Assembly (NCBI GenBank): GCA_025655455.1
Contig: JAHXIV010000005.1
Location: 47,558 to 111,557, forward strand
Source: a gamma proteobacterium symbiont of Taylorina sp.
GTDB taxonomy: Bacteria > Pseudomonadota > Gammaproteobacteria > GRL18
Direction of reading: 5' to 3'
DNA: 64,000 nucleotides
Below are positions 1 through 64,000 of the stretch, one piece after another. Positions within the stretch are counted from its first letter, which is position 1. The number at the start of each line of letters is the position of its first letter. The position numbers and the translations under genes were made by a program. A model generated the notes under the pieces. It had not been told where the DNA came from. It saw only the letters and a list, made by a program, of their open reading frames with translations, and did not search any database.

Positions 1-441
1 TGATTTATCTGTTTCAGTTTTAATTGTTACTTCACGACCAAATTTCTTTTTCAGTGCCGCAGCAATTTTTTTTGTCTGCGTGGCATTTACTGCATAAGCT
101 GAAATAACACGAGCTTCAATACTACCCTCATGCTCTGCCAACATTATCTCAAAACCATCTGCTATCTCAGGAATCAATTCTAAACGGCCATTTTCAGCAG
201 TGATTTTTAGAAAATTAACCGCCTTATCATCCATAGCCTCTTTACTTATATCGACAAACAGGGAAACAATCTCTTCCCTTGGAATATCAGGATTACTAAT
301 CAACTCCTGCACAGATTGATTGCCGGCAATTTCTTTTAAATGAGCTAATGTGTCTGACCATTGTTGTAAGGTATCATCAGCAGATGCCAGATTAAATATA
401 GCCTGAGCATAAGGTCTTGCTAATGTGCTTGCTTCTGCCAT
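1..441 (-). CDS. atpH: ATP synthase F1 subunit delta, 3' end cut by window
   Basis: This is the delta subunit (OSCP), which joins the F1 head to the peripheral stalk of ATP synthase. The minus-strand reading frame starts at the ATG at 441 (MAEASTLARPYAQAIF, the usual delta N-terminus) and runs open to base 1, so the C-terminus lies outside the window. About 147 of the usual roughly 178 residues are visible. It lies 22 bp after atpF in the standard atpIBEFH order, so it is surely part of that operon. The ORF track omits it because no stop is present. Identity is seen directly in the N-terminal motif and in the gene order. Confidence 0.95.
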   Translation of the reverse strand, partial: MAEASTLARPYAQAIFNLASADDTLQQWSDTLAHLKEIAGNQSVQELISNPDIPREEIVSLFVDISKEAMDDKAVNFLKITAENGRLELIPEIADGFEIMLAEHEGSIEARVISAYAVNATQTKKIAAALKKKFGREVTIKTETDKS

Positions 442-463
442 TATTGAGTCCTCGTCATGTCAG

Positions 464-934
464 TCATATCTGACCAACAACATCTTTTAATAAATCACCA
501 TGAGTCTTGGCATCAATTTCTTTCTTGACAATTTTACCTGCCGCTGCCAGGGTAATATCAACTACCTGTGCTCGCAATGATTCTTTGGCACGATTGACTT
601 CCTGTTCTATTTCAGCATTTGCTGCGGTAATTAAGCGTGCACCTTCGGCTTTTGCATCATCCTTGGCATCTTCTATGATCTCAGCACCACGTTTTTGTGC
701 CAGAGCCAGAATTTCTGCGGCCTGCTCTTTTGCTTCTTTAAGACGTTCGATTACTTTTTGTTCTGCCAGCTCCTGTTCATGAACACCACGTTCAGCAGCA
801 GCAAGACCATCAGCAATCCGCTTTTTACGATCATCCATCATCTGGGTCATTGGTTCCCAGAGATATTTACCTATGAACCAGACTAATATCGCAAAAGTGA
901 TTATCTGGCCTATAAGAGTTGCGGTAATACTCAT
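464..934 (-). CDS. atpF: ATP synthase F0 subunit b
   Basis: The b subunit forms the peripheral stalk that holds F1 against rotation. The 156-residue product has one N-terminal membrane segment (about residues 5-25, TLIGQIITFAILVWFIGKYLW). A long charged alpha-helical, coiled-coil-like arm follows, rich in Ala, Glu and Lys. The length equals the E. coli protein. It sits between atpE and atpH in the normal operon order. Nothing looks damaged. Confidence 0.97.
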   Translation of the reverse strand: MSITATLIGQIITFAILVWFIGKYLWEPMTQMMDDRKKRIADGLAAAERGVHEQELAEQKVIERLKEAKEQAAEILALAQKRGAEIIEDAKDDAKAEGARLITAANAEIEQEVNRAKESLRAQVVDITLAAAGKIVKKEIDAKTHGDLLKDVVGQI

Positions 935-992
935 CGCTAATTCCTATTTTTCATTAAAGGTTAGTTTCATTTCACATCATACAGGATTGAAA

Positions 993-1271
993 TTAACTGC
1001 CTGAAGCGGCTTGTACTGCTGCTGCAAACGGGTTCGCAAAAACAAACCACATCGCCATACCCAAAACAATCATAGGGAAAGCTTCCATTAAACCACCGGT
1101 GAACAGCATCTGACCCATTAATTGCGGGCGCATTTCAGGCTGACGGGCGATACCTTCAAGATATTTTGAACAAATAAGTCCCCATCCTAACGCTGAACCC
1201 AGTCCTGCAAAACCAAGAATAATACCGACAGCGATTGCTGTTGAACCATAAACTGTAGCCATTGCTTCCAT
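993..1271 (-). CDS. atpE: ATP synthase F0 subunit c
   Basis: The c subunit forms the proton-carrying rotor ring. The 92-residue hairpin has two membrane helices joined by the polar loop RQPE (about residues 43-46). The ion-carrying carboxylate is Glu63 in GGLMEAFPMIVLG. No obvious sodium-binding signature is present, so proton coupling is inferred. The first ATG is preferred because AGGAGA lies about 7 nt upstream. It is slightly longer than E. coli AtpE (79 residues) because of an extended C-terminus ending in AAVQAASGS. Confidence 0.97.
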   Translation of the reverse strand: MEAMATVYGSTAIAVGIILGFAGLGSALGWGLICSKYLEGIARQPEMRPQLMGQMLFTGGLMEAFPMIVLGMAMWFVFANPFAAAVQAASGS

Positions 1272-1346
1272 TAGTTTCTCCTAATATTTACCAGTTAAAG
1301 TAAAAAAGTTGTTAAAGTAAAAGTGATTAAAATTTAAATGATGTTA

Positions 1347-2171
<825 letters not shown>

Positions 2172-2205
2172 CTACATCTCCAGGATATTATTAACTTTTG
2201 ATAAG

Positions 2206-2595
2206 TCATGACTGATAACCAGTATTCACTTTATTAAACACAAAACTCAATTGTGTAGCTGCAAAGCAAACTAAAATAGCCAATGGTTCCAACTTCAAAT
2301 AAGCCATACCAATGGCTATCAGAACCAGAGTCAAAATAAATTTTTGTACTGCACCAATATATATTTCTATATAACCTTGTTGTTGCTCATCTTCAGCTAC
2401 TTCACCAGCACGACCAATCCGCCAGGCCATTAATATGGTAGTCGACAATGTAATACTACCACCATAAATTGCAGCAAGAAAAGCACTGAAATCCTGCAAT
2501 ACAAGATAAGCAGAAGCTACAACCAAAACAATTAGAAACTGTATTATCAATAGTCTGCGTACGACTCTACGCATAACTATCATGGCAAAACTCAT
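2206..2595 (-). CDS. atpI: ATP synthase accessory protein I
   Basis: This small protein, first in the atp operon, helps assemble the c-ring and has been linked to ion uptake. The 129-residue product has four predicted membrane segments and the usual RVVRRLLIIQFLIVLVVASAYL start. The sequence is poorly conserved, so the call rests on position, size and hydropathy. The operon promoter probably lies in the 175-bp AT-rich gap (2596-2770) towards parB, but I cannot fix -35 and -10 boxes there with confidence. Confidence 0.88.
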   Translation of the reverse strand: MSFAMIVMRRVVRRLLIIQFLIVLVVASAYLVLQDFSAFLAAIYGGSITLSTTILMAWRIGRAGEVAEDEQQQGYIEIYIGAVQKFILTLVLIAIGMAYLKLEPLAILVCFAATQLSFVFNKVNTGYQS

Positions 2596-2770
2596 AGTTT
2601 TTTATACCATTACTGTTTTATATTTGGCTAAAGACTCAAAACTTGATAATCATTTTATATCTTTATGAGGGGAAATTATAATGATAATTCTGCTTTAGAT
2701 CAATGAAAATTACAATATACTAATATTTGTCCCCTATTAGATATATTTTTATACCCTATAAAAAAGCAAA

Positions 2771-3703
2771 TTACTTTATATGCGACAGAATTCCTTCCAA
2801 TTCATCCACACTATTATAATGAATCACCATTTTTCCCTTACCCGCATTTCCGTGTTGAAACATTACCTTTGCACCCAGCTTATCAGCCAGACTTTGTTGT
2901 AAATTAACAATATTAGGATCAGTTTTTTTCTCAGTTTTTTCTTTAGGGTTTAATACATTTTTAATCAGACGTTCTGTTTCCCGCACTGAAAGTCCTTTAC
3001 TCACCACAATACGAGCAGTATGAAACTGTTCCTCATCTTTAAGTGCCAACAAAGCACGTGCATGTCCCATTTCCAAATCACCATTCTCCAGCAGGATTCT
3101 TGTCCCTGCCTGCAGTTCTAATAAACGCAGTAAATTAGAAACTGATGCTCTGGAACGTCCTACTGCCTCGGCCGCCAGTTGGTGTGTCATTTCAAATTCA
3201 TCAATTAAACGTCGTAGCGCATTGGCTTCTTCAATAGGATTAAGTTCTTCACGCTGAATATTTTCAATCAACGCCATGGCAATGGCTGCTTTATCAGCAA
3301 CCTCACGGACTATGGCAGGAATATCATTTAGACCTGCCATTTGTGCAGCACGCCAGCGACGCTCACCGGCAATAATTTCATATTTCTGTTCACTTTGCCC
3401 GGCAGTATCACCAATAGCCCGAATAATAATAGGTTGAACTATCCCCTGCGCCTTAATAGAATCGGCCAGCTCTTCCAGAGCTTCAGAATGCATATCCAGA
3501 CGAGGTTGATAAATACCCGGTTGAATTAATTCAAGCGGGATATTATGCAATTCACCATCTGCTTTCTTATTGCCGGCATTATTAGAGAATTTTTGAATAT
3601 TTATGTCTGCTTTTTCATCAGATGATGGCTCTTGTGTCTGTTTTGTGCTGCCGGCCAGCAATGCACCCAGACCACGTCCTAAACCACGTTTTTTTACTGC
3701 CAC
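2771..3703 (-). CDS. parB: chromosome-partitioning protein ParB
   Basis: ParB is a CTP-dependent clamp that loads at parS sites near the origin and works with ParA in chromosome segregation. The 310-residue protein starts with the conserved VKKRGLGRGLGALL. It carries the N-terminal nuclease-like fold with GERRWRAAQMAGL and ENIQREELNPIEEA, then a helix-turn-helix (about residues 170-210) and a C-terminal dimer domain. It lies 1 bp downstream of parA, implying coupled translation. I saw no consensus parS (TGTTTCACGTGAAACA) in this window. Confidence 0.96.
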   Translation of the reverse strand: MAVKKRGLGRGLGALLAGSTKQTQEPSSDEKADINIQKFSNNAGNKKADGELHNIPLELIQPGIYQPRLDMHSEALEELADSIKAQGIVQPIIIRAIGDTAGQSEQKYEIIAGERRWRAAQMAGLNDIPAIVREVADKAAIAMALIENIQREELNPIEEANALRRLIDEFEMTHQLAAEAVGRSRASVSNLLRLLELQAGTRILLENGDLEMGHARALLALKDEEQFHTARIVVSKGLSVRETERLIKNVLNPKEKTEKKTDPNIVNLQQSLADKLGAKVMFQHGNAGKGKMVIHYNSVDELEGILSHIK

Positions 3704-3704
3704 T

Positions 3705-4490
3705 TTATACTTCCTCAGTTTTTTCTAATTCATCACGCCGTATCATCTCACCGGCTAAAGCAAGATAGGCTTTAGCTCCTTTAGACGTGCGATCATATGT
3801 GATTATAGGCATTCCATAGCTGGGTGCTTCTGCGAGGCGAACATTTCTGGGTACAATAGTACGATAAACCTTATCTTCAAAAAATTTAATTAATTGACGT
3901 GATACTTCAATGGCCAGACGATTACGCGGATCAAACATGGTTCTTAAGATACCAACAATTTCCAGCTTCGGATTAAGTGATTCCCTGATACTTTCAATAG
4001 TATCTTTCAGTGCGGTCAAACCTTCCAGAGCGTAATATTCACACTGCATAGGAATAATAATACCGTCAGCCGCCACCATTGCATTAACGGTTAACATGTT
4101 TAATGAAGGCGGGCAATCAATGAGAATATAATCATACTGCTCTTCCATTTCCTGAAAGCGGTAATTAAGTTGACGTTCCCGATCCAGTTTACTGATGAGT
4201 TCGACCTCTGCAGCTGTTAAATCTCCATTAGCCGGTATCAAATCATAATCTGCTTCTTTTATATGGATCTTAACTTCTTTTATCGATTTTTTTGAGATGA
4301 GCAGGTCATAACCACTCAGCTCCACTTCATTTTTGTCAACGCCGCTGCCTGTCGTTGCATTACCCTGAGGATCCATATCAACCAATAATATTTTACGTTT
4401 GGTTGCAGCCAGTGATGCTGCAAGGTTAATGCTGGTCGTGGTTTTACCCACTCCGCCTTTCTGATTTGAAATGGCGATAATTTGTGCCAT
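3705..4490 (-). CDS. parA: chromosome-partitioning ATPase ParA
   Basis: ParA (Soj type) is a Walker ATPase that binds nucleoid DNA and moves ParB-parS complexes. The 261-residue protein has the deviant Walker A motif KGGVGKTTTSINLA at the N-terminus, DMDPQGNATTGSG, and Walker B DYILIDCPPSLNMLT. Chromosomal-type length and a location next to rsmG/mnmG identify it as the origin-proximal copy and not a plasmid gene. Confidence 0.97.
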   Translation of the reverse strand: MAQIIAISNQKGGVGKTTTSINLAASLAATKRKILLVDMDPQGNATTGSGVDKNEVELSGYDLLISKKSIKEVKIHIKEADYDLIPANGDLTAAEVELISKLDRERQLNYRFQEMEEQYDYILIDCPPSLNMLTVNAMVAADGIIIPMQCEYYALEGLTALKDTIESIRESLNPKLEIVGILRTMFDPRNRLAIEVSRQLIKFFEDKVYRTIVPRNVRLAEAPSYGMPIITYDRTSKGAKAYLALAGEMIRRDELEKTEEV

Positions 4491-4582
4491 ATTAGTACCT
4501 GTTATTATTAAGACTTTAGGAAATTTATTTCCGCAAATTAAGTCATTATCCTGTTTATTAGTGTTAGGGATATAAGTGTTAA

Positions 4583-5230
4583 CTAAGACTGAAAAGTAAT
4601 TTGAACTAAATGCCGCTGAGCATTTAAGCCTGAAATTTTTAGCTCATTTATCCCGTCTATTTTAAAGCCTTCTGGAAGTTGTGCAATCTCTTCTTTCAGA
4701 ATTTGCCCTTTCATCGCTAAAAATTGTCCTTGCGGATGACATAAATGCCGGCAGTAATTCAACATATCTTCAAGCGAGGCAAAGGCTCTTGAAATAATTC
4801 GCTCAAATTGATCTGTCACCTCATAATCTTCTACTCTGCTCTGTACAGCTTTCACATTTTTTAATTCTAATTGAGCAATCACTGTCTGGATAAAACGAAT
4901 TTTCTTACCTCGCGCATCCAGTAATACAAAATCTATGTCAGGCAGACAGATAGCCAATGGAATTCCTGGGATACCCCCTCCTGTCCCGACATCCAGTACT
5001 TTCCCAGCAAGTGGTGTACCCTCCTCGGTAAAAAAAGGCAATATTGATAAGCTATCCAGCAGATGTAATGTCACTATTTCTGTTTTATCACGAATTGAGG
5101 TAAGGTTGTAAACCTTATTCCACTTATGTAACAAGTGTACAAATTGAATGAGTTTTTGCTGCTGCTCATCACCAATAGACAGGGACTGTTGTGCAAGGCC
5201 TGCAGCTAATAATTGTTCCAGTGAGCCCAT
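4583..5230 (-). CDS. rsmG: 16S rRNA (guanine-527-N7)-methyltransferase
   Basis: RsmG methylates N7 of G527 in 16S rRNA using S-adenosylmethionine; its loss gives low-level streptomycin resistance in other bacteria. The 215-residue protein contains the SAM-binding motif KVLDVGTGGGIPGIPLAI and the family RAFASLEDML block. It lies 2 bp downstream of mnmG, the classical gidA-gidB pair. Confidence 0.97.
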   Translation of the reverse strand: MGSLEQLLAAGLAQQSLSIGDEQQQKLIQFVHLLHKWNKVYNLTSIRDKTEIVTLHLLDSLSILPFFTEEGTPLAGKVLDVGTGGGIPGIPLAICLPDIDFVLLDARGKKIRFIQTVIAQLELKNVKAVQSRVEDYEVTDQFERIISRAFASLEDMLNYCRHLCHPQGQFLAMKGQILKEEIAQLPEGFKIDGINELKISGLNAQRHLVQITFQS

Positions 5231-5232
5231 AA

Positions 5233-7137
5233 TTAATTCTTAATCTCTGACCCTGTGTGGGGCTGATGGCTCTTCTTTTTTAGAAAAACCAGTAATAATG
5301 AAATAGCAGCTGGCGTCACACCGGGAATTCGACTTGCCTGTCCCACTGTTTCTGGTTTATTTTTCTGCAGCTTTTCACGAACTTCTGCTGACAATGAATT
5401 CATTTGACTATAATCAAAGTCCAGTGGAACAGGCTTGTTTTCATAACGTTTATATTTTTCAATTTCTTCGAGTTGACGTTTAATATAACCGGCATATTTG
5501 CTTTGAATTTCAACTTGCTCAGCAGCAATAGGATCAGCCAGCTTATTACCCCCCACGGACAAAGAAGTAAGTGAGTCATAACTTACTTCTGGTCTTCTTA
5601 ATAAGTCATAAAGGCTGGTATCTTTGCTTAACGGCTTTTTCAGCACCCGTTCAGCTTCTTCAGCACTCAAGGCATCCGGACCAAGACGAGTCGTTTTCAG
5701 GCGCTTGATTTCCTGTTCAACCTGCTCCTGCTTTTCACTAAAAGCCTGCCAACGCTCATCATCAACCAGGCCAAGCTCACGACCCTTAGCCGTTAAACGG
5801 GCATCTGCATTATCTTCACGCAAATATAAACGATATTCAGCTCTTGAGGTAAACATGCGATAAGGTTCCTGAGTCCCTCTGGTGATCAGGTCATCAATCA
5901 TCACCCCGATATAAGCCTCATCACGCCCCGGCGACCATGCAGCTTTACCCTGTACCAGTAAGGCTGCATTGGCACCTGCAATTAAACCCTGAGCAGCAGC
6001 TTCCTCGTAACCTGTAGTACCATTAATCTGTCCCGCAAAAAACAATCCTTTCATATATTTGGTTTCTAAAGAAGCTTTTAAGTCTCTGGGATCAAAGAAA
6101 TCATATTCAATGGCATAACCCGGGCGGACAATAAAGGCCTTTTCAAAACCTTTCATAGAGCGCACAAATTCTAATTGAATATCAAAGGGCAGGCTGGTAG
6201 AGATACCATTAGGGTAAATTTCATGGGTGCTTAAACCTTCCGGCTCTACAAAAATCTGATGGGAATCCTTATCCTCAAAACGATTCACCTTATCTTCAAT
6301 AGAAGGGCAATAACGCGGCCCCACACCTTCTATGACACCGGTAAACATTGGAGATCGTGCAAAACCTGAACGAATAATATCATGCGTTTTTTCATTAGTA
6401 TGAGTAATATAACAACTGAGCTGCTGCGGATGGTAAGTCACTTTACCCATAAAAGAAAACGTCGGGATAGGTTCATCACCCGGCTGTTCCTGCAACACAG
6501 AAAAATCAATACTGCGCCCATCTATTCTGGGCGGCGTCCCTGTTTTAAGACGATCAACCCGAAAGGGCAGTTCACGTAAATGTTGAGACAGTTTGTTAGA
6601 AGGCGGATCTCCCGCCCGTCCACCCTGATAATTTTCCAGGCCAATATGAATAAGCCCGCCTAAAAAGGTTCCTGTTGTTAACACCACAGATTTGGCTCGA
6701 AACTTCAGCCCCATTTCCGTTTCAACACCCGCAAGCTGACCATTTTCAATGATCAGATCGGTCACTGCCTGTTGAAATAGTTTTAAATGCGGCTGATTTT
6801 CCAAAGCAAAGCGAATGGCAGCCTTAAATAATACTCTATCAGCCTGAGCGCGAGTTGCCCTGACCGCCGGCCCTTTTGATGAATTTAAACGACGAAATTG
6901 TATACCAGCCTGATCACTTGCCTTTGCCATCAGGCCGCCCAGTGCATCTATTTCCTTAACCAGATGCCCCTTACCAATACCACCAATGGCCGGATTACAG
7001 GACATTTGTCCTAAAGTTTCAATATTATGAGAAATCAGTAAAGTACTGGCACCCATACGACTGGCAGCCATAGCAGCTTCTGTACCTGCATGACCACCGC
7101 CAATAACAATCACATCAAACTGATCTGTATAAAACAC
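5233..7137 (-). CDS. mnmG: tRNA uridine-5-carboxymethylaminomethyl synthase subunit MnmG
   Basis: With MnmE, this FAD enzyme installs the cmnm5 group on wobble uridine of several tRNAs. The 634-residue protein begins with the dinucleotide-binding motif [21 protein letters not shown]. It also carries the family signatures [24 protein letters not shown] and [20 protein letters not shown]. It is first in the mnmG-rsmG-parA-parB set. The 125-bp gap to the divergent moxR-like gene holds both promoters; I saw no DnaA boxes there. Confidence 0.98.
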
Positions 7138-7262
7138 TCAACCACCCCAAAACAAATAAAGCCGTAAAAAATTACATTATAAATCATTCACTCGACTTGT
7201 AGTAATAATTATCATTGATTAGAATCTAACTAGTAGATTACTTACAGAGAATATTAAATTAT

Positions 7263-8165
7263 ATGTTTACACCATTATTACAGACCGCCAATACTATTAT
7301 TTCCGGCAAGGAAGAACAAATTAAGCTGGCCATTGCCTGCCTGCTTGCAAAAGGACATTTGCTGATTGAAGATTTACCCGGGATGGGGAAAACCACTCTG
7401 GCACATTTATTAGCAAAGTTGTTTGGCCTTAACTATTCACGTATTCAATTTACCAGTGATATGCTGCCGGCAGATATTATCGGCATTTCTATTTTTAATA
7501 AAAATACTGCAGAATTTAACTTTCATCCCGGGCCGGTATTCAGCCAGCTGGTATTAGCAGATGAAATTAATCGTGCCACAGCAAAAACTCAGAGTGCATT
7601 ACTGGAAGCAATGGAAGAACAGCAAATCACAATGGACAATGAAACCTACCCATTGGAAAGTCCTTTTTTTGTCATCGCCACGCAAAATCCCCAAACACAG
7701 GCTGGCACTTTCCCCCTGCCTGAATCACAGCTTGATCGCTTTTTAATGCGTATTGTGCTGGACTATCCTGATCGGCAGACAGAACGAAGTATTTTAACAG
7801 GTAAAGACCGTCGTGAATTACTACAGGATATCAAGCCGGCTTTTAGTATTGAACAGTTGATTAAAATGCAGCAGCAGATCAGAAACATCCATATCTCATC
7901 AGCACTGCTGGACTATGTACAGGACATTTTACAATTTTCCCGCCATAGCCAGTATTTTCTCACTGGCTTGTCTCCCAGAGCCGGGCTGGCTCTATTACAT
8001 GCAGCTCAGGCATGGGCCTATATTCATAATCGTGAAATGGTGATTCCTGACGATATTAAAGCCATTTTACCGGCTATTATTTTACATCGCCTGGTCGTAA
8101 AAGAAGATCAAAACTATAGTGAACAACAAATAATGAAATTATTCAATGAATTAGCCATACCATAA
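7263..8165 (+). CDS. MoxR-family AAA+ ATPase
   Basis: MoxR ATPases act as chaperones that mature or activate partner proteins, often ones with VWA or DUF58 domains. The 300-residue protein has Walker A LPGMGKTTLAHLL (near residue 40), Walker B LVLADEINRATAKTQSALLEAMEE, sensor ATQNPQTQAGTFPLPESQLDRFLMR and the C-terminal lid domain. DUF58 and transglutaminase partners follow, separated here by two unrelated genes. ATG at 7263 is preceded by an AGAGA-type site. Confidence 0.93.
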   Translation: MFTPLLQTANTIISGKEEQIKLAIACLLAKGHLLIEDLPGMGKTTLAHLLAKLFGLNYSRIQFTSDMLPADIIGISIFNKNTAEFNFHPGPVFSQLVLADEINRATAKTQSALLEAMEEQQITMDNETYPLESPFFVIATQNPQTQAGTFPLPESQLDRFLMRIVLDYPDRQTERSILTGKDRRELLQDIKPAFSIEQLIKMQQQIRNIHISSALLDYVQDILQFSRHSQYFLTGLSPRAGLALLHAAQAWAYIHNREMVIPDDIKAILPAIILHRLVVKEDQNYSEQQIMKLFNELAIP

Positions 8166-8312
8166 AAGTAATGATCAAGAAAGCACTAATAAAATTTATT
8201 ACTATCAATAGTGACATATATCAATAATTACTATAAGATGCACAAAAAAGAGTGCTCATAAAGCACCTAATATATGTTCTCAGCAATAAATGCTTAAGCA
8301 AAGAGGTGCCAT

Positions 8313-8954
8313 GTGAAGTATCATATTTTATATTCCATTATTTTTAATTTTTTCCTATTATTCAGTACCTATAGCTATTCTGCTGATCTGGAGAATGGAA
8401 AACAGCTGTTCAAAAGTTGTACACTATGTCATGGTGCTGTTGGCCAGGGCATTAAAGGAGGGGATTTTCCAAAAATTGGCGGACTGCCGGAATATTATCT
8501 GAATCGTCAACTTAAGCTTTTTGTTGAGGAAAAACGCTTTAATCCAGCCATGGTCACAATTGGTCGATTAGATAGTATGACTGATAAAGAAAAAGAAAAT
8601 CTGGCTGCTTATGTTGCCTCTATTGATATACAAAAAGAAGCACCGTCATTGACGATTCCAACATTTACGGGTAATGCCAAAAAAGGTAAGAAATTATTCA
8701 AGGGCGATTGTAAAACCTGTCATGGTTCTAAGGCAGAAGGTAAGTCTAAAAAAGCAGCGCCTCCTTCTGCATGGCAATACAGTGAATATCTATTAAGACA
8801 AATTGATTTTTTCAAGTCTAAGGATCGTCTGCATCAGAGTCAGAAAGATGAAGATGAAAATGAAGATGAGGATGAAACCTTTGTTGAATATACTCAGGAA
8901 GAAATCACAGATATTCTGACTTTTATTTCAACACTTGATGACCAAATTCATTAG
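8313..8954 (+). CDS. periplasmic diheme cytochrome c (c4/c553-like)
   Basis: This is a secreted electron carrier with two cytochrome c domains. It has a signal peptide (residues 1-24, ending SYSA) and heme motifs CTLCH (36-40) and CKTCH (133-137). The first domain has a plausible axial Met80 (FNPAM). No methionine follows residue 89, so the second heme lacks the usual Met ligand; His in DRLHQ is a candidate. An acidic run (DEDENEDEDE) precedes the last helix. GTG at 8313 is the start, behind AGAGG. The gene interrupts the moxR-DUF58-transglutaminase set. Electron partners are unknown. Confidence 0.85.
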   Translation: MKYHILYSIIFNFFLLFSTYSYSADLENGKQLFKSCTLCHGAVGQGIKGGDFPKIGGLPEYYLNRQLKLFVEEKRFNPAMVTIGRLDSMTDKEKENLAAYVASIDIQKEAPSLTIPTFTGNAKKGKKLFKGDCKTCHGSKAEGKSKKAAPPSAWQYSEYLLRQIDFFKSKDRLHQSQKDEDENEDEDETFVEYTQEEITDILTFISTLDDQIH

Positions 8955-8976
8955 AACCAATTTTAAGGACAACACC

Positions 8977-9495
8977 ATGAAAACTCTACACCTGATTATT
9001 TTAAGCTTATGCTTATTTCTTATGCAAAATTCATTTGCTCAGGAGCTGGTTCAGAAAGAAACACTGCAGCTCACAATTATTGATGTTAAAAATTCAGTTT
9101 TAAAAATACCACTGGATAAAGGCGTCAGTGTCAATGATGCCCGTCAGTCCATTAATTCAAAAGCTGCTGAACTCAATATGAAAAGCGTTGGTTATTTACC
9201 CGTTTCCAATGAATTAAAAGCACGCGGATTAAAACCTCGTCACTTAGAAATCTTCCAGTTCTGTAATCCTGAAGATGCCATGAAGATGGTTGCCTTTAAT
9301 ACTCTATACGCAGCCTTTATGCCTTGCCGGATTGCCCTGGTTGAAGATCAAAAAGGCCACCTCTGGTTGCAGATGATTAATCTGGATATGATTATTGATA
9401 AATACCCGCTACCGGAAGATTTGAGAAGAATTGCAGTAACAATTAATGCTCAGATGCTGGCCATTATTACCTCTGGTGTTAAAGGGAGTTTTTAG
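8977..9495 (+). CDS. secreted DUF302-like protein
   Basis: The product resembles the DUF302 family, whose biochemical role is not settled; members often sit beside redox or sulfur genes. From the ATG at 8977 (behind AAGGAC) the protein is about 172 residues, with a signal peptide ending SFAQ. The FQFCNPEDAMKMVAFNTLYAAFMPCRIALVED block, with two cysteines, matches the family core. The longer ORF start at 8935 overlaps the cytochrome gene and has no good ribosome site. It is probably co-transcribed with the cytochrome. Confidence 0.75.
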   Translation: MKTLHLIILSLCLFLMQNSFAQELVQKETLQLTIIDVKNSVLKIPLDKGVSVNDARQSINSKAAELNMKSVGYLPVSNELKARGLKPRHLEIFQFCNPEDAMKMVAFNTLYAAFMPCRIALVEDQKGHLWLQMINLDMIIDKYPLPEDLRRIAVTINAQMLAIITSGVKGSF

Positions 9496-9506
9496 TCTGA
9501 TCTGAA

Positions 9507-9539
9507 TTGGAGTAGAATAGCATTTCTATTTTACTCCAA
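9507..9539 (+). terminator. stem-loop between the DUF302-like and DUF58 genes
   Basis: TTGGAGTAGAATAG and CTATTTTACTCCAA form a 14-bp stem with one G-T mismatch and a 5-nt loop. It sits just after the DUF302-like stop codon. There is no strong run of T after it, so it could be a weak terminator, an mRNA stabiliser or an operator. The stem ends 8 nt before the candidate start of the DUF58 gene. Confidence 0.5.
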
Positions 9540-9547
9540 CTTCTACT

Positions 9548-10507
9548 TTGGTATTTCTAGCAGTGCAAAACAGACTACAAAACTGGCTATTAAAAAGAAT
9601 TCACCGGGAAGAGACAAGCACTCTTACAGCAAATAGAATTTACATTCTCCCCACCCGAGAGGGTATTATTTATTCCCTGCTTATCCTGGTGATGCTGGCA
9701 GCCGCAATTAACTTTAATAATTCACTGGTTTTTTTCTTTACTTTTCTAATGGTCGGCATGGGTATTATCAGCATGCATATGACACAGCAAAACTTACTTA
9801 AGCTGCAATTAACAATCGCTCATGTCCCACCTGTTTTCTGCCGTCAGAATCTGAGTTTACCTTTAATCCTCCTGCATAAGAAAAATCCTGTGACTAATAT
9901 TGATATCGATCATCATTCTATAGCCGTACAATTGTGGGGCAAAGATTTATTATTAACCGATGTTTTTAATAATGAAAAAAGTATTCTGCAGCTGCACTGT
10001 CCAACAACACAACGCGGCAACTTTAAATTACCGGCTTTAACCATTTCCAGCCGTTATCCTTTAGGATTATTTCGTGCCTGGTCCAATGTAAAACTGCATT
10101 GTAATGCCATTGTTTACCCAGGACAGAGTATTAATAAAACCTATCAACCCAAAAGTGGGGCAGGCAGTGATGGAATCTCTCCTGAAGGTCGTGGCTTCGA
10201 TGATTTTAGTGGTTTTAAAAGCTATCAACAGGGTGATTCTTTAAAACATATTCACTGGAAAGCCTATGCGAGAGAACAGGGTTTACTGAGTAAAACATTT
10301 TCCGGCAGCACTAATCACGAATACTGGCTTGATTATAATGAATTATCAGGTGATACTGAATCCCGCCTGAGCCAGCTATGCTATTTAATTGTTCAGGCAG
10401 AACAAAAAGGGGATCGATATGGACTTATCTTATCCAATAAAACCATTCAGATCAGTCAGGGACAGAAACATCAGCATCAATGTCTTAAAGCACTTGCCCT
10501 TTTTTAG
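9548..10507 (+). CDS. DUF58 domain membrane protein
   Basis: DUF58 proteins are membrane-anchored, have a VWA-like fold and are partners of MoxR ATPases. The 319-residue product has two N-terminal membrane helices (about residues 36-75). The family signature appears as GISPEGRGFDDFSGFKSYQQGDSLKHIHWKAYAREQGLLSK (residues about 200-240). The start is uncertain: TTG at 9548 or GTG at 9563, neither with a strong ribosome site. Next comes the transglutaminase gene, the usual order for this operon. Confidence 0.85.
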   Translation: MVFLAVQNRLQNWLLKRIHREETSTLTANRIYILPTREGIIYSLLILVMLAAAINFNNSLVFFFTFLMVGMGIISMHMTQQNLLKLQLTIAHVPPVFCRQNLSLPLILLHKKNPVTNIDIDHHSIAVQLWGKDLLLTDVFNNEKSILQLHCPTTQRGNFKLPALTISSRYPLGLFRAWSNVKLHCNAIVYPGQSINKTYQPKSGAGSDGISPEGRGFDDFSGFKSYQQGDSLKHIHWKAYAREQGLLSKTFSGSTNHEYWLDYNELSGDTESRLSQLCYLIVQAEQKGDRYGLILSNKTIQISQGQKHQHQCLKALALF

Positions 10508-10541
10508 TAAATAGAATCAGTCCGGATTGGAGTGAGAGTCG

Positions 10542-12617
10542 ATGCAAAAGCGTAGAGATGATAACCAGATAAACAAACTACTATCAATGCTCAACTTTAG
10601 TAGTAACAGCCTATTGCCCATCGTCTTATTGATTACCATGTTGCCGCATTTGTATACAACTTCAGTCATTATTTTTTTAAGCTGTGTGTTTTTTCTATGC
10701 TGGTTTTTTTTGCATAGTTCAGGCTTTATTCGTCTGCCTGACAAGTTTCTTATTTTTGTTCTGATCATCCTGTCAATCATAATTCTGAATCTTGAATACG
10801 GCTTTGTTTTCTCACAAAAAACTGCGCTTAGTCTACTCTGTATTATGGTCAGCTTAAAATGTCTGGAAATAAAAAATGACGGGGACAGACGCAATATTTT
10901 TCTTATCATTTTTCTGGCTTATTTTATTTTAGCCACACATTTTTTATATTCACAGGGCATTAGCCTGCTTATTTTTGTCATGATTGACGGCCTTTTTTTA
11001 AGCCTGTTATTAATTGCCTTCAATCGTAAACCTCAGCCTTTATTATCCCTTGAGCACAATTTTAATTTATTGGGTCAATTATTTTTAAAAGCTCTCCCCA
11101 TTGCAATTATCCTTTTCTTATTTTTCCCGAGAATTCCCGGACCACTCTGGAGTTTACCTGATGATGGTCAGACCGGAACCACCGGCTTAACAGATAAAAT
11201 GTATCCCGGAAGTGTTTCTAAATTATCTGCTTCCAAGGAAATTGCTTTTCGTGTTGATTTTAAAAAATCCCCTCCAGCAGCAGACAAATTATATTGGCGC
11301 GGCCCTGTTTTAAACCACACTGATGGTTTTTTGTGGTCACAAAGCCCATCTAAACACCGCATGACAAAAAAAATTCAAGTCAGCGATATCAATCAGTTTA
11401 TAAGTAACAGCAAACAGGCTGTTTCCTATACTGTCACTCTGGAACCTCACCAAAAACAATGGCTGTTCTCTCTGGAAATGCCGGTGAAAATTTCAGGTGA
11501 TACCATTAATAATTTTTATTTTAATCATGATTTACAATTGCTTAACAAAAATAAGATCCATCAACTCACCCAATATCAGGTCACTTCCATGACTGATTTT
11601 AAACTCACTTCTGTCAGTCATAATGAGCAATTGGAATCACTTATTTTCCCGGATAAGCATAACCTGAAAACACTGTCCTTAGGCCGTCAGTGGCGAAAAA
11701 AAATCAATAATGACAGGAAAATTATAGCAACGGCTCTGGATTATTACCGGCATAATGATTTTTATTACACTAAAAACCCCGGTGCAATGACAGTGGAACC
11801 CAGTGATCAATTTTTATTTGAAAAAAAACGCGGCTTTTGTGAACATTATGCCAGCAGCTTTGTTCTACTGATGCGTGCAGCAGGTATCCCTGCCCGGGTA
11901 GTCACCGGATATCAGGGTATAGAAAAAAATGAAGTTGGAAATTATTATATTGTACGCCAGTCCAATGCTCATGCCTGGGCTGAAGTCTGGCTGGAAAACA
12001 AGACATGGATTAGAATTGATCCCACGGCAGTCATTCCGGCAGATCATATCGAAGCTGACATTTTTGACACCAATTTAGAACGATTAAGCTTTTCTTCTCT
12101 CAATATCCCGAACCTGACCAGACTCTCTTCACAACAAAAAACAGCCTTGTATAATTTATGGAAAACAGTCACTCAATCCATTGACAACCTGAAACATAAC
12201 TGGAACAACTGGATATTAGGCTATGATCAAAGCAAACAAAATTTACTATTGAGCTTAATGGGTATCCAAGCCGATTGGCAGAATCTGATTATCCTGATGG
12301 TCTCAGGCATGGCTGTAATTTTTATTACACTCAAAGCAATCACTTTTTACAAGCAATATCGTAAAACTGACAAGGTTTATCAATTTTATTTAACATTTAT
12401 TGCGCAATTAAATCATGCCGGTATGTCTATTAAACTCAGTGATACTCCTTATCAAATCAAAGATCAGGCAATCAAAACCTTTCCGCGTTCTGCTTCTTCC
12501 ATTAAGCTCATCATCGATCACTATATAATGATCCGCTACGCCAGTCAGACAGATAAAGAACTGATTAAGGATTTTATCAGCCGTGTTAAACAGTTGAAGC
12601 TAAATAACGCAGTTTAG
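10542..12617 (+). CDS. transglutaminase-like protein with N-terminal DUF3488 (TgpA type)
   Basis: TgpA-type proteins are inner-membrane transglutaminase homologues with a periplasmic catalytic domain; the P. aeruginosa version is essential. The 691-residue protein has 5-6 N-terminal membrane helices and then a periplasmic region. The catalytic triad is recognisable: Cys in KRGFCEHYASSFVLLMRAAGIPARVV, His in NAHAWAEVW and Asp in RIDPT. A further membrane helix (about 585-605) and a cytoplasmic tail follow. It is the last gene of the moxR/DUF58 set. Its physiological substrate is unknown. Confidence 0.9.
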   Translation: MQKRRDDNQINKLLSMLNFSSNSLLPIVLLITMLPHLYTTSVIIFLSCVFFLCWFFLHSSGFIRLPDKFLIFVLIILSIIILNLEYGFVFSQKTALSLLCIMVSLKCLEIKNDGDRRNIFLIIFLAYFILATHFLYSQGISLLIFVMIDGLFLSLLLIAFNRKPQPLLSLEHNFNLLGQLFLKALPIAIILFLFFPRIPGPLWSLPDDGQTGTTGLTDKMYPGSVSKLSASKEIAFRVDFKKSPPAADKLYWRGPVLNHTDGFLWSQSPSKHRMTKKIQVSDINQFISNSKQAVSYTVTLEPHQKQWLFSLEMPVKISGDTINNFYFNHDLQLLNKNKIHQLTQYQVTSMTDFKLTSVSHNEQLESLIFPDKHNLKTLSLGRQWRKKINNDRKIIATALDYYRHNDFYYTKNPGAMTVEPSDQFLFEKKRGFCEHYASSFVLLMRAAGIPARVVTGYQGIEKNEVGNYYIVRQSNAHAWAEVWLENKTWIRIDPTAVIPADHIEADIFDTNLERLSFSSLNIPNLTRLSSQQKTALYNLWKTVTQSIDNLKHNWNNWILGYDQSKQNLLLSLMGIQADWQNLIILMVSGMAVIFITLKAITFYKQYRKTDKVYQFYLTFIAQLNHAGMSIKLSDTPYQIKDQAIKTFPRSASSIKLIIDHYIMIRYASQTDKELIKDFISRVKQLKLNNAV

Positions 12618-12624
12618 GTTGCGC

Positions 12625-12903
12625 TTACTTAAATTGTTTTACCAACAGTAATTTTTCAGTGCGACTCTGCTTCTTTATTTCTGCCTCACGTTTTAATGCA
12701 CTGCTGCGATCATGTTCTGACTCAATAAAAACAACTTTCTCCGGCTTACGGCCATAAAAGTATTTTGCCCCCTTTTTATTCTTATGCTCTGCAAAACGCC
12801 GATCTACATCAGTTGTAATACCCGTATAGTACGAATCATCACTACAATGGATAATATACACAAACCAGTTTTTTTTTGATTGAACAGTCGTCTTTCCACT
12901 CAT
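12625..12903 (-). CDS. GIY-YIG nuclease-domain protein
   Basis: This small single-domain GIY-YIG protein is of the UPF0213/YhbQ type. WFVYIIHCSDDSYYTGITTDVDRRFAEHK contains the paired motif as VYI and YTG with the conserved Arg, and the acidic residue is in FIESEHDRSSALKREAEIK. The start at 12903 (MSGKTT) is preferred to the upstream in-frame ATG at 12924, giving about 92 residues. It is convergent with the transglutaminase gene. Family members are poorly characterised DNA-processing proteins. Confidence 0.85.
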   Translation of the reverse strand: MSGKTTVQSKKNWFVYIIHCSDDSYYTGITTDVDRRFAEHKNKKGAKYFYGRKPEKVVFIESEHDRSSALKREAEIKKQSRTEKLLLVKQFK

Positions 12904-13007
12904 ACGATTAGGTTTAAATCCCAAATAATTTTAATTATAACAAAAATATCAAGACAAAAAGTATTAGCTAATGTTAATATTATACTTTCATATCCAAGGA
13001 AAATATC

Positions 13008-14165
13008 ATGCAGACCGGTCCCAGAGAACTCATTACTCCCTTCCGCCCTATCCCTCTGGACGTGCCCGAAGGCATGAAGCCCAATGAGTTTTTTAATAGT
13101 ACTGAAAACCTTCAGGATTTATCACAAAATAATGGTCTGCTTAGTAATCCTGAAAATCTTCTTTTGTATAGAAAAGCACTCGGGCATAGTAATGAATTTG
13201 ACTGCTCAATTATTTTTAATTCCTCTAAATGTATTCTTGATCCTCTGGGTCGTCCGGTACGGCGCACCCAATTACCACTGCCTACAAAGAATTCATGGAA
13301 TCGCATGAACCAGATTATGATTGAGTATATGTTGGAAAAATATCCTGATCCTGAAGAGGCTCTGATTCTTGCAGGTGAAGCCAGCCTGGATTCCACCTGG
13401 CCCTTAACCGCTCCCGGTGTACCCAGTATTCGTATGCTGCATAATCATTTTATTGTATTTAATATGACGCAATTACGTGATGCTAAACTGGCCGATCCTG
13501 ATAATCCTAATTTAACCGATGGCGGCCAGCATAGTTTATTCCAGGCTCACATGAGATCCGTTTATCGGTATTTTTTTGAGAGTCTGGAGTTAAAAATTCT
13601 CAAACCTGTACATGGAGATGACTCACAGCTGACCTTAACCGGCTATCCACAAGGCTTACCCAGCTGGGAAATTCAGGGTGGAGTGGAAATATTAAAGAGT
13701 CCTCATTTCTGGAATGAATATGATCTGATATTAAAAGGCTTTCTGGATTTTTATCGAACCTTCTTTACCCAGGTGTCCACTCGCAATGCCCCGATTTCTG
13801 AAAAAGCTTATTTCCCTGATCAGATTGAAAACCATTTATTATTTGATAATGATTTTCTGGCAACGGCTAAAAAAGTTCGTGATATATGTATTAATGATGC
13901 AAAATATGCCAATGCGATTCGCTGGCAACCCGCTTTTAAACAATTGATTTATCGTAATGATAAAAACAAACTAATTGTCACTATCAGCCAGAACTCCATT
14001 GGTAATGCGATTACTGAATTATTGGGCGTTGCCGTCAAACGCGTACCCGATGCTGAAGCCTATGAAAAATCTGAACCGGCTTTAATCGAAAAATTATTAG
14101 AAGTACGCCAGCGTCTTATTGATGCCGATCTGGGCGATCCCATCAAGACGCCTTATTGGGATTAG
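13008..14165 (+). CDS. conserved-looking protein of unknown function
   Basis: I do not recognise this 385-residue soluble protein. It has no signal peptide or membrane segment. It contains dense conserved-looking stretches such as DSTWPLTAPGVPSIRMLHNHFIVFNM, NLTDGGQHSLFQAHM and YPQGLPSWEIQGGVEILKSPHFWNEYDLILKGFLDFYR. The clustered histidines (HNHF, QHSLFQAHM) could bind metal, but this is only a guess. It is monocistronic, with AAGGAAA 6 nt before the ATG. Codon use looks like the neighbouring core genes, and the length and lack of lesions argue that it is a real gene. Confidence 0.8.
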   Translation: MQTGPRELITPFRPIPLDVPEGMKPNEFFNSTENLQDLSQNNGLLSNPENLLLYRKALGHSNEFDCSIIFNSSKCILDPLGRPVRRTQLPLPTKNSWNRMNQIMIEYMLEKYPDPEEALILAGEASLDSTWPLTAPGVPSIRMLHNHFIVFNMTQLRDAKLADPDNPNLTDGGQHSLFQAHMRSVYRYFFESLELKILKPVHGDDSQLTLTGYPQGLPSWEIQGGVEILKSPHFWNEYDLILKGFLDFYRTFFTQVSTRNAPISEKAYFPDQIENHLLFDNDFLATAKKVRDICINDAKYANAIRWQPAFKQLIYRNDKNKLIVTISQNSIGNAITELLGVAVKRVPDAEAYEKSEPALIEKLLEVRQRLIDADLGDPIKTPYWD

Positions 14166-14306
14166 TCTCTATCCTGGATATTCTAAAAAAAAGATTTTAT
14201 TTCATCTGCCAGAAAAACAACCTAAGGAGATGCCATTAGAAATGAAACTGGTCATACCCTTGCCTTTTTTATACAGCATAATAATTACCTCCAAATCATC
14301 CATTGT

Positions 14307-14723
14307 CTAATTTTTTATTAGGCGATAGGCTTCATCAATTGAACTACAAAAGTCAACGAAATGTGTCTTAAAATACGATTCCTGTACTTGAGATGGAAAA
14401 TGAATATCAGCCATATGTTTAATAACATAAACAACTTTATTGTGAATACAGTTTTTTTCCATTGAGTATTTAAATGCTTCCTCAGATAGATAATTTTCAC
14501 CTGATTTAACACAAATTGTATCTACAGGTATTTGTAAATTACACTTTTCAATTGCCTTGTGAATATTATTGACATCATTCACCTGTAATTCACCATCCAC
14601 ATAAATATCAATCAGGATAATATTATCCTTTTCATTAAAAGGTGTGATAATTGCTTTACCTGTATCAATTTTAATCACTGAACTATTTCTCAAAAATATG
14701 ATTGCTTTAGAAATACATAACAA
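14307..14723 (-). CDS. hypothetical protein, 138 aa or shorter
   Basis: I do not recognise this protein. The ORF begins at a TTG (14723); a GTG at 14678 (VIKIDTGKAIITPF) gives a more regular N-terminus. The sequence alternates predicted strands and helices (NIILIDIYVDGELQVNDVNNIHKAIEKC). That pattern is loosely like small STAS/SpoIIAA-type regulators, but no diagnostic motif is present. It stands alone, divergent from the cytochrome/two-component operon. Confidence 0.55.
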   Translation of the reverse strand: MLCISKAIIFLRNSSVIKIDTGKAIITPFNEKDNIILIDIYVDGELQVNDVNNIHKAIEKCNLQIPVDTICVKSGENYLSEEAFKYSMEKNCIHNKVVYVIKHMADIHFPSQVQESYFKTHFVDFCSSIDEAYRLIKN

Positions 14724-14849
14724 ACAGTGCCCCGGTGGTCATAATATAAATCTCATGATTAATCTATTTTTTAGATCAATACACTATACCAATCACTCGG
14801 ATCAAGCTGTGTATTTATGAATTAGCTAAGCTGACTATATCATGCCAAG

Positions 14850-14945
14850 ATGAATTGAAACTGAAAATATATTTAATTGTTTAGAACAAACAAAGAATCC
14901 CTATGTGATTGTCAGAAAAATGGACTGTTTTCAGTTTCAATTCAT
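14850..14945. repeat. perfect 18-bp inverted repeat upstream of the diheme cytochrome operon
   Basis: ATGAATTGAAACTGAAAA (14850-14867) is the exact reverse complement of TTTTCAGTTTCAATTCAT (14928-14945), with 60 bp between the arms. The second arm ends 40 bp before the chosen start of the cytochrome gene. It could be a paired binding site for the response regulator of the operon, or the remains of a small inverted-repeat element. The arms are seen directly; the role is inferred. Confidence 0.6.
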
Positions 14946-14985
14946 ATTAAGTTGCTATACTTCAGAAAAATTTATGGAGATCTTT

Positions 14986-15543
14986 ATGCAAAAACTTATA
15001 TGTTTGTCTAAAATGATAATAATACTATCCGTTTTTATTTTTAGTTTGAATATCTACGCCGATGGTGATGAAGAAAGAATATTTCAGCGCTGGTTTGAGA
15101 GTAAAAATGACGGTGTTTCTAAAGTGAAATTTAATCAATATGATGATTTATGTGGCAGTTGCCACTTTTCTTATCAGCCCGGCTTACTCCCTGGAATTTC
15201 ATGGGAAAAGATAATGGTAAATTTAAATGACCATTTTGGTCAGCCTGTAAAAATAACCAATGTGGAAACAAGAACCATAATGCGATATTTATTAGATAAT
15301 TCTGCAGGACATGTTAATGATAAAATTTCAAATCAGATGCTTAAATCCCTAAAATATAATCCTGTTCCGGTAAGAATCACAAGAACCCCTTTTTTTATAA
15401 ATAAGCATAATAAAATCAAGAATAATATGGGGCAATGTGAACAATGTCATCAGGATGCTCAGCAAGGAGAGTATAATATCGAAAGCATACACATACCTGA
15501 TCAAAGCCAATGGAAATCAACCCCTGTAGAATTTAAGATGTGA
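14986..15543 (+). CDS. periplasmic diheme cytochrome c (DHC family)
   Basis: From the ATG at 14986 (behind GGAG) the 185-residue protein has a signal peptide (1-25, ending IYA) and two heme motifs, CGSCH (56-60) and CEQCH (151-155). The stretch DDLCGSCHFSYQPGLLPGISWEKIM is typical of the DHC family of small diheme cytochromes. The track start at 14905 runs through the upstream inverted repeat and is rejected. It heads an operon with a PepSY protein, a response regulator and a sensor kinase, suggesting redox-linked signalling or a regulated electron carrier. Confidence 0.88.
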   Translation: MQKLICLSKMIIILSVFIFSLNIYADGDEERIFQRWFESKNDGVSKVKFNQYDDLCGSCHFSYQPGLLPGISWEKIMVNLNDHFGQPVKITNVETRTIMRYLLDNSAGHVNDKISNQMLKSLKYNPVPVRITRTPFFINKHNKIKNNMGQCEQCHQDAQQGEYNIESIHIPDQSQWKSTPVEFKM

Positions 15544-15565
15544 TAGAATAAAAAAAGCTCATCTT

Positions 15566-15919
15566 ATGATTAAACAAAATATTATTTTTATGTTGATTTT
15601 TTCTCAGATGTTATTAACAGAGTTATTTTTTATTGATAAAGCATTTGCTGATAATGATTTGTTTGAAGATCAACAAATCTATAATATTAAAGAACTTAAA
15701 GCATCGGGCAAAATTAGTTCTTTAGAAAGCATATTAGATAAGCTCTCAGAACATAACATTATTCGATTACTTGAAATTGAGTTAAAACAAGATGTTGCTC
15801 ATCATGCCAATCATCCCTTTATTTATGAAATTGAATACATAAATGATAAAAATTTTGTACTGGAAATTGAAGTTGATGCAGTAACGGCTCAGGTTTTAAG
15901 TATAGAACGTGAGCATTAA
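15566..15919 (+). CDS. secreted PepSY-domain protein
   Basis: The 117-residue protein has a signal peptide (about 1-28, ending KAFA) and a C-terminal PepSY-like fold. Its core is LEIELKQDVAHHANHPFIYEIEYINDKNFVLEIEVDAVTAQVLSIERE. PepSY domains are found in protease inhibitors, and small versions often sit in operons with two-component systems and diheme cytochromes. It lies 22 bp after the cytochrome gene and 3 bp before the response regulator gene, so co-expression is likely. It may act as the periplasmic input or accessory of the kinase; this is inference. Confidence 0.8.
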   Translation: MIKQNIIFMLIFSQMLLTELFFIDKAFADNDLFEDQQIYNIKELKASGKISSLESILDKLSEHNIIRLLEIELKQDVAHHANHPFIYEIEYINDKNFVLEIEVDAVTAQVLSIEREH

Positions 15920-15922
15920 ATC

Positions 15923-16591
15923 ATGCGTTTATTACTGGTTGAAGATGATAAAGAACTTTCCCTGTCACTACAAAAGGAATTAGCTCACAATGGTTTTGCT
16001 GTTGACATTGCTGATAATGGTGTCGATGCAGAATTTATGGGAGAAGAAGAATCCTACGACATTGTGATCCTTGATTTGGGACTTCCAAAACGCTCAGGTC
16101 TTAAAGTATTGACTCACTGGCGTAATAAGTCTAACAAACTGCCCGTCATTATCCTGACTGCTCGTGATTCATGGCATGAGCGAATTGATGGTTTTAAGGC
16201 TGGTGCGGATGACTATTTGGGAAAACCCTTCCATGTAGAAGAGTTAGTGATGAGGATACGGGCATTATTACGTCGAACTCATGATATGACGGGGCAACCA
16301 TTACAATGTGGTCATTTTAAACTGGATGAAGAGTGTCAACAACTAATATGTAATGATCAGGAAGCACTGCAACTAACAGGTACAGAATTTAGATTGTTAC
16401 GTTATTTTATGCTTAATCCGGGCAAAGTGCTTTCTAAAACACGATTAACTGAACATGTCTATGAACAGGATTTTGATAAAGACAGTAATTTAATTGAAGT
16501 TTATATCCGACGCTTAAGAGATAAGCTGGGTAAAGAATATATTGTGACCCGAAGAGGTCAGGGTTATATCTTTAAGGATACTCTTGAGTAA
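15923..16591 (+). CDS. OmpR/PhoB-family response regulator
   Basis: This is the transcriptional output of the two-component pair. The 222-residue protein has a receiver domain with acidic pocket EDD (7-9), phosphorylation site Asp51 in VILDLGLP and Lys101 in GKPF. A winged-helix DNA-binding domain follows (TGTEFRLLRYFML...VYIRRLRDKLGKEYIVTRRGQGYIF). It is closest in style to PhoP/QseB regulators. The stop codon lies inside the edge of a dispersed repeat (16580-16681) that separates it from its kinase. Confidence 0.93.
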   Translation: MRLLLVEDDKELSLSLQKELAHNGFAVDIADNGVDAEFMGEEESYDIVILDLGLPKRSGLKVLTHWRNKSNKLPVIILTARDSWHERIDGFKAGADDYLGKPFHVEELVMRIRALLRRTHDMTGQPLQCGHFKLDEECQQLICNDQEALQLTGTEFRLLRYFMLNPGKVLSKTRLTEHVYEQDFDKDSNLIEVYIRRLRDKLGKEYIVTRRGQGYIFKDTLE

Positions 16592-16681
16592 CAAAAAATC
16601 AGCACAAATGATTTTAAGTCATTTTTATGTTACTTAAATAATTCATGCCAATTTTTTTGGCTGTGGACACTTCTAAGTAAC
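16580..16681 (-). repeat. dispersed structured repeat, copy 1
   Basis: The reverse complement of this stretch (GTTACTTAGAAGTG...) matches the copy at 35410-35512 almost base for base over about 100 bp. It contains a GCCAA/TTGGC hairpin and a longer GTAACATAAAAATGA/TTTTTTGTTAC hairpin. It fills most of the 223-bp gap between the response regulator and kinase genes. The remaining bases to 16814 contain no gene; a separate kinase promoter may lie there. Confidence 0.8.
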
Positions 16682-16814
16682 TTAAATTTTTCCAACCATT
16701 TAATTTGGTATTTTATGTTACCAAAACGATGGTCGGTAAATTTCAAGTTTAGCTGAGGGTTCTTTAGTAACTAACACAGAGTAAGATAATGCAACTCTAA
16801 CTAAAGGCTTTTCA

Positions 16815-18212
16815 ATGAATTCCCTGGAACATCGATTACACATTGGACTCTCAATCAGTTTATTACTCCTGTTTGCACTACTATGGTTTTTGGGTCAAAA
16901 ATCAATGGATGATTTAACTCATGAGTTTGTTGGTTCACGCCTTGATCATGACATTGAAAGTTTATTAGCTGCTTTAGAAGTAAATACTGATACAATATCG
17001 TTAAAGAAAGGTAAAATGTCACCCGTGTATCAACAGCCCTTTTCAGGGCATTATTTTGTTATTGCAATAAACAACACACCAGTCATACAATCACGTTCTC
17101 TATGGGATCAGTCACTGATTATTCCTACACTAAAAACAGGAGAACGAATACTGAATGTATCCGATGGCCCTACTGATCAGAAACTACTTCAAATTAGTAT
17201 GGCGTTTAATAAAAATGGACTCAACATCTCAATTGCATTGGCAGAAGATTTAAGTGCAATTAACATCCAAAAGCTAAAATTTAAAAAGTATTTTTTTATT
17301 CTCTCTTTAATCGGCCTTGTTCTTTTATTGTTTATACAACGTATTATTTTAAGACTTTCATTTAAGCATCTTGAGCCGGTATTTTCTAATATCAAGTATC
17401 TTGAAGAAGGTGAAATACTAAAATTACCAGAAAATGTTCCATCTGAAATTTTACCTCTCGTTCAAGAAGTTAATCACCTGTTAATTTTGCTTGAAAAACG
17501 TTTAGAACGTTCCAGAAATGCTCTGGGTAATTTATCTCATGCACTCAAATCACCTCTTAATTTATTATTTCAGTATTTACATGAGCATTCAGATGGAATA
17601 GATGAAAACAGACATTCTAACCTGATTAATGCAAAAAAGCAGGTAGAACGGATCAATCAATTAATTAACCGTGAACTGAAGAGAGGCCGCATAGCAGGAA
17701 AAGGAAGTTCTACACAACGATTTAATGCCCTAAAAGAAATACCTGACTTAATCAGTGTCGTAAAACAAATATATTCACATCGAGACTTAAAGATCAATGT
17801 CTCTATAGATAAAACGGTGACGAATTTTGGTGATCGGGAAGACATGCTGGAATTGATTGGTAATTTACTGGATAACGCATGTAAATGGGCCAACAATAAA
17901 ATTAATGTTATTGTTACTAGAGAGATAGAAATGGACAGCAGTCAGAGTATTGAGTCAAATAAAATTAACATTACCATAGAAGATGATGGGTCAGGTATTG
18001 AAGAAGATCAACTGGCATTATTGACTCATCGTGGTATTCGTCTGGATGAATCAATTGATGGATATGGATTGGGTTTGTCAATTGTTAATGATATTGTTAA
18101 ACTTTATGCAGGCACAATAGAACTTACGAATTCATCTACTCTGGGTGGTATGCAAGTTAACATCACTATTGATATTAATTTATCTCAGTCAACTCCAATA
18201 AGCATGACCTAA
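16815..18212 (+). CDS. sensor histidine kinase, PhoQ/QseC-like
   Basis: This is the kinase of the pair. The 465-residue protein has membrane helices at about 10-27 and 158-175 flanking a periplasmic sensor of about 130 residues. The phospho-acceptor His242 lies in LGNLSHALKSPLN, which resembles the PhoQ SHxLKTPL form and not the common HELRTPL. The ATPase domain has N-box NLLDNACKWA, EDDGSGIEEDQ and GYGLGLSIVNDI. All catalytic boxes are intact. The sensor region is not recognisable. Context suggests the stimulus is redox or involves the upstream cytochrome or PepSY protein. Confidence 0.92.
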   Translation: MNSLEHRLHIGLSISLLLLFALLWFLGQKSMDDLTHEFVGSRLDHDIESLLAALEVNTDTISLKKGKMSPVYQQPFSGHYFVIAINNTPVIQSRSLWDQSLIIPTLKTGERILNVSDGPTDQKLLQISMAFNKNGLNISIALAEDLSAINIQKLKFKKYFFILSLIGLVLLLFIQRIILRLSFKHLEPVFSNIKYLEEGEILKLPENVPSEILPLVQEVNHLLILLEKRLERSRNALGNLSHALKSPLNLLFQYLHEHSDGIDENRHSNLINAKKQVERINQLINRELKRGRIAGKGSSTQRFNALKEIPDLISVVKQIYSHRDLKINVSIDKTVTNFGDREDMLELIGNLLDNACKWANNKINVIVTREIEMDSSQSIESNKINITIEDDGSGIEEDQLALLTHRGIRLDESIDGYGLGLSIVNDIVKLYAGTIELTNSSTLGGMQVNITIDINLSQSTPISMT

Positions 18213-18250
18213 GAGAGGAATGATGTAGGATAGCCTGGTTGTTTTGCTGA

Positions 18251-19636
18251 CTAAAACACCATGTCACCTGATTCACGTTGTTCAATCGGTACATACTTTT
18301 TATGACCGAAAACATTTTTATAAGCAGGACGAATAATACGTTTGGCATCAAAATTAAGTTCTTCTATACGATGGGCACACCAGCCTGCCACACGTGCCAT
18401 TGCAAATAAAGGTGTATAGACTTCCCTTGGAATATTAATGGCGGTGTATACAAATCCTGAATAGAAATCGACATTGGCACAGAGTATTTTTGACTTTTCA
18501 CCCTTAAATTCTGCAAAGATTTTTGGTGCCAGACGTTCAATATTTTCATACAGTCTAAACTCTGCCTCTAAGCCTTTCTCTTTGGCTAACTCACAGGCAC
18601 GAGCTTTAAGCAACACTGCACGGGGATCAGAATAAGTGTAAATTGCATGACCAATACCATAAATTTTACCAGATTTATCATGTGCTTTTTTGTGTAGAAT
18701 CTTTAACAAATAGTCTCCAAGCTCAGTGTCATTGTCCCAGTCTTTCACATTTTCTTTAATATGATCAATCATATCCAGTGCCTTTAAATTGGCACCACCA
18801 TGCAAATGCCCCTTTAAGGCAGCAATGGCTGACGAAATGGCAGAATAAGTATCTGTGCCTGATGAACTGGTCACTCGAATGGTGAAGCTGGAGTTGTTAC
18901 CACCACCATGTTCTGCATGTAAGACCAGTGATAAATCTAATAATTCTGCTTCCAGGGCAGTGTATTCTTCACCCTTAAGCATATAAAGAAAATTTTCTGC
19001 AGTTGAGAGATCACATCTTGGAGGGCGAATAATAAGCGCTTCATGATAATATTTATGTCTCATGCCAAAGTAGGCATAGATGATAATGGCTGGAAATCTG
19101 GCCGTTAATTCCAGTGATTGCCTGACCTGATTATATCGGGAAAGATCATCAGTTTCCTGATCCAGAGTATAAAGTCCTAATACGGTACGTGCTAACATAT
19201 TCATTATGTTACGGCCGCTTAAGGATAAAATAAAATTATTAACAACATCACTGGGAATATCACGATGCCCGGCCATAAAGCCTTCAAATATATGCAGCTC
19301 TTCAGTGGCAGGTAAGCGCCCTGTTAATAATAAAAAAATGACTTCATCAAAACCATGACGTTTACTTTCCTGTATGCCCTTGACCAGATCATTAATATCA
19401 ATACCACGATAGAGTAATCGGCCTTCAGTCGGTACGACCTTATCACCTTCTTTAATATATCCAATGACTTCACCAATATTAGTGAGTCCCACCAGAACAC
19501 CGGAATGATCACTATTGCGCAAGCCGCGTTTGACATTATATTCTGTAAAAAGATCCGCTTCAATATGACTTGATAAGTGAATCGACTCTGAAATACAGCG
19601 GATAATCTCTTTATTGACCGGGATACAGGCTTCCAT
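18251..19636 (-). CDS. gltA: citrate synthase, long (461 aa) type
   Basis: The enzyme condenses acetyl-CoA with oxaloacetate at the entry to the TCA cycle. Catalytic regions are visible: LHAEHGGGNNSSFTIR, KGHLHGGANLKALDMI and YGIGHAIYTYSDPRAVLLK. The long N-terminus (LSSHIEADLFTEYNVKRGLRNSDHSGVLVGLTNIGEVIGY) differs from the standard E. coli-type GltA. AAGGAGT precedes the ATG. It lies 33 bp downstream of aconitase, forming a two-gene TCA operon. Substrate preference between citrate and 2-methylcitrate cannot be settled by eye. Confidence 0.88.
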   Translation of the reverse strand: MEACIPVNKEIIRCISESIHLSSHIEADLFTEYNVKRGLRNSDHSGVLVGLTNIGEVIGYIKEGDKVVPTEGRLLYRGIDINDLVKGIQESKRHGFDEVIFLLLTGRLPATEELHIFEGFMAGHRDIPSDVVNNFILSLSGRNIMNMLARTVLGLYTLDQETDDLSRYNQVRQSLELTARFPAIIIYAYFGMRHKYYHEALIIRPPRCDLSTAENFLYMLKGEEYTALEAELLDLSLVLHAEHGGGNNSSFTIRVTSSSGTDTYSAISSAIAALKGHLHGGANLKALDMIDHIKENVKDWDNDTELGDYLLKILHKKAHDKSGKIYGIGHAIYTYSDPRAVLLKARACELAKEKGLEAEFRLYENIERLAPKIFAEFKGEKSKILCANVDFYSGFVYTAINIPREVYTPLFAMARVAGWCAHRIEELNFDAKRIIRPAYKNVFGHKKYVPIEQRESGDMVF

Positions 19637-19669
19637 TTTAATACTCCTTAAGTGATTTTCAGCTGATGG

Positions 19670-21931
19670 CTATTTACGGGCAAGAAAAGACAAGGCACTA
19701 CCTGCCTTAAACCAGTCAATTTGTAAATCATTATAACTATGATTCACCTTGAATTGATCATGGCTACCATCAGCATGGTGCAGCTTGATGCTTAAATCCA
19801 CACCGGGTGTAAAATCTTCCAGACCCAGAATATCCATTTTATCCTGTTCCTGAATCTTATCGTAATCAGCCTTATCCATAAAAGTGAGCGCTAACATACC
19901 CTGCTTTTTTAAATTGGTTTCGTGAATACGGGCATATGATTTACAGATAACAGCAGCCACTCCCAAATGACGCGGTTCCATAGCTGCATGTTCACGAGAT
20001 GAACCTTCACCATAATTTTCTTCTGCAATGATAATAGAACGTAAACCGGCTGCTTTATAAGCACGGGCAACACTAGGGACTTCACCATAATCCGCATTTA
20101 ATTGATTGAGTACTTTATTACTCTTACCATTAAATTTATTGATTGCACCAATGAGCATATTATTAGAAATATTATCCAGGTGACCACGATACTTCAGCCA
20201 GGGTCCTGCCATTGAAATATGATCCGTGGTGCACTTACCTTCCACTTTAATGAGCAGGAGCAAACCCAGTTCATCTCTGCCGGAAGCGGCTTTAAACGGA
20301 CTCAGTAATTGCAGTCTCTCTGATGATTTATTCACGACCACTTCTACTGCATCTGTCGTTGGTGCAATAAAACCATCATCCTGAACATCAAAACCATCAG
20401 CTGGCAACTCAATACCGATAGGAGGATCCAGTTTTACCTGTTCTCCTGACTCATTAATCAGGCTGTCAGTGACGGGATTGAAAGTTAAATTACCTGAAAT
20501 GGCAAAAGCCGTTACTATTTCAGGGGAAGCGACAAAACTATAGGTGTTGGGATTACCATCATTACGCTTGGCAAAATTACGGTTAAATGAAGTAATAATC
20601 GAATTTTTACGCTCATTATCATCCGTATGACGCTGCCATTGACCTATACAGGGTCCACAGGCATTGGCCATCACCACACCACCCATTTTTTCCAGAACAC
20701 CCAATAAATTATCGCGCTCTGCAGTATAACGAACCTGTTCTGAACCCGGTGTTATTATAAACTCGGCCTGCAGCTTAAGATTTTTATCAATAGCCTGCTG
20801 AGCTAAGGAAGCAACACGGGTTAAATCTTCATAGGAGGAGTTGGTACAGGAACCAATTAAGCCCACCTCCAGTTTTTCCGGAAAGCCTTTTTCATGCACA
20901 GCACGGGCAAATTCAGACAAACTATGTGCAGCATCCGGTGTAAACGGCCCATTGATATAGGGTTCCAATGTTGATAAATCAATTTCAACCAGTTGATCGT
21001 AATAGTTTTCCGGATGCACATTAACTTCGTCATCAGCCTGTAAGTATTGTGCGGCTTTTTCAGCCTGCAAGGCAATTTCTTCACGACCGGTCTGTTTCAG
21101 GTATTCAGACATTTTTTCATCATAGGCAAAAATTGAAGTGGTTGCGCCAATTTCAGCCCCCATATTACAAATTGTCGCCTTGCCGGTACAGGAGATAGAA
21201 TCTGCACCAGATCCAAAATATTCAACAATGGCATTGGTTCCACCTTTGGTGGTTAATAGACCCGCCAGCTTAAGAATAACATCCTTGGGTGCAGTCCATC
21301 CATTGAGCTTTCCTGTCAGCTTAACACCGATAACTTTTGGCATTTTAAGTTCCCATGGCATCCCCGCCATGACATCTACCGCATCAGCACCACCCACACC
21401 AATAGAAATCATACCTAAACCACCGGCATTCACTGTATGTGAATCAGTGCCTATAATCATTCCACCGGGAAAGGCGTAGTTTTCCAGAATAACCTGATGA
21501 ATAATACCTGCCCCGGGTTTCCAGAAACCAATACCATAACGGGCAGAAACAGAACGCAGAAAATCATACACTTCACTATTTTGCTCTACTGCAATATTCA
21601 GATCAGAGCTTGCTCCCTTATTGGCCTGAATAAGATGATCACAGTGTACGGTACTGGGCACTGCTACTTTTTTCTGACCTGAGTTCATAAATTGCAATAA
21701 GGCCATTTGTGCTGTTGCATCCTGCATCGCAACCCGATCCGGATCAAAATTTACATAGTCCTTACCACGAACATAATCAACCACTTTGCTATTATGCAAA
21801 TGTGCATATAATATTTTTTCTGTCAGTGTCAGTGGTCGTTTAAGATCAGCTTTAACAGCTTTGATCTTATTAGAATAATGACTATAAAAGTTACGGATCA
21901 TTTCTACATCATAGGTCATAGTTTTTTTCAC
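19670..21931 (-). CDS. aconitate hydratase, mitochondrial-type
   Basis: Aconitase interconverts citrate and isocitrate with a 4Fe-4S cluster. The 753-residue protein has cluster ligands in [13 protein letters not shown] and [11 protein letters not shown]. The swivel domain contains [26 protein letters not shown] and [19 protein letters not shown]. The size and the [14 protein letters not shown] and [15 protein letters not shown] motifs fit the mitochondrial-like branch, not AcnB (about 865) or the IRP-like AcnA (about 890). It pairs with the citrate synthase gene. Confidence 0.92.
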
Positions 21932-22007
21932 ATAGGGTTATACAAAGGCGTGTATTATTAATTGGGGCGCAGCGACAGGATAACAAGTTTAGCTAAAGTG
22001 TCCGGAT

Positions 22008-22637
22008 TTAACCAAAGGCATCCATTTTATCTGCCAGAGTTTGCCAGTTCAGATCTCTCATTACTTTGGCCAGTTGATGCATACCACCATTTTTAATCAT
22101 TTTACGTCGCTCAGTTTTATTTTTAATACCGTAAAACGGCAGCATAATATTAAAGGCTTCATCATTGTATTTTTTTATCGGTGTCAGCACATCAGCTCTA
22201 CGGGTATAAAATGCATCTTCACCCTCTGAACACTGCGTATTAAAAACATTAAAATTACGACACGCCATAGGACGTATAACATGCAGAGAACAACTATTAT
22301 CAATTAAAAAAGGACAGCTGTTCAGATTCTCCAGGTTACGAAGTTGATGCTTTAATTTGTCCCGTAACTCCCCGTCAATTATTTCCACGCAATACCATGA
22401 CATAGCCATTAATTCCAGAGGATACACTGGAATGGTTTCATGTGATTTACAGCAGGCAGCACAGCCCTGTGCACAGGCCAATTGTCTGCCTTGTTTTTCT
22501 TCTCGCTGAATACTCTCACTAATCCCCTGATCGGTCACTAAATACGCCTCTAACAAGAGACTCAACCAGGGTTGTTTTTTCTCATGCTCGGGAAAACTGG
22601 CTCGTTGTCGAGCAGGACAGGCTGATTTTTTCTGCAT
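22008..22637 (-). CDS. YkgJ-family cysteine-cluster protein
   Basis: The 209-residue protein carries the zinc/iron-chelating YkgJ cysteine cluster. The pattern is ACAQGCAACCKSH followed by CPFLIDNSCSLHVIRPMACRNFNVFNTQC. Members are thought to bind Fe-S or metal, but the reaction is unknown. It lies between the aconitase gene and yajD on the same strand. It may start later than 22637, since the N-terminal MQKKSACPARQRASFPEHEKK is low in structure. Confidence 0.8.
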   Translation of the reverse strand: MQKKSACPARQRASFPEHEKKQPWLSLLLEAYLVTDQGISESIQREEKQGRQLACAQGCAACCKSHETIPVYPLELMAMSWYCVEIIDGELRDKLKHQLRNLENLNSCPFLIDNSCSLHVIRPMACRNFNVFNTQCSEGEDAFYTRRADVLTPIKKYNDEAFNIMLPFYGIKNKTERRKMIKNGGMHQLAKVMRDLNWQTLADKMDAFG

Positions 22638-22679
22638 ATAATTTCCAATAATTAAATAAATCAGTTGATTTATTTAAGA

Positions 22680-23078
22680 TTAAGATTCTGTTTTTTTATT
22701 CATTTTAGACTTCAGGTCGGCAAAAGGATTGTGTATTGCTGCTGTATCACCCTGATCCACACCCACATCGCCATAAGTATAAAATTCATTCATTTTCTGA
22801 TGTTCATTATCATGGCAATAAATACATAAATTTTCCCAGTTACTTCCATCAGGCGGGTTATTATTATGATCACTATCAATATGATGAACCGTTAATAACT
22901 GCAGGTTATCTCTGGTAAAAGTCTTGCCGCAGCGCCCGCATACCCAAGGATGAATTTTAAGAGATTGCTCCCGATAACCCTGTTCTCGCTCACTACTATC
23001 ACTATGGGCTTTTTTTACAATGGTATCCAGTTTAGAGGTATCCATTTTCTTTTTTTTATCTTTACGTCTGCCTACCAT
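22680..23078 (-). CDS. yajD: YajD-like HNH nuclease
   Basis: The 132-residue HNH protein has two CxxC pairs (WVCGRCGKTF and LCIYCHDNEH) and the HNH core VHHIDSDHNNNPPDGSNWENL. This is the layout of E. coli YajD (115 residues). A lysine-rich N-terminus and a short acidic C-terminal extension make it slightly longer. It is a probable nicking or DNA-processing enzyme of unknown cellular role. Confidence 0.87.
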   Translation of the reverse strand: MVGRRKDKKKKMDTSKLDTIVKKAHSDSSEREQGYREQSLKIHPWVCGRCGKTFTRDNLQLLTVHHIDSDHNNNPPDGSNWENLCIYCHDNEHQKMNEFYTYGDVGVDQGDTAAIHNPFADLKSKMNKKTES

Positions 23079-23174
23079 TGATATTACCTGTATTTTTTGT
23101 CAGAGTTTTCTATAATACTCATCATAAAAAACTTTGCAAGCCAGGATCAGCATCAATCAAAAAGAGAAACAAGT

Positions 23175-23600
23175 ATGACAAAATCAGAACCCATATCAAT
23201 TTCACCTAAAGAAGCCTTTAAAATACTCCAGCAGCATCCTAATGCCATTTTAGTCGATGTTCGTTCATCTATGGAATTTTTATTTGTCGGTCATCCCAAA
23301 GGAGCCGTTCATATTGCCTGGATTGATGAGCCTGACTGGGATATTAATCCACATTTTACTACTGAAATACATAAGCTTTTATTAGGTGGTATTTCCGGTG
23401 ATAAAGAAAAACAAGCCGCTGTTATTTTAATCTGTCGTAGTGGCAAACGTTCCTTTGAAGCCGGCAAAACATTACTAGAATCTGATTTTGAGAATGTCTA
23501 TAATGTCGATGAAGGATTTGAGGGTGAATTAGATGATAAACATCAACGCAGTAGCATTGGCGGCTGGCGTTATCATGGATTACCCTGGGAACAATGCTAA
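23175..23600 (+). CDS. rhodanese-domain protein
   Basis: This single rhodanese domain has the catalytic loop CRSGKRS (Cys at VILICRSGK) and the DVRSSMEFLFVGHPKGAVHIAW entry motif. Such proteins transfer sulfane sulfur. The start at 23175 (MTKSEPIS, behind AGAGAAACA) is preferred to the track start at 23097, which adds 26 residues with no good ribosome site. The YNVDEGFEGELDDKHQR...GWRYHGLPWEQC ending is typical of small bacterial rhodaneses. The next gene overlaps it by 7 bp. Confidence 0.88.
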   Translation: MTKSEPISISPKEAFKILQQHPNAILVDVRSSMEFLFVGHPKGAVHIAWIDEPDWDINPHFTTEIHKLLLGGISGDKEKQAAVILICRSGKRSFEAGKTLLESDFENVYNVDEGFEGELDDKHQRSSIGGWRYHGLPWEQC

Positions 23601-23881
23601 TGAAAATTATTTTATTTTTGGTTATCAGTGGTATATCAAATGGTACAGATGCTGAATTCAGACATCAGCTGCAAAAAGAATATGCTGATTTACAAGAATG
23701 TGTACAAACCAGTATTACTATGCGTAAGGTATTAAAAGTCGAGGATAATTTACAAACCAGACAAACTGATATTTATGCCCATTGCGAGGTCAGCAAAGAA
23801 GGGCTAAGCGCGCAAGAATATTCTGCCGCTAATAATAAAATTCGTCGTCTGGAAAAATTTTATACCTCTGCAAAATGGTAA
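23594..23881 (+). CDS. small secreted hypothetical protein
   Basis: The 95-residue ORF overlaps the rhodanese stop by 7 bp, so translation is probably coupled. It has a short hydrophobic N-terminus (MKIILFLVISGISNGTDA) that could be a signal peptide, followed by a polar helical region with two cysteines (LQECVQTS and AHCEVS). No family is recognised. The tight overlap suggests a real gene working with the rhodanese. Confidence 0.6.
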   Translation: MLMKIILFLVISGISNGTDAEFRHQLQKEYADLQECVQTSITMRKVLKVEDNLQTRQTDIYAHCEVSKEGLSAQEYSAANNKIRRLEKFYTSAKW

Positions 23882-23962
23882 GCAATCATTGTTCTTTAAC
23901 TTAGAAAAGGTTGACACAGAAAGTAGAGCAAGTACGGATTTTCTGGTTTATAAAGGCAATAT

Positions 23963-24880
23963 ATGGCATTTCAAGCATCAAATTTTGCTCTACTCGGTGG
24001 ATTCAGAAGCGGTACAACACTCCTGATTAATATATTAGGCCTTAGTGAACAAATAGTTCCCTGGTATGAGACCAAGGAGCTTTGTGAACTCTTTCGATGG
24101 ATTAGTATTATTAAGGGTGATAGTACAGAAAAATTTGAATCTGGTTTAATTAAACCTCCGGAAATTTCTGGTTTTAATTTAAATGCAGTCTATCAAAGAA
24201 TGAGTTTTCATATAGAATGGACTGAACAACGAATTAAGGGCATTCAAAAAGATCATAAAAAGAGTTATGAAAAATATCCTATAGGCAGTGATTGTATTGT
24301 TTATACTATTGATGAGTCAAGAGCATTGTTAGATGAGTGGCACCATACACTGCAAGCTTCCAAATCTATCCAGGATGATATTTTTTCAGCATCACGGCTT
24401 TTAATTTCTAAATTACTTGAACTGCAATTTCTTAACAAAATGAATGCTAATTTTTGTGTGAATAAAACACCGGAAATTACACGATTTAGCCATATTATTG
24501 CTGATTACACTCCTGTTAAATCAATTTTACTACTGCGTGACCCCAGATTTGTCGTCCAATCCGGAATAGATTTACAATGGGGGAGTATAGATAACTTATT
24601 TTTTATGTGGAAAAAATTAATTCAGCTGTCAAGACAGTCTGCAATGCATAATTGCGTTGATTATATGGAAGTAAGATTTGAAGATCTGATTACAATACCT
24701 CAATCTACTTTAGAGAGAATTTTTTCCTTTCTTGAGATTGATACAAATGCATATGAATTATTACAGAAATATCCTGTTAAACTAGACTGTGACAGATTGA
24801 ATAGTAAACTTTTAAACTCAAAGGTTTCTAAACGCATTGAACAACTGGATAAAGATTTTATTATACAAATGGGTTATTAA
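23963..24880 (+). CDS. sulfotransferase-family protein
   Basis: Sulfotransferases move sulfate from PAPS to sugars or other acceptors. The 305-residue protein has the 5'-phosphosulfate loop GGFRSGTTLLINILG at residues about 12-26 and the 3'-phosphate-binding region LLRDPRFVVQSGIDLQWG. It is followed by a sugar-modifying fusion protein and a giant glycosyltransferase, so a role in decorating a surface glycan is inferred. A PAPS-independent relative cannot be excluded. Confidence 0.75.
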   Translation: MAFQASNFALLGGFRSGTTLLINILGLSEQIVPWYETKELCELFRWISIIKGDSTEKFESGLIKPPEISGFNLNAVYQRMSFHIEWTEQRIKGIQKDHKKSYEKYPIGSDCIVYTIDESRALLDEWHHTLQASKSIQDDIFSASRLLISKLLELQFLNKMNANFCVNKTPEITRFSHIIADYTPVKSILLLRDPRFVVQSGIDLQWGSIDNLFFMWKKLIQLSRQSAMHNCVDYMEVRFEDLITIPQSTLERIFSFLEIDTNAYELLQKYPVKLDCDRLNSKLLNSKVSKRIEQLDKDFIIQMGY

Positions 24881-24945
24881 TCAAATTGTGCTAAAATTAT
24901 TATATAACTTCCTCTTTTTTTAAAATAAAAATTACCACTAATAAT

Positions 24946-27546
24946 ATGTTAAATGAAGCTCATTTTATTCCGTATAAAGAAGCATGTTTGCCCACAGGGT
25001 CTTCATTGGTTTTTGCCCCACATCCAGATGATGAAACATTTGGTATGGGAGGAACAATATTGCGATTAACAGGCAACAGGCAACTTGTTAATGTTGTTAT
25101 CCTCACTGATGGCGGATTAGGAGGAGACAAAAAGAGAAGAAACAAGGAAACTTTGGCTGCCATAAAGTTACTTGATGTTCAGGAGTGTTACTTTTTAAAA
25201 GCACCTGATCGAGGTTTAGAGGTTAATGTTGAATATAATAATAAAATTATTGATTTAATAGAGGAGTATCGTCCAGACAATATTTTTTTTACTTCTCCTC
25301 TGGAATATCATCCTGATCATAGAACAACTGCCTGGCTGGTTTGGAATGCTCTGCAAAGTATTAATTTCAAAGGCAATGCTTTTTCTTATGAAGTTGGAAA
25401 TCAGTCTCCTGCCAATACTCTGATGAATATTTCTTCTGTTATGAATAAAAAAATAGAAGTGATGAAATGTTATTCTACCCAATTATTAGAAAATGACTAT
25501 ATTGAAAAAATTAAGGCAATTAACTCTTCACGTACTTACACTTTATCCAAAGATATTCACTATGCAGAGGCATTTTTCCATTTTAATGACTTAAGCTCTG
25601 ACTTAATGAGTGGTTTTATTAATCAATATAGTCAATATCATATTGGTTTACAGTCTAACAAATTACCATTAGTTTCAATTTTAATTCGAACTAAAAACAG
25701 ACCTGAACTATTAAAAAATGCACTTGCATCCATTAAAAATCAAACTTACCAGAATTTTGAAGTCAATATAATAAATGACGGTGTCTGTAGTATTAAAAAT
25801 ATTGTTGATGAGTTTGAATTTAAGCGTGTCCACATCAAAAATCACAGACAATCTAAAGGGCGGGCTAAATCAGCAAATGCCTTATTAAAAATGTCTAATG
25901 GGGAATATTGTATCTTTTTAGATGATGATGACACCTTTGATTATGAACATATTGAAAACCTGATTAATATTTGTCGTGAAAATAAAAGTATACTTGTTTG
26001 TTATAGCAGTATTCGAGTAGGAAATAACCTTGAGGATACCCAGCCTTTTAATCAGCCATATAATGCTGCCCTATTAAGACATAGTAATTATATTCCTTTT
26101 CACGCGGTACTCTTTTCACGTAAATTAATAGAATTAGGTTGTAAGTTTGATAATTCATTTGAAATTTATGAGGACTGGGATTTCTGGCTTCAATTAGCTC
26201 AACATACTAATTTTTATCATCTGGATAAAATTTCTGCTACCTATAATATCAATGGAGATTCGGGAGCCAGTGGTGATTTAAATAAAAGAGATGATCAGGC
26301 TATATGTGTTAGCAGAATTTATGAAAAGTGGTCTAAGATCTGGAGTGGATCTCAACTGAGAGAAACATTTGAAATTCTTTCAAAGAATAGTACAGGACAT
26401 GAACATAACATTACAGCACAAGAGAATTTGTTACAACATGAAAGTAAAATTCCAGCTAATAATGATGAAGATGATATCTCTTTTAAAGAGCAGAATGATT
26501 ATCCTAAACATATTAATAATAAATCAGATAATAATATTGAGTTATTGTTTAATAAACAAATAGAAAATGCAGATATATATAGCACGACAGAACGCAGTTT
26601 TATTATTAGAAGTTGTCAACATTATGAAGCACAATGTATTGATCTATATAAAGAGGTATTTAAAGCTCCAATAACTCCTGAGTTTTGGAAATGGAAGTAT
26701 ATCAATGTACAGTGGCGTGGTATCTGTGCAATAAAAAAAGATAAAGTAATTGCACATTATAATGGTGTGCCGCGTGATATTTTATTATTTGGTGAAAGAA
26801 AAAAGGCAATACAAAGCTGTGACACGATGGTTTCTTCATTAGAAAGAGGTGGCTTTAAGAAAAATAGTCCTTTTTATAATATTGCAAAAATCTGGATCAT
26901 GGTCAATCTTGGTTTAAAAAAAGAGTTTTTATTATCTTATGGCTTTCCGAATAAAAATACTATGGCATTAGGGGAAAGTCTTGGCCTGTATGTTGAAGTT
27001 GATAAAATACTTCAGATAACATGGCAGGTAGTGGACATTGTTGAAGATAATCCATTCCTGGTAGAAGAATTAAATATTGATACTATCGATACTAATAGTA
27101 TTAATACTTTGTGGAATGACATGGCTGTAGATTTTAAAGATTCACTTTTAGTGATTCGAGATGCTGATTATTTGATTTCACGATATTTAGAACACCCCGC
27201 ATTTAAATACAAGCTGTACTCTATTAAAAATAACGATAACGATATGCTTGCTGTTTTTGTGTTAAAACAAAAAAATGATCAGCAGATGTTATTAGTTGAT
27301 ATAATTGCAAAAAAAGAAAATTTTAAGCTGGTTGTAAACAATGCCTGTTATCAAACAAAAAAGTCAGGATTTAATGTATTAAATTTCTGGGTGACAAGTT
27401 CAAAATTAGACTTATTTAAAGAGGCCAATGGTTTAATAAAAGATGTGGAAATCAGTATTCCAGGCAGTGCTATAACACAAGATGTTGATCCCGGCATAAT
27501 TAAAAACAAATGGCTTTTGATGTATGGAGATACAGATTTTATATAA
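24946..27546 (+). CDS. PIG-L deacetylase - GT2 glycosyltransferase - GNAT-like fusion
   Basis: Three enzyme domains occur in one 866-residue chain. Residues about 15-225 are a PIG-L/LmbE zinc deacetylase (FAPHPDDETFGMGG and YHPDHRTT). Residues about 240-480 are a GT2 glycosyltransferase (VSILIRTKNRPELLKNALASIKNQTY, with the nucleotide-sugar acidic motif FLDDDD). A polar linker rich in Asn and Asp follows. Residues about 555-866 resemble GNAT acyltransferases (FKAPITPEFWKWKY...GVPRDILLFGERKKAIQSCDTMV). The order suggests deacetylation, transfer and re-acylation of an amino sugar. No signal peptide was seen. Confidence 0.8.
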   Translation: MLNEAHFIPYKEACLPTGSSLVFAPHPDDETFGMGGTILRLTGNRQLVNVVILTDGGLGGDKKRRNKETLAAIKLLDVQECYFLKAPDRGLEVNVEYNNKIIDLIEEYRPDNIFFTSPLEYHPDHRTTAWLVWNALQSINFKGNAFSYEVGNQSPANTLMNISSVMNKKIEVMKCYSTQLLENDYIEKIKAINSSRTYTLSKDIHYAEAFFHFNDLSSDLMSGFINQYSQYHIGLQSNKLPLVSILIRTKNRPELLKNALASIKNQTYQNFEVNIINDGVCSIKNIVDEFEFKRVHIKNHRQSKGRAKSANALLKMSNGEYCIFLDDDDTFDYEHIENLINICRENKSILVCYSSIRVGNNLEDTQPFNQPYNAALLRHSNYIPFHAVLFSRKLIELGCKFDNSFEIYEDWDFWLQLAQHTNFYHLDKISATYNINGDSGASGDLNKRDDQAICVSRIYEKWSKIWSGSQLRETFEILSKNSTGHEHNITAQENLLQHESKIPANNDEDDISFKEQNDYPKHINNKSDNNIELLFNKQIENADIYSTTERSFIIRSCQHYEAQCIDLYKEVFKAPITPEFWKWKYINVQWRGICAIKKDKVIAHYNGVPRDILLFGERKKAIQSCDTMVSSLERGGFKKNSPFYNIAKIWIMVNLGLKKEFLLSYGFPNKNTMALGESLGLYVEVDKILQITWQVVDIVEDNPFLVEELNIDTIDTNSINTLWNDMAVDFKDSLLVIRDADYLISRYLEHPAFKYKLYSIKNNDNDMLAVFVLKQKNDQQMLLVDIIAKKENFKLVVNNACYQTKKSGFNVLNFWVTSSKLDLFKEANGLIKDVEISIPGSAITQDVDPGIIKNKWLLMYGDTDFI

Positions 27547-27576
27547 ATACTGCTCATTCTCAAATAACCGCTTAAC

Positions 27577-30500
27577 TCAGTTAATAATAGAGTTCCAGTT
27601 ATCAAGCTGATCTTCCAGCATCCAGTTTGATTGTACCCATTGCCTTAGTTTTTCACCTTCACTGATAGAGGTGTTTCTATCCTGTACAAGGGATTGAATT
27701 GCCCCGATCCATTCATCTTTTTTATTCTTAACCCGGATAACAGGAGCTCCTTTATAAGGGGTTATATCTGAGCAGACAACAGGATAACCTGAAATTCCAT
27801 ATTCTAATAGTTTAAGGTTACTCTTAGCATGGTTGAATGCATTATCACAGAGAGGAGCAATTGCTGCATCTAACGCTAAACTGGCCAGTTTATCCGGATA
27901 GTATTCAAAATCTACCATCGGATAATGTTCATGTAAGTAGGGGCGTATACTGTCCGGACAAGGTCCCAGAAAAATCCAGTCCACCTGGTCTTTCAGATTA
28001 CTAATAACAGATTTAATCATTTCTAAATCACCAAAATGTTGAGCTGCTCCAGCCCAGCCCACACGAGGTTTATCTGAATTTATTCTGGTAACTGCTCTAT
28101 TTTTCCAGCGTTCAGCAGAAATTGTATTGGGTATAATTACAATATCCTTATGATATTTTGAATATGCTTCAGCCAGAGGGGCTGTGGATACAACAAATCG
28201 ATCACAATAGCTGAGAGCAGTTTTTAGATGCTCTGATATATCCGGATGATTTGTTTTAGAATAAGGGTTGTAATCAGGTAATAAATCAATCAGATCATCA
28301 AGACTAAATATTTTATAACATTGACTAAAATCCCGGTAGTGTCGAAGTTTTGATAATTGTTTTAAGCTTAATGCATTATGCATAAATAATACATCAGTTC
28401 CAAGACGAGCGATTTCTGTAACAGATGGTGCATATTCAATTCTTTTAAATTTTTCAGTATGATAAATAGCTAATTCGCAAAGTCCTTTATTTTCAAGTGC
28501 TTTAAGAGGATCGATAGCACGGTAGTGTCCTCCACCCCATTGATCATGTGGAAATACAGTAATTTTCTTTGTGATACTTTTTTCTTTTTCAAAGGGTACT
28601 CTCACCCGGGTTTCAATTTTCCATGAATTTTGTAATGACAGATTTCTATTATAAGCACGATCACAGCTAAGTTGAGGTAACCATTGCTGAAACATTTCAT
28701 CGGTTTCTTTTTCAATAGAAGCTTGTTTTGTACCCTGTGTTTGCATTGTTACAATACTGCTGGTTCCATGAAGAATAAGAGCAGTATAGGGTGTAAATAC
28801 TATTTTATGATTTTTTGCCAAAACTTTCAGGCACAAATCCACATCAAAAAATAAAGAAGGAAACATCTCTTCATTAAGACCATCTACCTGATTATAGATT
28901 TCTTTGTGTATTAATAGACAATCTATTGATACTGCTGAAATATTTTTAGCCAGATGTCTATCATTAAAATAAATTGATTTTACAGAGGAATAAGTGTGAC
29001 AATTATCACCAGCAATACCATACTCACCCATGCCTAAGGTATAGCCATCATGTACAATGACCCTATTTTTATTGAGGAGTCTGCAAGCTGCAATAGCTAT
29101 CCCCGGCTGTTGCAAATAAGTCACTAGAATGTTTAACCAGTCAGGGGTGATAATCTCTATTTGATCATTTAAAAATAAAAGTTGCTCCCCTTTTGCAAAC
29201 TGTACTGCCCTGTTATAGAGTTGAGCGGCATTTTTTGCCTGATTACTTAATAACAAAGTAAAACCCAGTTCAGCTTTGAGTTTTTCTAAATTCTCTAGAC
29301 TATCACTAAAATTATCTATGATAATAAATTCATAATTTTTATAGGAGGTTAGATTGACAAAAGAAGATAAGCAGCGGGTTAATGAGTGAGTATTATTTCT
29401 AACAGCAATAATGATGGAGATCAGTGGTCTTTTATTTAATCCATAAATAATCTTATTACTGGTAAGAGAATTTATGTTGCTAATATTTGCTTTAATACCA
29501 AAATCCTGTAGATGATGTTTAACTACAGGCTTAATATCATATTGTAAACTTTGCTTGGCATTGATATCTAGTTGGTGAAATAAAATGGTATCAATATGGC
29601 CAATAGATTTTTCTCCGCACATTTTTAGCGTTAAAAAAGTCAGATTATAAGCAACTAAAGGCATTGCTTCAGAAAAGCCTCCTAATGAGATTAGATGCCT
29701 TTGTTTGATAAGAAATGCATTCCCTATGTAATTTTTTGCACGTAGTAATTCAAGATTAAAATCTGGTTTAAAATAGGGTGCATAATGCTTATGTTCAGTA
29801 GTTATCATATCCTGATCAAAATAAATTAATTCTCTACCAGGATTTTTTAAAAGGTGCTTTTGTAATAAGTCGGGTAAGCAGACAGAAAAGCTATCTCCGG
29901 ACTGAATGCAAGCAACCCAATGGGCATCAACCTTGTGAATCTCTTTATTAATTTCATGTGTCAGTGATTCTCCCTGCTTAATGGTTAAAAGCCTTGAGTT
30001 ATCAAATTTCCATTGATTATTTACCAATTCACTAAAACGGGTTACAAGAGTTAAGAAGCAGTTTTTATTTTCCCGTTGTTTCAAACTTAATATCGTCTGT
30101 TGAATATACGGTGCATTCTCGGGGTTTATAAGAATTATAAAGTGAATAACTAAATTTTTACCGGTCAGATTAATTTTAGACAATCTTTTTAGTTGTTCAT
30201 AATGTGATTGTTCTAAGCGCCATAAGTTATAACTCTTATTCCCCAATACGGAAAGATTAGACATATCAGGTAAGTTTAATAAATCTTTTATTATTGCAGT
30301 TGATGAGGGTATTTCAGGCTCAATTGTTTTTTCTTTTTTTCTAAAATGAAGAGTTTGTTTTTGATAGAGTTCATCATAATCAATAATATTATCTTTAATA
30401 GACTTTATTTGTTTCTGTAATAAATTATGACGCAATATTTTTAATAAATGTCTGTCATCTGCCAAACGTAACAATTGTTTTAATAAGGCATTGGCATTAT

Positions 30501-32469
30501 TGGGTGGAATTAAATAACCCGTCACACCATGATCTACACGCTCTGTTATTGCCCCGACACGAGAAGCTATAACCGGAATTCCTAATGCTTGAACCTCACT
30601 TAGAGTCAAACAGAATGTTTCATCATAAGTTGAAGGAATTAATGCGACATCAGTTGATTTCAGCAGGTGTGCTAATTGCTCATGTTGATAGAAACCGTGA
30701 ATGTTTACACCATATTTATTTAAATCTGCCTGATATTCATGAGATACACCACCTATTATGCTTAAATTTATCTTTTTATATTGTAATTTTTTTGCCAGTT
30801 TTACAATTGTCTCAGCACCCTTAGCCTGATTTAAATTACCTATACAGACTACTTCTAATATTGGTTTTTGCATCGAATACCGGACAGGTGCTTCCGGTAG
30901 TTTAATACCATGAGGGATTATCTGGATTTTTTCAGCAATACGTGGGTCAAATGCCTGAGCAAATTTATTACTAACAAACTCAGAAGGAGCTATCAGGCAA
31001 TCACTGGATTCTAAAACATTTGTGATTAATAATTGCCTTTGTTCTATATATTCACTAATGGATTGATTTGTGTTGGCATTAATATAAACCTGCTTTAAGG
31101 TTATGCAATCTATACACTCATTATCATTGGCTGAAATGCTCTTTTTTTGACAGCGATTTCCATTAGGCAAAAGCATATTGTAATCAGGGCACAATAAGTA
31201 ATAATCATGTAAAGAAATAATGACTTGCCTGCCTAATTTTTTCGCAATAAGCGGCAGTGCAAGAGTTCCCCATTTTGCAAGATGTTGAAAGTGAATAACT
31301 GGATATTGCCCACCTATTAAAAATCGTGTGAAGTTTTCTTCAACTAAATAATTGCGAATGGTCGCAGGCAGGTTATTGATATAATAATTACATTTTATAT
31401 TTTCTATCTGGTATGCAATATTTCGTATACTATTAGCAGTTGCCTTAGAATGCTTATCTTTATCTGATTCAGCCACACCAGTGTCAAAATTTTGATCAAC
31501 CATGTCCGCCCAAAGTGGATTTAAATCAGCAGGGTAAATAACACTCACATTAAATTTATTTTTGATTCCTTCTGCAATTTCATAACTATGAATTTCTGTT
31601 CCCCCGGCTTTTAGAGAGTTATGTAATACCATTAATAGTTGAGGATTATGGTCTGTTTGATGATTTAATCTTATCTTCTCCTGTACTGTTCTTAATGGAT
31701 TTAAATAACAAAACTCTTTTACAGCAGATAAATAACCGGGCCAGCGGAGATTCAGTAATTCTGCATTAATCCTTTTATTCTGGTCAGTGGAATCAATTGA
31801 GTCAAAAGAAGCCCCCCCCTGATGATAAATATAGAGGTTGTCACAACACACAATTTCAAATCCAGCCATCCAGGTACGCATTGAAAAATCACATTCTTCA
31901 GCATATCCAGGTGAAAACACTTCATCAAAATATCCAATAGACTTAAATATTTGTTTATGAACTAACATACAAAAACCAACGGCTGTTGGTATCCTGGGAT
32001 AGCTGGGAGTAATTAAATCCATTATTAAAGATATTTCCTGAGGTGTTTCAGCAAGTATTGGATTATTTTGATTAATTTGGGGAACAGATAAAATTGTGGC
32101 ATTATTTGATAATGGGCAGACAATACCAATAGATGAATCACTTTGCAGACAGGAAAGTAATTTTTCAATCCACAGAGGAGTGACTATAGTGTCACTATTC
32201 AGGATAAGAATATGCTCTTTACATTGACTAATAGCATAGTTAATGGAAGCAACAAAACCAATATTTTTGTTGTTTAGGATAGAGGTGATATTAAGGTTTG
32301 ATTCTTTGTACTGGTTTATAATATCAGGAATACGATTATCAGTACTTGCATCATCAATGAGAATAACACGATGTTGTTTAGAGGTATATTTTGCAACGCT
32401 GCTGATGCACTTTTCAAAACTTTCAAAACCATTGTAAACTGGAATAATTACATCTATCAATGCTGCCAT
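27577..32469 (-). CDS. giant multidomain glycosyltransferase (GT2/GT4/GT2/GT2/GT4-like)
   Basis: The 1630-residue protein holds about five glycosyltransferase-like modules. An N-terminal GT2 (VILIDDASTDN, ILILNSDT, rhamnosyl-transferase-like) comes first. Then a GT4 (VVCIGNLNQAKGAETIVKLAKKL; SLSEVQALGIPVIASRVGAITERVDHGVTGYLI, about 290-720), a divergent GT2 (about 775-1010), another GT2 (LISIIIAVRNNTHSLTRCL, about 1045-1320), and a C-terminal GT4-like module (DQWGGGHYRAIDPLKAL...YGISGYPVVCSDITPY). Such chains usually build surface polysaccharides or glycosylate surface proteins. It is convergent with the triple-fusion gene. Confidence 0.85.
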   Translation of the reverse strand: MAALIDVIIPVYNGFESFEKCISSVAKYTSKQHRVILIDDASTDNRIPDIINQYKESNLNITSILNNKNIGFVASINYAISQCKEHILILNSDTIVTPLWIEKLLSCLQSDSSIGIVCPLSNNATILSVPQINQNNPILAETPQEISLIMDLITPSYPRIPTAVGFCMLVHKQIFKSIGYFDEVFSPGYAEECDFSMRTWMAGFEIVCCDNLYIYHQGGASFDSIDSTDQNKRINAELLNLRWPGYLSAVKEFCYLNPLRTVQEKIRLNHQTDHNPQLLMVLHNSLKAGGTEIHSYEIAEGIKNKFNVSVIYPADLNPLWADMVDQNFDTGVAESDKDKHSKATANSIRNIAYQIENIKCNYYINNLPATIRNYLVEENFTRFLIGGQYPVIHFQHLAKWGTLALPLIAKKLGRQVIISLHDYYLLCPDYNMLLPNGNRCQKKSISANDNECIDCITLKQVYINANTNQSISEYIEQRQLLITNVLESSDCLIAPSEFVSNKFAQAFDPRIAEKIQIIPHGIKLPEAPVRYSMQKPILEVVCIGNLNQAKGAETIVKLAKKLQYKKINLSIIGGVSHEYQADLNKYGVNIHGFYQHEQLAHLLKSTDVALIPSTYDETFCLTLSEVQALGIPVIASRVGAITERVDHGVTGYLIPPNNANALLKQLLRLADDRHLLKILRHNLLQKQIKSIKDNIIDYDELYQKQTLHFRKKEKTIEPEIPSSTAIIKDLLNLPDMSNLSVLGNKSYNLWRLEQSHYEQLKRLSKINLTGKNLVIHFIILINPENAPYIQQTILSLKQRENKNCFLTLVTRFSELVNNQWKFDNSRLLTIKQGESLTHEINKEIHKVDAHWVACIQSGDSFSVCLPDLLQKHLLKNPGRELIYFDQDMITTEHKHYAPYFKPDFNLELLRAKNYIGNAFLIKQRHLISLGGFSEAMPLVAYNLTFLTLKMCGEKSIGHIDTILFHQLDINAKQSLQYDIKPVVKHHLQDFGIKANISNINSLTSNKIIYGLNKRPLISIIIAVRNNTHSLTRCLSSFVNLTSYKNYEFIIIDNFSDSLENLEKLKAELGFTLLLSNQAKNAAQLYNRAVQFAKGEQLLFLNDQIEIITPDWLNILVTYLQQPGIAIAACRLLNKNRVIVHDGYTLGMGEYGIAGDNCHTYSSVKSIYFNDRHLAKNISAVSIDCLLIHKEIYNQVDGLNEEMFPSLFFDVDLCLKVLAKNHKIVFTPYTALILHGTSSIVTMQTQGTKQASIEKETDEMFQQWLPQLSCDRAYNRNLSLQNSWKIETRVRVPFEKEKSITKKITVFPHDQWGGGHYRAIDPLKALENKGLCELAIYHTEKFKRIEYAPSVTEIARLGTDVLFMHNALSLKQLSKLRHYRDFSQCYKIFSLDDLIDLLPDYNPYSKTNHPDISEHLKTALSYCDRFVVSTAPLAEAYSKYHKDIVIIPNTISAERWKNRAVTRINSDKPRVGWAGAAQHFGDLEMIKSVISNLKDQVDWIFLGPCPDSIRPYLHEHYPMVDFEYYPDKLASLALDAAIAPLCDNAFNHAKSNLKLLEYGISGYPVVCSDITPYKGAPVIRVKNKKDEWIGAIQSLVQDRNTSISEGEKLRQWVQSNWMLEDQLDNWNSIIN

Positions 32470-32626
32470 ATTAATTACTCTTAAAATTATTTGACGAACT
32501 AGTATATTACATATGCCAACTGAGAAGTTATTTTTTTGCTTATCAATATCTTTACTAATTATAAGGATAATATTATAATTAAAGATCTGTGCTTATAAAA
32601 AATTGTTATTTAAGGTATCACTAAAT

Positions 32627-34204
32627 ATGGTTAATAAGAAAAAAGCTGCAGATGTGGCCGGAATAGTGTTGTTTAGTTTTTGTTCCGGTACATCTAGTGC
32701 AGGTGATTATATTGAAGAAGATCCTGAAATAAATAATGATTCATTTATATCTAAAATAACCCTGGCTCCTGAAGCTAGCATTCCCGGTCCCTCTTACAGC
32801 AGCACTCGATCAGTCTACCGTTCCGGTTCCAGTGGTGATGTTGGAGCTGGTTCCAGTGGCGATGCCGGTACTGATGAGCCGGATACTGCCACGACCTCAT
32901 CTTCAAGTGGTGATATTGGAGCTGGTTCCAGTGGTGATGCCGGTACTGATGAGCCGGATACTGCCACAACCTCATCTTCAAGTGGTGATATTGGAGCTGG
33001 TTCCAGTGGTGATGCCGGTTATGTTGAAATGATACTCAGCAGCAGTGTATCTGAAGGTGATGGTTCTACATTTGCAACAGTCAAACGCAGGGATTGCGAT
33101 AGTTCTTCCCCAGCTATTTCGGTTGATTACTTTACTTCTCCGGGTACCGCAACAGAAGGAGCTGATTTTTATCCTGAAAGCGGCACTTTAACTTGGGGAT
33201 CCAGTGGAGATTGCGGCAGTTATGGTTTTGAAGTCAATATTATTGATGACTCAATCTTTGAGCAACAAGAGACATTTAGTGTTTCACTGACTAATCCGAC
33301 AAATGGTTCTTATATTAATGGAGAGAAACTTGTCAGAGTTTCAATTCTGGATGATGATACTTATAAAGTAGAAAAAATAACCGGTGAAGTATTCTTATTA
33401 ACTTCTACTGATGCATCAATACCCAATACCACCAGCACCTTTGATATAGGTGCTATGTTTACTCTGAAAGATTCTAGCATTAGCATTAGACGTGAGGATG
33501 GTAACCTTAGTGATATTCAACCGAACACACTGACAGTTTTTAATCCATCTACAACTGACAATTCTATTGCTATTATTAAGGGTAAAGTGACCAGTACCGT
33601 GAGTTGTGTCAACACTAATAGCTACGATGTTCTGACAGCACTGGCAACAGTTTCTGTCTCAGAATCCTGCAGTCAGGCATTATCGCGAGTCAGCAATATA
33701 CCGGCAAAATTCACTACTGATTATTCACAAAATGGTTTAGATGGTACCTTAAAGGTTACTGTTATTAGCGGGTCTGTCGATATTATAGACAAAAATGGTA
33801 ATATTTCTTCATTAAGTGCAGGGGAAGAAAAGACTATTCAAGAGAGAGTACCGCGTACTTCATGGGTCTTACCAGTTGATAATGATAAAATGTATGGCGG
33901 TAAAGACAATTTCTTTACCTGGACAGAATATGCAGGTGCAGATCGTTATTTAATAGAAGTCAATCTCCCAAGCCCTGTGTTTTATGAAGAAAATCCCGCT
34001 AGTCCTGAATATCCTGAGCAAACGCTTGTTCTTACTTCTAAGTCTTATATTAACTATGATGGTTTAGTCATCTTTGTTGTTCCACTACCAAAAGGATATG
34101 AGGGTATTGTTTTAGAAGTGCGCGTCTATGCTTTGGATGCGGATGATAATATTATTGGAGAAAGTGTTTCCAGTGATAGACGTACAATTACCGTGAAAGA
34201 CTAA
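32627..34204 (+). CDS. secreted Calx-beta / FecR-like repeat protein
   Basis: From the ATG at 32627 (AAGG upstream) the 525-residue protein begins with a signal peptide ending SSAG. A low-complexity repeat region follows (GDIGAGSSGDAGTDEPDTATTSSSS units). Next is a Calx-beta domain (VSEGDGSTFATVKR...GTATEGADF...NIIDDSIFEQQETFSVSLTNPT), then a FecR-like region (VEKITGEVFLLT...FTLKDSSISIRR) and a C-terminal beta domain (FFTWTEYAGADRYLIEV). Calx-beta domains bind calcium in other proteins. A surface or secreted adhesive role fits the glycan neighbours, but this is inference. The TTG at 32603 in the track is less likely as the start. Confidence 0.75.
   Translation: MVNKKKAADVAGIVLFSFCSGTSSAGDYIEEDPEINNDSFISKITLAPEASIPGPSYSSTRSVYRSGSSGDVGAGSSGDAGTDEPDTATTSSSSGDIGAGSSGDAGTDEPDTATTSSSSGDIGAGSSGDAGYVEMILSSSVSEGDGSTFATVKRRDCDSSSPAISVDYFTSPGTATEGADFYPESGTLTWGSSGDCGSYGFEVNIIDDSIFEQQETFSVSLTNPTNGSYINGEKLVRVSILDDDTYKVEKITGEVFLLTSTDASIPNTTSTFDIGAMFTLKDSSISIRREDGNLSDIQPNTLTVFNPSTTDNSIAIIKGKVTSTVSCVNTNSYDVLTALATVSVSESCSQALSRVSNIPAKFTTDYSQNGLDGTLKVTVISGSVDIIDKNGNISSLSAGEEKTIQERVPRTSWVLPVDNDKMYGGKDNFFTWTEYAGADRYLIEVNLPSPVFYEENPASPEYPEQTLVLTSKSYINYDGLVIFVVPLPKGYEGIVLEVRVYALDADDNIIGESVSSDRRTITVKD
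32834..33019 (+). repeat. 2.5 copies of a 75-bp in-frame tandem repeat
   Basis: Units at 32834-32908 and 32909-32983 and a half unit at 32984-33019 encode GDxGAGSSGDAGTDEPDTATTSSSS. Units differ at only a few bases, so the array is recent and may vary in copy number between strains. Being 75 bp long, changes keep the reading frame. Confidence 0.88.
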
Positions 34205-34358
34205 TAATTTTATTTGCTGACGGACTCTAATGCAGACAGGCATGTACAGTAGTCAGAGCAGATCAAGGTTTAGCCTGTTTAATGGCAGCCATATAATAAT
34301 TATGACCACTAAAGCACACGGTAAACAAACAAATCAGGGCAATGATAAAGCAGAATAA

Positions 34359-34493
34359 TTATGTACCAAGATTAATAGAAATACTTTTTACCTGATTAAC
34401 AGCAAGAGCCGTCTTTTTCACTCTGGTAACACAATGATCACAAGTCATATCGATAATGTGGATTTTATAAGATTCCTGCTGCTCACCTGTCAT
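34359..34493 (-). pseudogene. short heavy-metal-associated (CopZ-like) ORF, probably truncated
   Basis: This 44-codon ORF, too short for the track, reads YKIHIIDMTCDHCVTRVKKTALAVNQVKSISINLGT and then stops. MTCDHC is the metal-binding MxCxxC motif of heavy-metal-associated domains. A full domain needs about 65 residues, and the last strand and helix are missing. The frame after the stop ends in MAAIKQAKP, which looks like the normal domain end, so an internal lesion is likely. It lies 35 bp after the membrane-protein gene and in line with the bufferin-like gene. The rest of 34205-34528 holds no other gene I can see. Confidence 0.5.
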
Positions 34494-34528
34494 CTTAATA
34501 TGCCCTTAAAATTATTCTCTTTTAATAA

Positions 34529-34885
34529 CTACTTGCCTGGTGTCTGACACATCATATAAGCAAAAATCCAGGTAGCAAGAAGAGGCAATATCACCAGATA
34601 AAGATTGAGTTCAAAAGAACAAAACAAATCATGATCAAAACAATTATAAATATTGCTGACCCCCGACATCCAGGCAAATGAGGGTAAAGGCATTCCTGCA
34701 TGTTCACCAAATAAAATCAAACCCGGCGCTAAAAAAATGGCCAGAAAGGTACTGCGGATCCAACAGGATACCTGTTGTTTAATTAGTTTTTTCCTAATCC
34801 ATAAAACCGCTGACAAATAAACTATCAGTGCTGCAATTCCTATCCCTACCATTGCTATACCGCTATCTAACACAATTTTTCTCAC
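34529..34885 (-). CDS. small membrane protein, unknown
   Basis: The 118-residue protein has three hydrophobic segments (about 8-28, 45-60 and 93-112) and a Cys- and Asp-containing loop (NIYNCFDHDLFCSFEL). No family is recognised. Its start lies at the edge of a dispersed repeat copy. It lies between the bufferin-like gene and the short metal-binding ORF on the same strand, so it may take part in metal handling. Confidence 0.55.
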   Translation of the reverse strand: MRKIVLDSGIAMVGIGIAALIVYLSAVLWIRKKLIKQQVSCWIRSTFLAIFLAPGLILFGEHAGMPLPSFAWMSGVSNIYNCFDHDLFCSFELNLYLVILPLLATWIFAYMMCQTPGK

Positions 34886-34889
34886 TTTT

Positions 34890-34992
34890 TAATAAAGAGC
34901 CTTCAGCCAACATGAATTTGGCAGCCATCATTTGTAGTAACATAAAAATAGCTTTAAATCATTTATGTCAATTTTTTGTTACTCAAGAGTTT
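34890..34992 (+). repeat. dispersed structured repeat, copy 2 (divergent)
   Basis: This copy shares TAACATAAAAAT, CTTTAAATCATTTATGT and ATTTTTTGTTACTCAAGAGTT with the copy at 35410-35512. Its left hairpin part (CAGCCAACATGAATTTGGCAGCC) has diverged. It covers the gap between the membrane-protein gene and the bufferin-like gene. Nothing else is seen up to 35047. Confidence 0.65.
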
Positions 34993-35047
34993 ATAAAAAA
35001 CCAAAAAATGCCTGATATTTTTCGGTTTTATAAACAAGGGCTGTTTG

Positions 35048-35299
35048 TTATTTTTTAACTTTACCACCAGCTAATTTAGCGCAGGTACCTTCTGGAACAA
35101 ATACCCATTCTTCAGGATCGTTATCAACCTTTGCCATACCGGCACAGGCATGTTTCGCAGTACCACAATCATTCATACCCGTTTTTACTATACCCTGGCA
35201 TTTTTCAAAACCAGGTTTGCCCGCATGAGCAGATACACCTAAAATGGCAAGTGCCAGAGCAAATAAAGCAACGAAAGCTGTTTTTTTAAAGTTTTTCAT
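35048..35299 (-). CDS. bufA1: DUF2282 / BufA1-like bufferin precursor
   Basis: Starting at the ATG at 35299 (AGGAAA upstream) the 83-residue protein has a signal peptide ([27 protein letters not shown]). The family core follows: [49 protein letters not shown], with four conserved cysteines. BufA1 (DUF2282) proteins are precursors of bufferins, periplasmic copper-binding peptides normally modified by a BufB (DUF692)/BufC pair. No BufB or BufC gene is visible nearby. The track start at 35374 extends into repeat DNA and is rejected. Confidence 0.82.
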
Positions 35300-35324
35300 T
35301 TTATTTCCTGTCTTTTGTTTTATA

Positions 35325-35414
35325 TTAAGAGTGCCCACAGCCAAAAAATTGGCACGAATTATTTTAAATAACATAAAAATGACTTAAAATAATTTTGTGA
35401 ACACTTTTTGTTAC
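35325..35414 (+). repeat. dispersed structured repeat, copy 3
   Basis: GTGCCCACAGCCAAAAAATTGGCACGAAT...TAACATAAAAATGACTTAAAATAATTTTGTG...TTTTTGTTAC repeats the next copy with scattered changes. It ends in the GTTAC that begins copy 4, so the two copies are in direct tandem. It lies just upstream of the bufferin-like gene. Confidence 0.75.
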
Positions 35415-35512
35415 TTAGAAGTGCACACAGCCAAAAAAATTGGCTCGAATGATTTAAGTAACATAAAAATGACTTAAAATCATTTGTGCTGATTTTTTGT
35501 TACTCAAGAGTT
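35410..35512 (+). repeat. dispersed structured repeat, copy 4 (best preserved)
   Basis: This 103-bp unit has a GCCAA(AAAAA)TTGGC hairpin and the palindrome GTAACATAAAAATGA...TGATTTTTTGTTAC. An alternative pairing of ATGATTTAAGT with ACTTAAAATCAT is mutually exclusive with it. It matches copy 1 (reverse strand) almost exactly. It lies between the bufferin-like gene and ung; nothing else is seen in that gap. Confidence 0.8.
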
Positions 35513-35569
35513 ATCATAATAATAGTATCATTAAAAAATAACAATATTTAAATAATTAAGGATATTGTC

Positions 35570-36253
35570 ATGGATTCAATTCAACTGGATGAAGGTTGGA
35601 AAAACTGTCTTTCCAAAACATTTGCATCTCAGCAAATGCAGCAATTAAAAGCTTTTTTACGTTCTGAAAAAGATCAGAAGAAAGTTATTTTACCTCATTC
35701 CAACCTCTGGTTTAATGCCTTAAACTGCACTCCTATTGATAAGGTAAAGGTTGTTATCCTGGGTCAGGATCCCTACCCGACACCAGGACATGCTCATGGT
35801 TTATGCTTTTCTGTACTACCTGATGTTAAACCTATTCCAAAATCCTTAATCAATATTTATAAAGAATTACAGGATGATTTAGGTATTAATAACCATAATG
35901 GTCATTTACAAAGCTGGGCTGAACAAGGAGTTTTACTGCTCAATAGTGTTCTTACTGTTGAAAGCGGTAAAGCTAATTCCCATCAGGGACGCGGCTGGGA
36001 ATATTTTACTGATGCTGTTATCCATCAACTCAACAATTTAAATCGACCTCTGGTATTTGTCTTGTGGGGAAGCTATGCACAAAAAAAGGGAGTCATTATA
36101 GATAGTCAAAAACATTTTGTGCTGCGCTCCCCACACCCTTCTCCCTTATCTGCTTATCGTGGTTTTTTCGGCAGCAAACCTTTTTCAAAAATAAATCAGT
36201 TTTTACAAGAAAATGCTCAGTCTGGCATTGATTGGAGCACTCAGCTAAAGTAA
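35570..36253 (+). CDS. ung: uracil-DNA glycosylase
   Basis: Ung removes uracil from DNA in base-excision repair. The 227-residue protein has the water-activating motif GQDPYPTPGHAHGLCFS, the KSLINIYKEL region and the minor-groove loop HPSPLSAYRGFFGSKPFS. Size and motifs are those of family 1 enzymes. AAGGA precedes the ATG. Confidence 0.98.
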   Translation: MDSIQLDEGWKNCLSKTFASQQMQQLKAFLRSEKDQKKVILPHSNLWFNALNCTPIDKVKVVILGQDPYPTPGHAHGLCFSVLPDVKPIPKSLINIYKELQDDLGINNHNGHLQSWAEQGVLLLNSVLTVESGKANSHQGRGWEYFTDAVIHQLNNLNRPLVFVLWGSYAQKKGVIIDSQKHFVLRSPHPSPLSAYRGFFGSKPFSKINQFLQENAQSGIDWSTQLK

Positions 36254-36292
36254 AATGAGATTAAATTTATAATCAATGCAAGTGGAATAGTA

Positions 36293-36655
36293 ATGGCTAA
36301 AAAAATATTAGTAGTAGATGATTCAACCTCCATGAGACAAATGGTGGCATTCACTCTAAAAGGTGCTGGATTTGATGTCGTGGAAGCCAGTGATGGTTTA
36401 CAGGGACTTGAAGCCGCTAAAGGACAAAGCTTTGATGCAGTTTTTACTGACGTCAATATGCCTAATATGGATGGCCTGGCTTTTACCAGAGAATTGCGTC
36501 AACTATCTGCTTTTAAATTTACTCCAATTCTGGTACTCACCACAGAGGCAGGTCCGGACAAGAAGAAAGAAGGAAAGGCTGCCGGGGCGACTGGCTGGCT
36601 TGTTAAACCTTTTAATCCTGATCAATTACTTAACACTATTAAACGTGTTTTATAA
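36293..36655 (+). CDS. CheY-like single-domain response regulator
   Basis: The 120-residue receiver domain has acidic pocket DDSTSMRQMV, phospho-Asp in VFTDVNMPNMDG, Thr/Ala in LTTEAG and Lys in WLVKPFNPDQL. It resembles CheY proteins encoded in chemotaxis operons (TMRQM start), but no other chemotaxis gene is in the window. It lies 40 bp after ung on the same strand. It may signal to a flagellar motor, pili or another output. Confidence 0.9.
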   Translation: MAKKILVVDDSTSMRQMVAFTLKGAGFDVVEASDGLQGLEAAKGQSFDAVFTDVNMPNMDGLAFTRELRQLSAFKFTPILVLTTEAGPDKKKEGKAAGATGWLVKPFNPDQLLNTIKRVL

Positions 36656-36683
36656 CTTTAGAAATTTCAATTCCGTAAAAGTC

Positions 36684-36706
36684 GTTATCCCAGTGGTTAG
36701 GATAAC
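36684..36706. terminator. stem-loop between convergent cheY-like and ubiB genes
   Basis: GTTATCC and GGATAAC form a 7-bp stem with a 9-nt loop in the 64-bp gap between two convergent genes. A T-rich run on either side is weak. A bidirectional terminator role is inferred from position. Confidence 0.4.
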
Positions 36707-36719
36707 AAAGCAGGACATA

Positions 36720-38348
36720 CTATTTTAACCATGCATGGATGGCTGCAATTGAACCTATAGCTGCTAAAATTTGTGCTTCTGTCAGCATATGAGCAGAATA
36801 AAGAATCGCACTACTAATCAATAAAGCGGAACTCAGAATAGCCTGAATCGTCATTTTATTCTGAGTTTCAATTTTCTCTTCAATTCGATTTAAAGCCTCA
36901 CTCTTGTAATTAATACTGAGTTTTCCCTGACGAGCCTGCTGTACAACATCAAACACCTTATTAGGAAACTCTGGTAATTGTTCTATCCATAATGGCGCAT
37001 TATGCTTGATCTGTTTAGCAAAAGAACGCAGACCCAGCTGTTCTTTCATCCAGTTTTCTAAAAAAGGTTTAGCTGTATCCCAAAGATCCAGTTTCGGGTA
37101 TAGTTGACGACCCAGTCCTTCAATATTCAATAGTGTTTTTTGCAATAAGACTAATTGCGGCTGAACTTCCATATTAAAACGTCTGGCCGTTTGAAATAAT
37201 CTCAATAATAACTGACCAAAAGAAATTTCATGTAAGGGTTTTTCAAAAATAGGCTCACAAACTGAACGAATAGCGGATTCAAAATCATCAATACGGGTAT
37301 CTGCCGGTACCCAGCCTGATTGCACATGCAATTCTGCTACTCGATAATAATCCCGGTTAAAAAATGCCAGAAAATTTTCTGCCAGATAACGTTGATCTTC
37401 CGGACTTAAACTCCCCATAATACCAAAATCAATGGCAATATATTGACCTGTATTAGAAACAAAAATATTGCCCGGATGCATATCTGCATGGAAAAAATTA
37501 TCACGAAACACCTGAGTAAAAAATATTTCTACACCAATTTCAGCCAATTTTTTAAAATCAATGTCCATAGCCTTCAGATCATTCATATTGGTCACTGGCA
37601 TGCCATGAATACGCTCCATCACCATGACTTTTTTACGACAATGATCCCAGTCTACCTCAGGAATATATAATAGCGGTGAGTCATTAAAATTTCGTCTCAG
37701 TTGTGAAGCATTGGCGGCTTCACGCATTAGATCCAACTCATCTATTATATTTTTTTCAAACTCTTGCACCACTTCTGTCGGGCGTAAACGTTTACCATCA
37801 GACCAGTATTTTTCAACTTTTCCTGCAATGGCATAAAGTAATGCCAAATCACGACGAATGACTTTTTCAATATTAGGACGCACCACCTTGACAATCATTT
37901 CCCGGCCATCTTTCATCTTTGCCGTATGTACCTGGGCAATTGAAGCTGAGGCCAGTGGAATACGATCAAATTCTATAAAAATGTCATCAATGACTTGTTT
38001 AAATTGTTGTTCAATAATTTCTACAGCCACATCACCGGGGAAAGGGGGAACCTGATCCTGCAATTTTGCCAGCTCATCCGCCAAATCATCAGGCAATAAG
38101 TCGCGGCGCGTAGAGAGTATTTGCCCAAATTTAACAAAAATGGGACCTAAATCTTCCAGAGTTTTTCTAATTCTCTCTCCACGCGGTGCTTGTGAACGCT
38201 TTCTAAACCAGAATGACGGTGAAAAAAAACGAATTAAACCAACCCCCCTGAATAAATGGGTATCCAGCAGCAATTCATCCAGTCCGTGACGTAAAAATAC
38301 ACGGCTAATAAAAATTAAATGAAAAAAATGAGCAATAGTTTTAAACAT
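36720..38348 (-). CDS. ubiB: ubiquinone biosynthesis ATPase UbiB
   Basis: UbiB is an atypical kinase-like ATPase needed for ubiquinone synthesis, probably by extracting lipid intermediates. The 542-residue protein has the KxGQ motif ([16 protein letters not shown]) and the Ala-rich loop ([12 protein letters not shown]). The catalytic loop is [13 protein letters not shown], followed by IDFG. Two C-terminal membrane helices follow. It is the last gene of ubiE-ubiJ-ubiB, the common gammaproteobacterial order. Confidence 0.97.
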
Positions 38349-38360
38349 TTTATGAGGTCA

Positions 38361-39020
38361 CTAAGGGGTCTGACTTTCTAATAATCGGTTTAAGCGGGCT
38401 TCTGCTCGATCAACATCACTACGAATTATATCAATCTGATTATTAAAATGATTAACTTCCGGGCCAGAAGCAATATCCCGTGTTTCATACTGGATGTATT
38501 CACCAGCATCCATAGCAATACTATTGATCAGCTGCTTTCCCCATGTAAACATACCACGAGTTGCATTTCCAAGTGAGTGAGCAATTACATCTCCTGTGAT
38601 ATGAGAAACATGCTCTTCCCAGTCAATATCCAATTGTTGAAACAATGATTGAAAATGTTGTCCTAACGCAATATCACCGGTAATTTTTATATCACCGTTG
38701 AAAACGGTTCTGGTTTTTGTTTTTTCATCTGCAGCAGCAATACGGGCGAAGGCAGGAATTGAACCGGAAATTACTGTATCTGCATCACCTTCATAGTGAC
38801 TAATAATTTGAATACCCTGATGATCTGGAAAAAAATAGAAGGTTTGTTTAATATCACTGATATGAAAGGCAACAATCTTACCTTTAAAACGCTTTAAACG
38901 CTTAAAGGTTTCCGGATCCATGGCAAATAACTGGTTGATACCTGTTTCCATGGCCGCCAGCAAAGGAATCATCAGGGGATTGATATCAGGCTGTTCAGAT
39001 TTTGTTGAGTATTGGTTCAT
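38361..39020 (-). CDS. ubiJ: ubiquinone biosynthesis accessory factor UbiJ
   Basis: UbiJ has an SCP2 lipid-binding domain and organises the soluble Ubi metabolon. The 219-residue protein shows the SCP2 core (GKIVAFHISDIKQTFYFFPDHQGIQIISHYEGDADTVISGSIPAFARIA...FNGDIKITGDIALGQHFQSLF). The C-terminal coiled coil is VNHFNNQIDIIRSDVDRAEARLNRLL. It lies 12 bp before ubiB and 18 bp after ubiE. Confidence 0.9.
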   Translation of the reverse strand: MNQYSTKSEQPDINPLMIPLLAAMETGINQLFAMDPETFKRLKRFKGKIVAFHISDIKQTFYFFPDHQGIQIISHYEGDADTVISGSIPAFARIAAADEKTKTRTVFNGDIKITGDIALGQHFQSLFQQLDIDWEEHVSHITGDVIAHSLGNATRGMFTWGKQLINSIAMDAGEYIQYETRDIASGPEVNHFNNQIDIIRSDVDRAEARLNRLLESQTP

Positions 39021-39038
39021 TATTATGGGTGATAGTGA

Positions 39039-39812
39039 TTAAAATTTAAAACCACGATGTAAGGCAACAATTCCTCCGGTCAGATTGTTATATTCACAAC
39101 GTTCAAAACCGACTCCCTGCATCATTTCTTTCAGTGTTTCCTGATCCGGATGCATACGAATAGATTCTGCCAGATATCGGTAACTTTCTGAATCATTGGC
39201 AATGAGTTTACCCATTGTCGGCAATATATTAAAAGAATAAAAATCATAAACAGAACTCAGCCCCGGGGCAACCGGTTTAGAAAATTCAAGCACCAGAAGA
39301 CGACCGCCCGGTTTTAAAACTCTATACATAGAAGCTAATGCTGCATCTTTATCTGTTACATTCCTTAAACCAAAAGCAATGGTAATACAATCAAAACTAT
39401 TATCAGGAAAGGGTAGACACTCCGCATTGGCCTGAACATATTCAACATTACCAACAATACCCTTATCCAGTAATCGCGCACGACCTACTTTAAGCATTGA
39501 ATCATTAATATCACCTAAGATAACCTGACCATCAATACCCACTAATTTGGAAAATTTAGCAGCTAAATCCCCTGTGCCTCCCGCAAGATCCAGGACATGC
39601 TGTCCCCGACGAACACCACTTTTTTCAATGGTCAGACGTTTCCATAGACGATGAATTCCCATAGACATTAAATCATTCATCAAATCATATTTACCGGCTA
39701 CTGAATGAAAAACATCTGCTACTTTAGCAACTTTATCATCAGTATTGACCGTTTTGTAACCAAAATGAGTCGTATCATTCGTCTGGTTATTAACTTGATC
39801 CTGGTTGTGCAT
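39039..39812 (-). CDS. ubiE: ubiquinone/menaquinone C-methyltransferase
   Basis: UbiE is the SAM-dependent C-methyltransferase of quinone synthesis. Motifs seen include [53 protein letters not shown] and [19 protein letters not shown] at 39812 (MHNQDQ, behind GGAAAA) is preferred to 39842 ([10 protein letters not shown]), giving about 257 residues. The 186-bp gap on its left up to the GGDEF gene, near 39843-40027, holds no gene. Confidence 0.96.
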
Positions 39813-40027
39813 ATTTTTTCCATTTACAGAGCAACAAGACATAAGATTATACGATGAAATGAACTAAAATCATATTACTCGTTCGGTATCACAGTCAAAT
39901 GGCCCCACCATAAGCCAATATTGAATAAACTCAATGCTAATTCTATCTGGATCTTATCAACCATAAACCTGTCCACTATCTTAATTGGCAAGTGAAAATA
40001 TTTGCAAAATAAGTATTCATATTTAGT

Positions 40028-41851
40028 CTAATTGTTTGTCACTATTTTATTTCTGCCTAAATCTTTAGCTTTATAAAGTAAATCATCAGCCTCTTTATAA
40101 ATTGCATCAGCATTTTTTATATCATTTGCGTTTTTACAAATAAGGCCAAAAGAAGCGGTAACATAGTCACTACAAATATTGCTGTTATGTTCAATTTTTA
40201 ATTTCTCAATATCGTTTCTTATGGTATTTGCAAAATCAAATGCTTTTTGTTTTTCTTCTGCTTTAAATATGATGCCAAACTCTTCTCCCCCTAATCTGAA
40301 ACAATTATCATCAGCTCTCTGGAGGGATTCTTTTAATAATTTTGCAATACTTTTTAATATAGAGTCACCCATTTGATGACCATAAGTGTCATTGTATTGT
40401 TTAAAGCAATCTATATCCAAAATTAAAAAACACACCAGTTCATTTTTTCTTTTAGAGGCATTAATTGTCTTTTGAAAGAGTTCATCAAAGTGCCTTCTAT
40501 TGTGGATTCCACACAAACTGTCTGTAATTGAAAGTGTTTCAATTATTTTTTTATCAGTTATATTCTGCTTAATTGACATATAACCTATTTTTTTATGATT
40601 TTTATCAAATCTTGGAGAAATAGTGACATCAACCCAATAAAAATCACCATTTTTATGTAAATTTTTTACTTCACCTTTCCATATCTTATCCGCTTTTATC
40701 ATGAGCCATAAATTTTCATAAATTTCACTACCCATATCAGGATGACTGACAATACTGTGAGATGTCCCAATTAACTGTTCTCGTGTATAACCTGACACCT
40801 GACAAAATGCGTCACTAACATCAGTAATAATGCCGTTTAAATCTGTATTGGAGAAAATAACATTTTTACCGATAATATCATGAAATTTCTGCATTTTACC
40901 GGAGACTTGTTTTTTATTTTTTAAATAAAGTTTAGTAGCAATAAACCATATGATGAAAAAAATAAAAATAACAAAAGAAATTAATGAGGTCACATTTTTC
41001 TTAAATGCTTTTTCTTCTTTTATAATATTGGTAACATCAAAGGCAACAACAATAGTGGCAGAATCACTTAATTTAATTAAAACCGTACTAAAGCTTTTAT
41101 TTTTATAATCAATAAGACTATTTATATCAGCCTCTAAATGATAATTATCAAAAAGATTTTTATCCGTTGATTTAAATAAAATTAAACCATTTTGATTTTG
41201 TGGTAAGGTTTTTAAAAAAGCATTATTCTGTTTATTTTCAACTAAAAACAAAGCATCATAGCCAAATTTATTTTTTATATATTGTGTAAGAGAATCAACA
41301 CTGATACTAAATTCAGCAACACCCAAATATTTTTTTTGTTTTGAAAAAAGTGGTGTAACAACACGTAAAAAGTAACCAAATTTTCCTACATCAAAACTGG
41401 TTACTTGCTGGTGAGTTTTATTAACTTGATCAATTAGCGGCTTTTTTCCTTTTGCAATCAATTTATCAGCAACATGAGGTTTATGAACTCTGATAAAGGA
41501 GAGATTATCAGGTAAAATAATATGTAAACCCCAAAAATCTGTATCTCGTTTTTTTACTCTATCGTAAAATTTTTTAATAGCAAGATAAAAACCTTCTCTG
41601 TCTTTATTTTCCAGCGTTTGTAAGATCTCATCATCAGAAAAAATAATATTGGCGTTATTGATATAAATCTGTTTTTTTTCATTGATTAAATAATTAATTG
41701 ATTTTTTAATATATTGTTTAGTATTAACAATATTGATATCAACTCCACTTTTTTGTTTTTCTACAATATAATTTCTAAAGGTCAGAAACATAAGTAGAGA
41801 AAAAAGCAAAAAAAACAATGCACTATATATTTTAATTTTTGTATAAGTCAT
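40028..41851 (-). CDS. membrane sensor diguanylate cyclase (PAS-GGDEF)
   Basis: This enzyme makes cyclic-di-GMP from GTP. The 607-residue protein has membrane helices near 10-26 and 286-305 flanking a periplasmic sensor of about 250 residues (dCache-like, with FDVGKFGYFLRVVTPLFSKQKKYLGVAEFSI). A PAS domain follows (SNTDLNGIITDVSDAFCQVSGYTREQLIG, with the PAC motif). The GGDEF domain has the active motif RLGGEEF and the inhibitory I-site RADD five residues before it. It is probably active and feedback-inhibited. The sensed ligand is unknown. Confidence 0.93.
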   Translation of the reverse strand: MTYTKIKIYSALFFLLFSLLMFLTFRNYIVEKQKSGVDINIVNTKQYIKKSINYLINEKKQIYINNANIIFSDDEILQTLENKDREGFYLAIKKFYDRVKKRDTDFWGLHIILPDNLSFIRVHKPHVADKLIAKGKKPLIDQVNKTHQQVTSFDVGKFGYFLRVVTPLFSKQKKYLGVAEFSISVDSLTQYIKNKFGYDALFLVENKQNNAFLKTLPQNQNGLILFKSTDKNLFDNYHLEADINSLIDYKNKSFSTVLIKLSDSATIVVAFDVTNIIKEEKAFKKNVTSLISFVIFIFFIIWFIATKLYLKNKKQVSGKMQKFHDIIGKNVIFSNTDLNGIITDVSDAFCQVSGYTREQLIGTSHSIVSHPDMGSEIYENLWLMIKADKIWKGEVKNLHKNGDFYWVDVTISPRFDKNHKKIGYMSIKQNITDKKIIETLSITDSLCGIHNRRHFDELFQKTINASKRKNELVCFLILDIDCFKQYNDTYGHQMGDSILKSIAKLLKESLQRADDNCFRLGGEEFGIIFKAEEKQKAFDFANTIRNDIEKLKIEHNSNICSDYVTASFGLICKNANDIKNADAIYKEADDLLYKAKDLGRNKIVTNN

Positions 41852-41893
41852 AATAATACTATACCTATTATTAATCTGTAATATAGAATATTA

Positions 41894-44413
41894 CTATTTT
41901 CTCTTGTCAAGAAAGGCTAAAAATTGCTCAGCAGTTTGCGGCTTTCCAAATAAATACCCCTGTGCAATATCACAGCCAAAAGCACGATTTAAATCCAGAT
42001 GTATTTGTCCTTCAATACCCTCCGCTACAATTTCAAGGCCAAGATTGTGGCCTAATTGAATAATCGATTGAACAATCACCCTGTCGTTATCATTTTTATC
42101 CATTTCAAGAACAAATGATTTGTCTATTTTTAGTTCATTTACAGGTAATTGCTTTAAATAGGCAAGAGATGAAAAGCCCGTACCAAAATCATCAATTGAT
42201 AAATTAATAGCCATTTCGTTCAGTGTGTTAAGAACCTCAATTGAACGCCCCATATTTTCCATCATACTATTTTCAGTAATTTCCAGGGTTAATTTTTCCC
42301 CTGATAGTTGATATTTAATTAACAAGTCTTTAATTTGTCTGCAAAGATCCTGGTTGTTAAAATCATATGCAGATAAATTAACTGAAATGTTAATAGAATA
42401 ACCATGTTTAGACCATTGTTGACATTGTTGAATGGCATTATCTAACACCCAATGTGTGAGTTGGTGAATATTTCCACTATATTCAGCCAGTTCTATAATT
42501 TTTTCCGGGTTGATAAAACCAAACTCCGGGTGCTGCCAACGAAGCAGAGCTTCAGCACCAATAACCTGATTAGAAGTGATATGTATTTGCGGCTGAAAAT
42601 ATATTTCCAGATAATCATTCTCAATGGCATGACAGAGATCATTAATTAAGGTCAAACGATTTTGGCTATAAAAATCATCCTTGTTATCATACAGTGAGTA
42701 GTCCAGTTTATTTCGTTTTGCCAAATACATGGCAATGTCTGCATGTTGTAGTAGATTTTTTGTATCAGTACCATCATCAGGGTAGTTAACAATACCAATA
42801 CTACTTCCAATAATGATATTTTTTCCATTAATGACAAAAGGAGAATGAAGTACTTTGGTTAATTTATCAGCAAGTTCTATCACCTCTGCACGCTTACTAT
42901 CGGGTAATAAAATAGCGAACTCATCACCACCCAAACGAGCAAGCGTATCTGTTTTCCTAACGTTCTCTGATAAAATTTTTGCAACTTCAACTAAAAGCAG
43001 ATCCCCTGTTGCATGCCCCAATGAATCATTGACATCTTTAAATCGATCAAGATCCAAAAAGAAAAGGTTAAAACCAGTATTATTTCGCTCAGATGCCAAT
43101 ATCTGGTAATCCAGTCTTTGATTAAGCAGAAAACGATTGGGTAAACCCGTAAGATGATCATGAAGTACTTGATATTCAAGTTCACTTTGACGATGATTAA
43201 CCTTCTCATCCATCTCCTGAAAAGCTTCAATCAGATGACTAATTTCCTGTGTTTTTCCTGCTTTTAGTTGTGGTGCAACTCGATTAAAAGCTCTTGACTC
43301 CAGTGCTTTTGAAACAGATGATATTGGATTAAAAATCATACGGTCAAGAGAGAATAGAATCGCAAAAATAAATAACAAAAATAAACTGATAATAACTATT
43401 AATAAGATTAATAATGAAGTTATTGAATCATCTAATTGATTTTTAATTAAAACTTCATGCTGATTAATATGAATATAAAGATTATTTATTGTTTCAGAAA
43501 TAACATCAAGCTGTGGAAGAATCAATTTTTGCATCATATAATTATCACCACGCCACTGATCAGATTCAGAAATATAACGAACTTTATAAAAAATATTAAG
43601 CCAGGCTAAAGAGTCATTTCTCATTGCTTGAAGATTCTTTTGACCTTCAAAGCTATCTTCAATTGCATAAATTGGCTCTAATTTATCAACGTAAGCAAGA
43701 AACTTATTATGATAATTAATTAAAGACTCTATTTGATCAGTCATTATATTTAATGAAAACAAAGCAAAACGATTAGTATAATAAATACGTACCTGAGAAA
43801 TAACATTAATCCAGTTAATATAGGTTTTTAATAACTCCTGATGCAAATTAGGTGTTATTGGTTCAAGTTCTCCAGATTCAATTTCATAAATCATTCTTTT
43901 CAAGGTGCTGGAGATTGAACGTTGTAGCGGCGTCATTTTTTCAGCTGCCAATGCCAAACCAGGAAATTGTTGATTAATATCCACACGTAATTTGACCAGG
44001 CTATTATAATCAGTTTCAAATTTGATAAAATTATTTTTTAAAGTTTTAATAGAAGAGATTATTGCAGGTGATCTGTCATTAATCATTAAAGTTTGTAATT
44101 CAATACTTTTTTGAATTGAATCACTGATCCATTGAGAAGCTAGATTGGTATGATTTCCTGTTGTTGGATCAAGTAGAAATGAATTAATATTTTGAAATAT
44201 TTTAACTATATTCCCATCTATTTGAACGAGTGTTTTGAATCTTTTATCAATCATTTCAACTTGAAGAGCTGCTTTCTGTTTTGTTGTCAATGTATCAAAA
44301 AAGAATATTAAAACAACACCAATAATCAATAAACCAATAATTAATGTTTGGCTAAAATAGCGTTTACGTAGACTGGGTAGTGTACTACTTTTTGTAAAGT
44401 TGTACTTTAACAC
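41894..44413 (-). CDS. membrane GGDEF-EAL protein
   Basis: The 839-residue protein combines a cyclase and a phosphodiesterase domain. It has membrane helices at about 20-44 and 333-355 with a long helical periplasmic region, then a HAMP-like stretch. The GGDEF domain has an intact motif (ARLGGDEFAILL) and I-site (RKTD). The EAL domain has EALLRW, EITENSMM and IDDFGTGFSSLAYLKQLPVNELKIDKSFV, so it should hydrolyse cyclic-di-GMP. Both halves look catalytic. It lies 42 bp upstream of the PAS-GGDEF gene, so the two are probably co-expressed. Confidence 0.93.
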   Translation of the reverse strand: MLKYNFTKSSTLPSLRKRYFSQTLIIGLLIIGVVLIFFFDTLTTKQKAALQVEMIDKRFKTLVQIDGNIVKIFQNINSFLLDPTTGNHTNLASQWISDSIQKSIELQTLMINDRSPAIISSIKTLKNNFIKFETDYNSLVKLRVDINQQFPGLALAAEKMTPLQRSISSTLKRMIYEIESGELEPITPNLHQELLKTYINWINVISQVRIYYTNRFALFSLNIMTDQIESLINYHNKFLAYVDKLEPIYAIEDSFEGQKNLQAMRNDSLAWLNIFYKVRYISESDQWRGDNYMMQKLILPQLDVISETINNLYIHINQHEVLIKNQLDDSITSLLILLIVIISLFLLFIFAILFSLDRMIFNPISSVSKALESRAFNRVAPQLKAGKTQEISHLIEAFQEMDEKVNHRQSELEYQVLHDHLTGLPNRFLLNQRLDYQILASERNNTGFNLFFLDLDRFKDVNDSLGHATGDLLLVEVAKILSENVRKTDTLARLGGDEFAILLPDSKRAEVIELADKLTKVLHSPFVINGKNIIIGSSIGIVNYPDDGTDTKNLLQHADIAMYLAKRNKLDYSLYDNKDDFYSQNRLTLINDLCHAIENDYLEIYFQPQIHITSNQVIGAEALLRWQHPEFGFINPEKIIELAEYSGNIHQLTHWVLDNAIQQCQQWSKHGYSINISVNLSAYDFNNQDLCRQIKDLLIKYQLSGEKLTLEITENSMMENMGRSIEVLNTLNEMAINLSIDDFGTGFSSLAYLKQLPVNELKIDKSFVLEMDKNDNDRVIVQSIIQLGHNLGLEIVAEGIEGQIHLDLNRAFGCDIAQGYLFGKPQTAEQFLAFLDKRK

Positions 44414-44443
44414 TTAAATTCCTCTATATTTAAAGACTAAGCC

Positions 44444-44609
44444 CTAGGAGTTTGTCCGAGAATAGAAATCCTACTGCGGAAAATCTATTTTTGCCCTATT
44501 TTCCTATCATTTTCGTTAAATAGAACAACTATTCGCCTTAAATGATAGAAAAATATGACTAAAAATAGCTTTCCCTCGTTACGGTGTCCATTCTCGGACA
44601 GGCTCCTAG
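44444..44609. mobile_element. MITE-like element with 20-bp terminal inverted repeats
   Basis: CTAGGAGTTTGTCCGAGAAT (44444-44463) and ATTCTCGGACAGGCTCCTAG (44590-44609) are inverted repeats differing at two positions. The 166-bp interior has no ORF but can fold back on itself (CTATCATTT...AAATGATAG; CTATTTTTGCC...AAAAATAG). Such ends are typical of a non-autonomous DNA transposon. No matching transposase is in the window. The rest of the gap to 44788 holds only AT-rich sequence. Confidence 0.75.
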
Positions 44610-44788
44610 CCATATAAAATAAAGATAGTCAAGTTATTAGTGTTTATCAAGAATAGATCATAAAAATTCTAAAGTATTAACCAAAATGTCATCAACTGGC
44701 TTGAAATTATTAAAAAAAAAGAACATTAACTATCAGCCCAATATTTTTATTTTTTTTGCCTGTCCAATAATAAGCATGCCAGATTGGT

Positions 44789-45028
44789 TTAAAGGCAAAT
44801 ATCATAGGCATCTTTTTGTTTATCTCTGCCAACCAGGGCATAGCCTTTCATCACTAAAAGTGCTGGTGGAGTTGCATTCTTAAAGAGTAAAGATGGAACA
44901 GATCCACCAACCAAAACAAAATTTTTGTGCTGTGAACCTAAAATCTGAGCAAGTTCAACCAGCACTTGTAAGACTGCTTGATTTTCTCTATCTCCATAAT
45001 CAGAAGTTTTTAATAATTTCTCATTCAT
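44789..45028 (-). pseudogene. AbiEii-type nucleotidyltransferase toxin with internal deletion
   Basis: The N-terminus (MNEKLLKTSDYGDRENQAVLQVLVELAQILGSQHKNFVLVGGSVPSLLFKNATP) is that of a nucleotidyltransferase of the AbiEii/AbiGii toxin type. It then jumps directly to the C-terminal motif PALLVMKGYALVGRDKQKDAYDI. About 150 residues including the catalytic DxD region are missing, and the C-terminus ends early. AAAGGAC precedes the ATG at 45028. The protein should be inactive. Confidence 0.7.
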
Positions 45029-45039
45029 ATTAAGTCCTT

Positions 45040-45213
45040 TCAATTATTTTCCCACATGTCTTTTAATAGATAGGATTTCATATGTTCAGCTGCTTCTGCT
45101 AAATGGATAGAAGCAATATAAGCGAACATTCCGCCATTGCTTACGGATACTATATTGATACAGTTTTTTAAGTCCATATCTCGAATCACTTTATCTTCAT
45201 TTTCATAATGAGT
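45040..45213 (-). pseudogene. remnant of a toxin-partner ORF
   Basis: This open frame lacks a start codon and reads ENEDKVIRDMDLKNCINIVSVSNGGMFAYIASIHLAEAAEHMKSYLLKDMWENN before its stop. It ends 12 bp before the AbiEii-type gene on the same strand, the place expected for its partner gene. Its 5' part has been replaced by the transposase remnant. The family is not recognised. Confidence 0.45.
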
Positions 45214-45929
45214 TAATCAATATTTGAATTTGCTCTTTTTCATTCATACCCGCTCTAATCGCTCTGGACATCATTGTCCTGACCATTTGTGGTTTACTTT
45301 GATACTGTGCCTGAAAATAACGTTTACCCACAATGCTACGGGCATCCTTAAATTCCTGATGTAAACCTTGTGCTTTCACATCACTAATAAATATCTCACT
45401 ATCCAATGGAACATGTCCCATGCTCACAACTCAATCCTAAATTTAAAACCTGCTGACCCATCACCGAACGCCCCAGTGTGTGATCAAAATGACTGGAGCC
45501 TCCTGGCATTTTTTTACCATGACGAATTTTAATCGAATCATCCAACACGAATACTTTCGCTGTTGTGCATGGAGGCATCTGTTGAACTGCTTTAATAGCA
45601 ACTTTAAGATTAAGCTGCCTCCAATTTAAATCTTCCCGATTCAACGTTGAATAAAGTGCATCTTTTTCAGCGTGGGTAAAATGCTTCAATGATTCTTGAG
45701 CAAACATCGCTATCGAATCTTTTTTTAACCAAACCCAAAGGGTTAAAATATAAACCAGATCTGAAATTGGGGTTTTTGAACGCTTTCTGAAACCTGACTT
45801 GTTTAATAATGTTTTCATTCCAACTTGTTTCCATAAATCGGCAAACAAGTTATCAGCCAAATAACCACCTTTTTCAAGTAAATTTGCTGTCAGTGCTGGT
45901 AGCCCTGTTTTTTTTATGGCAGTATTCAT
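45203..45929 (-). pseudogene. IS4-superfamily DDE transposase, frameshifted and truncated
   Basis: The first part (MNTAIKKTGLPALTANLLEKGGYLADNLFADLWKQ...VFVLDDSIKIRHGKKMPGGSSHFDHTLGRSVMGQQVLNLGLSCEHG) is the N-terminal half of a DDE transposase, including the first catalytic Asp in VLDDS. A frameshift near 45420 moves the frame to PLDSEIFISDVKAQGLHQEFKDARSIVGKRYFQAQ. The reading frame ends at 45203, with the later catalytic Asp and Glu missing. Dead remnant; ends of the element were not identified. Confidence 0.75.
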
Positions 45930-46037
45930 ATAGGATCTCTTTTTTGGTTTTTTATTGTATGTTTTCAAACAATCAATATTATACCATCTTAGAGATTTTT
46001 TATTCTTATATATCAATGCCTTATTGGTTTTCGTTAG

Positions 46038-46157
46038 CTATTTTTGAACCCCGAAACTTTAGTTGCTAAAACACAAGAAAAATTTCATCAGCACAATGGT
46101 CAATATGGTAAACCATCACCTGCTGATATGCATGAATTAGGTTCAAAAGCCTATTAG
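46038..46157 (+). pseudogene. C-terminal fragment of an unknown protein
   Basis: An open frame without a start reads LFLNPETLVAKTQEKFHQHNGQYGKPSPADMHELGSKAY and then stops. It looks like a genuine protein end and not random sequence, but no family is recognised. It lies between a transposase remnant and a marC fragment, in DNA that is clearly decayed. Confidence 0.35.
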
Positions 46158-46162
46158 TAACT

Positions 46163-46273
46163 GATTTCAGGAAATTTTATAAGTGAGTTAATTCGGGATA
46201 CTTTCTGTGTTTTTTAGCTATTATGAACCCCATCGCTAATGCACTGTATTTGCCAGTTTAACAGGAAAAATCA
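46163..46273 (+). pseudogene. degenerate copy of the marC 5' end
   Basis: This stretch aligns with the first 110 bp around the start of the intact marC gene (47248), including upstream TTCAGGAA and AGTGAGTTAATT. It also shares GTGTTTTTTAGC, GCTATTATGAACCCCATCGC and TTTAACAGGAAAAA. The ATG has become ATA and several indels break the frame. It is a partial duplication or the remains of a second marC-like gene, 1 kb upstream of the intact one. Confidence 0.75.
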
Positions 46274-46345
46274 GATATTTTTGTCCACTTGATACAGCAC
46301 TTGAATTTGTTAAGGCAATAAGCACCTCAAAAAAAGGAATCTACT

Positions 46346-47092
46346 ATGTCATTACCCTATAAGAATTATAATACCTGGAGTGTATCAGTACGCTGGTTTC
46401 ACTGGATAAATGTATTAACTGTACTTGCTCTGATTTTTGTCGGCTTGATTATGATGTATAAGAAAGAGCTGGGGATCACAGGTATTGAAGCTAAAGTGGG
46501 CTTAAAAGAGCTCCATGTCATTATTGCTTATATTTTTGCCACCAATCTTATCATCCGTATACTCTTTGCTTTTATAGGCTCTGCTTCAGCACGCTTTAGT
46601 GCTTTTATTCCCACTAAAGGTTATATGCAAAGCCTGCATAGTTATCACGCTTCTTTAAAAGCAGGAAAACCACAACAATTTATAGGTCATAATCCTTTGG
46701 GTAAACTTGCTGTTACCGCCTTGTTTAGTTTATTAATAATCTTAATGTTAAGTGGTTTAATTCGTGCAGGTACGGATATCTACTACCCACCTTTTGGTAG
46801 TCTTGTTAGTAGTTATGTCGCTGAACAGGATGTTAATCCAGACAGTCTGAGACCGTATCAAAAAGAAGGTATTAACAAGGATAAATTGGCCGCACTTAAT
46901 GCGTTTAAATCACCCTTTGGTAAAATTCATAAATACTCAGCTTATCTTCTAATGTTGCTGATAATTTTACATGTAACAGCTGTAGTTCGAGCAGAGATAA
47001 AAGAAGGAGATAGACTGATATCTTCAATGTTTAGTGGTAAAAAAATTCTTATCGAGAAACCTCAGGATGATGGAAAAAATTCACCTTCTTAA
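46346..47092 (+). CDS. cytochrome b561-family membrane protein
   Basis: The 248-residue protein has four membrane helices with histidines placed as in the cytochrome b561/Ni-Fe hydrogenase b-type family. These include VRWFHWINVLTVLALIFVGLIM, LHVIIAYIFATNLIIRILFAF and IHKYSAYLLMLLIILHVTAVV. It probably moves electrons between quinol and a periplasmic acceptor. No partner cytochrome c follows it directly. AAAGGAATC precedes the ATG. The gene looks intact although it stands in a decayed zone. Confidence 0.88.
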   Translation: MSLPYKNYNTWSVSVRWFHWINVLTVLALIFVGLIMMYKKELGITGIEAKVGLKELHVIIAYIFATNLIIRILFAFIGSASARFSAFIPTKGYMQSLHSYHASLKAGKPQQFIGHNPLGKLAVTALFSLLIILMLSGLIRAGTDIYYPPFGSLVSSYVAEQDVNPDSLRPYQKEGINKDKLAALNAFKSPFGKIHKYSAYLLMLLIILHVTAVVRAEIKEGDRLISSMFSGKKILIEKPQDDGKNSPS

Positions 47093-47134
47093 AAGTTTCT
47101 AGCCAATAAAAAAATTTCCGGCTCCCATCAAAAA

Positions 47135-47167
47135 CTAACAAAAAGATAGAAGTAAATTTTTTGTTAG
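47135..47167 (+). terminator. stem-loop after the cytochrome b561 gene
   Basis: CTAACAAAAA and TTTTTGTTAG form a perfect 10-bp stem with a 13-nt loop, 43 bp after the stop codon. The T-rich arm supports a terminator, although no T run follows the stem. Confidence 0.45.
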
Positions 47168-47247
47168 TAAGTAGATATGCTGGTTTTCCCTATTCGTTAT
47201 TATTTTAAATAATTTATTAAAAGACGATACCAATTCCAGGAAGTGTT

Positions 47248-47889
47248 ATGAGTGAATTAATACAACATACTGTTAGTGTTTTTTTAGCTTTTTTTGCTAT
47301 TATGAATCCCATTGCAAATACGGCAGTATTTGTTGGTTTAACAGGAAAAAAAGAACGAAGCATTCAGAAAAAAATTGCATATAAAGCATTACTTACAACT
47401 TTTTTTATAATAATGACTTTTTCTTTACTAGGTAATGCAATTTTTCACCTGTTCGGTATTACATTACCGGCATTAAGGGTGACCGGCGGAATTCTGGTTT
47501 TTCTTATTGGTTACCAGATGCTGCATGGTGAAAATTCAAAAATGCATAAACCAACAGACATTGCTGATGCTGACATTGCCATCTCACCTTTAGCCGTTCC
47601 TATCCTTGCTGGTCCTGGAACAATTGCAACGGCAATGAACTATTCGGCAACGGGCAGCTGGGGTAAAATTATTATAACAATGATTTCTTTTTCTATTCTT
47701 TGTTTATTAACTTATGTCTGTTTTATTTTTGGTCAAAGACTGGTTCAATTGATTGGTGATAATGGTATTAATATTGTGACACGATTAATGGGATTGATTC
47801 TGGCAATAATAGGAGTACAAATGTTATTGGAAGGAGTTTTTGGAGCTATTAGTGATTATACCAATGTATTTATCAAGACCTTAGTGTAA
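47248..47889 (+). CDS. MarC-family integral membrane protein
   Basis: The 213-residue protein is a MarC/UPF0056 membrane protein with six helices (LAFFAIMNPIANTAVFVGLTGKK; ILVFLIGYQMLHG; AISPLAVPILAGPGTIATAMNYSA; GLILAIIGVQMLLEGV). The family's function is unresolved; the early link to multiple antibiotic resistance has not held up. It precedes the damaged efflux pair. The upstream region contains a broken copy of its own 5' end. Confidence 0.9.
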   Translation: MSELIQHTVSVFLAFFAIMNPIANTAVFVGLTGKKERSIQKKIAYKALLTTFFIIMTFSLLGNAIFHLFGITLPALRVTGGILVFLIGYQMLHGENSKMHKPTDIADADIAISPLAVPILAGPGTIATAMNYSATGSWGKIIITMISFSILCLLTYVCFIFGQRLVQLIGDNGINIVTRLMGLILAIIGVQMLLEGVFGAISDYTNVFIKTLV

Positions 47890-47940
47890 TTAATAAACAA
47901 AAACAATTAAACTCATAGAGGAATTTAAAATAGGAAAAAA

Positions 47941-48824
47941 TGGACTGCAGTGATGATTTTAATTGTGGTTTTGCTCTTTGGCAGTGTTATTGCCTATAAT
48001 TTTTATAAGCAGAAAAAATGGCTGAATTTGTAGCGAACAGACCTGCACCTGAATTTCCAGTCACTGCCATGATGGTCAAAGGAGAACCATGGACTCCCGG
48101 AATTAATTCGATTGGCTTTGTTGAACCGAATCAGGGAGTTAGTTTAGAAGCAGAATTGTCTGGAAAAGTCGTTGCTATTAACTTTGAGTCAGGTCAGAGT
48201 GTCAAGTTAAATCAGGTCCTGGTTGATAAAGGGGATATTTCTAAAGAAAATTTTGATAAATCACAATCAGACTATCAGGAACTTCTTGCTCAGATTGAAG
48301 GCCTTAAAGCAACCATTGAACGTCACAATATTATTGCCCCCTTTAGTGGTACTACAGGTATTCGTAATATCCATCTAGGTCAATATCTGCAGCCAGGTGA
48401 CAAAATTACCCGCCTTGAAGATACCAGCCTTATGCGTATTCGTTTTACAATCGCTCAATCTGATATTTCCCGGATTTTTGTGGGACAATTACGATCTGGT
48501 ATGTTCACTAAGATAACGATAGTGTTACCCACAGAAGAAAAACAAATGGTGTTACCGCAAACAGCTGTAAGCTTTGCACTTTATGGAGAATCTGTTTTTG
48601 TTATTGAAGAAGTTAAAGATAAAACTGGCCAGTTATATAAAAAAGTGAAACAAGTTGTGGTCAAGGTTTCAGCTCGTATGGGAAATAAAGTCAAGATAAA
48701 CTCAGGCATTATGTCAGGTGATCAAATCGTCACTTCAGGACAAGTAAAACTGAGTAATGGTAGTCGAGTAAAAATCGTAAAAAGCGATACTCTCACCCCC
48801 CCTGCTCAATTACCAAAACTCTGA
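47941..48824 (+). pseudogene. RND efflux membrane-fusion protein, frameshifted and internally deleted
   Basis: The track ORF (48018-48824, 268 residues) starts inside the gene. The normal N-terminal anchor (KKWTAVMILIVVLLFGSVIAYNFYKQKK) lies just upstream in another frame and has no ATG. A one-base shift at the A6 run (CAGAAAAAATGG, about 48015) would join them. The barrel motifs are present (SIGFVEPNQGVSLEAELSGKVVAINFESGQSV; IIAPFSGTTGIRNIHLGQYLQPGD). VLVDKGDISKENFDKSQ shows loss of about 38 residues of the lipoyl/hairpin region compared with typical members. Probably non-functional. Confidence 0.7.
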
Positions 48825-48847
48825 TATATGAAGGTTAAGGCTTATTT

Positions 48848-51553
48848 ATGAAATTTACAGATACTTTTATACGTCGTCCGATATTGGCAACAACAATTAG
48901 TTTATTAATAGTACTGCTTGGATTATATGCATTAAAAGGGATGCAAATTCGACAGTACCCGATGATGACTAATACAGTAATCACAGTCAGTACCAGTTAT
49001 TATGGTGCCAGCGGTGAGCTAATTCAGGGCTTTATTACCCAACCACTGGAACAGGCTATAGCCCAGGCTGACAATATTGATTTTATGACCTCTCAGAGTT
49101 TTTTGGGTTCATCTGTCATTACCGTTTACATGAAACTTAATACCAATCCTGATGGTGCTGTGGCAAACATTCTGGCCAAAGTGAACAGTGTACGTTCTCA
49201 GCTGCCGCAAGAAGCAGAAGATCCCAGTGTTGCTTCTTCAACAGGTTCCTCTTCCTCATTGATCTATATTGCTTTTTCTAGTGACAGTATTAATGCCAGT
49301 CAAATTACAGATTATCTTGAACGTGTAATACGACCAAAAATGTTTACTATCAATGGTGTTTCTAATGTTAATCTAAATGGTGGCAGCGATTTTGCTATGC
49401 GGATTTGGCTTGACCCTCAGCGAATGGCTGCTTATGGACTGACTGTACCCGTGGTACTGCAAGTACTTCAGGCGAATAACTACCAGTCTGCACCGGGTCA
49501 GGCAGTGGGTTATTTTGTTCAGCTAGACATTGAAGCAGAGACCCAGGTTTACGATGTTGAAAGCCTTAAAAAGTTGGTTATTGCCAGTTACAAAGGGGCA
49601 AATGTACAACTTAAAGATATAGCCAAAGTGTCTATGGAAAAAAGTCATGATACTCTGCGAGCACAGGCGAATGGCAAAAATGCTGTTATCCTTGCCATTG
49701 ACCCTACGCCCACCGCTAATCCACTGGAAATTACGGCCTCAGTACGTGAGATGTTACCAGAGATAGAAAAAAACAAGCCTGACAGCATTCATATGGAGGT
49801 GATTTATGACTCAACTCTGGCTGCAGTCTATTCACCCATTGCACTAATGGGTGGTCTTACAGGGTCTTTGTTTAAAGAGTTTGCATTGACATTAGCGGGT
49901 TCGGTCTTTATATCAGGAATTATAGCACTGACATTATCACCAATGCTCAGTTCCAAAATACTTAAAGAACACAGCAGTCCAAATCGTTTTGAATCAATGG
50001 TTGCCCATTTTCTGGATCGCTTGACTCAATTGTATAGTCGTGCTCTTGATGCGGTATTAAATCACCGTATTGTGATTTTAGCATTTGCAATTATTGTGTT
50101 TATGGCTCTTCCTGTTTTGTTTAACTTTATCCCTTCTGAATTGGCACCTAAAGAAGATCAGGGGGCTTTCCTTATGATTGCCAAGGCACCCAGTAATGCT
50201 AATCTTGATTATATTGAACCCACTATGTCAAAGGTGACAAAGGAACTAAAATCTAAACCGGATATTCAGGCAGTTATTGCTTTATCAGGTACACCCTCAG
50301 GTAATCAGGCAACAGGGGTGGGTATTATGACACCCTGGAGTGAGCGAAGTATTAGCCAGCATGAAATGCAAAAACAATTTACTCAATATTTAAAAAATAT
50401 ACCAGAGATGTCAATTTCAGCCTTTGGTTTTCCTGAACTACCGGGAGCTTCAAGCGGATTGCCGGTTCAATTTGTAATCAATACTTCAAATGACTTTACC
50501 AGTCTCTTTCAGGTTGCTAATGATGTCTTAAAAAAAGTGAATGAAAATGCTATGTTTGTTTTTAGTGATCTTGATTTGACCTATGACTCGGGAACCATGA
50601 AGGTTCATATAGATTATGAAAAAGCGGGTGCTTATGGGATAACTATGGAAGATATTGGGGTGACATTATCAGGCATGATGAGTGACGGATATATTAGTCG
50701 AATCAATCTTCAGGGGCGTAGCTATCAGGTTATTCCTCAGGTAATACGGGAGCAGCGTCTTAACCCTGAATCACTATCACAATATTATGTTCGCTCCAGT
50801 AACGGTAAAATGCTCCCGATTTCCAGTTTAGTTGAAATTGAAGTGCTGAGTAAACCGCGAACATTGAGCCATTATAATCAAATGAATTCGGCTACTGTCA
50901 GTGCTGTGCCGGCACCAGGAAATAGCATTGGTGATGCAGTGACATTTTTTAAAAAAATAATAGCACCTGGGCTGCCCAATGGGTATAACTATGACTTTCT
51001 GGGAGAATCACGTCAATACGTAGAGGAGGGCAATGCTCTTTATGGAACCTTTGTGTTAGCTCTACTGATTGTTTATCTGGTTCTGGCGGCTCAATTTGAA
51101 AGTATGCGTGATCCTCTGGTGATCCTTGTTTCAGTTCCTTTGGCGTTAAGTGGCGCTTTGCTTGTCTTAGCCTGGGGGACATCTTCAATAAACATTTATT
51201 CCCAGGTGGGTTTAATTACTCTTATGGGATTAATTAGTAAACATGGAATTCTGATTTGTGAAGTGGCCAGAGAAAATCAATTGAATGAACATATGGATAG
51301 AATGGCTGCGGTGAAACATGCTGCACAAATTCGTCTTCGTCCTATTCTAATGACTACTGCTGCTATGGTTGCAGGTTTAATTCCATTAATGTTTGCATCG
51401 GGTGCCGGTGCGGCGAGCCGATTTAGTATTGGTGTTATTATTGTTGCCGGACTGTCAATGGGCACTTTGTTTACGCTTTTTGTTTTGCCGGTTATCTATA
51501 CATACATTGCATCAAAGCATAAAGCACTGCCAGAATTTATTGAGCAGGATTAA
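48848..51553 (+). CDS. RND efflux transporter with in-frame deletion of membrane helices
   Basis: AcrB/MexF-type inner-membrane pump gene. The product has 901 residues where about 1020 are usual. After HMEVIYDSTLAAVYS the sequence jumps straight to PIALMGGLTGSLFKEFALTLAGSVFISGI. This removes about 110 residues, including helices 2-4 and the aspartate pair of the proton relay. The partner lysine in helix 10 remains (GLISKHGILICEVARE). The frame is open throughout. It cannot be expected to pump normally. No outer-membrane channel gene is nearby. AGGTT precedes the ATG. Confidence 0.85.
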   Translation: MKFTDTFIRRPILATTISLLIVLLGLYALKGMQIRQYPMMTNTVITVSTSYYGASGELIQGFITQPLEQAIAQADNIDFMTSQSFLGSSVITVYMKLNTNPDGAVANILAKVNSVRSQLPQEAEDPSVASSTGSSSSLIYIAFSSDSINASQITDYLERVIRPKMFTINGVSNVNLNGGSDFAMRIWLDPQRMAAYGLTVPVVLQVLQANNYQSAPGQAVGYFVQLDIEAETQVYDVESLKKLVIASYKGANVQLKDIAKVSMEKSHDTLRAQANGKNAVILAIDPTPTANPLEITASVREMLPEIEKNKPDSIHMEVIYDSTLAAVYSPIALMGGLTGSLFKEFALTLAGSVFISGIIALTLSPMLSSKILKEHSSPNRFESMVAHFLDRLTQLYSRALDAVLNHRIVILAFAIIVFMALPVLFNFIPSELAPKEDQGAFLMIAKAPSNANLDYIEPTMSKVTKELKSKPDIQAVIALSGTPSGNQATGVGIMTPWSERSISQHEMQKQFTQYLKNIPEMSISAFGFPELPGASSGLPVQFVINTSNDFTSLFQVANDVLKKVNENAMFVFSDLDLTYDSGTMKVHIDYEKAGAYGITMEDIGVTLSGMMSDGYISRINLQGRSYQVIPQVIREQRLNPESLSQYYVRSSNGKMLPISSLVEIEVLSKPRTLSHYNQMNSATVSAVPAPGNSIGDAVTFFKKIIAPGLPNGYNYDFLGESRQYVEEGNALYGTFVLALLIVYLVLAAQFESMRDPLVILVSVPLALSGALLVLAWGTSSINIYSQVGLITLMGLISKHGILICEVARENQLNEHMDRMAAVKHAAQIRLRPILMTTAAMVAGLIPLMFASGAGAASRFSIGVIIVAGLSMGTLFTLFVLPVIYTYIASKHKALPEFIEQD

Positions 51554-51604
51554 ACTAAACAGGTATTATTATTTTAACGTTCCGAATTATATCGTTCTTA
51601 ACTG

Positions 51605-51943
51605 CTAAAATATTATGCGAACTTTTAGGGATTGATAGATCGATATTCCTACCAGGGTAAAACCATTATAATTACTCACCACACAATATCTTAGCTCTGA
51701 AGCTGTCATCATAAGCTGAACGAGAAGACGTTTACCAGAAATACTTCGTTTTGTATTTTCGCCTTTAAGTAAATTTAATGCCATATGTTTGATAATTTCC
51801 ATATTATGAGCACCATTCCCTCTGCGAATACGACTTTCATCTTCCCTAAATGTAACATCTAAAGTCCAATGTAATTTGTTTTCAATTCCCCAATGAGAGC
51901 GAACCACTTTTGCAAATAAATCAATACAGAAACTAGTAAACAT
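51605..51943 (-). pseudogene. ISAs1-family transposase, C-terminal remnant
   Basis: VVRSHWGIENKLHWTLDVTFREDESRIRRGNGAHNMEIIKHMALNLLK is the conserved C-terminal block of ISAs1-family (H-repeat type) transposases. Only 112 residues remain of about 370. The apparent start MFTSFCIDLFAK is an internal part. No terminal repeats were identified. It forms the right edge of the decayed efflux region. Confidence 0.82.
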
Positions 51944-52062
51944 TCTTAATCACTTGATTATCTTTAATTTTCATTTCCAGCAAGTCTCAAAAAGACACAA
52001 ATAAGTACACATTATTTCAACTTAGCCTTAACAAGTAGAAAATTAGAATAGTTTTGTATCAA

Positions 52063-52098
52063 TGTCAATTGACACTTACCTATCATAAATGTTATTTT
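52063..52098 (+). promoter_or_regulatory. probable vapBC promoter with palindromic operator
   Basis: TGTCAATTGACA (52063-52074) is a perfect 12-bp palindrome overlapping a consensus -35 box TTGACA (52069-52074). TATTTT follows after 18 bp as the -10 candidate, 35 bp before the vapB ATG. An operator over the -35 box fits autorepression by the antitoxin-toxin complex. Confidence 0.55.
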
Positions 52099-52132
52099 AC
52101 TTTATACTTATCGATAACTAAAAGGTAAAATT

Positions 52133-52363
52133 ATGATTTCAGCAAAGCTATCCAGTAAATATCAAATAGCAATTCCAAAAGCCATTAGAGAAAGTCTGGA
52201 TATCAAATCCGGGCAACAGTTCACTTTAATTACCAGAGGATCAATTATTGAAATGGTACCTATGCAATCAATTGATAATGCCAGAGGCTCTTTTTCTGAA
52301 TTTAAAACAACACAAGCAGTAAAATCAGAACAATATCGTGACAGGCAGGATAGAAATCTATGA
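52133..52363 (+). CDS. vapB: VapB-type AbrB-fold antitoxin
   Basis: The 76-residue protein has a swapped-hairpin AbrB DNA-binding domain (AKLSSKYQIAIPKAIRESLDIKSGQQFTLI) and a C-terminal toxin-binding tail (ARGSFSEFKTTQAVKSEQYRDRQ). The stop overlaps the toxin start by 4 bp (ATGA), the usual arrangement. It should neutralise the downstream PIN toxin and repress the operon. Confidence 0.88.
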   Translation: MISAKLSSKYQIAIPKAIRESLDIKSGQQFTLITRGSIIEMVPMQSIDNARGSFSEFKTTQAVKSEQYRDRQDRNL

Positions 52364-52731
52364 GCCTGGTTGATACTTGTGGATGGATTGAGTGGTTGAC
52401 CGATGGTATTCTTGCAAATAAATACAAACCTTATATGCAAGATATTGAATCCATTATTATCCCGACTTCGGTACAATTTGAATTATATAAATGGGCAAGT
52501 AGAGTTAAAAACAAACAGGAAGCCTTAAAAGTCATCGCTTTAACTGAGCAAGGAAAAGTAATACCTTTAACAACATCAATTTCCTTATTAGCTGGTGATT
52601 TGGCTTTAGAATATAAACTCACTTTTGCTGATGCTATTATTTATGCAACAGCCCAGAATGAGCAAGCTGAACTCATCACTTCGGATGATCATTTTCTTAA
52701 TTTACCTCATGTTGTTTATTTTAAGAAATAA
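52360..52731 (+). CDS. vapC: VapC-type PIN-domain toxin
   Basis: The 123-residue PIN ribonuclease has the acidic active site visible: Asp5 in MSLVDTCGWIEW, Glu in SVQFELYKWA, Asp in LTFADAIIYATA and SDDHF near the end. VapC toxins cut tRNA or rRNA. The gene overlaps vapB, and all key residues are present, so the pair looks functional. Confidence 0.9.
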   Translation: MSLVDTCGWIEWLTDGILANKYKPYMQDIESIIIPTSVQFELYKWASRVKNKQEALKVIALTEQGKVIPLTTSISLLAGDLALEYKLTFADAIIYATAQNEQAELITSDDHFLNLPHVVYFKK

Positions 52732-53065
52732 AACTCAAATTCTTATTTAAAGAAAGCAGTCTTCATTTACACGCTTTGCTGTGCTAATGCATCAATTGGC
52801 TCTATAGATACCGGGTACAGTGATATACCTTCTAAGCAGAAATTGATTAAATATTTCAATATTCAGAGACTCTCAAATGTGTGAAGTTGACCTTAAGCTG
52901 AAATTTTAGAACTTTAATATTTCCATTTTGTTTCCGTAAACCAGCCATTTAAAATATCTTCAATCTAATAATATAATGACAGAATTTTAATGCCGATTAA
53001 GAATCAAAATGCTGAGATAGACAGAATCGGTATTTCTCAATATTCATGTTTCTGTCTATTTAATG
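52732..53065. other. gene-free stretch with an inverted repeat after the tetR gene
   Basis: No gene was recognised in these 334 bp. ATAGACAGAA (53017-53026) and TTCTGTCTAT (53050-53059) form a perfect 10-bp inverted repeat just downstream of the TetR-gene stop on the minus strand, possibly a terminator. CCGATT and AATCGG (around 52993-53030) form a second, overlapping pair. A short open frame (ASIGSIDTGYSDIPSKQKLIKYFN) near 52785-52881 could be a decayed gene end. Confidence 0.5.
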
Positions 53066-53653
53066 TTAGGGGATAAAGCCACCGCCATACTCTATATGAA
53101 GAGTCTCTTTGAGTTTTTTTATTTCTTTATTCAAGAATTCCTTATCTTTAAATACATGGGTAATAACTGAAATCCCCTGTACTCTTGATAGTAATTCCAT
53201 TGCATTTTCATCGGATTGTTCAGGAGGATAATTCAGCAATAAAAATTGTTGCGTAAGCCATGATCGGAAGCGTTTAAACATTGGGAGGGTTATTTTATAA
53301 TGTATTGGTTGGTTTTTAGAAAGTTCCCCAGTTAATGTCCCCATTGGACATCCATAATATTTTAAGTTGTCTTGTTCATCTATTAACATTCCACAAAACC
53401 TGAGAAGCCTGTCAAGTGGAGCAATAATCTCCATATCCCATTGGTTAAGAAGTCCATCAATGTCTAATAGCCGTTGCTCAACAATTCCTTCAAGGATAGC
53501 CTGTTTGCTTTTAAAATGATAAGTTATATTACCTTTACTTAATTTTGTTTTATCAACGATATTAGCAATTGATGTGCTATTAAAACCTTGATGATAAAAT
53601 AGTTCATTAGCAACAGTTAAAATGCGTATTTTTGTTTCATTGCCTTGCTTCAT
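53066..53653 (-). CDS. TetR-family transcriptional regulator
   Basis: The 195-residue protein has an N-terminal TetR helix-turn-helix (TKIRILTVANELFYHQGFNSTSIANIVDKTKLSKGNITYHFKSKQAILEGIV). The helical ligand-binding domain includes YYGCPMGTLTGEL, typical of AcuR/NemR-like regulators that often have a reactive cysteine. It overlaps the peroxiredoxin-like gene by 17 bp and ends the three-gene operon. It is the likely binder of the palindrome at 55219-55248. Confidence 0.9.
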   Translation of the reverse strand: MKQGNETKIRILTVANELFYHQGFNSTSIANIVDKTKLSKGNITYHFKSKQAILEGIVEQRLLDIDGLLNQWDMEIIAPLDRLLRFCGMLIDEQDNLKYYGCPMGTLTGELSKNQPIHYKITLPMFKRFRSWLTQQFLLLNYPPEQSDENAMELLSRVQGISVITHVFKDKEFLNKEIKKLKETLHIEYGGGFIP

Positions 53654-54188
53654 ATGATTTAACCAGCTGATGTATTTCAGCTAATGGTAAATGATCTCCA
53701 ATATCATTGCCATAATAGGCACGAATAATTTTATTGTCGATACCTATTATAAAATCTGCAGGGATTCGATTTAGTTCACCTTCAACACTACCGGGTAAAT
53801 ATCTATGCTTAAGAACAGCGTCAAATACCTGTGATATTTTAATTGTCCATGCTTTAGCAAATCCAAACCACGAGCTTTCTACACCATAGAGACAATATAG
53901 TTTTTTATCTGGATCGGGTAGGACATAAAATGAAATAGATTGTTTGCCAACATATTGATTTATTTTTTCAGCAGGAGATTGAAAAACTGCAATAATATCA
54001 AGATTATCTTTAACTGCATGATAATTCTCTATCAATTCATGAATTCTTAAATTACATAAAGGACAAGATGCATAGCGGAAAAAAGCAAGTAACAACAATT
54101 TATTTCTTGGTTTAGATAAATTAAAATCTTTTCCATTCAAGCTGGTTGCTGAAAAAGTGGGAGCAAGTTCATTACTCTTTAACCTCAT
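53637..54188 (-). CDS. peroxiredoxin-like AhpC/TSA-family protein
   Basis: The 183-residue thioredoxin-fold protein has a CPLCNLR active-site motif (FFRYASCPLCNLRIHELIENY). The N-terminus is LKSNELAPTFSATSLNGKDFNLS, the usual AhpC/TSA start. It probably reduces peroxides or another electrophile. Its operon partners are an epimerase/reductase and a TetR regulator, suggesting a stress-response role. Confidence 0.83.
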   Translation of the reverse strand: MRLKSNELAPTFSATSLNGKDFNLSKPRNKLLLLAFFRYASCPLCNLRIHELIENYHAVKDNLDIIAVFQSPAEKINQYVGKQSISFYVLPDPDKKLYCLYGVESSWFGFAKAWTIKISQVFDAVLKHRYLPGSVEGELNRIPADFIIGIDNKIIRAYYGNDIGDHLPLAEIHQLVKSYEARQ

Positions 54189-54199
54189 ATCTCTTCTCC

Positions 54200-55207
54200 C
54201 TATTCCTTTACAGCCATTGACATTGGTTTTTTCTGGTACTTATGCAGTTCATTTATTTGTTCCTGCACAGAATCCTTCCAATGAATGGATGGACTATAAG
54301 CTATTATTTCACTCGCTTTTTTGTTATCTACATGAGTTTCTTCCAATAAATGAATAATACTTCTGGTGACTAAAGGTTCCCAAGGCACCAGGGGATTAAG
54401 TTTCTCCATCAACCAAGCAAAGGGATAGGCTATTGAAAAAAGCACACTAAAATGGGGAGCTGGATAATTATATTTTTGATGAATAAAATTTATCATTTCT
54501 TTAACTGTTGGCTGCTCTATACCAACAATATTAAATGCTTCATGGTTTTTCATTTGACTAGTTTTGATGGTTTGCAAAAACGCTCTGCCTATATCCCTCC
54601 CATCAATTAAAGGAATCCTTGTTTTACCACCTTTTACCCAAGGTACCAGATGAGTTTTTAATCTGGGTAGTAAAATGGGAATAATACCCACACCATAGCG
54701 CCTGCCTGTAAATATTCCTAGTCGTAAAATAACAGTTGAAAAGCCAGACGTTGCAATTTTTTTTAGTTCATTTTCTATAGCAATGACGTTACATAAATGA
54801 GGCCAAAATTTTCTGGGTATCCCTTTATTGAGTGGATTGGATGAATCAGTTGGAGCTGCTGCAGATGTTGAACTAGGAAATATAAACTGTTTAACGCCTG
54901 CTTCTTTTGCTATTTGAATCAATTGCAGGGATGGCTCAAGAAAATTGTGTTGAGATTGTTTCTTATGGTTCCAAAGTGATGTCCATGCAGCAGCATGACA
55001 AATTACATCAACATTTTTTACAAGTTCAGTGGTGTATTTTAGATCCCTTAAATCACCAACTTTCACCTCACCTTTAAAATTTTTAAGCAAATTATCTTTA
55101 TTTCTGCAGGCTACGATTAGTTCAAGTGAATCATCAAGCATTAATGATTCTAAGATATGGCTACCAACAAAACCAGTAGCACCAGTGATCAATACACGTA
55201 GTGACAT
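54200..55207 (-). CDS. NAD-dependent epimerase/dehydratase-family protein
   Basis: The 335-residue extended-SDR enzyme has a Rossmann motif (VLITGATGFVGSHILESL) and ADLRD-like DLRDLKY. The NAD-binding HAAAW region is present. The catalytic SDR region holds FPSSTSAAAPTD, but the usual YxxxK is not obvious at the expected place (RKFWPHLCNVIAIENELKK). It resembles 3-beta-HSD/dihydroflavonol-reductase-type proteins. First gene of the operon, with GGAGAG upstream of the ATG. Confidence 0.82.
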   Translation of the reverse strand: MSLRVLITGATGFVGSHILESLMLDDSLELIVACRNKDNLLKNFKGEVKVGDLRDLKYTTELVKNVDVICHAAAWTSLWNHKKQSQHNFLEPSLQLIQIAKEAGVKQFIFPSSTSAAAPTDSSNPLNKGIPRKFWPHLCNVIAIENELKKIATSGFSTVILRLGIFTGRRYGVGIIPILLPRLKTHLVPWVKGGKTRIPLIDGRDIGRAFLQTIKTSQMKNHEAFNIVGIEQPTVKEMINFIHQKYNYPAPHFSVLFSIAYPFAWLMEKLNPLVPWEPLVTRSIIHLLEETHVDNKKASEIIAYSPSIHWKDSVQEQINELHKYQKKPMSMAVKE

Positions 55208-55218
55208 AATTGCTCTCC

Positions 55219-55269
55219 ATTAAATTAGTACGACCGTACTAATTTAATCTGTTGACTCTCTAATGTCAA
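55219..55269 (-). promoter_or_regulatory. promoter and 30-bp palindromic TetR operator
   Basis: ATTAAATTAGTACG-AC-CGTACTAATTTAAT (55219-55248) is a perfect palindrome with a 2-bp centre. On the minus strand TTGACA (55264-55269) and TAAATT (55241-55246) are spaced 17 bp, a near-consensus promoter whose -10 box lies inside the palindrome. A bound regulator would block RNA polymerase. The arrangement strongly suggests autorepression by the TetR protein of this operon. Confidence 0.8.
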
Positions 55270-55790
55270 TAAATTATGAATTTAATGACTGGAAAAAATT
55301 TCAATCATATCTAGCAAAAAAGATTCAAAGCCAGATAAAAGCACAATCATGGACAAGCAATATATGGTTTAATATTGTCTTATGGGCGGGTATTGGATTT
55401 ATATTAATGTTTTTATTTAAAAAAATTAGTTACTTCCATTGGCCTACAGCATTATTTTCTGGTGGTACATTGATAGTCATTTTTATTAGTTATCTTTTTG
55501 AATTAAAAAAGCTGAGAAAAGCTTTTGCGCCAAGTGTTGATGGTTCATTTCTCGGTAATCATACATTTATAATTTCAGAAAAAGGAATTGATTCAATTGG
55601 CGATGGTTATAATTGTACCCACTCGTGGAAGAAAATTAATGAAATTTCAAGAGAAAATGGATTAATAATGCTTTTTGTCGATACAACAAATGCATATATT
55701 TTTCCTGAACATAAATTAAAAAATCCAGATGACTTTTATACATATATTAAAGAATGCAACAAGGCTTCCGAGCGGATCACTGGAACTTAG
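55263..55790 (+). CDS. YcxB-like membrane protein
   Basis: The 175-residue protein has two membrane helices (about 35-55 and 60-82). A C-terminal YcxB-like domain follows (LGNHTFIISEKGIDSIGDGYNCTHSWKKINEISRENGLIMLFVDTTNAYIFPEHKL). The start overlaps the -35 box of the divergent promoter, and no clear ribosome site is seen. The function of YcxB proteins is unknown. The 110-bp stretch after it (55791-55900) contains an imperfect stem (CTGGAAAGGTGA...TTTTACCTTGTCCCAG) and two GTTATG repeats. Confidence 0.7.
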   Translation: MSINYEFNDWKKFQSYLAKKIQSQIKAQSWTSNIWFNIVLWAGIGFILMFLFKKISYFHWPTALFSGGTLIVIFISYLFELKKLRKAFAPSVDGSFLGNHTFIISEKGIDSIGDGYNCTHSWKKINEISRENGLIMLFVDTTNAYIFPEHKLKNPDDFYTYIKECNKASERITGT

Positions 55791-55900
55791 CAATTTTAAA
55801 AAAAGTTATGAGTGTGCTGGAAAGGTGATTTTTTAATGATCTTTTACCTTGTCCCAGTACCTACTCAAGGCAAGGTTATGTGTAAGAAAGGAATTTCGTA

Positions 55901-56449
55901 ATGAGTCGTATCAAGCATGTTTTATTAACAATTGCCCTGCTATTTTCTTCAACCGTAAATGCAGGCTGGGTTGATAAGCAGGGCAACAAAATCCACGATT
56001 CAAATAATATGAAATCGGTAGGAGACCTTATAGCTCAATTGGTTATTACGGACGGTGAAGCGAAAGTATTAAAAAACTGGGGTACTCCTTCAGAAAGCGT
56101 ATACTTTCCAACTGCTGATATAATCAAAAGAAATAAAATAATTACAGCATTTATTGTGTTCGGTGGTTGCGCTGTTAACTCTAAGGGTAACTGTGATCTG
56201 AGAATGCAAATTACAGTATACCAGCCTGATGGTGCTATCTATTCAAAACTGCCTATTATGGAAGTTTGGTCAGGCAAACCAGTACCTCCAAATAAAGGCC
56301 TAGGGCTAAGCGTAGAGTATATGCGTGTCATAATTGAAAATGGCGAGCAACTTGGTAGGTATAAAGTTGATACTAAAATAATCGATAACATCAGTGGCAA
56401 TAATATGATGCTTACCTCACACTTCACGGCTGTAGATGCAATTGAGTAA
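55901..56449 (+). CDS. secreted hypothetical protein
   Basis: The 182-residue protein has a signal peptide (MSRIKHVLLTIALLFSSTVNA) and a predicted all-beta body (AFIVFGGCAVNSKGNCDLRMQITVYQPDG). Two cysteines may pair. No family is recognised. An attC-like site begins 4 bp after the stop, so it may be the first visible cassette gene. Confidence 0.65.
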   Translation: MSRIKHVLLTIALLFSSTVNAGWVDKQGNKIHDSNNMKSVGDLIAQLVITDGEAKVLKNWGTPSESVYFPTADIIKRNKIITAFIVFGGCAVNSKGNCDLRMQITVYQPDGAIYSKLPIMEVWSGKPVPPNKGLGLSVEYMRVIIENGEQLGRYKVDTKIIDNISGNNMMLTSHFTAVDAIE

Positions 56450-56452
56450 AAT

Positions 56453-56503
56453 ACATAACAATATGCTCCTGAAATTGCAGCTGTTTATTATTGAACGTTA
56501 GCC
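56453..56503 (+). repeat. attC-like recombination site 1
   Basis: ACATAAC at the left and GTTAGCC at the right fit the R''/R' boxes of integron attC sites. CAATA and TATTG extend the stem, with AAC unpaired on one side, and the whole is 51 bp. It starts just after the stop of the preceding ORF. The orientation matches plus-strand cassettes. Confidence 0.6.
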
Positions 56504-56508
56504 TCGGA

Positions 56509-56556
56509 TAAATGGCAAATGGATGGTTTGGGACGACTTCAAACATTTGCCATTTA
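56509..56556. repeat. perfect 13-bp hairpin enclosing a TGGTTTGGGACGA motif
   Basis: TAAATGGCAAATG and CATTTGCCATTTA flank a 22-nt loop that contains TGGTTTGGGACGA. The same 13-mer occurs at 61902-61914, at the same 27-bp distance from the GTTAG of an attC-like site. The rest of 56557-56748 holds no gene. Confidence 0.6.
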
Positions 56557-56748
56557 AAAATTTAATTTTACCTGTGAACGGGGCTTGATGACCTTAAGCT
56601 GTTATTACGAGTTAGTGCAAGCCAATATTATAATGCCATATAGCTGCGATTTCTAAATGCTCAAAATAGGATGAAATAAGATTCCAATAAACAATAACTG
56701 ATAATAAGTTCTTCTATAAACTTGTCAGCTATTTTCTAGAGTCATTCC

Positions 56749-57276
56749 TTACTTAAAACAATCATGTTTTTCCAGGTCAATACTGGCTCTAAAGTACGAA
56801 TAAGGTTTACCTCCAATGTGAGGGTGAGGTACCCACCATAAAAGCCATTCAGAATTAGATCCAGAAAAAATAATAGGAACTTTTTTTGATGAACAATTTT
56901 CGTGACTTACTACTATCTGGCTAACATCTTTTATCCATGTCATCATCCAGGTAGATTGTTTCTCATAACAGTCATACCATAATTTTCTAGTTTCTTTATT
57001 AGATCCACTTCTTACCAAATCATGACAATTGCCAATTACAGGTTGAATTAATTCAATATAGTGATAATTTTTATTACTGATACCCTTAGCTAAGACCTTT
57101 CCAGCAACATCAAGAAATGATACGTCTATTTTTGATAAGAATTTTTCCTTAACAGATGCTTTATATTTCAAATCAATATAAATAGAGCCATGAGTGATTG
57201 AGTGCCAGTACCCATAACTAAGAACAAACCCTACAGTAACGACCAGAATTAATATTGTTTTTATAAACCGCTTCAT
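56749..57276 (-). CDS. membrane-anchored hypothetical protein
   Basis: Starting at ATG 57276 (MKRFIKTILILVV), the 175-residue protein has one N-terminal hydrophobic segment and a periplasmic body with several cysteines (GNCHDLV, WYDCYEK, HENCSSKK, KHDCFK). No family is recognised. It lies against the direction of the surrounding cassette-like genes, so it should have its own promoter. The TTG at 57288 in the track is less likely as the start. Confidence 0.6.
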   Translation of the reverse strand: MKRFIKTILILVVTVGFVLSYGYWHSITHGSIYIDLKYKASVKEKFLSKIDVSFLDVAGKVLAKGISNKNYHYIELIQPVIGNCHDLVRSGSNKETRKLWYDCYEKQSTWMMTWIKDVSQIVVSHENCSSKKVPIIFSGSNSEWLLWWVPHPHIGGKPYSYFRASIDLEKHDCFK

Positions 57277-57344
57277 GTAGATTCTCAATTATTAACATTT
57301 TATAGAGTATATATCTTTTCAACTAATTCGGATATTATTACCCC

Positions 57345-57632
57345 ATGACTAAATCAGAACTAATTGATATTCTGGCTGAAAAGCACCGTCACTTCCCTCT
57401 AGCCGACGTTAAATCAGCTATTGATGTGATACTGGAACACAAGATTCAATCCCTTGCCAGTGGTAACCGAATAGAAATCAGAGGCTTTGGCAGTTTTAAT
57501 CTTCGCTATCAGACACCACGCACAGGTAGAAATCCTAAGACTGGTGAAGAAGTCTCATTGCCTGGTAGATATAAAACTCATTTTAAGCCTGGGAAGGAAT
57601 TGAGGGATCGGGTAGATAGTTCAGTTAATTAA
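57345..57632 (+). CDS. IHF-beta-like DNA-bending protein
   Basis: The 95-residue protein is a full HU/IHF-family protein, closest to IHF beta ([10 protein letters not shown] start, [39 protein letters not shown]). The DNA-intercalating proline region ([13 protein letters not shown]) is intact. The chromosomal ihfB normally lies after rpsA; no rpsA is here, so this is an isolated or additional copy inside an accessory region. It may serve recombination or regulation of the element. Confidence 0.9.
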
Positions 57633-57654
57633 TTGTAGTTCCAACCCAATAACT

Positions 57655-57686
57655 TTTCCCGATTTGTTATATTTGATAACAGGAAA
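57655..57686 (+). terminator. stem-loop after the IHF-like gene
   Basis: TTTCC plus TGTTAT pair with ATAACA plus GGAAA across a 5-nt loop and a 5-nt bulge (57655-57686), 23 bp after the stop. No T run follows directly. Possible terminator. The remaining bases to 57821 hold no other gene. Confidence 0.4.
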
Positions 57687-57821
57687 GGAACAATATTTTA
57701 TTGAATTATAACGACTACTTAGAAACTTATATAAAGACTTATTAATATATCCATACGGAAATAAAGTTTTCCGTATAGTAACTGTTATGCTTTTAAATGA
57801 ACTGGGTATGGAGATTTATCT

Positions 57822-58364
57822 TTGAGTGAAAAATCACAACTTATACTAATGGCTGAATATAATCAGTTAATGAATCAACACATTTTTGAAGCATCTGGAA
57901 ATCTTTCAAATACTACCCTAAATGAAGATAAAGGTGCATTTTTTAAGTCAATCATGAAGACACTAAATCATATAATGATTGGAGATATTTTGTGGTTAAA
58001 AAGGTTTGCGAAGTACCCTCGTGATTATACATCATTGAAAAACATGAATGAATTCATTCAAGCTGAAACACTGGATCAAATTCTATTTGATGACATAGCT
58101 TCTTTTTATAAAGAACGGAAAAGACTAGATGGAATAATTATTGAATTTTGTAATGAATTAAAGGAAGAAGATATAAACAATACTTTAAATTATATAAACT
58201 TTAAAAAAGAGAAACATTGCAAAAGATTTGGATATCTAATTTTACATATCTTTCTCCACCAAATTCACCATCGAGGTCAAGCAACAACGCTTTTATCTCA
58301 AGAGAATATTGATTTTGGTGAAACAGATTTACCAGAAATCGTGCCTGATGAACGCCAGGCATAA
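57822..58364 (+). CDS. DinB-like four-helix protein
   Basis: The 180-residue protein resembles DinB/YfiT-type metal-binding four-helix proteins. It has histidines in KTLNHIMIGDILWLKRF and HIFLHQIHHRGQATTLLSQENIDFG, and these would form the metal site. Functions of such proteins range from thiol transferases to unknown stress roles. The start is TTG at 57822 with GGAG upstream. An attC-like site overlaps its stop codon. Confidence 0.8.
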   Translation: MSEKSQLILMAEYNQLMNQHIFEASGNLSNTTLNEDKGAFFKSIMKTLNHIMIGDILWLKRFAKYPRDYTSLKNMNEFIQAETLDQILFDDIASFYKERKRLDGIIIEFCNELKEEDINNTLNYINFKKEKHCKRFGYLILHIFLHQIHHRGQATTLLSQENIDFGETDLPEIVPDERQA

Positions 58365-58488
58365 CAAAAGCATCCAATTTAAAAAGCAGTCGATACGGGC
58401 TCTTAAAATTTGGAGTTTTGATTAAACTTAATGTCATCTTTGAAAATTCAGTGGGACGACCACTTTTAAATTGATGCAAACGTTAGAA
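58359..58488 (+). repeat. attC-like recombination site 2 (130 bp)
   Basis: GCATAAC at the left and GTTAGAA at the right bound a long imperfect hairpin. GCATCcAATTTAAAaAG pairs with CTTTTAAATTGATGC, leaving unpaired bases as known attC folds do. It begins in the stop region of the DinB-like gene. The next ORF starts 6 bp after its end, a typical cassette layout. Confidence 0.7.
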
Positions 58489-58493
58489 GAGCA

Positions 58494-59015
58494 ATGACAA
58501 AAATAATTCTAATAATTTTACTATCTCTGTTCATATTTCCTGTATATTCTCAGGATTATGTTTCTGGCGAAATAATTATTGGCTTTAATGATTCTGTAGA
58601 TGGTCTTGAAGCAATAAAAATTCTAAACGAATTAAAGCTGGAACTTAAAGAAAGGCCTTTTGCACAATACAGATACGTCGTTTATCTTAGAACACATAAT
58701 AATGAAAATTATCACCTAAAAAACAATTTAGAAAAAAGTCAATTGTTTACGCTTGTTGACATACCCTTAGACGATAAAGGCATAGACATATCTTCAAATG
58801 CTATCTTTGCTTATGCTAAGCTGACGACAACAGAAAATGACATAAAACAATTAATTACATCCTTGAAAAATATAGAAATAACGTCTGTTGAAACAACCTC
58901 TATATCCGTATTAGTTAGAGTTCCGGTTGGACATGAAAATAACCAAATCAAAAGAGCAAGCAAACATAAATATATAAATAATGCTGAATTTAATTATATA
59001 AATATAATCTTCTAA
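58494..59015 (+). CDS. secreted hypothetical protein
   Basis: The 173-residue protein has a signal peptide (MTKIILIILLSLFIFPVYS). Two similar-looking halves follow (SGEIIIGFNDSVDGLEAIKILNELKLEL and NIEITSVETTSISVLVRVPVGHENNQIKRAS). The first half is loosely like the inhibitor/propeptide folds found before subtilases. It fills one short cassette between attC-like sites 2 and 3. Function unknown. Confidence 0.65.
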   Translation: MTKIILIILLSLFIFPVYSQDYVSGEIIIGFNDSVDGLEAIKILNELKLELKERPFAQYRYVVYLRTHNNENYHLKNNLEKSQLFTLVDIPLDDKGIDISSNAIFAYAKLTTTENDIKQLITSLKNIEITSVETTSISVLVRVPVGHENNQIKRASKHKYINNAEFNYINIIF

Positions 59016-59073
59016 CAAATAAATGCTGGTGATTTAGGCGTTAAATTACTGTTTTCTAATTCAAGCGTTAGCA
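59010..59073 (+). repeat. attC-like recombination site 3
   Basis: TTCTAAC at the left and GTTAGCA at the right (preceded by AAGC) bound 64 bp directly at the stop of the preceding ORF. Internal pairing is weaker than in sites 1, 2 and 5. The next gene starts 186 bp later; the gap holds no ORF. Confidence 0.5.
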
Positions 59074-59258
59074 TTTTAATAATTCTGAATTAACACTAAG
59101 GGATGGCTCCGAACATTTTTTATTTTAAAATAAAATTTCAGATGGTAACTGTTTTTCTTTTTCCAATTATTACAATAGTCAAACATTCCTAGCATCATTT
59201 TCTGATAGTCGCTATTCATGTCATAATATGGGTAAATAAAATACATGACACAGAGTAT

Positions 59259-60479
59259 ATGATGAATAATAAAGATAAAAGTTTTTCTCCTGACAATGGA
59301 CTTGAACATGCAATAAATTTACTTCGTGAAGTATTTCTTGAACAAGATGAATTACCAGATACGTGCCCAGATATTGGAATTGGTGAATTGGATACACTCA
59401 ATCTTCTGGCTCCTCACGTACTTGGCCGTGCAGCACACCTAGGTAGACCAGACGTATTTGCACACATGGATCCACCAACACCTTGGATAACATGGGCAAC
59501 TGCCCTATGGAATGCAAGTCTAAACCAAAACTTACTACACCCAGCAACTGCACCATTTGCTATTGAAGCTGAAGAAAAAGTGATTAAGTGGCTGACCCCT
59601 TTTTTTGGTATGAATGGTGGCCATATGTGTTCTGGATCAACAGTTGCTAATCTGACAGCACTATGGGCTGCCAGAGATACAAAAGGAATCAGGAGAGTCA
59701 TTGCATCAGAATCAGCACATTTAAGTATAAAAAAATCAGCCAATATCTTGGATTTATCCTATGAAGAAATTGCAACCAATACTCATGGTCAACTTGACTC
59801 TGAACAACTTGATGATATTTCAGATGCATGTTTAGTTTTAACTGCTGGAACAACAGCAACAGGGGAAATAGATCCCTTAGAGTTGGCAGGACAAGCAAAA
59901 TGGACTCATGTTGATGCAGCATGGACTGGCCCTTTACGCTTGAGTCCAACTCATGCACATTTGCTGAACGATATAAATAAAGCTGATTCTGTTTCTATAT
60001 CTGCACATAAATGGTTTTTTCAACCAAAGGATTCAGCTTTAATTATGTTTCAGGATCCAGAACTTGCAAACTCAGCAATAAGTTTTGGAGGTGGATATTT
60101 AGCTACCCCAAATATTGGGGTTCAAGGTTCTCGTGGAGCTGCAGCCATACCATTACTGGCAACTTTGATTGCATGGGGAAAAAATGGCATTGTTGAGCAT
60201 ATTGATAAGAGTATGTTAATGGCTAATAAATTAGCTTCAGAGTTGGCTAAGGAAGATAGCATAAGACTCTGGGCAAAGCCAAAAACAGGTATCACTGTTT
60301 TTCGTCCACTTGCTTGCAGCACGGAAGATTTTTACCAACGTTTACCAGAGGGAATGCTTTCTACTTGTATCCTTCAAAATAAGACTTGGCTTCGATCAGT
60401 TGCTGCCAATCCATTAGCTGATATCGATACAATTATTTCTACTATTTATAATGTCATTCATGGCAATAACACAGGATAA
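59259..60479 (+). CDS. PLP-dependent group II amino-acid decarboxylase-like protein
   Basis: The 406-residue protein is a group II (aspartate/tyrosine/glutamate-type) PLP decarboxylase. Lys251 in SISAHKWFFQP should hold PLP, His154 (SAHLSIKKSA) should stack on the ring and Asp219 (HVDAAW) should bind the pyridine nitrogen. The N-terminal substrate region contains PDVFAHMDPPTPWITW. Substrate cannot be told by eye. It overlaps the track ORF of the VOC gene and is probably co-transcribed with it. Confidence 0.83.
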   Translation: MMNNKDKSFSPDNGLEHAINLLREVFLEQDELPDTCPDIGIGELDTLNLLAPHVLGRAAHLGRPDVFAHMDPPTPWITWATALWNASLNQNLLHPATAPFAIEAEEKVIKWLTPFFGMNGGHMCSGSTVANLTALWAARDTKGIRRVIASESAHLSIKKSANILDLSYEEIATNTHGQLDSEQLDDISDACLVLTAGTTATGEIDPLELAGQAKWTHVDAAWTGPLRLSPTHAHLLNDINKADSVSISAHKWFFQPKDSALIMFQDPELANSAISFGGGYLATPNIGVQGSRGAAAIPLLATLIAWGKNGIVEHIDKSMLMANKLASELAKEDSIRLWAKPKTGITVFRPLACSTEDFYQRLPEGMLSTCILQNKTWLRSVAANPLADIDTIISTIYNVIHGNNTG

Positions 60480-60501
60480 TAGAGTTATAAAGGATACAAA
60501 T

Positions 60502-60909
60502 ATGAAACCAAGAATTAGTATGATTACTTTAGGTGTGGAAAACTTAGAAAAGTCGGTTAAATTTTATAAAAAGGGACTGGGATTTCCAAAAATGGACTCT
60601 CCACCTGAAGTTGCTTTCTTTACTCTTAATGGTAGTTGGCTTGGTTTATATAATCGAGAAGCATTAGCAGAAGATGCTTATGTTTCCTCTGAGGGGAATG
60701 GGTTTGAAGGCATAACTCTTTCTCATAATGTATCAACAGAAGATGAAGTTGATAAAATAATGGAGCAAGCCTCATCAATCGGTGCCATTATTTCAAAAAT
60801 AGCACAAAAAATATCATGGGGTGGTTATTCGGGGTATTTTAAAGATCCCGATGGTCATTTATGGGAGGTGGCCTATAACCCTTTCTTTTGGGTTGGGCCA
60901 GAAGATTGA
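60502..60909 (+). CDS. VOC-family (glyoxalase/bleomycin-resistance-like) protein
   Basis: From the ATG at 60502 (AAGGAT upstream) the 135-residue protein has the two-module VOC fold (MITLGVENLEKSVKFYKKGLGFPKM and YSGYFKDPDGHLWEVAYNPFFW). Metal-ligand candidates are present. The WEVAYNPFFWVGPED ending is common in the uncharacterised VOC group. The track start at 60451 overlaps the decarboxylase and is rejected. Confidence 0.87.
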   Translation: MKPRISMITLGVENLEKSVKFYKKGLGFPKMDSPPEVAFFTLNGSWLGLYNREALAEDAYVSSEGNGFEGITLSHNVSTEDEVDKIMEQASSIGAIISKIAQKISWGGYSGYFKDPDGHLWEVAYNPFFWVGPED

Positions 60910-60945
60910 TCTAAATTATAATTATAACAAATACAAAGAGGTACA

Positions 60946-61341
60946 ATGAATTCTAAATTAACCAAATATGCCTTTTTATCTGGAGTTGCATATTTTTTCT
61001 GTATGGCGATAGCTCATTATTTCAGCATTAAAGTACCAGTGCTATTCGTGTATTACGATACGCCATTTTATGCATATCAGGACAAAATAATTTCTTTCGC
61101 TGTGTGTGCGTATATAGCTCTTTTTTATTCAGCGTCTCAACATCGTTCAGTAGCTTTAAATGCAATCATTGTTCTTGCTATAACTGTACTCGGTTTAAGC
61201 TCGGTAAATATGTCAAATACACTTACTATGGTGCTGCGAGAAGGACAATCAACTACGCCATATTGGCTGCAAACAGGCGCTATTTTTTCTTATCTTCTGG
61301 TATTAGTAGTTCTTTACATTAAAGATGGCAAAAATTCATAA
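60946..61341 (+). CDS. four-helix membrane protein, unknown
   Basis: The 131-residue protein has four hydrophobic segments (about 8-26, 45-65, 70-90 and 105-125). No family is recognised with confidence. AGAGG precedes the ATG. An attC-like site overlaps the stop codon, so it would be the last gene of a three-gene cassette or fused cassettes. Confidence 0.65.
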   Translation: MNSKLTKYAFLSGVAYFFCMAIAHYFSIKVPVLFVYYDTPFYAYQDKIISFAVCAYIALFYSASQHRSVALNAIIVLAITVLGLSSVNMSNTLTMVLREGQSTTPYWLQTGAIFSYLLVLVVLYIKDGKNS

Positions 61342-61406
61342 CAGACGCTTGTTCAGACACAAGCAACTCTGTGCTTTTCTCATGCTACACAGCATGGTCG
61401 TTATAT
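61336..61406 (+). repeat. attC-like recombination site 4
   Basis: TCATAAC at the left and GTTATAT at the right bound 71 bp. ATAACaGACgC pairs with the complement in GCATGgTCGTTAT with mismatches. It begins in the stop codon of the membrane-protein gene. The match is moderate. Confidence 0.5.
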
Positions 61407-61427
61407 TTTACAAATAAATAAAACTTT

Positions 61428-61820
61428 ATGAATATACTTTTAGTTGAAAAAAACAAAATGACTCACCCTTTATATTTATTTTTTGACGGCATATCAGAAG
61501 GGCTTCGTACTAAGATATATAATAAGTTTCAATCTTATGTGCAACATGGAAATGTTTATCATTGCAAACATCTTAAAACTTTAAATTCAAAAATTTGGAA
61601 ATATAAAGGTACTATTTATAAGCTCAGAATTGACAATGGTAAAGAATCATCAAGGGTGCTTTTTTCTAAATCAAAAGATGGTAATTTAAAAATCATTCAC
61701 GCATTTTTGAAATCTACAAGAAAAACACCAGCGAAAGAAGCCAAACAAGCAATTGCAATTTATCAAATGCTAGAATGCCTTGAAACAGTCATATGGGATA
61801 GTCAATCAATGCATTGCTAA
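61428..61820 (+). CDS. RelE/HigB-like toxin-fold protein
   Basis: The 130-residue protein resembles the Gp49/HigB branch of RelE-type toxins (IWKYKGTIYKLRIDNGKESSRVLFSKSKDGNLKIIHAFLKSTRKTPAKEAKQAIAIYQMLE). The FLKSTRKTPAKEAKQA ending is characteristic. No antitoxin gene follows; an attC-like site comes next. Toxin-antitoxin genes are frequent cassette cargo. An internal ATG at 61458 (MTHPLY) is also possible as start. Confidence 0.72.
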   Translation: MNILLVEKNKMTHPLYLFFDGISEGLRTKIYNKFQSYVQHGNVYHCKHLKTLNSKIWKYKGTIYKLRIDNGKESSRVLFSKSKDGNLKIIHAFLKSTRKTPAKEAKQAIAIYQMLECLETVIWDSQSMHC

Positions 61821-61831
61821 ATGAAAAATAT

Positions 61832-61881
61832 TGCTAACAAGGTGTTCCTGAATAGCGGCTTTTTTCTGTTGGACGTTAGTA
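61832..61881 (+). repeat. attC-like recombination site 5
   Basis: TGCTAAC at the left and TTGGACGTTAGTA at the right bound 50 bp. TTGGACGTTAG is very close to the classical L'/R' end of attC sites. It lies 12 bp after the RelE-like stop. The 120 bp up to the integrase remnant contain TGGTTTGGGACGA and no gene. Confidence 0.65.
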
Positions 61882-62001
61882 TCTGAAACATATTGACTGA
61901 CTGGTTTGGGACGAAACATGAATAAGTCCTATTGGTTTAATAAAGCTATTAGCATATCAAATTTTCCATAGGAATTTTACCACTCCATCTAATACTACTG
62001 T

Positions 62002-62633
62002 TCATAAATCATTTTTAATATCTTTCCAACATAGAAATGCAGCAAATGCCGTAGTTATTAACAAAATTATAAATATTATCCCTGTAGATGAACGGGAAAG
62101 TACACCTCCTATTGCTCCCATGAACCCAAATATAATACTCAATATCATAAATTGTTTCATTAGATTTCTCAATTCTAAAGCAACAGAATCACTTTCCTTG
62201 AGTTTCTTTATTTCAATTAGCTGTAAAATATCTACAGTTGTCACTTTATCAAGTTGTTTTTCACCAAATGCAGGATATATATCACGTAACAAGTAACGAT
62301 GAATACCTTCAGGATTTTTACGATCCTTAATAACAACTTTATTATAATATTTTTCACCAAATTCCTTGATGGTGAAAGAACGTTCCAATTTTAGAGAAAA
62401 TCCATTATCAACTAATATTTCAGACTCCCCTCTTTTTATACAGGCTTCTGATAACGATAGTGATGGAAATTTACCAAGAGTAATAATTTTTCTTTTACCA
62501 TGCTGTGTATAGCGGAAAAGCCATTTTTTTGTCCAGAAGGCATCACTTCAAGCATTAAACCTTGACCGTCAGTAACACGATATCTGCTTTCTTTTGATTT
62601 TAGTGCTTTAATTCCGGTTGATGTTAGGGGCAT
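62002..62633 (-). pseudogene. P4-type tyrosine integrase remnant with foreign hydrophobic tail
   Basis: From the ATG at 62633 (GGAGA upstream) the protein reads MPLTSTGIKALKSKESRYRVTDGQGLMLEVMPSGQK. After a frameshift at an A run near 62525 it continues KWLFRYTQHGKRKIITLGKFPSLSLSEA. This is the DUF4102 arm domain. The core-binding domain follows (FTIKEFGEKYYNKVVIKDRK...GEKQLDKVTTVDILQL). The catalytic domain is absent; the frame instead ends in two membrane-like helices (FMILSIIFGFMGAIGGVL...IIFIILLITTAFAAFLCW). Inactive as a recombinase. Confidence 0.8.
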
Positions 62634-62890
62634 ACAATCTCCAATTAACATATAATTTGTACACAGTTAATTATAAATGACTTTTTTTACCAAAATTTGT
62701 ACCAATATTCTATGGATTCAATTGCACTTTTTTGGATTTTATAAGACAGGAAAACTTTATTTTATGCGTGTTTTAGAGGTATTTTTGACGCTTTAAGACT
62801 ATACTGGATAGTCATTTATTTTCCAATACAAAAGCTGGTAACTTTTATTAAGCAGTTGATAATTATAAAAATAAAATATATTATTTTTCT

Positions 62891-62917
62891 ATTGAGTACC
62901 ATTTGGAGTACCAATTA
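62891..62917. repeat. direct repeat near the integrase start
   Basis: GAGTACCA occurs at 62894 and again at 62906, 12 bp apart. GTACCA also occurs in nearby AATTTGTACCAATA (around 62700). Short repeats upstream of an integrase gene can be arm-type binding sites or part of an attachment region. No tRNA was recognised. The whole stretch 62652-63044 has no gene. Confidence 0.35.
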
Positions 62918-62945
62918 TGAAAAGTAACCCTAACATATGAAACAA

Positions 62946-62972
62946 TGTTCTTGCTGGGTTTTAGCAAGAACA
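62946..62972. terminator. strong stem-loop in the gene-free stretch
   Basis: TGTTCTTGCT and AGCAAGAACA make a perfect 10-bp stem with the 7-nt loop GGGTTTT. It lies about 75 bp downstream of the 63045 gene on the minus strand and is the best terminator candidate there. No T run follows on either strand. Confidence 0.45.
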
Positions 62973-63044
62973 ATAGGGATTACTCTTCATAAATATTGAC
63001 CTATAAATACATGATTGACTACTTAAAAAACGCTTAATGGGAAA

Positions 63045-63719
63045 TTATTTAACAGGCTCGATTAAATTACCAAAAGTTCTTTTTAAATCAAGACGTCTTC
63101 TTATTTTGGCAGTTTTTTTGGATAGTTTTGGTTCAACAGAATTATTTTCACCAAACAATATTACACATACATCTGAATGGTGTGGAGTATCTTTTAAGGC
63201 TGTATCAAATGCAGTATAAACTCTTTTCTCACACTCCCAAAAAGAACGAATAGTTGAAACTTCTGCCTTGATGAAACCGATATATTGCCGATCAGGTCTA
63301 TATTGCCGATCGTGTTCCGCTTTTAATTCTCCTGATTTATGAATATTATCTTCACTTGCACACTTAAGACGGTTTACTGATAACCCCTTATTTAATGCAT
63401 CATCAAAAGCAGCTGTCTTTATTTCACCATTTTCTTCAACATGTATGGGAGTAAATATTTGTCTGGCAATAAATTCATTATCATCAACTACACCGGGGGA
63501 ATATTCACTAACAGATAGTTTTTCCCATTCAATAGTTTTATTATAATTTTCAGCCAGTAGCTTACATTTTTCTTTTTGATTTTCTTCTTTATTAAAAAAC
63601 TCTATATGTTCAGCAGTATCAGTATTCATATTAAAATACTCTATTAATACATTTTTGATACATAAGACATAAGAGTTTATTTTATTCCACAATCTTTTAA
63701 TAATTGAGTCTATCCGCAT
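63045..63719 (-). CDS. hypothetical protein, 224 aa
   Basis: I do not recognise this charged, soluble protein. A tyrosine-, arginine- and histidine-rich stretch (AEHDRQYRPDRQYIGFIKAEVSTIRSFWECEKRVYTAFD) lies before a basic C-terminus (LSKKTAKIRRRLDLKRTFGNL). It starts inside the end of an upstream ORF (23-bp overlap), suggesting translational coupling. A possible later start is MNTDTAEHIEFFNKE. It is in accessory DNA next to an integrase remnant. Confidence 0.55.
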   Translation of the reverse strand: MRIDSIIKRLWNKINSYVLCIKNVLIEYFNMNTDTAEHIEFFNKEENQKEKCKLLAENYNKTIEWEKLSVSEYSPGVVDDNEFIARQIFTPIHVEENGEIKTAAFDDALNKGLSVNRLKCASEDNIHKSGELKAEHDRQYRPDRQYIGFIKAEVSTIRSFWECEKRVYTAFDTALKDTPHHSDVCVILFGENNSVEPKLSKKTAKIRRRLDLKRTFGNLIEPVK

Positions 63720-63924
63720 TAGAAGTCATCTGGAAAGAAAGATCTTCAGGAGTGGAGCCAGAGGCTATAAATCTTTTAGATTGTAATAATTCTGATAATA
63801 AATCTGTAGGTATAATACTGTTGTCATCATCAAAAATAATATCATCTTCACCTATAGTTTTTTGAGGGGAGTCTATAAGATAAGAAAATAAATTACTTTC
63901 ATCAAAGCATGCTTCTGATATGTA
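63697..63924 (-). pseudogene. 5'-truncated ORF upstream of the 224-aa gene
   Basis: The frame reads SEACFDESNLFSYLIDSPQKTIGEDDIIFDDDNSIIPTDLLSELLQSKRFIASGSTPEDLSFQMTSNADRLNY and then stops. It has no start codon after the in-frame stop at 63925-63927. The composition looks like real protein. The 5' end seems to have been cut off where a possible IS edge begins at about 63928. Confidence 0.5.
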
Positions 63925-63927
63925 TTA

Positions 63928-64000
63928 ACCTGTCAAGTTTTAGACACAACTTTCCTGTGTTTTTCTTGTTTTTATCTCTTGTTCCATAAAGTGTCATTGA
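63928..64000. mobile_element. possible insertion-sequence end, cut by window
   Basis: The sequence changes abruptly at 63928 into CCTGTCAAGTTTTAGACACAAC and onwards, directly where the upstream ORF loses its 5' end. The TGTCAAGTTTTAGACACAACT string looks like an IS terminal repeat, but the other end and any transposase lie outside the window. Confidence 0.3.

Follow-up and report, generated by a model that had tools for sequence, protein, structure and literature searches.

Locus and gene organization

We analysed a 64,000-nucleotide stretch of DNA, hereafter the window, from a gamma proteobacterium symbiont of Taylorina sp. (GCA_025655455.1, contig JAHXIV010000005.1, positions 47,558 to 111,557). 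An open reading frame at 24946..27546 (+) runs from ATG to stop over 866 codons with no internal stops, is the sole long ORF there and encodes, from N to C terminus, a PIG-L domain, a GT2 glycosyltransferase domain and an acyltransferase domain. A previous reading of the DNA from sequence alone had described a single 866-residue chain with all three domains; our analysis confirmed this, with catalytic motifs present, as well as its placement of the gene between a sulfotransferase gene and a giant glycosyltransferase gene, though the latter lies on the opposite strand. The sulfotransferase-family gene (23963..24880, +; PF13469, E=1.2e-11) ends 65 bp upstream of the fusion gene, while the 1,630-aa multi-glycosyltransferase protein (27577..32469, −; PF00535 4.2e-36, PF13692 1.9e-27, PF13712 5.2e-8) is encoded convergently with it. 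No wzm or wzt gene was found beside the fusion gene at the window locus, and a promoter scan returned a count not above that in shuffled sequence. G+C content was about 31% over window positions 24000-27000, covering the sulfotransferase and fusion genes, versus 38-42% for nearby aconitase and citrate synthase genes, a composition consistent with acquired DNA. Elsewhere, the window contains a 533-aa ORF (32603-34204) with a Calx-beta domain and a weak FecR match, in which three 75-nt tandem repeats occur (32827-33051), and a stretch devoid of long ORFs (34894-35511) made of imperfectly repeated AT-rich units of 71 and 29 nt.

Deacetylase and glycosyltransferase domains

The N-terminal part (about residues 20-220; 25003..25605, +) is a predicted PIG-L (LmbE-like) de-N-acetylase, based on its Pfam score (PF02585 at residues 21-135, E=1.3e-27, 97.2 bits versus a cut-off of 28.2), zinc motifs, fold and PDB sequence matches to diacetylchitobiose deacetylase (5.9e-16) and BshB (1.4e-13). 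Across 11 homologues, P25, H26, D28, D29 and E30 were invariant in the PHPDDE motif that supplies zinc ligands and the catalytic base (residues 25-30; 25018..25035, +), as were H122, D124 and H125 in the HPDH motif that supplies a further zinc ligand (residues 122-125; 25309..25320, +); the zinc site proposed earlier is thus borne out, with HPDD and HPDH both intact. Fold and zinc motifs are shared with BshB/MshB and diacetylchitobiose deacetylases, but the score against the bacillithiol deacetylase BshB1 equivalog model (TIGR04001) was only 89.6 bits versus a cut-off of 182.5, so the domain is not a bacillithiol enzyme.

The middle part (about residues 241-470; 25666..26355, +) belongs to GT2, as judged by its Pfam score (PF00535 at residues 244-368, E=1e-22, 81.3 bits versus a cut-off of 23.3), GT-A fold and DXD motif. 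Its best PDB matches were 9jma (7.8e-19) and chondroitin synthase (6.8e-15), making it akin to GT-A domains of the AvpGT/PglI type and of chondroitin synthase. The DDD region noticed in the sequence-only reading corresponds to an intact DDDD metal/nucleotide-sugar motif (residues 326-329; 25921..25932, +) with D326 and D329 invariant. An equally intact EDWD motif (residues 409-412; 26170..26181, +), in which W411 and D412 are invariant and E409 is at least 90% conserved, presumably provides the catalytic base of an inverting GT-A enzyme. A polar linker (about residues 480-550; 26383..26595, +) with model pLDDT <50 and no family match joins this domain to the third.

A predicted tandem-GNAT acyltransferase with a fixed C-terminus

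Of the three domain families expected from the sequence-only reading, PIG-L and GT2 exceeded their Pfam cut-offs, whereas Acetyltransf_9 (PF13527; residues 561-635, E=0.0039) reached 17.6 bits against a cut-off of 25, and the third domain is therefore unproven by Pfam on the fusion protein alone. Its homologues did exceed that cut-off (2.6e-11, 1e-8, 2.2e-7 and 1.3e-9), and profile A1 matched the region with E=1e-125 over positions 2-316. As a PDB search by sequence alone yielded just AAC(2')-Ic (E=0.0025), we turned to a fold search. The full-length model was unreliable over the third domain, which was covered by only two alignment rows, so residues 551-866 (26596..27543, +) were modelled separately with AlphaFold (pLDDT 88.7, pTM 0.88). 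Foldseek matched this model to 3n7z (E=5.9e-14), 2hv2 (TMq 0.68) and N-myristoyltransferases (NMTs; E about 3e-13). The C-terminal third is accordingly modelled as a tandem GNAT fold of about 316 aa, in agreement with the acyltransferase fold anticipated for it. In an alignment of twelve homologues, R634 and G635 were at least 90% conserved within residues 629-642 (…ERGGFKKNSPF; 26830..26871, +), a stretch likely to form the pyrophosphate loop for acyl-CoA in the first GNAT half. While Eis-like acetyltransferases and NMT are the best structural matches, identity to them is 10-13% and the acceptor here is presumably a sugar. Membership in Eis itself was rejected: Eis combines two GNAT domains with a C-terminal SCP-like domain, but the model has two GNAT halves and no third domain.

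The low Pfam score could also be expected if the gene were a chimeric assembly or frameshift artefact, or if its C-terminal tail were degenerate and without function. We regard this as very improbable given the high-confidence fold, the conserved motifs and C-terminus, and an independent full-length homologue of 861 aa (44% identity, same domain order; see below), which rules out an assembly chimera.

The protein ends in GDTDFI (27526..27543, +), and in 21/21 non-redundant close relatives of the acyltransferase the stop falls exactly one residue past GD[TSM]D[FLY]. The acyltransferase was always the C-terminal domain among these relatives, and its end was fixed regardless of whether it was preceded by nothing, a methyltransferase, other N-terminal parts or PIG-L-GT2. 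Several distant members also carry an acidic D-x-D near the end, followed by one or two residues. An identical stop position in all 21 relatives implies a functional free C-terminus. In NMT the C-terminal carboxylate acts as general base (PMC4964394), and by analogy the C-terminus of the acyltransferase probably has an NMT-like catalytic role.

Rarity of the fusion and recurrence of its parts

A scan of GTDB genomes seeded with the whole fusion protein returned 76 loci, only one of which contained the complete PIG-L/GT2/GNAT order: the 861-aa protein of Acidithiobacillus montserratensis (L028). A Sulfurovum MAG (L030) probably has the same architecture, incomplete at the contig end: its contig starts inside GT2 and runs on, past a frame change between GT2 and the next domain, into the same acyltransferase; adjoining this gene is a glucuronyl C5-epimerase-like gene (L030:1413-2951, −). 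Since the scan was built on short peptide patterns of limited sensitivity, rarity is an estimate. The full fusion was found in 0 of 56 relatives and same-class genomes (15 of the same genus, 8 of the same family); in two of the 56 (G010 and G016) its components are encoded separately. We found no description of a PIG-L/GT/GNAT fusion in the open-access literature. With one complete homologue found and another cut short by a contig end, the architecture is not widespread, in line with the earlier doubt that this domain order is common, although relatives that fuse only PIG-L and GT2 are not unusual. Fused forms made up a single clade in the acyltransferase tree (90/88 and 94/81) as well as in the PIG-L-GT2 tree (100/98), which gives moderate support to a single origin; the acyltransferase tree was otherwise poorly resolved. 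Overall, the fusion is real and rare, and its spread is apparently horizontal and scattered. A search of the symbiont's own genome for AMO/PMO, as a sign of methanotroph origin, gave no match, but was run without a control and nothing is concluded from it.

Outside the fusion, the acyltransferase is encoded by a stand-alone gene or makes up the C-terminal part of a different protein. Its gene adjoins a PIG-L(-GT) gene at eight loci (L032, L034, L035, L083, L099, L110, L135 and L138) and lies one to a few genes from PIG-L at two others (L101 and L134). The recurrent order is often wzt, of an O-polysaccharide ABC exporter, followed by acyltransferase and PIG-L-GT2. A Wzt_C-type ABC ATPase gene was located directly 5' of the acyltransferase gene in L032, L083, L099, L101 and L113 and a Wzt-type ATPase gene a few genes away in L134, L135 and L138, with L034 having an ABC ATPase without a Wzt_C match directly 5'. 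PIG-L was fused to GT4 in L083 and L135, indicating that the pairing of deacetylase and glycosyltransferase recurs with a second GT family. Some acyltransferases had a SAM-methyltransferase fused N-terminally (L032, L120 and L006) or an N-terminal part resembling a degenerate or shortened methyltransferase (L012, L083 and L035, with no Pfam match in L012 and L035). The symbiont's own genome also has an unfused set clustered in about 25 kb of contig 5, comprising a PIG-L-GT2 paralogue (612 aa; L105:2052-3890, +), a methyltransferase-GNAT paralogue (582 aa; L105:12833-14581, −) and wzt (L153:12533-13783, −). A 42-kb Methyloprofundus plasmid (AP023241.1; L138) carries wzm, wzt, radical SAM, acyltransferase and PIG-L-GT2-WbsX-RgpF genes, forming a mobile surface-glycan cassette that is mostly annotated as hypothetical.

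Because the loci with separate genes had partly been picked by the whole protein, we drew a second sample picked by each half alone. Across 368 other gammaproteobacterial genomes, the acyltransferase (E <1e-70) was present in 8, the PIG-L/GT2 family (E <1e-60) in 6 and both in 5 (Fisher 6e-9, uncorrected for phylogeny). When PIG-L/GT2 was counted as a single span of both domains, 3/3 were shared with the acyltransferase (7e-6). The two halves thus co-occur far above chance in these genomes. Among the 8 non-self genomes with the acyltransferase, 3 had no PIG-L closer than about 10 kb, whereas in 2 the region ended at a contig edge; the former show that the acyltransferase can have other partners.

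Proposed function and alternative explanations

Our preferred reading, to which we assign a probability of about 0.6, is that the fusion is a trifunctional and probably cytoplasmic glycan-assembly enzyme that performs HexNAc transfer, de-N-acetylation and re-acylation. The GT2 domain would extend a surface polysaccharide under construction, probably lipid-linked, with an N-acetylated amino sugar, after which the zinc-dependent PIG-L domain would remove the N-acetyl group of the transferred sugar and the C-terminal tandem GNAT would place a different acyl group from acyl-CoA on the freed amine, probably using, like NMT, its own free C-terminal carboxylate within the active site. The fusion would stand in for what in most relatives is a cassette of separate adjacent genes, often beside a Wzm/Wzt exporter. 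Coupling of the three activities is backed by the comparative genomics, and the predicted function is well constrained. The sequence-only suggestion that a single enzyme could transfer an amino sugar and swap its N-acyl group is thus supported. We infer the sugar, the acyl donor, the reaction order and the role of the C-terminus, and likewise that the three domains act sequentially on one sugar; the PIG-L and GNAT domains may act on a residue other than the one added by the GT. Points against the preferred reading are that the nearest solved GT relatives use different sugars, that the acyltransferase lacks a nearby PIG-L in three of the 8 non-self genomes, and that wzm and wzt are absent beside the window copy.

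The gene neighbourhoods also bear on an unlikely but plausible alternative in which the domains act on the non-reducing terminal residue alone, building or modifying it, and an N-acyl cap (in relatives also a methyl cap) halts polymerization and is read by the carbohydrate-binding domain of Wzt, as for WbdD in O8/O9a. WbdD offers a precedent for a terminal modification recognized by a Wzt domain (PMC3482155), and such capping would fit both the loci where wzt immediately precedes the acyltransferase gene and the three SAM-methyltransferase fusions. The window copy, however, has neither adjacent wzm/wzt nor a methyltransferase part, and gene adjacency is silent on which residue gets modified. 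Somewhat less probable still is that the domains are fused for expression or scaffolding only, with the GNAT acylating a separate hydroxyl or amine rather than the one freed by PIG-L: GNAT homologues with no nearby PIG-L (G055, G199 and G346 regions) are compatible with this, but the strong co-occurrence of exactly these families in sampled genomes and the recurring separate-gene order of acyltransferase and then PIG-L-GT2 argue against it.

The adjacent sulfotransferase gene raises the prospect of heparan-sulfate-like N-deacetylation and N-sulfation, where PIG-L frees an amine that the sulfotransferase sulfates and the GNAT has a different role (O-acylation or partial re-N-acylation). Such chemistry would fit the epimerase-like gene beside the Sulfurovum copy and a sulfotransferase-like gene 2.8 kb from the Acidithiobacillus fusion, the latter a weak match (PF13469 7e-5, below cut-off). 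But while the pairing recalls heparan N-deacetylase/N-sulfotransferase, it is inconsistent across loci: the window and Acidithiobacillus proteins have no detectable similarity, which speaks against a sulfotransferase common to both fused loci, and most PIG-L-GT2/GNAT loci have no clear sulfotransferase. As the fused and conserved partner is the GNAT and not a sulfotransferase, we consider this explanation improbable.

Relation to known systems

The sequential chemistry of the preferred reading has the same reaction logic as the teicoplanin/A40926 relay, in which GlcNAc transfer (GtfB/Tei10) is followed by deacetylation by Tei2/Dbv21 and acylation by Tei11/Dbv8 (PMC8987122). These are separate proteins, however, with a GT1 rather than a GT2 enzyme and an antibiotic aglycone rather than a surface glycan as acceptor, and the likeness drawn here is one of reaction logic. 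Like the fusion enzyme as proposed here, WbdD and other multi-module enzymes of ABC-dependent O-polysaccharide synthesis are multi-domain, cytoplasmic and linked to Wzm/Wzt, but WbdD has kinase and methyltransferase modules instead of a deacetylase and an acyltransferase.

Another related setting is the Pseudomonas LPS-core locus, where the PIG-L gene dnpA (PA5002) adjoins the Mig-14-like GNAT gene PA5003 (PMC8005017, PMC9866376), so that, together with WaaG, members of the PIG-L and GNAT superfamilies are neighbours in a surface-glycan locus, though as separate genes. GalN(L-Ala) in the Pseudomonas core has been speculated to arise through deacetylation of GalNAc by DnpA, followed by addition of alanine by an unnamed enzyme (PMC10579960). 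Homology of our acyltransferase to Mig-14/PA5003 (PF07395/PF13480) was not detectable, with no Pfam match and an hhalign probability of 0.6 to one Mig-14 sequence; as Mig-14 has no detectable sequence kinship to the acyltransferase, the Pseudomonas parallel is an analogy.

Finding a GT, a PIG-L deacetylase and a GNAT in one chain is good evidence for their cooperation on a surface glycan. It also supplies a model of N-acyl exchange that can be tested on a single protein, for a step proposed in the case of GalN(L-Ala) of the Pseudomonas LPS core (PMC10579960). In addition, the acyltransferases emerge as a coherent but poorly annotated family with links to polysaccharide export by ABC transporters. 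A broader claim falls a little short of even odds: that one polypeptide transfers, deacetylates and re-acylates HexNAc; that its GNAT represents a family of tandem-GNAT sugar acyltransferases needing a free C-terminus and recurrently partnering ABC-exported polysaccharide assembly; and that, by analogy, a GNAT is the missing GalN(L-Ala) acyltransferase of the Pseudomonas LPS core. One further locus from our scans (L147:101-2394) has the Pseudomonas LPS-core arrangement itself, with a Mig-14-like GNAT gene followed directly by a DnpA-like PIG-L gene.

Follow-up and report, generated by a model that had tools for sequence, protein, structure and literature searches.

A probable small, partly decayed integron cassette cluster without its own integrase in the draft genome of a gammaproteobacterial symbiont

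The window analysed here, a 64-kb stretch of DNA (G000:C10:47558-111557) from a 4.5-Mb draft assembly in 104 contigs, very probably contains, towards its right-hand end, a small cluster of integron cassettes that is partly decayed and lacks an integrase of its own (a CALIN). Such clusters are already known, and this one is best read as a further case, in a genus where chromosomal integrons are plentiful. The real cluster begins at 55754 with an attC (site A) that had been missed in a preliminary description of the sequence, includes a second attC (site B), and has its last well-supported site, apparently truncated (site C), at 59010. The preliminary description had proposed five attC in a row, numbered here 1 to 5 (at 56453, 58359, 59010, 61336 and 61832). 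The letters it read are present, namely TAAC and GTT boxes near plus-strand stop codons, all in one orientation; but only one of the five (site 2, our site B) is a full attC, site 3 contains a short form, and the others are not attC. Proximity to a stop codon is weak evidence for attC, since TAAC may supply the stop through its own TAA. The proposed CALIN without integrase stands in a weak sense, with two full attC, one truncated attC and no intI in the window, but with four of the five original sites misread. The features of the region are as follows.

55263–55790, plus strand: 175-aa ORF, weakly YcxB-like, a cassette gene with its stop in the left arm of attC A
55754–55881, plus strand: attC site A, VCR-like, about 128 nt; R'' ATGCAAC, R' GTTATGT
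55901–56449, plus strand: ORF for a 182-aa secreted protein of a family without assignment
56456–56542, plus strand: copy of the dispersed repeat (site 1); repeat-model match, no attC fold
56749–57288, minus strand: 179-aa secreted protein with a homologue in G001:C171
57345–57632, plus strand: extra IHF-beta-like gene, over the NCBIfam cut-off
57648–57790, plus strand: second dispersed element, a varied hairpin ending in TAACTGTTA
57822–58364, plus strand: DinB-family protein, its TAA in GCATAAC of site B
58359–58488, plus strand: attC site B (site 2); R'' GCATAAC, spacer AAAA, L'' GCATCcAATTTAAAA, L' TTTTAAATTGATGC, spacer AAAC, R' GTTAGAA
58494–59015, plus strand: 173-aa single-gene cassette with a signal peptide-like start, fervidolysin N-prodomain-like, its TAA in the next left box
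59010–59046, plus strand: attC-like site C, 37 nt; R'' TTCTAAC, short L stem, R' GTTAAAT
59042–59112, plus strand: copy of the dispersed genus repeat, an independent match (E 7.2e-8) that contains the right box proposed for site 3
59259–60479, plus strand: PLP-dependent decarboxylase family gene (family match)
60451–60909, plus strand: VOC protein (glyoxalase/fosfomycin-resistance fold), far under all Fos cut-offs
60946–61341, plus strand: ORF for a small membrane protein
61336–61406, plus strand: site 4, with two internal hairpins
61428–61820, plus strand: RelE/HigB-like gene (Gp49, PF05973; family match)
61832–61923, plus strand: TAACAAGG stub, then a copy of the dispersed repeat (site 5; repeat-model match)

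The clearest attC is site B, which obtained the top score of the 64 kb, 20.6, in a box-and-arm scan for which 0.33 matches scoring 20 or more are expected per dinucleotide shuffle. Its boxes contain AAC and GTT, with C preceding GTT as in most attC, and its fold comprises the R and L stems, complementary L'' and L', an extrahelical C in the top-strand L'' and two unpaired central spacers of 4 nt each. At least six close full copies were identified in the same genome, on C20, C78, C19 (three) and C11, together with a half copy on C17. The copies are 81–92% identical, and the similarity ends within a few bases of both boxes, beyond which the flanks are unrelated, as is characteristic of a recombination site shared among different cassettes. 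Site B, originally described as an attC with unpaired bases in its stem, is thus a genuine attC and is predicted from its sequence to recombine. Its left box includes the DinB stop codon, and the following gene begins 12 nt downstream of the first base of R'.

Site A belongs to the attC family seen most often in the genus, which reads GATCACTGGGACTTAGCGATTTT.. CCTTGTCCCAG. It is homologous along its length to attC in G011, G005 and G004 and on contigs C19, C72 and C82 of its own genome (68–82% identity, nhmmer to 1e-19), with unrelated flanks. These homologues clearly show L''/L' pairing, scoring 20–25 compared with 13.3 for the window copy, and the minimum-energy fold of site A is not attC-like (z −0.33). 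Homology identifies site A as a full attC, with recombination predicted, that may be ageing, as its own fold is weaker than those of its relatives. Full-length searches with 42 genus attC sequences, some of them one site held in two loci, matched the 64 kb at 55757–55880 and 58360–58487 only.

The reference set, 27 attC from integrase-linked loci of many phyla with a minimum length of 57 nt, displays the known anatomy of R'' AAC, a 4–5-nt spacer, L'' with an extrahelical base, L', a spacer and R' GTT, with boxes and arms as in the literature (PMC2727003). The attC collected in the genus fall into families of 58, 72–89 and 117–133 nt, within overall lengths of 47–133 nt. In their trimmed alignment, pairing of the R and L stems is strongly backed by compensatory changes, nearly all of them in the L arms, with both-side changes in 91 cells versus 43.5 in shuffles and at most 41 in slid alignments. 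The three outer R pairs are poorly conserved, as expected because the end of R' in arrays derives from the next cassette; strict seven-pair R-box scans missed or under-rated site 2 because the last six R' bases in arrays belong to that cassette. A covariance model of 25 reference attC from other phyla (R1) gave only weak matches in the window, and the genus attC model (R3) had its best match there at site C (24.9 bits, E 0.0053). Neither model scored site A or site B, since both models are trimmed to short attC and both sites are long-topped; there is therefore no covariance-model E-value for these two sites, and their support is homology and fold. The covariance-model check suggested earlier accordingly returned a match at 59010–59046 and none at sites 1, 4 and 5, leaving site 2 unscored by the trimmed models. 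Rfam yielded no match above the gathering score, and RF02816, considered as an attC family, proved to be wrong.

By covariance model and fold, site C has R and L stems with spacers, within 37 nt, less than the 57-nt minimum of the reference set. It resembles the 58-nt attC of C78 minus its centre and looks like a truncated attC that appears internally deleted; it has lost most of its hairpin and is probably inactive. This short hairpin is what survives of site 3, whose proposed right box at 59067 is part of a dispersed repeat. The repeat is about 70–90 bp long, with the consensus GAATnGCTGCTTTTT..AACGTTAG..GGGACGA, and its central CGTTAG imitates an attC right box; the consensus has neither a left AAC box nor a conserved fold. 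A sequence-only model built on five copies, used at E up to 0.1, detected about 100 instances spread over 13 of the 16 genus genomes. Among 75 genomes drawn from the class, only one outside the genus produced a match, and that a marginal one. In G013, whose genome is mostly contained in one 4.2-Mb contig, copies lie at 0.88, 2.14 and 3.41 Mb, far from the integrases at 1.00 and 1.70 Mb. Elsewhere, the repeat directly follows the stop of the C24 integrase (L014 12028-12095) and of the C42 fragment (L015 366-433).

Sites 1 and 5 turned out to be unfolded sequences (z +0.49 and −0.13) whose GTTAG is the centre of this repeat. They are similar to each other across the supposed crossover, through GTTAG and 30 nt beyond, to GGGACGA, and they show no L''/L' pairing, no match along the 42 genus attC queries and no covariance-model match; their reading as ends of a 129-nt attC was ruled out by the unpaired arms. 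The TAACAAGG stub at site 5 is possibly an attC deletion scar. Lying between genes and unrelated to attC, the repeat creates false right boxes.

The typical cassette cargo noted in the preliminary description, comprising RelE-like, VOC, DinB and secreted genes, is indeed present, but no recognisable attC separates the downstream PLP decarboxylase, VOC, membrane protein and RelE-like genes. Site 4 had been proposed among them. Its internal hairpins give a z of −3.62; L-box pairing and a covariance-model match are absent, and the right box GTTATA is replaced by ATCATA (CATCATA) in a 91%-identical homologue in G001, which removes it from the list of attC. The membrane protein and RelE-like genes are adjacent both in the window and in G001 with no attC between them, so not all genes here move singly. 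The RelE-like gene has different surroundings in five relatives; in G001:C171 the homologue of the gene at 56749–57288 comes directly after it, in the other orientation, and relatives also differ in the order of the RelE-like and secreted genes. These sequence comparisons support shuffling and do not give its timing. Strain-level cassette gain or loss was not visible, and we counted this against the CALIN explanation. The interval 55882–58358 is plausibly a set of fused cassettes with a decayed site. The hairpin at 57648–57790 was rejected as the attC of the IHF-beta-like gene, being present in G011 and G012 without that gene; this second dispersed element also occurs in G012:C20, G011:C520 and on C11 of the same genome, with arms changed yet paired and flanks that diverge after TAACTGTTA. 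IHF is a DNA-bending protein employed by recombinases, and relatives or pieces of the IHF-beta-like gene, 80–90% identical, are found elsewhere in the genome on C71, C13, C21, C64 and C14. No antitoxin gene was seen beside the RelE/HigB-like gene here or in G001, and the sole PADLOC result, a weak match to NsnC, fell on this gene. A pair encoding a MazE-like antitoxin and a PIN-domain toxin is located at 52133–52731, and remains of a phage-type integrase lie in two pieces at 62002–62651, with related sequence on C17 and in G007 and G001.

A tblastn search found no integron integrase in the 64-kb window, the right side of which is covered only to the contig end at 64000, 5 kb past the last attC-like site; the top match had an E-value of 0.004 and consisted of short stretches of 25–30% identity at 13 kb and 37 kb. 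The 55 kb of contiguous chromosome to the left of the first cassette likewise contain no intI. Elsewhere in the genome, where a search had been recommended, a complete intI is present on C62 with its own cassettes, and a second, different one on C24 is interrupted by the contig end. At 421 bits the C62 IntI exceeds the TIGR02249 cut-off (265), and in alignment it retains the integron-specific insert and the tyrosine recombinase residues R, H-R, H and Y; upstream of its gene, on the opposite strand, are cassettes and typical 88-nt attC. Integron integrase pieces occur at the ends of C24, C42 and C67, and C24-type fragments on C42, C67 and C7. An integrase above the cut-off was found in 12 of the first 30 genomes searched, from the same genus and beyond, and the genus appears integron-rich. 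After the attC right box, C19 (L051, ~2836) and C78 (L055, ~4220) share GTTATCGCGCCGAGCAAAGC..GGTGTATCTTGCAGGGTGCAAGTCCC, which in sequence looks like the start of a group IIC-attC intron, with reverse-transcriptase-like sequence further along C19. In the mechanism that we propose, single-stranded attC bottom strands would fold into hairpins that the integron integrase would cut and join, inserting or excising cassettes; because the 55 kb leading up to the first cassette contain no intI, the integrase would need to act in trans and would most likely be the intact C62 IntI.

The spacing criterion for attC in a CALIN is about 4 kb, and sites A and B are 2.5 kb apart, both on the plus strand. Two such sites reach the number from which IntegronFinder 2 reports a cluster (at least two attC; PMC9024848). 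It is unlikely that sites 1, 4 and 5 are decayed attC that have lost their hairpins, giving five in a row as first proposed. Palindromes are deletion-prone, TAAC is still present where a gene ends at sites 1 and 5, and G001 and G015 retain TAACAAGGCGTT downstream of the RelE-like gene, beyond which the sequences diverge; however, there is no L-box pairing, fold or length-wise similarity to the 42 genus attC queries, and the GTTAG taken as right box sits in the middle of a dispersed repeat whose similarity extends to both sides. We consider it very improbable that the cluster is the end of a complete integron split by assembly, for the integrase side in this orientation is the left, with its 55 kb free of intI, even though the contig stops 5 kb past the last attC-like site, integrase pieces lie at the ends of C24, C42 and C67, and CALIN are over-called in draft genomes (PMC9024848). 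Likewise very improbable is a genomic island carried in by a phage-type integrase rather than by cassette capture: the broken gene at 62002–62651 has Arm-DNA-bind_3 and Phage_int_M pieces, but both Pfam matches are under the curated cut-off, the gene is fragmented, flanking att repeats were not identified, and sites A and B would be left unaccounted for.

Alongside the small CALIN, we observed, post hoc and after inspecting the data, that at about nine loci in the genus a repeat copy begins precisely where the G/TT crossover of an attC, or that of a TAAC..GTT stub, is located. These are window sites 3, 5 and possibly 1 (GCT for GTT), C29, C11, G015:C142, G007:C57, G004:C51 (ATT for GTT) and G011:C195, of which the C29 junction has a perfect 47-nt attC and the G011:C195 junction has an orthologue in G015:C233; junction coordinates include L184 487-535 and L245 7283-7431. 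An automatic test scored 11 or more for 5 of 20 repeat copies with a correctly placed GTT versus 4% of 455 control GTTs, and two of these five junctions appeared spurious on reading. That the repeat is functionally tied to cassettes, either as an attG-like landing pad for the integrase or as a small mobile sequence that enters attC, seems quite unlikely. Insertion into the repeat is unsupported, because a left-half profile search found no left halves of split repeats near or upstream of the attC-abutting copies. The junctions nevertheless offer a concrete test case for cassette spread outside arrays. They recall attG and other secondary integron sites, at which cassettes occur at chromosomal positions away from attI (Loot et al. 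2024, as cited in PMC12901181), in that several genus repeats start at an attC crossover, and differ in that no left half of a split repeat lies upstream of the cassettes here.

A genus-specific intergenic repeat can thus mimic attC right boxes by eye, and cassette counts in AT-rich genomes therefore need fold and family checks. The region agrees with CALIN as defined in IntegronFinder (PMC9024848) in having at least two attC in the same orientation, cassette-like genes between them and no adjoining integrase. It differs in having only two full sites and one truncated site, interleaved with a repeat that mimics the right box. In layout only, the long sites resemble the VCR-type attC of the Vibrio superintegron, with about 128–130 nt, a long branched top and arms with unpaired spacers and extrahelical bases. 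Unlike VCR, the sites described here are AT-rich, and the genus also has 58-nt and 88-nt attC families.
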